Source: Candidatus Schekmanbacteria bacterium
GTDB taxonomy: Bacteria; CSSED10-310; JACPHN01
Length of the DNA: 6,552 nt
NCBI GenBank assembly: GCA_016188575.1
Contig: JACPHN010000258.1
Span: 1-6,552, forward strand
Direction: 5' to 3'
In this document: positions 1-6,552 of the stretch, piece by piece
Layout: each line of letters begins with the position of its first letter
How positions within the stretch are numbered: position 1 is the first letter of the stretch
The notes under the pieces: generated by a model
What the model was told of the DNA's origin: nothing
Databases searched by the model: none
The model's input: only the letters and a program-made list of their open reading frames with translations
Translations under genes and position numbers: made by a program

Positions 1-120
1 CCGTCGCTCTTGATTGCCTGATGCTCCCGTGAAACCGCGACCCAGTTGAAATTTCGGATTCGCACCCTGGTCGACTTCTGGCCGGCACAGATGGCCTGAT
101 TTTCGCCAGCGGCGAAGGGG
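1..120. other. left edge, no gene recognised
   Basis: I see no supportable gene here. In the plus-strand frame of the following open reading frame there are stops at 19-21 and 97-99, so that frame cannot be extended leftwards through this stretch. On the minus strand all three frames give short peptides I do not recognise. It may be the end of something lying outside the window. Confidence 0.4.
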
Positions 121-510
121 ATGCTGGCGGCGGTGCGCGCCTGGCTGCCGCTGCTCGCCCGCGACGTCCCCGGGTTCGACGCCGCGTCCTACGCCGCCGG
201 CAGTGCGGTGCCCGACGACCTGCTGGCCGATGCCGAGCGCCTGGCCGAGCAGATCGAGGAGGCGCGGACCCCGGCCGGTGAGCCGCTGCCCTACGCCGCG
301 GCGGCGCTGGCCGCCCTGGACACGGCAACGGTGGCGGCGCGTCAGGAATGGGCCGAGGCCGAGGCCGCAGACCGCCAGTACCAGGCGCAGCTCGCCGCCA
401 CCCGCGCGGCGGGCGCTGCGTTCGAGGAGGATCTGGTCGCGTTCCGGCGCACGCTGCTCGCCACCGCCGCCCGCGACGCCACCAGCGGCCGGCGCGCCCA
501 CCAGACGTGA
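121..510 (+). pseudogene. fragment of an Ala/Glu-rich helical protein, probably truncated at both ends
   Basis: This open frame of 129 codons encodes an alanine-, glutamate- and arginine-rich protein with strong helical and coiled-coil character, notably around residues 30-115. It has no signal peptide, membrane segment or catalytic motif that I recognise, so I give no function. The ATG at 121 has purines directly against it (GAAGGGG) and no well-spaced ribosome binding site, and the protein begins abruptly in what looks like the middle of a domain (VRAWLPLLARDVPGFD). Its last 15 or so codons, from about 462 to 510, are the antisense of a methylase start, so the natural C-terminus has been replaced at a recombination junction near 460. 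I read it as an internal fragment rather than a working gene. The codon pattern is plausible for real coding DNA up to the junction. A short intact gene is the alternative. Confidence 0.5.
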
Positions 511-614
511 AGGTAGTAGGTCGGGGGAAGCGCTGTCATTGTGCGCCGCTCGCGTTCGCTTTCTTCGCCCAACGCTGCCACGGGCATCCAGGTCTCGATC
601 AGTCGTTTCGTCAC
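462..614 (-). pseudogene. remnant A of DUF1156/COG1743 DNA adenine methylase (N-terminus only)
   Basis: Reading leftwards from a GTG at 612-614, the frame encodes VTKRLIETWMPVAALG, then RERRTMTALPPTYY and LHVWWARRPLVASRAAV. This is the characteristic N-terminus of DUF1156/COG1743 adenine-specific DNA methylases, in which the WWARRP motif is highly conserved. In intact members this is followed by several hundred residues with a zinc ribbon and an N6-adenine methylase fold. Here the similarity stops at about codon 51, and the frame then runs antisense through the helical-protein fragment to a stop at 342. All catalytic motifs are missing, so no methylase activity is possible. A purine-rich GGGGGATC lies about 5 bases upstream of the GTG, so the start was once a real initiation site. 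Remnant B at 1861-1965 is a separate, differently diverged copy of the same 5' end. Confidence 0.75.
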
Positions 615-617
615 AGT
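571..617. repeat. direct repeat copy 1 (methylase 5' end)
   Basis: This 47-bp stretch matches 1922-1968 at about 42 positions in the same orientation. It is the shared 5' coding end of the two methylase remnants rather than a dedicated repeat family. Confidence 0.7.
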
Positions 618-621
618 GTGA
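611..621. promoter_or_regulatory. TCACA-N-TGTGA inverted repeat over methylase start A
   Basis: A perfect 5-bp inverted repeat with a one-base centre covers the GTG start codon of methylase remnant A. It could be a small operator or a chance palindrome. The corresponding site at remnant B is not palindromic, so it is not a conserved part of the gene start. Confidence 0.15.
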
Positions 622-724
622 TCCCCCGTTTCCGTAGTTTCTTCCGAATCGGGTGTGCTTCGTGGTTATTTCGGCGTCGGCTGAATGTCCCGTTTCGTCC
701 TTCCGCCGCAGGCTTCGGTGAGCA

Positions 725-838
725 GGGGCGCGATTCATCGCGCCCCAATTCCGGGGCGGGGATCATCGGGCCGAGAATGATCCGCCCCGATTACCGGCCG
801 CGACGCTGGGGCGCGATTCATCGCGCCCCAGCGTCGCG
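725..838. repeat. cluster of three REP-like palindromes
   Basis: Three hairpin-forming palindromes lie back to back. The first (725-746) has two 10-bp arms, GGGGCGCGAT and ATCGCGCCCC, around a TC centre. The second pairs 752-758 with 783-789 and 761-766 with 777-782, giving 13 bp with a two-base bulge and a 10-base loop. The third (799-838) is a perfect 19-bp stem around the same TC centre, and its 808-829 portion repeats the whole first palindrome exactly. The cluster sits 59 bp beyond the stop codon of the minus-strand gene at 897-1271, the usual place for REP/BIME-like elements. No T-tract follows any stem on either strand, so I do not call an intrinsic terminator. It may still protect the mRNA 3' end or assist termination. 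Confidence 0.75.
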
Positions 839-896
839 ACCTCAGGTGTAAACCAGATGCGGCCGGCGCCGTTATTTCTCCCCTCACACTGCCTGG

Positions 897-1271
897 CTAC
901 TTCTCCGCCGCGGTCTCCGCCGCTGCCGGCTTGCGGGCGCGCCGGACCGAGCGCTTGAACTGCCCGAGCTCGGCCATGACGGCCTTGTCCTTCCGAAACG
1001 CCCCCCGGGCGGCGTTGAGCGCGGCGTTGAAGCGACTGTAGCGCGCCTCCTGTTCGAGACCGAACTGTTGATGAAGCGCCAGATACTGCCGTTCCAGTGA
1101 GTCGTGGGCCGCGCGCTGCTCCCGTTGCGTCGCCGCGTCCTGCTCCAGCGTCGCCACATCGGTGCCGGAAAACGTCCACCCTCGCTGCTTGAAAAGATCG
1201 ACAAGCCCCGCCAGGTCGTCGTCGAAGGTCTTGGGCGGATAGAAGGTTCGCTTGGATGCTGCATCGCTCAT
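897..1271 (-). CDS. small helical hypothetical protein (124 aa)
   Basis: This is an intact gene of 124 residues that I cannot assign to a named family. The N-terminal 35 residues include KRTFYPPKTF and DLVDLFKQRGWTF-like segments (FYPP, then FDDDLAGLVDLFKQRG). The rest is a long charged helical stretch, likely coiled coil, from about residue 40 to 110, ending in a basic segment (FKRSVRRARK) and an Ala/Glu tail. There is no signal peptide or membrane span, so it is probably cytoplasmic. The basic C-terminus could bind nucleic acid, but that is a guess. The ATG at 1269-1271 is preceded by GGAGGA seven bases upstream (1279-1284), a near-ideal ribosome binding site, which makes the start secure. 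It is transcribed alone and in the same direction as the defence operon, but about 590 bp separate it from that operon's remnant. The REP-like cluster lies just downstream. Confidence 0.75.
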   Translation of the reverse strand: MSDAASKRTFYPPKTFDDDLAGLVDLFKQRGWTFSGTDVATLEQDAATQREQRAAHDSLERQYLALHQQFGLEQEARYSRFNAALNAARGAFRKDKAVMAELGQFKRSVRRARKPAAAETAAEK

Positions 1272-1278
1272 GCTGAAA

Positions 1279-1284
1279 TCCTCC
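1279..1284 (-). promoter_or_regulatory. strong ribosome binding site of the 124-aa gene
   Basis: GGAGGA on the minus strand lies seven bases before the ATG at 1269-1271. It decides the start of the small helical protein. A larger overlapping minus-strand frame starting further upstream at 1410 has no comparable site. Confidence 0.7.
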
Positions 1285-1522
1285 GAGGAAAGAGCCCTGG
1301 CGGCGATAGACCGCCGAGACAGTCACGCTGCAAGCAGAGGCAGTTGAACTGAAAACTAATGCCGTCGCAAAGCAAAGTAAAGCCCCTGCGCTGCAATTAC
1401 TTGCCGTCAAGAGTCAATGCGATTCTTCATGGTGGATTTGCCATGCATCGTCAAAGCATGTGCGAGCAGTGTGAGTGTGTCGGTTGGCCATCGCGAGGCA
1501 ACATCATGCCACTGTGCTAATC

Positions 1523-1558
1523 CTCCGAGCAGTCGCGCGGCTTCTCCGAGCAGTCGCG
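1523..1558. repeat. 15-bp direct repeat, period 21
   Basis: CTCCGAGCAGTCGCG occurs at 1523-1537 and again at 1544-1558, separated by six bases. There are only two copies, with no further periodicity, so it is not a CRISPR array or an obvious iteron set. Confidence 0.6.
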
Positions 1559-1654
1559 ATGATCGGCGTTGCATTCGCCTGGACAGTTGCTCGCGCGCGG
1601 CAATCGTCCCGACCTCGGCGGCAGCGGCATGTCATCCATTCGTCAGCCGGTCCG

Positions 1655-1760
1655 AAACCCCGCCCTTCAGGGCGGAATCGCCGCGGAACCGGGCGCAGCG
1701 AGGTCTAGGGCGGCGCCCGCCGCCGCAGGCGGTGGGAGGGTTCCCGAACCCCGGCCTGAT
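1655..1760. mobile_element. hairpin cluster, possible end of an IS200/IS605-type element
   Basis: Several compact stems follow one another. CCGCCCT-TC-AGGGCGG lies at 1660-1675, CCGCC-GCA-GGCGG at about 1720-1732, and GGGTTC-CC-GAACCC at 1738-1751. A CAGCAGC/GCTGCTG pairing joins about 1764-1770 with 1790-1796. The first stem resembles the short GC hairpins recognised at the ends of IS200/IS605 elements, and the structured stretch beside it would fit the right end, where tnpB-type elements encode their guide RNA. No tnpA or tnpB coding sequence is visible nearby, so at best this is a remnant or a stand-alone palindromic relic. An unrelated structured RNA or GC-rich noise is the alternative. 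Confidence 0.25.
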
Positions 1761-1860
1761 CGGCAGCAGCTCATCTTCTAACGTGCCCGGCTGCTGGAGA
1801 CCCGGTAGCGCATAAACACCTGCACGCCGGTTTCCGGATGTCGCGACCGTGTCAAGGTCG

Positions 1861-1965
1861 TCAGGACAAGGATAGCCGTTTTCGCGTCATGGGCGTTCGC
1901 TCGCGCTCGCCTTCCACACCCAGCGCTGCCACGGGCATCCAGGTCCCGATCAAGCGTTTCGTCAC
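1861..1965 (-). pseudogene. remnant B of DUF1156/COG1743 DNA adenine methylase, coupled to the HNH gene
   Basis: A GTG at 1963-1965 overlaps the TGA of the HNH gene (GTGA), with GGTGAG just upstream as ribosome binding site. It opens a frame of 34 codons beginning VTKRLIGTWMPVAALGVEGE, the DUF1156 methylase N-terminus. Similarity ends after about codon 28 (RERTPMT), before the conserved WWARRP segment, and the frame stops at 1861-1863. The rest of the gene is absent from the window. The 4-bp overlap shows that a methylase was originally the next cistron of the defence operon, presumably modifying host DNA at adenine so that the system spares it. Aligned without gaps to remnant A, the two agree at about 22 of 28 residues but differ at many silent sites, so they are not a recent duplication. 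Confidence 0.7.
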
Positions 1966-1968
1966 GGT
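1922..1968. repeat. direct repeat copy 2 (methylase 5' end)
   Basis: This is the partner of 571-617. The two copies bracket about 1.3 kb holding the REP-like cluster, the 124-aa gene and the hairpin-rich region, so recombination between methylase genes could have shaped this segment. Confidence 0.7.
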
Positions 1969-2681
1969 CTCACCCGTCGGGCATGCAGCTTCTTCGCCAA
2001 ATATTGCGCTCGTATCAGTGCAAATGGCGGAAGCAGTCCTTCTGAATTAGGCGTTGTTGCCGCCTTGTACAGACTTTGTATCGCGCGGATTCCGTCGTCG
2101 CTGCGAAGCTTATTGTGCAGGTCATGAATGAGATCCTTGCGGTTATCGACGAGGCGTTGAGCATTCAAATTCAGGATATCGATGTCCACTCTCGCTTCTG
2201 GAATACTCCCTTCCACGCGGCCCGTATTCCGATAGACAAAGACCGCTTCCGGATCAGGTGTCTGCCGCCCGGGATGAACGGTTATCTTTTGCGCCCCCTT
2301 CGACGTGTCACAATGATCGACCTGACCTTTCGGGCCGAAGATCACGCCGCCGCAAACGCCCAGTAGATTGTCCCACTCATACATGCGGCGTGGTTCGGTT
2401 TCCCGAGCGACAACGTGCTCGATCTTCATGCCGCCATTTCCCTTCTTGGATCCACTGTCCGACGCGATCATGAGATAGCCGATGCTCCCGATCCGCTGCA
2501 TGCAGTACGCGCAGAGACCATGTTGGTTTCGATGCAAGCGCTCTCACAGCGGTTGGGCACAGTCCTTGGGATCCCAATCGGTGCCGCTCGGGGCTATTCC
2601 AGTATCTTGCTCGATGCGTTGGGCTTCCCGCTGCAAATCTGCCAAACACTGCGGTTCGCTGCCCTTAGTGATCCGGCGCAT
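1962..2681 (-). pseudogene. PtuB-like HNH nuclease, interrupted by an in-frame TGA
   Basis: Read through one stop, this is a 239-residue HNH-family protein resembling the PtuB/TIGR02646-type nucleases that partner PtuA ATPases in Septu and some retron systems. It starts at ATG 2679-2681 (MRRITKGSEP), with GGAAG six bases upstream, inside the 3' end of the ATPase gene. Visible motifs are CAYC (residues 57-60), KIEHVVAR (86-93, with the catalytic-type His at 89), WDNLLGVC (103-110) and HCDTSKG (123-129). These give four cysteines suited to a zinc site plus the HNH core. Codon 46 is TGA at 2544-2546, in the same frame on both sides, most simply a CGA-to-TGA change at a CpG. The whole catalytic core lies after it. 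Restart at the TTG at 2535-2537 (191 residues) is possible, but its ribosome binding site is weak. Otherwise the nuclease is lost. Its TGA overlaps the methylase start (GTGA). Confidence 0.75.
2544..2546 (-). other. premature TGA in the HNH gene
   Basis: The minus-strand codons around it read CAG-CCG-CTG, TGA, GAG-CGC-TTG-CAT, with the same frame on both sides and no base lost. An arginine codon CGA would fit the Leu-[Arg]-Glu-Arg helix before the first zinc cysteine. No reason to invoke selenocysteine is visible. Confidence 0.75.
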
Positions 2682-4500
2682 CGTTGACTTCCAAGTCATG
2701 GATCTCCCACTCCAGCCGCACGACCTCACGATCGTGGTCCCCGAGATCGCTCCTGATCGCCCCGAGAAGCGCCTTGGCCTCGGCGAGCTTCGCATCCTCG
2801 ATCAAGCTCTCGATCCGATCGAGCTTCTCCTCCATCGACTGCGGGCGTGGTCTGACGCCCATGATTTCTCTGAGAATCGCATTGCTATCTCGGCCGTGAA
2901 CTGGCTCCGTCGGCAAGGCGCCGCCCGCGTCGGCAACGAGCAACCGCATCCACTCTCGCCTTGCCGTGGCAATGACTTGGGGAGAGTGGGTCGTGACGAT
3001 GAGCTGAATCTTCGGAAACGCCCGTCGTAGGTCATCCAGCACCTGGTGTTGCCAGGAGGGATGGAGATGCAGGTCGATCTCATTGATGAGGACAACGCCT
3101 TCGGCCTTCCTTCCAGCCTCGCCGCCGTGGTGTGGATTCAGTTGGACCGCGCGCCAGGCGATATCCGCCACCATGCCCAGGAGATTGCGGTAGCCGTCGG
3201 AAAGACGCGAGAAAGGAAGCTCGTGACCGCCGATGAAAGTCAACCGGAGCTCTTCGTAGGCGAGGCTGTACGACAGGCCGGTAGCGCCTTCGACACAGCA
3301 CAGCACGGCCTGCTCCACCGCCTCTACATCCACCAACCGGACGAGCGTGGGACTTTCACCACGATCCAGCGCGGCAGCAATTTGTTGCAGGCGATCTTGC
3401 TCGCGCCAGCGCATCCAGGCCTCAAAGAGCTTTTGGTTGGAGGCCGGGTCGAGGCAATCGGTATAGCCATTGAAGCGGGATCCGAGTCCCGACGTCTTCA
3501 GAACGCTCATTTGCTTCTGACTCCACAGCCGGCCCGTACCATAATAGGCGATGACGGGAAGGTCGACGGGAGCGCCAGTGGACACCGCCTTCTGCGCCTC
3601 TGCTGCCCACGACCGCAGCTCCGCAGCGCTGCCGTACGTGGTCTTTCCACCCTTCTTGCGCAGCTCACGAGACCAGGAAAGGCTGCGATCGAACAGGCGA
3701 CCATCCACGTGAATCTCGACGGGGTAAATGGGCTCTAGCCGAACAGTGTCGTTGCCGTGCGCTGTCCGCATGAGGCGGATTTCCTCGTCCACTATTGAAC
3801 GTGCCTGGACGTCGGCGAGATTGATGAACCAACTGCCGATGGCGACGGCCAACGCGTCGAGAATCGCCGATTTGCCCGCCCCGTTTGCACCGATGAGCAC
3901 CGTTGTTTGGGGATGGAAGCGAGCGTCAAATGTCTGGAAACCGCGAAAATTCCGTACGGCGAGTCGATCGATGCGAAACAAGCAGCCGCCATGATCCAGG
4001 TAGTCGAGAAACTCGAGCGGAGTCATGGTCTTGATTCGATGCCGCAGCCACAAGGCGGCGCTGCCGGCAAGGATTTTGCGATCTCGGGTCAGAAAGACGT
4101 CGCGTCCACGGCGGCAATGGCCGAGGAGCGCATCGACGTCGCTGATCCGGCGCCGATTCGCCCCGGTATGGGCCTGTCGGTCAATGCCCGGGTAGAGGAG
4201 CTCGAAGAGCTCCTTGGCGAGGGCGACCTCTTGCGCAGAAACAATGTAGTCGTCTCCGAGGCGTGAAAAGCCGACCCGAAAGGGCGCAGAGACGGGCGTG
4301 TCGACAAGGCTCAGCGCCTCGATGCGCGCCCGCAATGGCCCCTCTGGGATGTCCATCTTGTAGCGGGAGCTCACGCCGACATCGACTATTCCCGCTTCGT
4401 GAAGTCGCAGCAGCTCCAACGCCGCCTCGTGGTCAGGACGCCCTGCTTCCTGCATGTCGCGCAGGACGTTGGTGTCGGCGGTGACACGTAGCCGGGACAT
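2665..4500 (-). CDS. PIN-domain/PtuA-like AAA ATPase fusion (611 aa)
   Basis: This is a two-domain protein. Residues 3 to about 165 look like a PIN-type ribonuclease domain: ADTNVL opens it with Asp9, a helix with DVDALL supplies Asp121/Asp123, and DVFLTRDRKIL supplies Asp140. Residues from about 175 onward form an ATPase of the COG3950/Septu PtuA (RecF/OLD-like) kind. It begins with IDRLAVRNFRGF and has Walker A GANGAGKS (204-211), an ABC-type signature near RLSDGYRNLL (432-441), Walker B VVLINEIDLHLHP (469-481) and the His switch TTHSP (503-507). The C-terminus is helical and charged. In Septu, PtuA clusters around PtuB and controls its nuclease. Here a second nuclease domain is fused to the ATPase. 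ATG 4498-4500 is chosen because AGGTGA lies five bases upstream. GTG 4507-4509, overlapping the previous stop as GTGA, is the alternative (614 aa). The gene is intact, and its last 17 bp overlap the HNH gene. Confidence 0.85.
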   Translation of the reverse strand: MSRLRVTADTNVLRDMQEAGRPDHEAALELLRLHEAGIVDVGVSSRYKMDIPEGPLRARIEALSLVDTPVSAPFRVGFSRLGDDYIVSAQEVALAKELFELLYPGIDRQAHTGANRRRISDVDALLGHCRRGRDVFLTRDRKILAGSAALWLRHRIKTMTPLEFLDYLDHGGCLFRIDRLAVRNFRGFQTFDARFHPQTTVLIGANGAGKSAILDALAVAIGSWFINLADVQARSIVDEEIRLMRTAHGNDTVRLEPIYPVEIHVDGRLFDRSLSWSRELRKKGGKTTYGSAAELRSWAAEAQKAVSTGAPVDLPVIAYYGTGRLWSQKQMSVLKTSGLGSRFNGYTDCLDPASNQKLFEAWMRWREQDRLQQIAAALDRGESPTLVRLVDVEAVEQAVLCCVEGATGLSYSLAYEELRLTFIGGHELPFSRLSDGYRNLLGMVADIAWRAVQLNPHHGGEAGRKAEGVVLINEIDLHLHPSWQHQVLDDLRRAFPKIQLIVTTHSPQVIATARREWMRLLVADAGGALPTEPVHGRDSNAILREIMGVRPRPQSMEEKLDRIESLIEDAKLAEAKALLGAIRSDLGDHDREVVRLEWEIHDLEVNDAPDH

Positions 4501-4505
4501 CGGGA

Positions 4506-4991
4506 TCACCTACCTCTCTTCGGATCGATGAGCAGGTGTCGCAGCGACATGAGCACTCGCCTGGGGTACTTGCGGTGCATGGCCATTCCGAGCCAGTAGG
4601 CCGCTTCTTCCTTCTCCATCGCTTCTATGCCCTCGGCGACTTGCTGCATATTGAAGCGATCGCGCATCGGGGCGAGCGAGCGAAACATGAGGCCGAGCTG
4701 CAGCGCGAGGAGCTCGTTGACGGCGAAGCAGCGCTCGGCCCCTGGCCCCAAGCCCCCCAGATCGATGTCCGCCCTCTTCAGCCGTGGCAACACCCGCGGC
4801 TCGACCAGCGCCAGGTTCCGGCCGTGCAGTCCCGCGATGCGCTTCGCTTTCTTCAGATGCGGCGACGCCGCGCTCGGAAGCTGCCACACTTCGAGCTGGG
4901 CGTTGCTCGAGCTGATCAGCTTCGCGCGCAGCTCGTACTGCGGTTGCGCTCCGTTCACGGGGCTGCAGTGCTTACCGTTACTCGCTCCCAT
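4506..4991 (-). CDS. 161-aa accessory protein of the COG1483 operon, unknown function
   Basis: I cannot name this soluble 161-residue protein with certainty. It may belong to one of the small families (such as DUF7680) that I associate with COG1483 ATPase loci, but that is a weak recollection. The first 45 residues are poorly structured, followed by a basic segment (HLKKAKRIAGLHGRNLALVEPRVL is the region at 46-69). The C-terminal half (about 93-160) is a compact helical domain with conserved-looking LAPMRDR, EAAYWLGMAMHRKYPRRVL and LLIDP segments. No catalytic residues stand out, so an adaptor or structural role is possible. The ATG at 4989-4991 overlaps the upstream stop as TGATG and has GGAGG seven bases ahead. 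GTG at 4992-4994 is a weaker alternative. The stop at 4506-4508 sits against the PIN-ATPase start, so the two are coupled. The gene is intact. Confidence 0.75.
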   Translation of the reverse strand: MGASNGKHCSPVNGAQPQYELRAKLISSSNAQLEVWQLPSAASPHLKKAKRIAGLHGRNLALVEPRVLPRLKRADIDLGGLGPGAERCFAVNELLALQLGLMFRSLAPMRDRFNMQQVAEGIEAMEKEEAAYWLGMAMHRKYPRRVLMSLRHLLIDPKRGR

Positions 4992-6552
4992 CACTTCGCC
5001 TCCGCCTCCGCTTCCGCCTCGACGAAGGCCGCGCCCGTGGCGAATCGCGTCAGCCGCGCCGACAGCTTTTCAGGCTCATCGCCGGCAAGCGGGAAACCCT
5101 GGTTCCAGCTCACCGTGTACACGCAAGTCAGGTGCGTCTCCTGCGCCGCTCGAAACTGGGGCTCGAGGAAGTCCTTCAGCGGCTGTGCGTCGCTCGGCGG
5201 TCCGTCAAACTCGAGCGAGAGCGTGCCACCGGCGGCGGTCTCGTACTCGGCTTCGAGCCGCACCGTCTTGTCGGCGCCGCTGGTGCCGGAAATCACGCCG
5301 AGCAAGCGGAAAGCGTCGGCAACTTCGAGGACGCGAAGCCGCAGCCTGGCCAGACTCTCGACCCTGGCCGCCCGAGCGTCCTCCCAAATCCGCGTCAGCG
5401 CCTCCTTGAGCGGCGCCTCGGCCTTGAAGGCTTTCGTCTGCGAGACGGGCGGTGTCGTCCCACCGCCGCCAGCGCCGGCATTAGCGGCGGGGCCAGGTCC
5501 CTGGCCTGCCGGGGTTGGACGAGGCCCTGGCGGCGGGCCGCGGCCAGATACCTTTCTCGGTGGCGTACGCCATGGTGAAAACGCAGGACTGCTCGTCGAT
5601 CTTGATCTCCGCGAAGGGGTCGCCGGGGCCGAACAGGAGCTCGCCGCTCCTGTACACGTACACCTCGTCCTTCACGCCATTGCGGATCATCTTCAGCAGG
5701 TTGCCGTTTCCGAGCATGATCGGCAGACGCGGATCTCTTCGGAATTCCCCTCGCAGGTCCGCCGTGGTGATCTGACCCTTCTTGAGCGGCGTCTGGTCGC
5801 GCACGTAGGTAGCGGCGAGCGGGTGATCCTCGTCGCGCAACAGCTTGTTGTTTTCAGCCAGCGCGCGAAGCACTTGCTGCTGGCCGGCTCCGGGTTTTTC
5901 GGACGCCGAGTGGACATCGAAGGCGGTGTGGCCCAGGTCGACAGTGGCGCCGCTGACGCGGTTGCCGCGCGACGGGTAGAACATCTGGCGATAACACTGC
6001 TGAATCGCGAGCGCCAGCTCCTGCTCCGCGCGCTGATGGAGCTCGTTGACCTTGTCCTGTTGGTGCTCGGCGAGATCCCTGAGGCGTTCCGGCTGCCGCA
6101 TGGCCGCGAGCGCAAGCCGGCGGCGAATCCTGGCTTTCATCTCGCCGCGCATCGCCTCGTCGGCCAACAGAAACACGAGATTGTTCTGAAGCTGGCGAAA
6201 GGCCCCCTGAGACCCGTGGGTGCGAAAGATCTTTTCGACCAGCGGCGGAATGGACACCATGTCGCTTTTGACGGTCTCCGCGTCATAACCGATCAAGACG
6301 AGATACGGGCGACCGTCGCCGACGTTGTCATCGACGTCGTAGGGACCGCCGGCGAAGGGGACCAAGTTGAGCGCGCCGCCGCCGAAGATGGTGCGGATGC
6401 GGTCGTTGAGCTGGGTGCGCACCTCGTTGGGATCGATCTGGTTCTCCTGGCGCCGGATAATCTGGGTCAAGTTGGCTTCGGTGAGAAACCGGAGCGGCAC
6501 GGCAGGGCGATCGTCGAGGAAGGCGGATTCCGCCATGAACCGCTTGCGCGCA
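4991..6552 (-). pseudogene. DUF499/COG1483-family defence ATPase, C-terminal half, frameshifted and cut by the window edge
   Basis: The frame is open to the right edge, and the ATG at 6534-6536 is internal, so the gene's 5' part, including the P-loop ATPase domain of this roughly 1000-residue family, lies outside. About 518 codons are visible. They include FMAESAFLDDRPAVPLRFL, FGGGALNLVPFAGGPYDV, DGRPYLVLIGYD, FRQLQNNLVFLLADEA, a helical EHQQDKVNELHQRAEQELALAIQQCYR-type region at about 6000-6070, then TPLKKGQITTADLRGEFRRD and VYRSGELLFGPGDP, typical of DUF499. After GIWPR the frame ends at 5481, but the next frame continues the family's Pro/Gly-rich linker and conserved tail (LGVISGTSGADKTVRLEAEYET, ending in EAEAEAK at 4994), so one extra base is present near 5535. 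Such ATPases accompany COG1743 methylases in defence islands. The broken gene may be inactive, or the shift may be a sequencing error. Confidence 0.85.
5531..5540 (-). other. frameshift site in the DUF499 gene
   Basis: On the minus strand the codons TGG-CCG-CGG-CCC-GCC lead to a TAA 18 codons later (5481-5483). Dropping one base of the CCC run (5535-5537) joins the upstream frame to the frame that reads PPPGPRPTPAGQGPGPA and then the conserved C-terminal domain. A +1 slip at the proline CCC codon gives the same protein. Confidence 0.7.

What the first reader, a model, noticed from the sequence alone, without database searches (positions are those of the whole stretch)
1861..6552. PIN-fused Septu-like pair embedded in a COG1483-COG1743 defence operon
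Seen: five minus-strand cistrons overlap or nearly touch (TGATG, GTGA or a 5-bp gap, 17 bp, GTGA), in the order DUF499 ATPase, 161-aa protein, PIN+PtuA-like ATPase, PtuB-like HNH, DUF1156 methylase start. Known: COG1483 ATPases and COG1743 adenine methylases co-occur in defence islands, and PtuA plus PtuB make up Septu. Inferred: this is a composite system in which self-marking (methylase), a large ATPase and two nuclease activities (PIN and HNH) act together. The N-terminal PIN on a PtuA-type ATPase could add RNA cleavage to the DNA-cutting HNH effector. I do not know of a described system with exactly this order.
Basis: partly seen in the sequence, partly recalled or inferred. Interest (0 to 1): 0.75.

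Follow-up and report, generated by a model that had tools for sequence, protein, structure and literature searches.

The report
Decayed defence operon with PIN-fused Septu ATPase
This is a broken copy of a known kind of bacterial anti-phage operon that carries, in a slot between its usual genes, a Septu-type ATPase and nuclease pair; unusually, the ATPase has an extra RNA-cutting (PIN-type) domain at its front, a combination found here only in this one genome.

Summary
The gene order was read correctly and the PIN call holds. Residues 1-170 have no Pfam match but model as a PIN fold: nearly all top rows in the PDB are PIN nucleases (VapC, protein-only RNase P, SMG6). The rest is PtuA (PADLOC E 1e-134), followed by PtuB. 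The frame is DUF499 - DUF7680 - [PIN-PtuA - PtuB] - DUF1156: a DUF499-centred BREX-related (Hma-like) system with an effector pair in an internal slot. A 2026 survey already describes OLD-ABC/HNH pairs embedded in such systems. The window copy is decayed: DUF499 has a frameshifting 44-bp gap, PtuB an in-frame TGA, PtuA's Walker B Asp is Asn, DUF1156 is cut to 27 codons. A second copy on another contig (89% identical) is broken differently. No other PIN-PtuA fusion was found in the searches made, although PIN relatives exist elsewhere, several joined to a domain that other proteins join to TIR. The slot varies across DUF7680 loci, so the pair looks like an exchangeable backup effector. PtuB-type HNH enzymes can cut tRNA, so both nuclease activities may act on RNA. 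Verdict: new variant of a known kind, probably not functional as found.

The parts
4991..6552 (-). DUF499 AAA+ ATPase (HmaC/BrxC-like), 3' part. The 5' part lies on contig C75, which shares an exact 127-bp end with the window. Reading frame broken at about 5538 by 44 bp missing relative to the second copy.
4506..4994 (-). DUF7680 protein (161-162 aa), partner gene of DUF499 and DUF1156
   Evidence: PF24728 E 3.2e-38; same position in Nostoc, Aminobacter and Sinorhizobium plasmids
2665..4509 (-). PIN-PtuA fusion, open frame of 614 aa from GTG 4509 or 611 aa from ATG 4500
3964..4497 (-). PIN-like domain. Conserved acidic residues D8, D49, D120, D139 (counted from the Ser after ATG 4500); the first three are invariant in 12 sequences.
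3868..3891 (-). Walker A GANGAGKS of PtuA. The second copy lacks 10 bp just before it (window 3893-3902).
3058..3090 (-). Walker B LINEIDLHLHP; Asn codon 3082-3084 where the second copy and solved PtuA have Asp
1962..2681 (-). PtuB (HNH endonuclease; TIGR02646 retron-type HNH) with an in-frame TGA at 2544-2546
1885..1965 (-). Truncated start (27 codons) of a DUF1156 N6-adenine methylase gene, overlapping the PtuB stop as GTGA
450..614 (-). Second truncated DUF1156 start (55 codons), cut off by a repeated sequence

Best explanation
A decayed copy of a DUF499-centred BREX-related (BR/Hma-type) restriction-modification-like operon. Its internal accessory slot, between DUF7680 and the DUF1156 methylase, holds a Septu-like pair in which PtuA has gained an N-terminal PIN RNase domain. 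Inferred ancestral working: the core marks self DNA (DUF1156), recognises foreign DNA (DUF499, DUF7680) and restricts it (HKD helicase). The PtuA ATPase assembly holds PtuB and the PIN domains inactive; when the core is inhibited or infection is sensed, it releases them, and HNH (tRNA, as in Septu EcB88) plus PIN (RNA) stop translation as a backup abortive response. Shown: gene identities, PIN fold, order, lesions, second copy, variability of the slot. Inferred: trigger, RNA targets, cooperation with the core.
For: PIN fold: AF2 pLDDT 80.9, pTM 0.80; VIA-align top rows nearly all PIN nucleases, Z 8-10; acidic residues conserved. PtuA: PADLOC 1.3e-134 over 178-604; solved PtuA 8ee4, 2.7e-73. 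PtuB 3e-38. Core order DUF499-DUF7680-DUF1156-helicase in plasmids of three genera, helicases with an N-terminal HKD/PLD-like signature. Slot 0 to 6.5 kb with toxin-antitoxin, GmrSD-like and OLD-like cargo. PtuA-PtuB also sits inside a helicase/DUF1156/ATPase operon and inside a type I RM operon, with overlapping or touching genes. Second copy with the same PIN-PtuA order, and a DUF1156 tail right after its PtuB fragment. Literature: PMC12839542, PMC13096335.
Against: No other genome found with the fusion, and both copies are broken, so no intact example was seen. PIN dN/dS between the copies is 0.57 (0.26-1.17), not clearly below 1. The second copy has N at the fourth acidic position. Foldseek alone gives only E 6e-3 for the PIN match. 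No expression or assay data; RNA targets are taken from homologues.
Confidence: 0.55

Rival explanations
1. An ordinary Septu pair that landed by chance in a decaying defence island; the PIN domain is a chance gene fusion without a role, and the pair never worked with the core.
For: Fusion seen only in this genome; the closest PtuA relatives outside are stand-alone PtuA-PtuB pairs without PIN; PIN dN/dS not clearly below 1; slot contents vary freely.
Against: Translationally coupled junctions on both sides of the pair; both copies keep the same order with DUF499-DUF7680 upstream and DUF1156 sequence downstream; PIN acidic residues retained in the window copy; PtuA-PtuB embedded with overlapping or touching genes in other modification operons.
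Confidence: 0.27
2. The PIN domain acts as a catalytically poor sensor or adaptor (binding RNA or a phage product) that switches the PtuA ATPase, rather than as a second nuclease.
For: Second copy has Asn at the fourth acidic position; the role of the PIN domain in its non-ATPase relatives is untested.
Against: D8, D49 and D120 invariant in all 12 sequences and D139 present in the window copy. In PIN relatives the C-terminal domain is one that other proteins join to TIR, an effector domain, which argues that PIN fills the effector place too.
Confidence: 0.12
3. The lesions are assembly errors and the operon is intact and functional in the organism.
For: The window is one short contig of a draft genome in 275 contigs.
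Against: Several lesions of different kinds (44-bp gap, in-frame TGA, Walker B D to N, two methylase truncations) and different lesions in the second copy; the flank downstream is filled with dispersed repeats of the same genome.
Confidence: 0.06

Closest known systems
DUF499-centred BREX-related (BR) systems, Type 2; earlier named Hma (PMC12839542)
   Same: DUF499 ATPase, DUF1156 N6-methylase, Snf2 helicase with an N-terminal HKD/PLD-like signature (in the second copy and relatives); OLD-ABC/HNH pairs reported as embedded auxiliary effectors.
   Different: DUF7680 present; no DUF3780 found in the stretches checked, although 98% of Type-2 taxa are said to have it; the paper's main text does not mention DUF7680 or a PIN domain fused to the ATPase.
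Septu (PtuA-PtuB)
   Same: PtuA-type ABC ATPase followed by an overlapping PtuB HNH gene; profile matches over full length.
   Different: PtuA has about 170 extra N-terminal residues with a PIN fold; the pair sits inside a modification operon; Walker B Asp is Asn and PtuB has a stop.
Retron type I-A effector pair (Eco7/Ec78)
   Same: ATPase_I-A and HNH_I-A models match; the HNH is in TIGR02646.
   Different: No reverse transcriptase recognised in the window.
ptuXYZ (PtuA-like ATPase with PIN-YoeB toxin; PMC11980606)
   Same: A PtuA-like ATPase coupled to a PIN-like domain in one operon.
   Different: There PIN is on a separate protein with a RelE/YoeB-type domain and the partner has the GmrSD-like DUF262; here PIN is fused to the ATPase and the partner is PtuB.
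PIN-like proteins such as Asticcacaulis WP_338736601
   Same: 27% identity over 172 residues, same conserved acids.
   Different: Joined to a C-terminal domain that is elsewhere found in TIR proteins, not to an ATPase.

Membership tests
PIN nuclease fold | PIN-like alpha/beta fold | tested here: met
   AF2 model of residues 1-181, pLDDT 80.9; VIA-align rows led by VapC, protein-only RNase P and SMG6, Z up to 10.3
PIN nuclease fold | Conserved acidic active-site residues | tested here: met
   D8, D49, D120 invariant in 12 sequences, D139 in the window copy; the match to VapC positions is by topology only
PIN nuclease fold | RNase activity | not testable with these tools
   no assay
Septu | PtuA-type ATPase with Walker A, signature and Walker B | tested here: inconclusive
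   Profile and 8ee4 alignment over 175-597; GANGAGKS and LSDGYRN intact; Walker B Asp is Asn in the window copy
Septu | Adjacent PtuB HNH endonuclease | tested here: met
   PtuB1 E 3e-38 over full length when the TGA is read through; the gene itself is interrupted
Septu | Anti-phage activity | not testable with these tools
   no assay; the copy is broken
Type-2 BR system | DUF499 ATPase and DUF1156 methylase | tested here: met
   DUF499; DUF1156 only as truncated starts in the window, and in two overlapping frames on the second copy's contig
Type-2 BR system | HKD-helicase | tested here: met
   Only on the second copy's contig; not in the window
Type-2 BR system | DUF3780 | tested here: not met
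   No hit in G000 (though no control genome rang) nor in the stretches fetched around 32 DUF7680 loci
Retron type I-A | Reverse transcriptase and msr/msd | tested here: not met
   None of the main window ORFs scanned matches a reverse transcriptase; the second copy's contig was not scanned for it

The most novel reading that the evidence does not exclude
PIN-PtuA is a two-nuclease RNA-targeting effector under one ATPase switch: PIN in cis and a tRNA-cutting PtuB in trans, mounted as a backup layer in a DUF7680-marked subtype of BREX-related systems whose internal slot exchanges effectors.
Probability: 0.3. Interest if true: 0.6.

Novelty: new variant of a known kind. Interest (0 to 1): 0.4.

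Why it matters
It adds a PIN nuclease to the domains found fused to a Septu ATPase, and shows a recurring place, between DUF7680 and DUF1156, where BREX-related operons swap effector modules. The pairing of PtuA-PtuB with modification operons (also inside a type I RM operon) suggests a testable idea: that Septu pairs serve as guards that stop the cell when restriction fails.

Tried and rejected
Pfam, even at E 10, gives nothing for residues 1-178, and phmmer against PDB sequences gives only chance hits; the PIN call rests on the fold comparison. Plasmid tblastn with the PIN domain gave one hit; phages and viral contigs gave none. DUF7680 as a distant DUF3780: hhalign P 0.058, probability 0.9%, not supported. 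The second copy was considered as independent support for the fusion, but the stretch from DUF499 to about 3800 looks recently homogenised (dS about 0.1, against 0.77 for the ATPase after the 10-bp deletion), so it counts as partial support only.

Full report
What is there. The window is contig C113 (6552 bp) of a 9.2-Mb draft genome; dispersed repeats at its 5' end occur on many other contigs of the same genome, so it belongs there. All the genes in question are on the minus strand. In reading order: the 3' part of a DUF499 ATPase (5' part on contig C75, which shares an exact 127-bp end), a DUF7680 protein, a 614-aa open frame, a PtuB-type HNH gene and the first codons of a DUF1156 methylase.

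Identity of the parts. The 161-162-aa protein is DUF7680 (PF24728, E 3.2e-38). The long frame matches PtuA over residues 178-604 (PADLOC E 1.3e-134) and solved PtuA 8ee4 over 175-597 (2.7e-73). The HNH gene, read through its stop, matches PtuB over its full length (3e-38) and the retron-type HNH family TIGR02646.

The PIN domain. Residues 1-178 have no Pfam match even at E 10. A tblastn hit on an Asticcacaulis plasmid and nine loci from species genomes gave a family alignment with D8, R45, D49, D120, L124, H127, R132, D133, F135, T137 and L149 invariant. An AF2 model from the window and the nine genome relatives (pLDDT 80.9, pTM 0.80) has PIN topology. Foldseek alone is weak (best E 6e-3, a VapC). 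VIA-align puts VapC toxins, protein-only RNase P, SMG6, Rrp44 and Nob1 at Z 7.4-10.3, and the list leaves PIN-type proteins only at its last row. The tool warns that Z under 8 can be a common arrangement; the uniformity of the list and the conserved acids are what make the call.

Rarity. None of the nine relatives is joined to an ATPase. Five of them share the C-terminal domain of the Asticcacaulis protein, and on other plasmids that domain lies mostly in proteins annotated as TIR-domain proteins. Three more relatives among 386 genomes have frames of 396, 375 and 170 aa; I read two of them and saw no ATPase. The fusion was found only in this genome, twice.

The second copy. Contig C226 carries DUF499, DUF7680 and the PIN-PtuA frame at 89% DNA identity. 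There DUF499 is intact, PtuA has a 10-bp deletion just before Walker A, and the PtuB start runs into the tail of a DUF1156 gene, so the ancestral order was the same. A second PtuA-like ATPase with its own HNH gene, another ATPase, a DUF1156 gene in two overlapping frames and an HKD-helicase follow. Divergence is uneven: dS about 0.1 for DUF499, DUF7680 and PIN, 0.77 for most of the ATPase, with the change at about window 3800. Recombination between copies is the simplest reading.

Decay. In the window copy, DUF499 lacks 44 bp present in the second copy and changes frame. PtuB has an in-frame TGA at 2544-2546. PtuA's Walker B reads LINEID where the second copy and 8ee4 have LIDE; in Septu EcB88, changes in the Walker A or B motif abolished immunity (PMC13096335). 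DUF1156 is represented by two truncated starts of 27 and 55 codons.

Context elsewhere. DUF7680 lies between DUF499 and DUF1156 in Nostoc, Aminobacter and Sinorhizobium plasmids, with a helicase after them, and in many genome loci. The helicases checked have an HKD/PLD-like N-terminus. No DUF3780 was found near DUF7680 loci. The space between DUF7680 and DUF1156 is 0 to 6.5 kb and holds VapC-like and RES/Xre toxin genes, a GmrSD-like gene, OLD-like ATPases and others. PtuA-PtuB pairs sit inside other modification operons: helicase-PtuA-PtuB-DUF1156-ATPase in Rhizobium rhizogenes and a type I RM operon in Ketogulonicigenium. Other relatives of this PtuA are stand-alone pairs, so the association is recurrent but not obligate.

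Interpretation. The core is a DUF499-centred BREX-related system close to Type 2 as defined in PMC12839542, which also reports OLD-ABC/HNH pairs as auxiliary effectors. The pair in this window is such an auxiliary module with a PIN domain added. A Septu pair cuts tRNA-Tyr (PMC13096335), so the ancestral module may have been a double RNA-targeting abortive effector. That step, the trigger and the link to the core are inference.

Verdict. New variant of a known kind, seen in one genome in two broken copies. The wider observations, a DUF7680-marked subtype and its variable effector slot, may outlast the fusion itself.

Noticed in passing
4506-4994, and loci L049-L051, L079-L083, L114-L133: DUF7680 lies with DUF499 and, in most loci, DUF1156 across Cyanobacteria, Alphaproteobacteria, haloarchaea and others; no DUF3780 near; the main text of the 2026 BREX survey does not mention it.
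   Followed up: partly
L080, L081, L082, L121, L114 and others: The DUF7680-DUF1156 interval is a variable slot holding toxin-antitoxin, GmrSD-like, OLD-like and other modules.
   Followed up: partly
L140 6010-7954: PtuA-PtuB pair inside a type I restriction-modification operon (methylase-HsdS-PtuA-PtuB-type I endonuclease) on a Ketogulonicigenium plasmid; similar RM annotation beside Enterobacter plasmid hits, not opened.
   Followed up: no
L009 7248-8719: A second, different PtuA-like ATPase and HNH gene downstream of the PIN-PtuA copy on C226.
   Followed up: partly
L048 11794-12783: A PIN-like protein family without a Pfam match, joined to a C-terminal domain that elsewhere lies in TIR proteins.
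   Followed up: partly
673-870 and 1632-1759: Two dispersed repeat families, about 82-84% and 96-98% identical to copies on many contigs of the same genome.
   Followed up: no
897-1271: A 124-aa open frame with an 80% identical (DNA) copy on contig C218; no family match.
   Followed up: no
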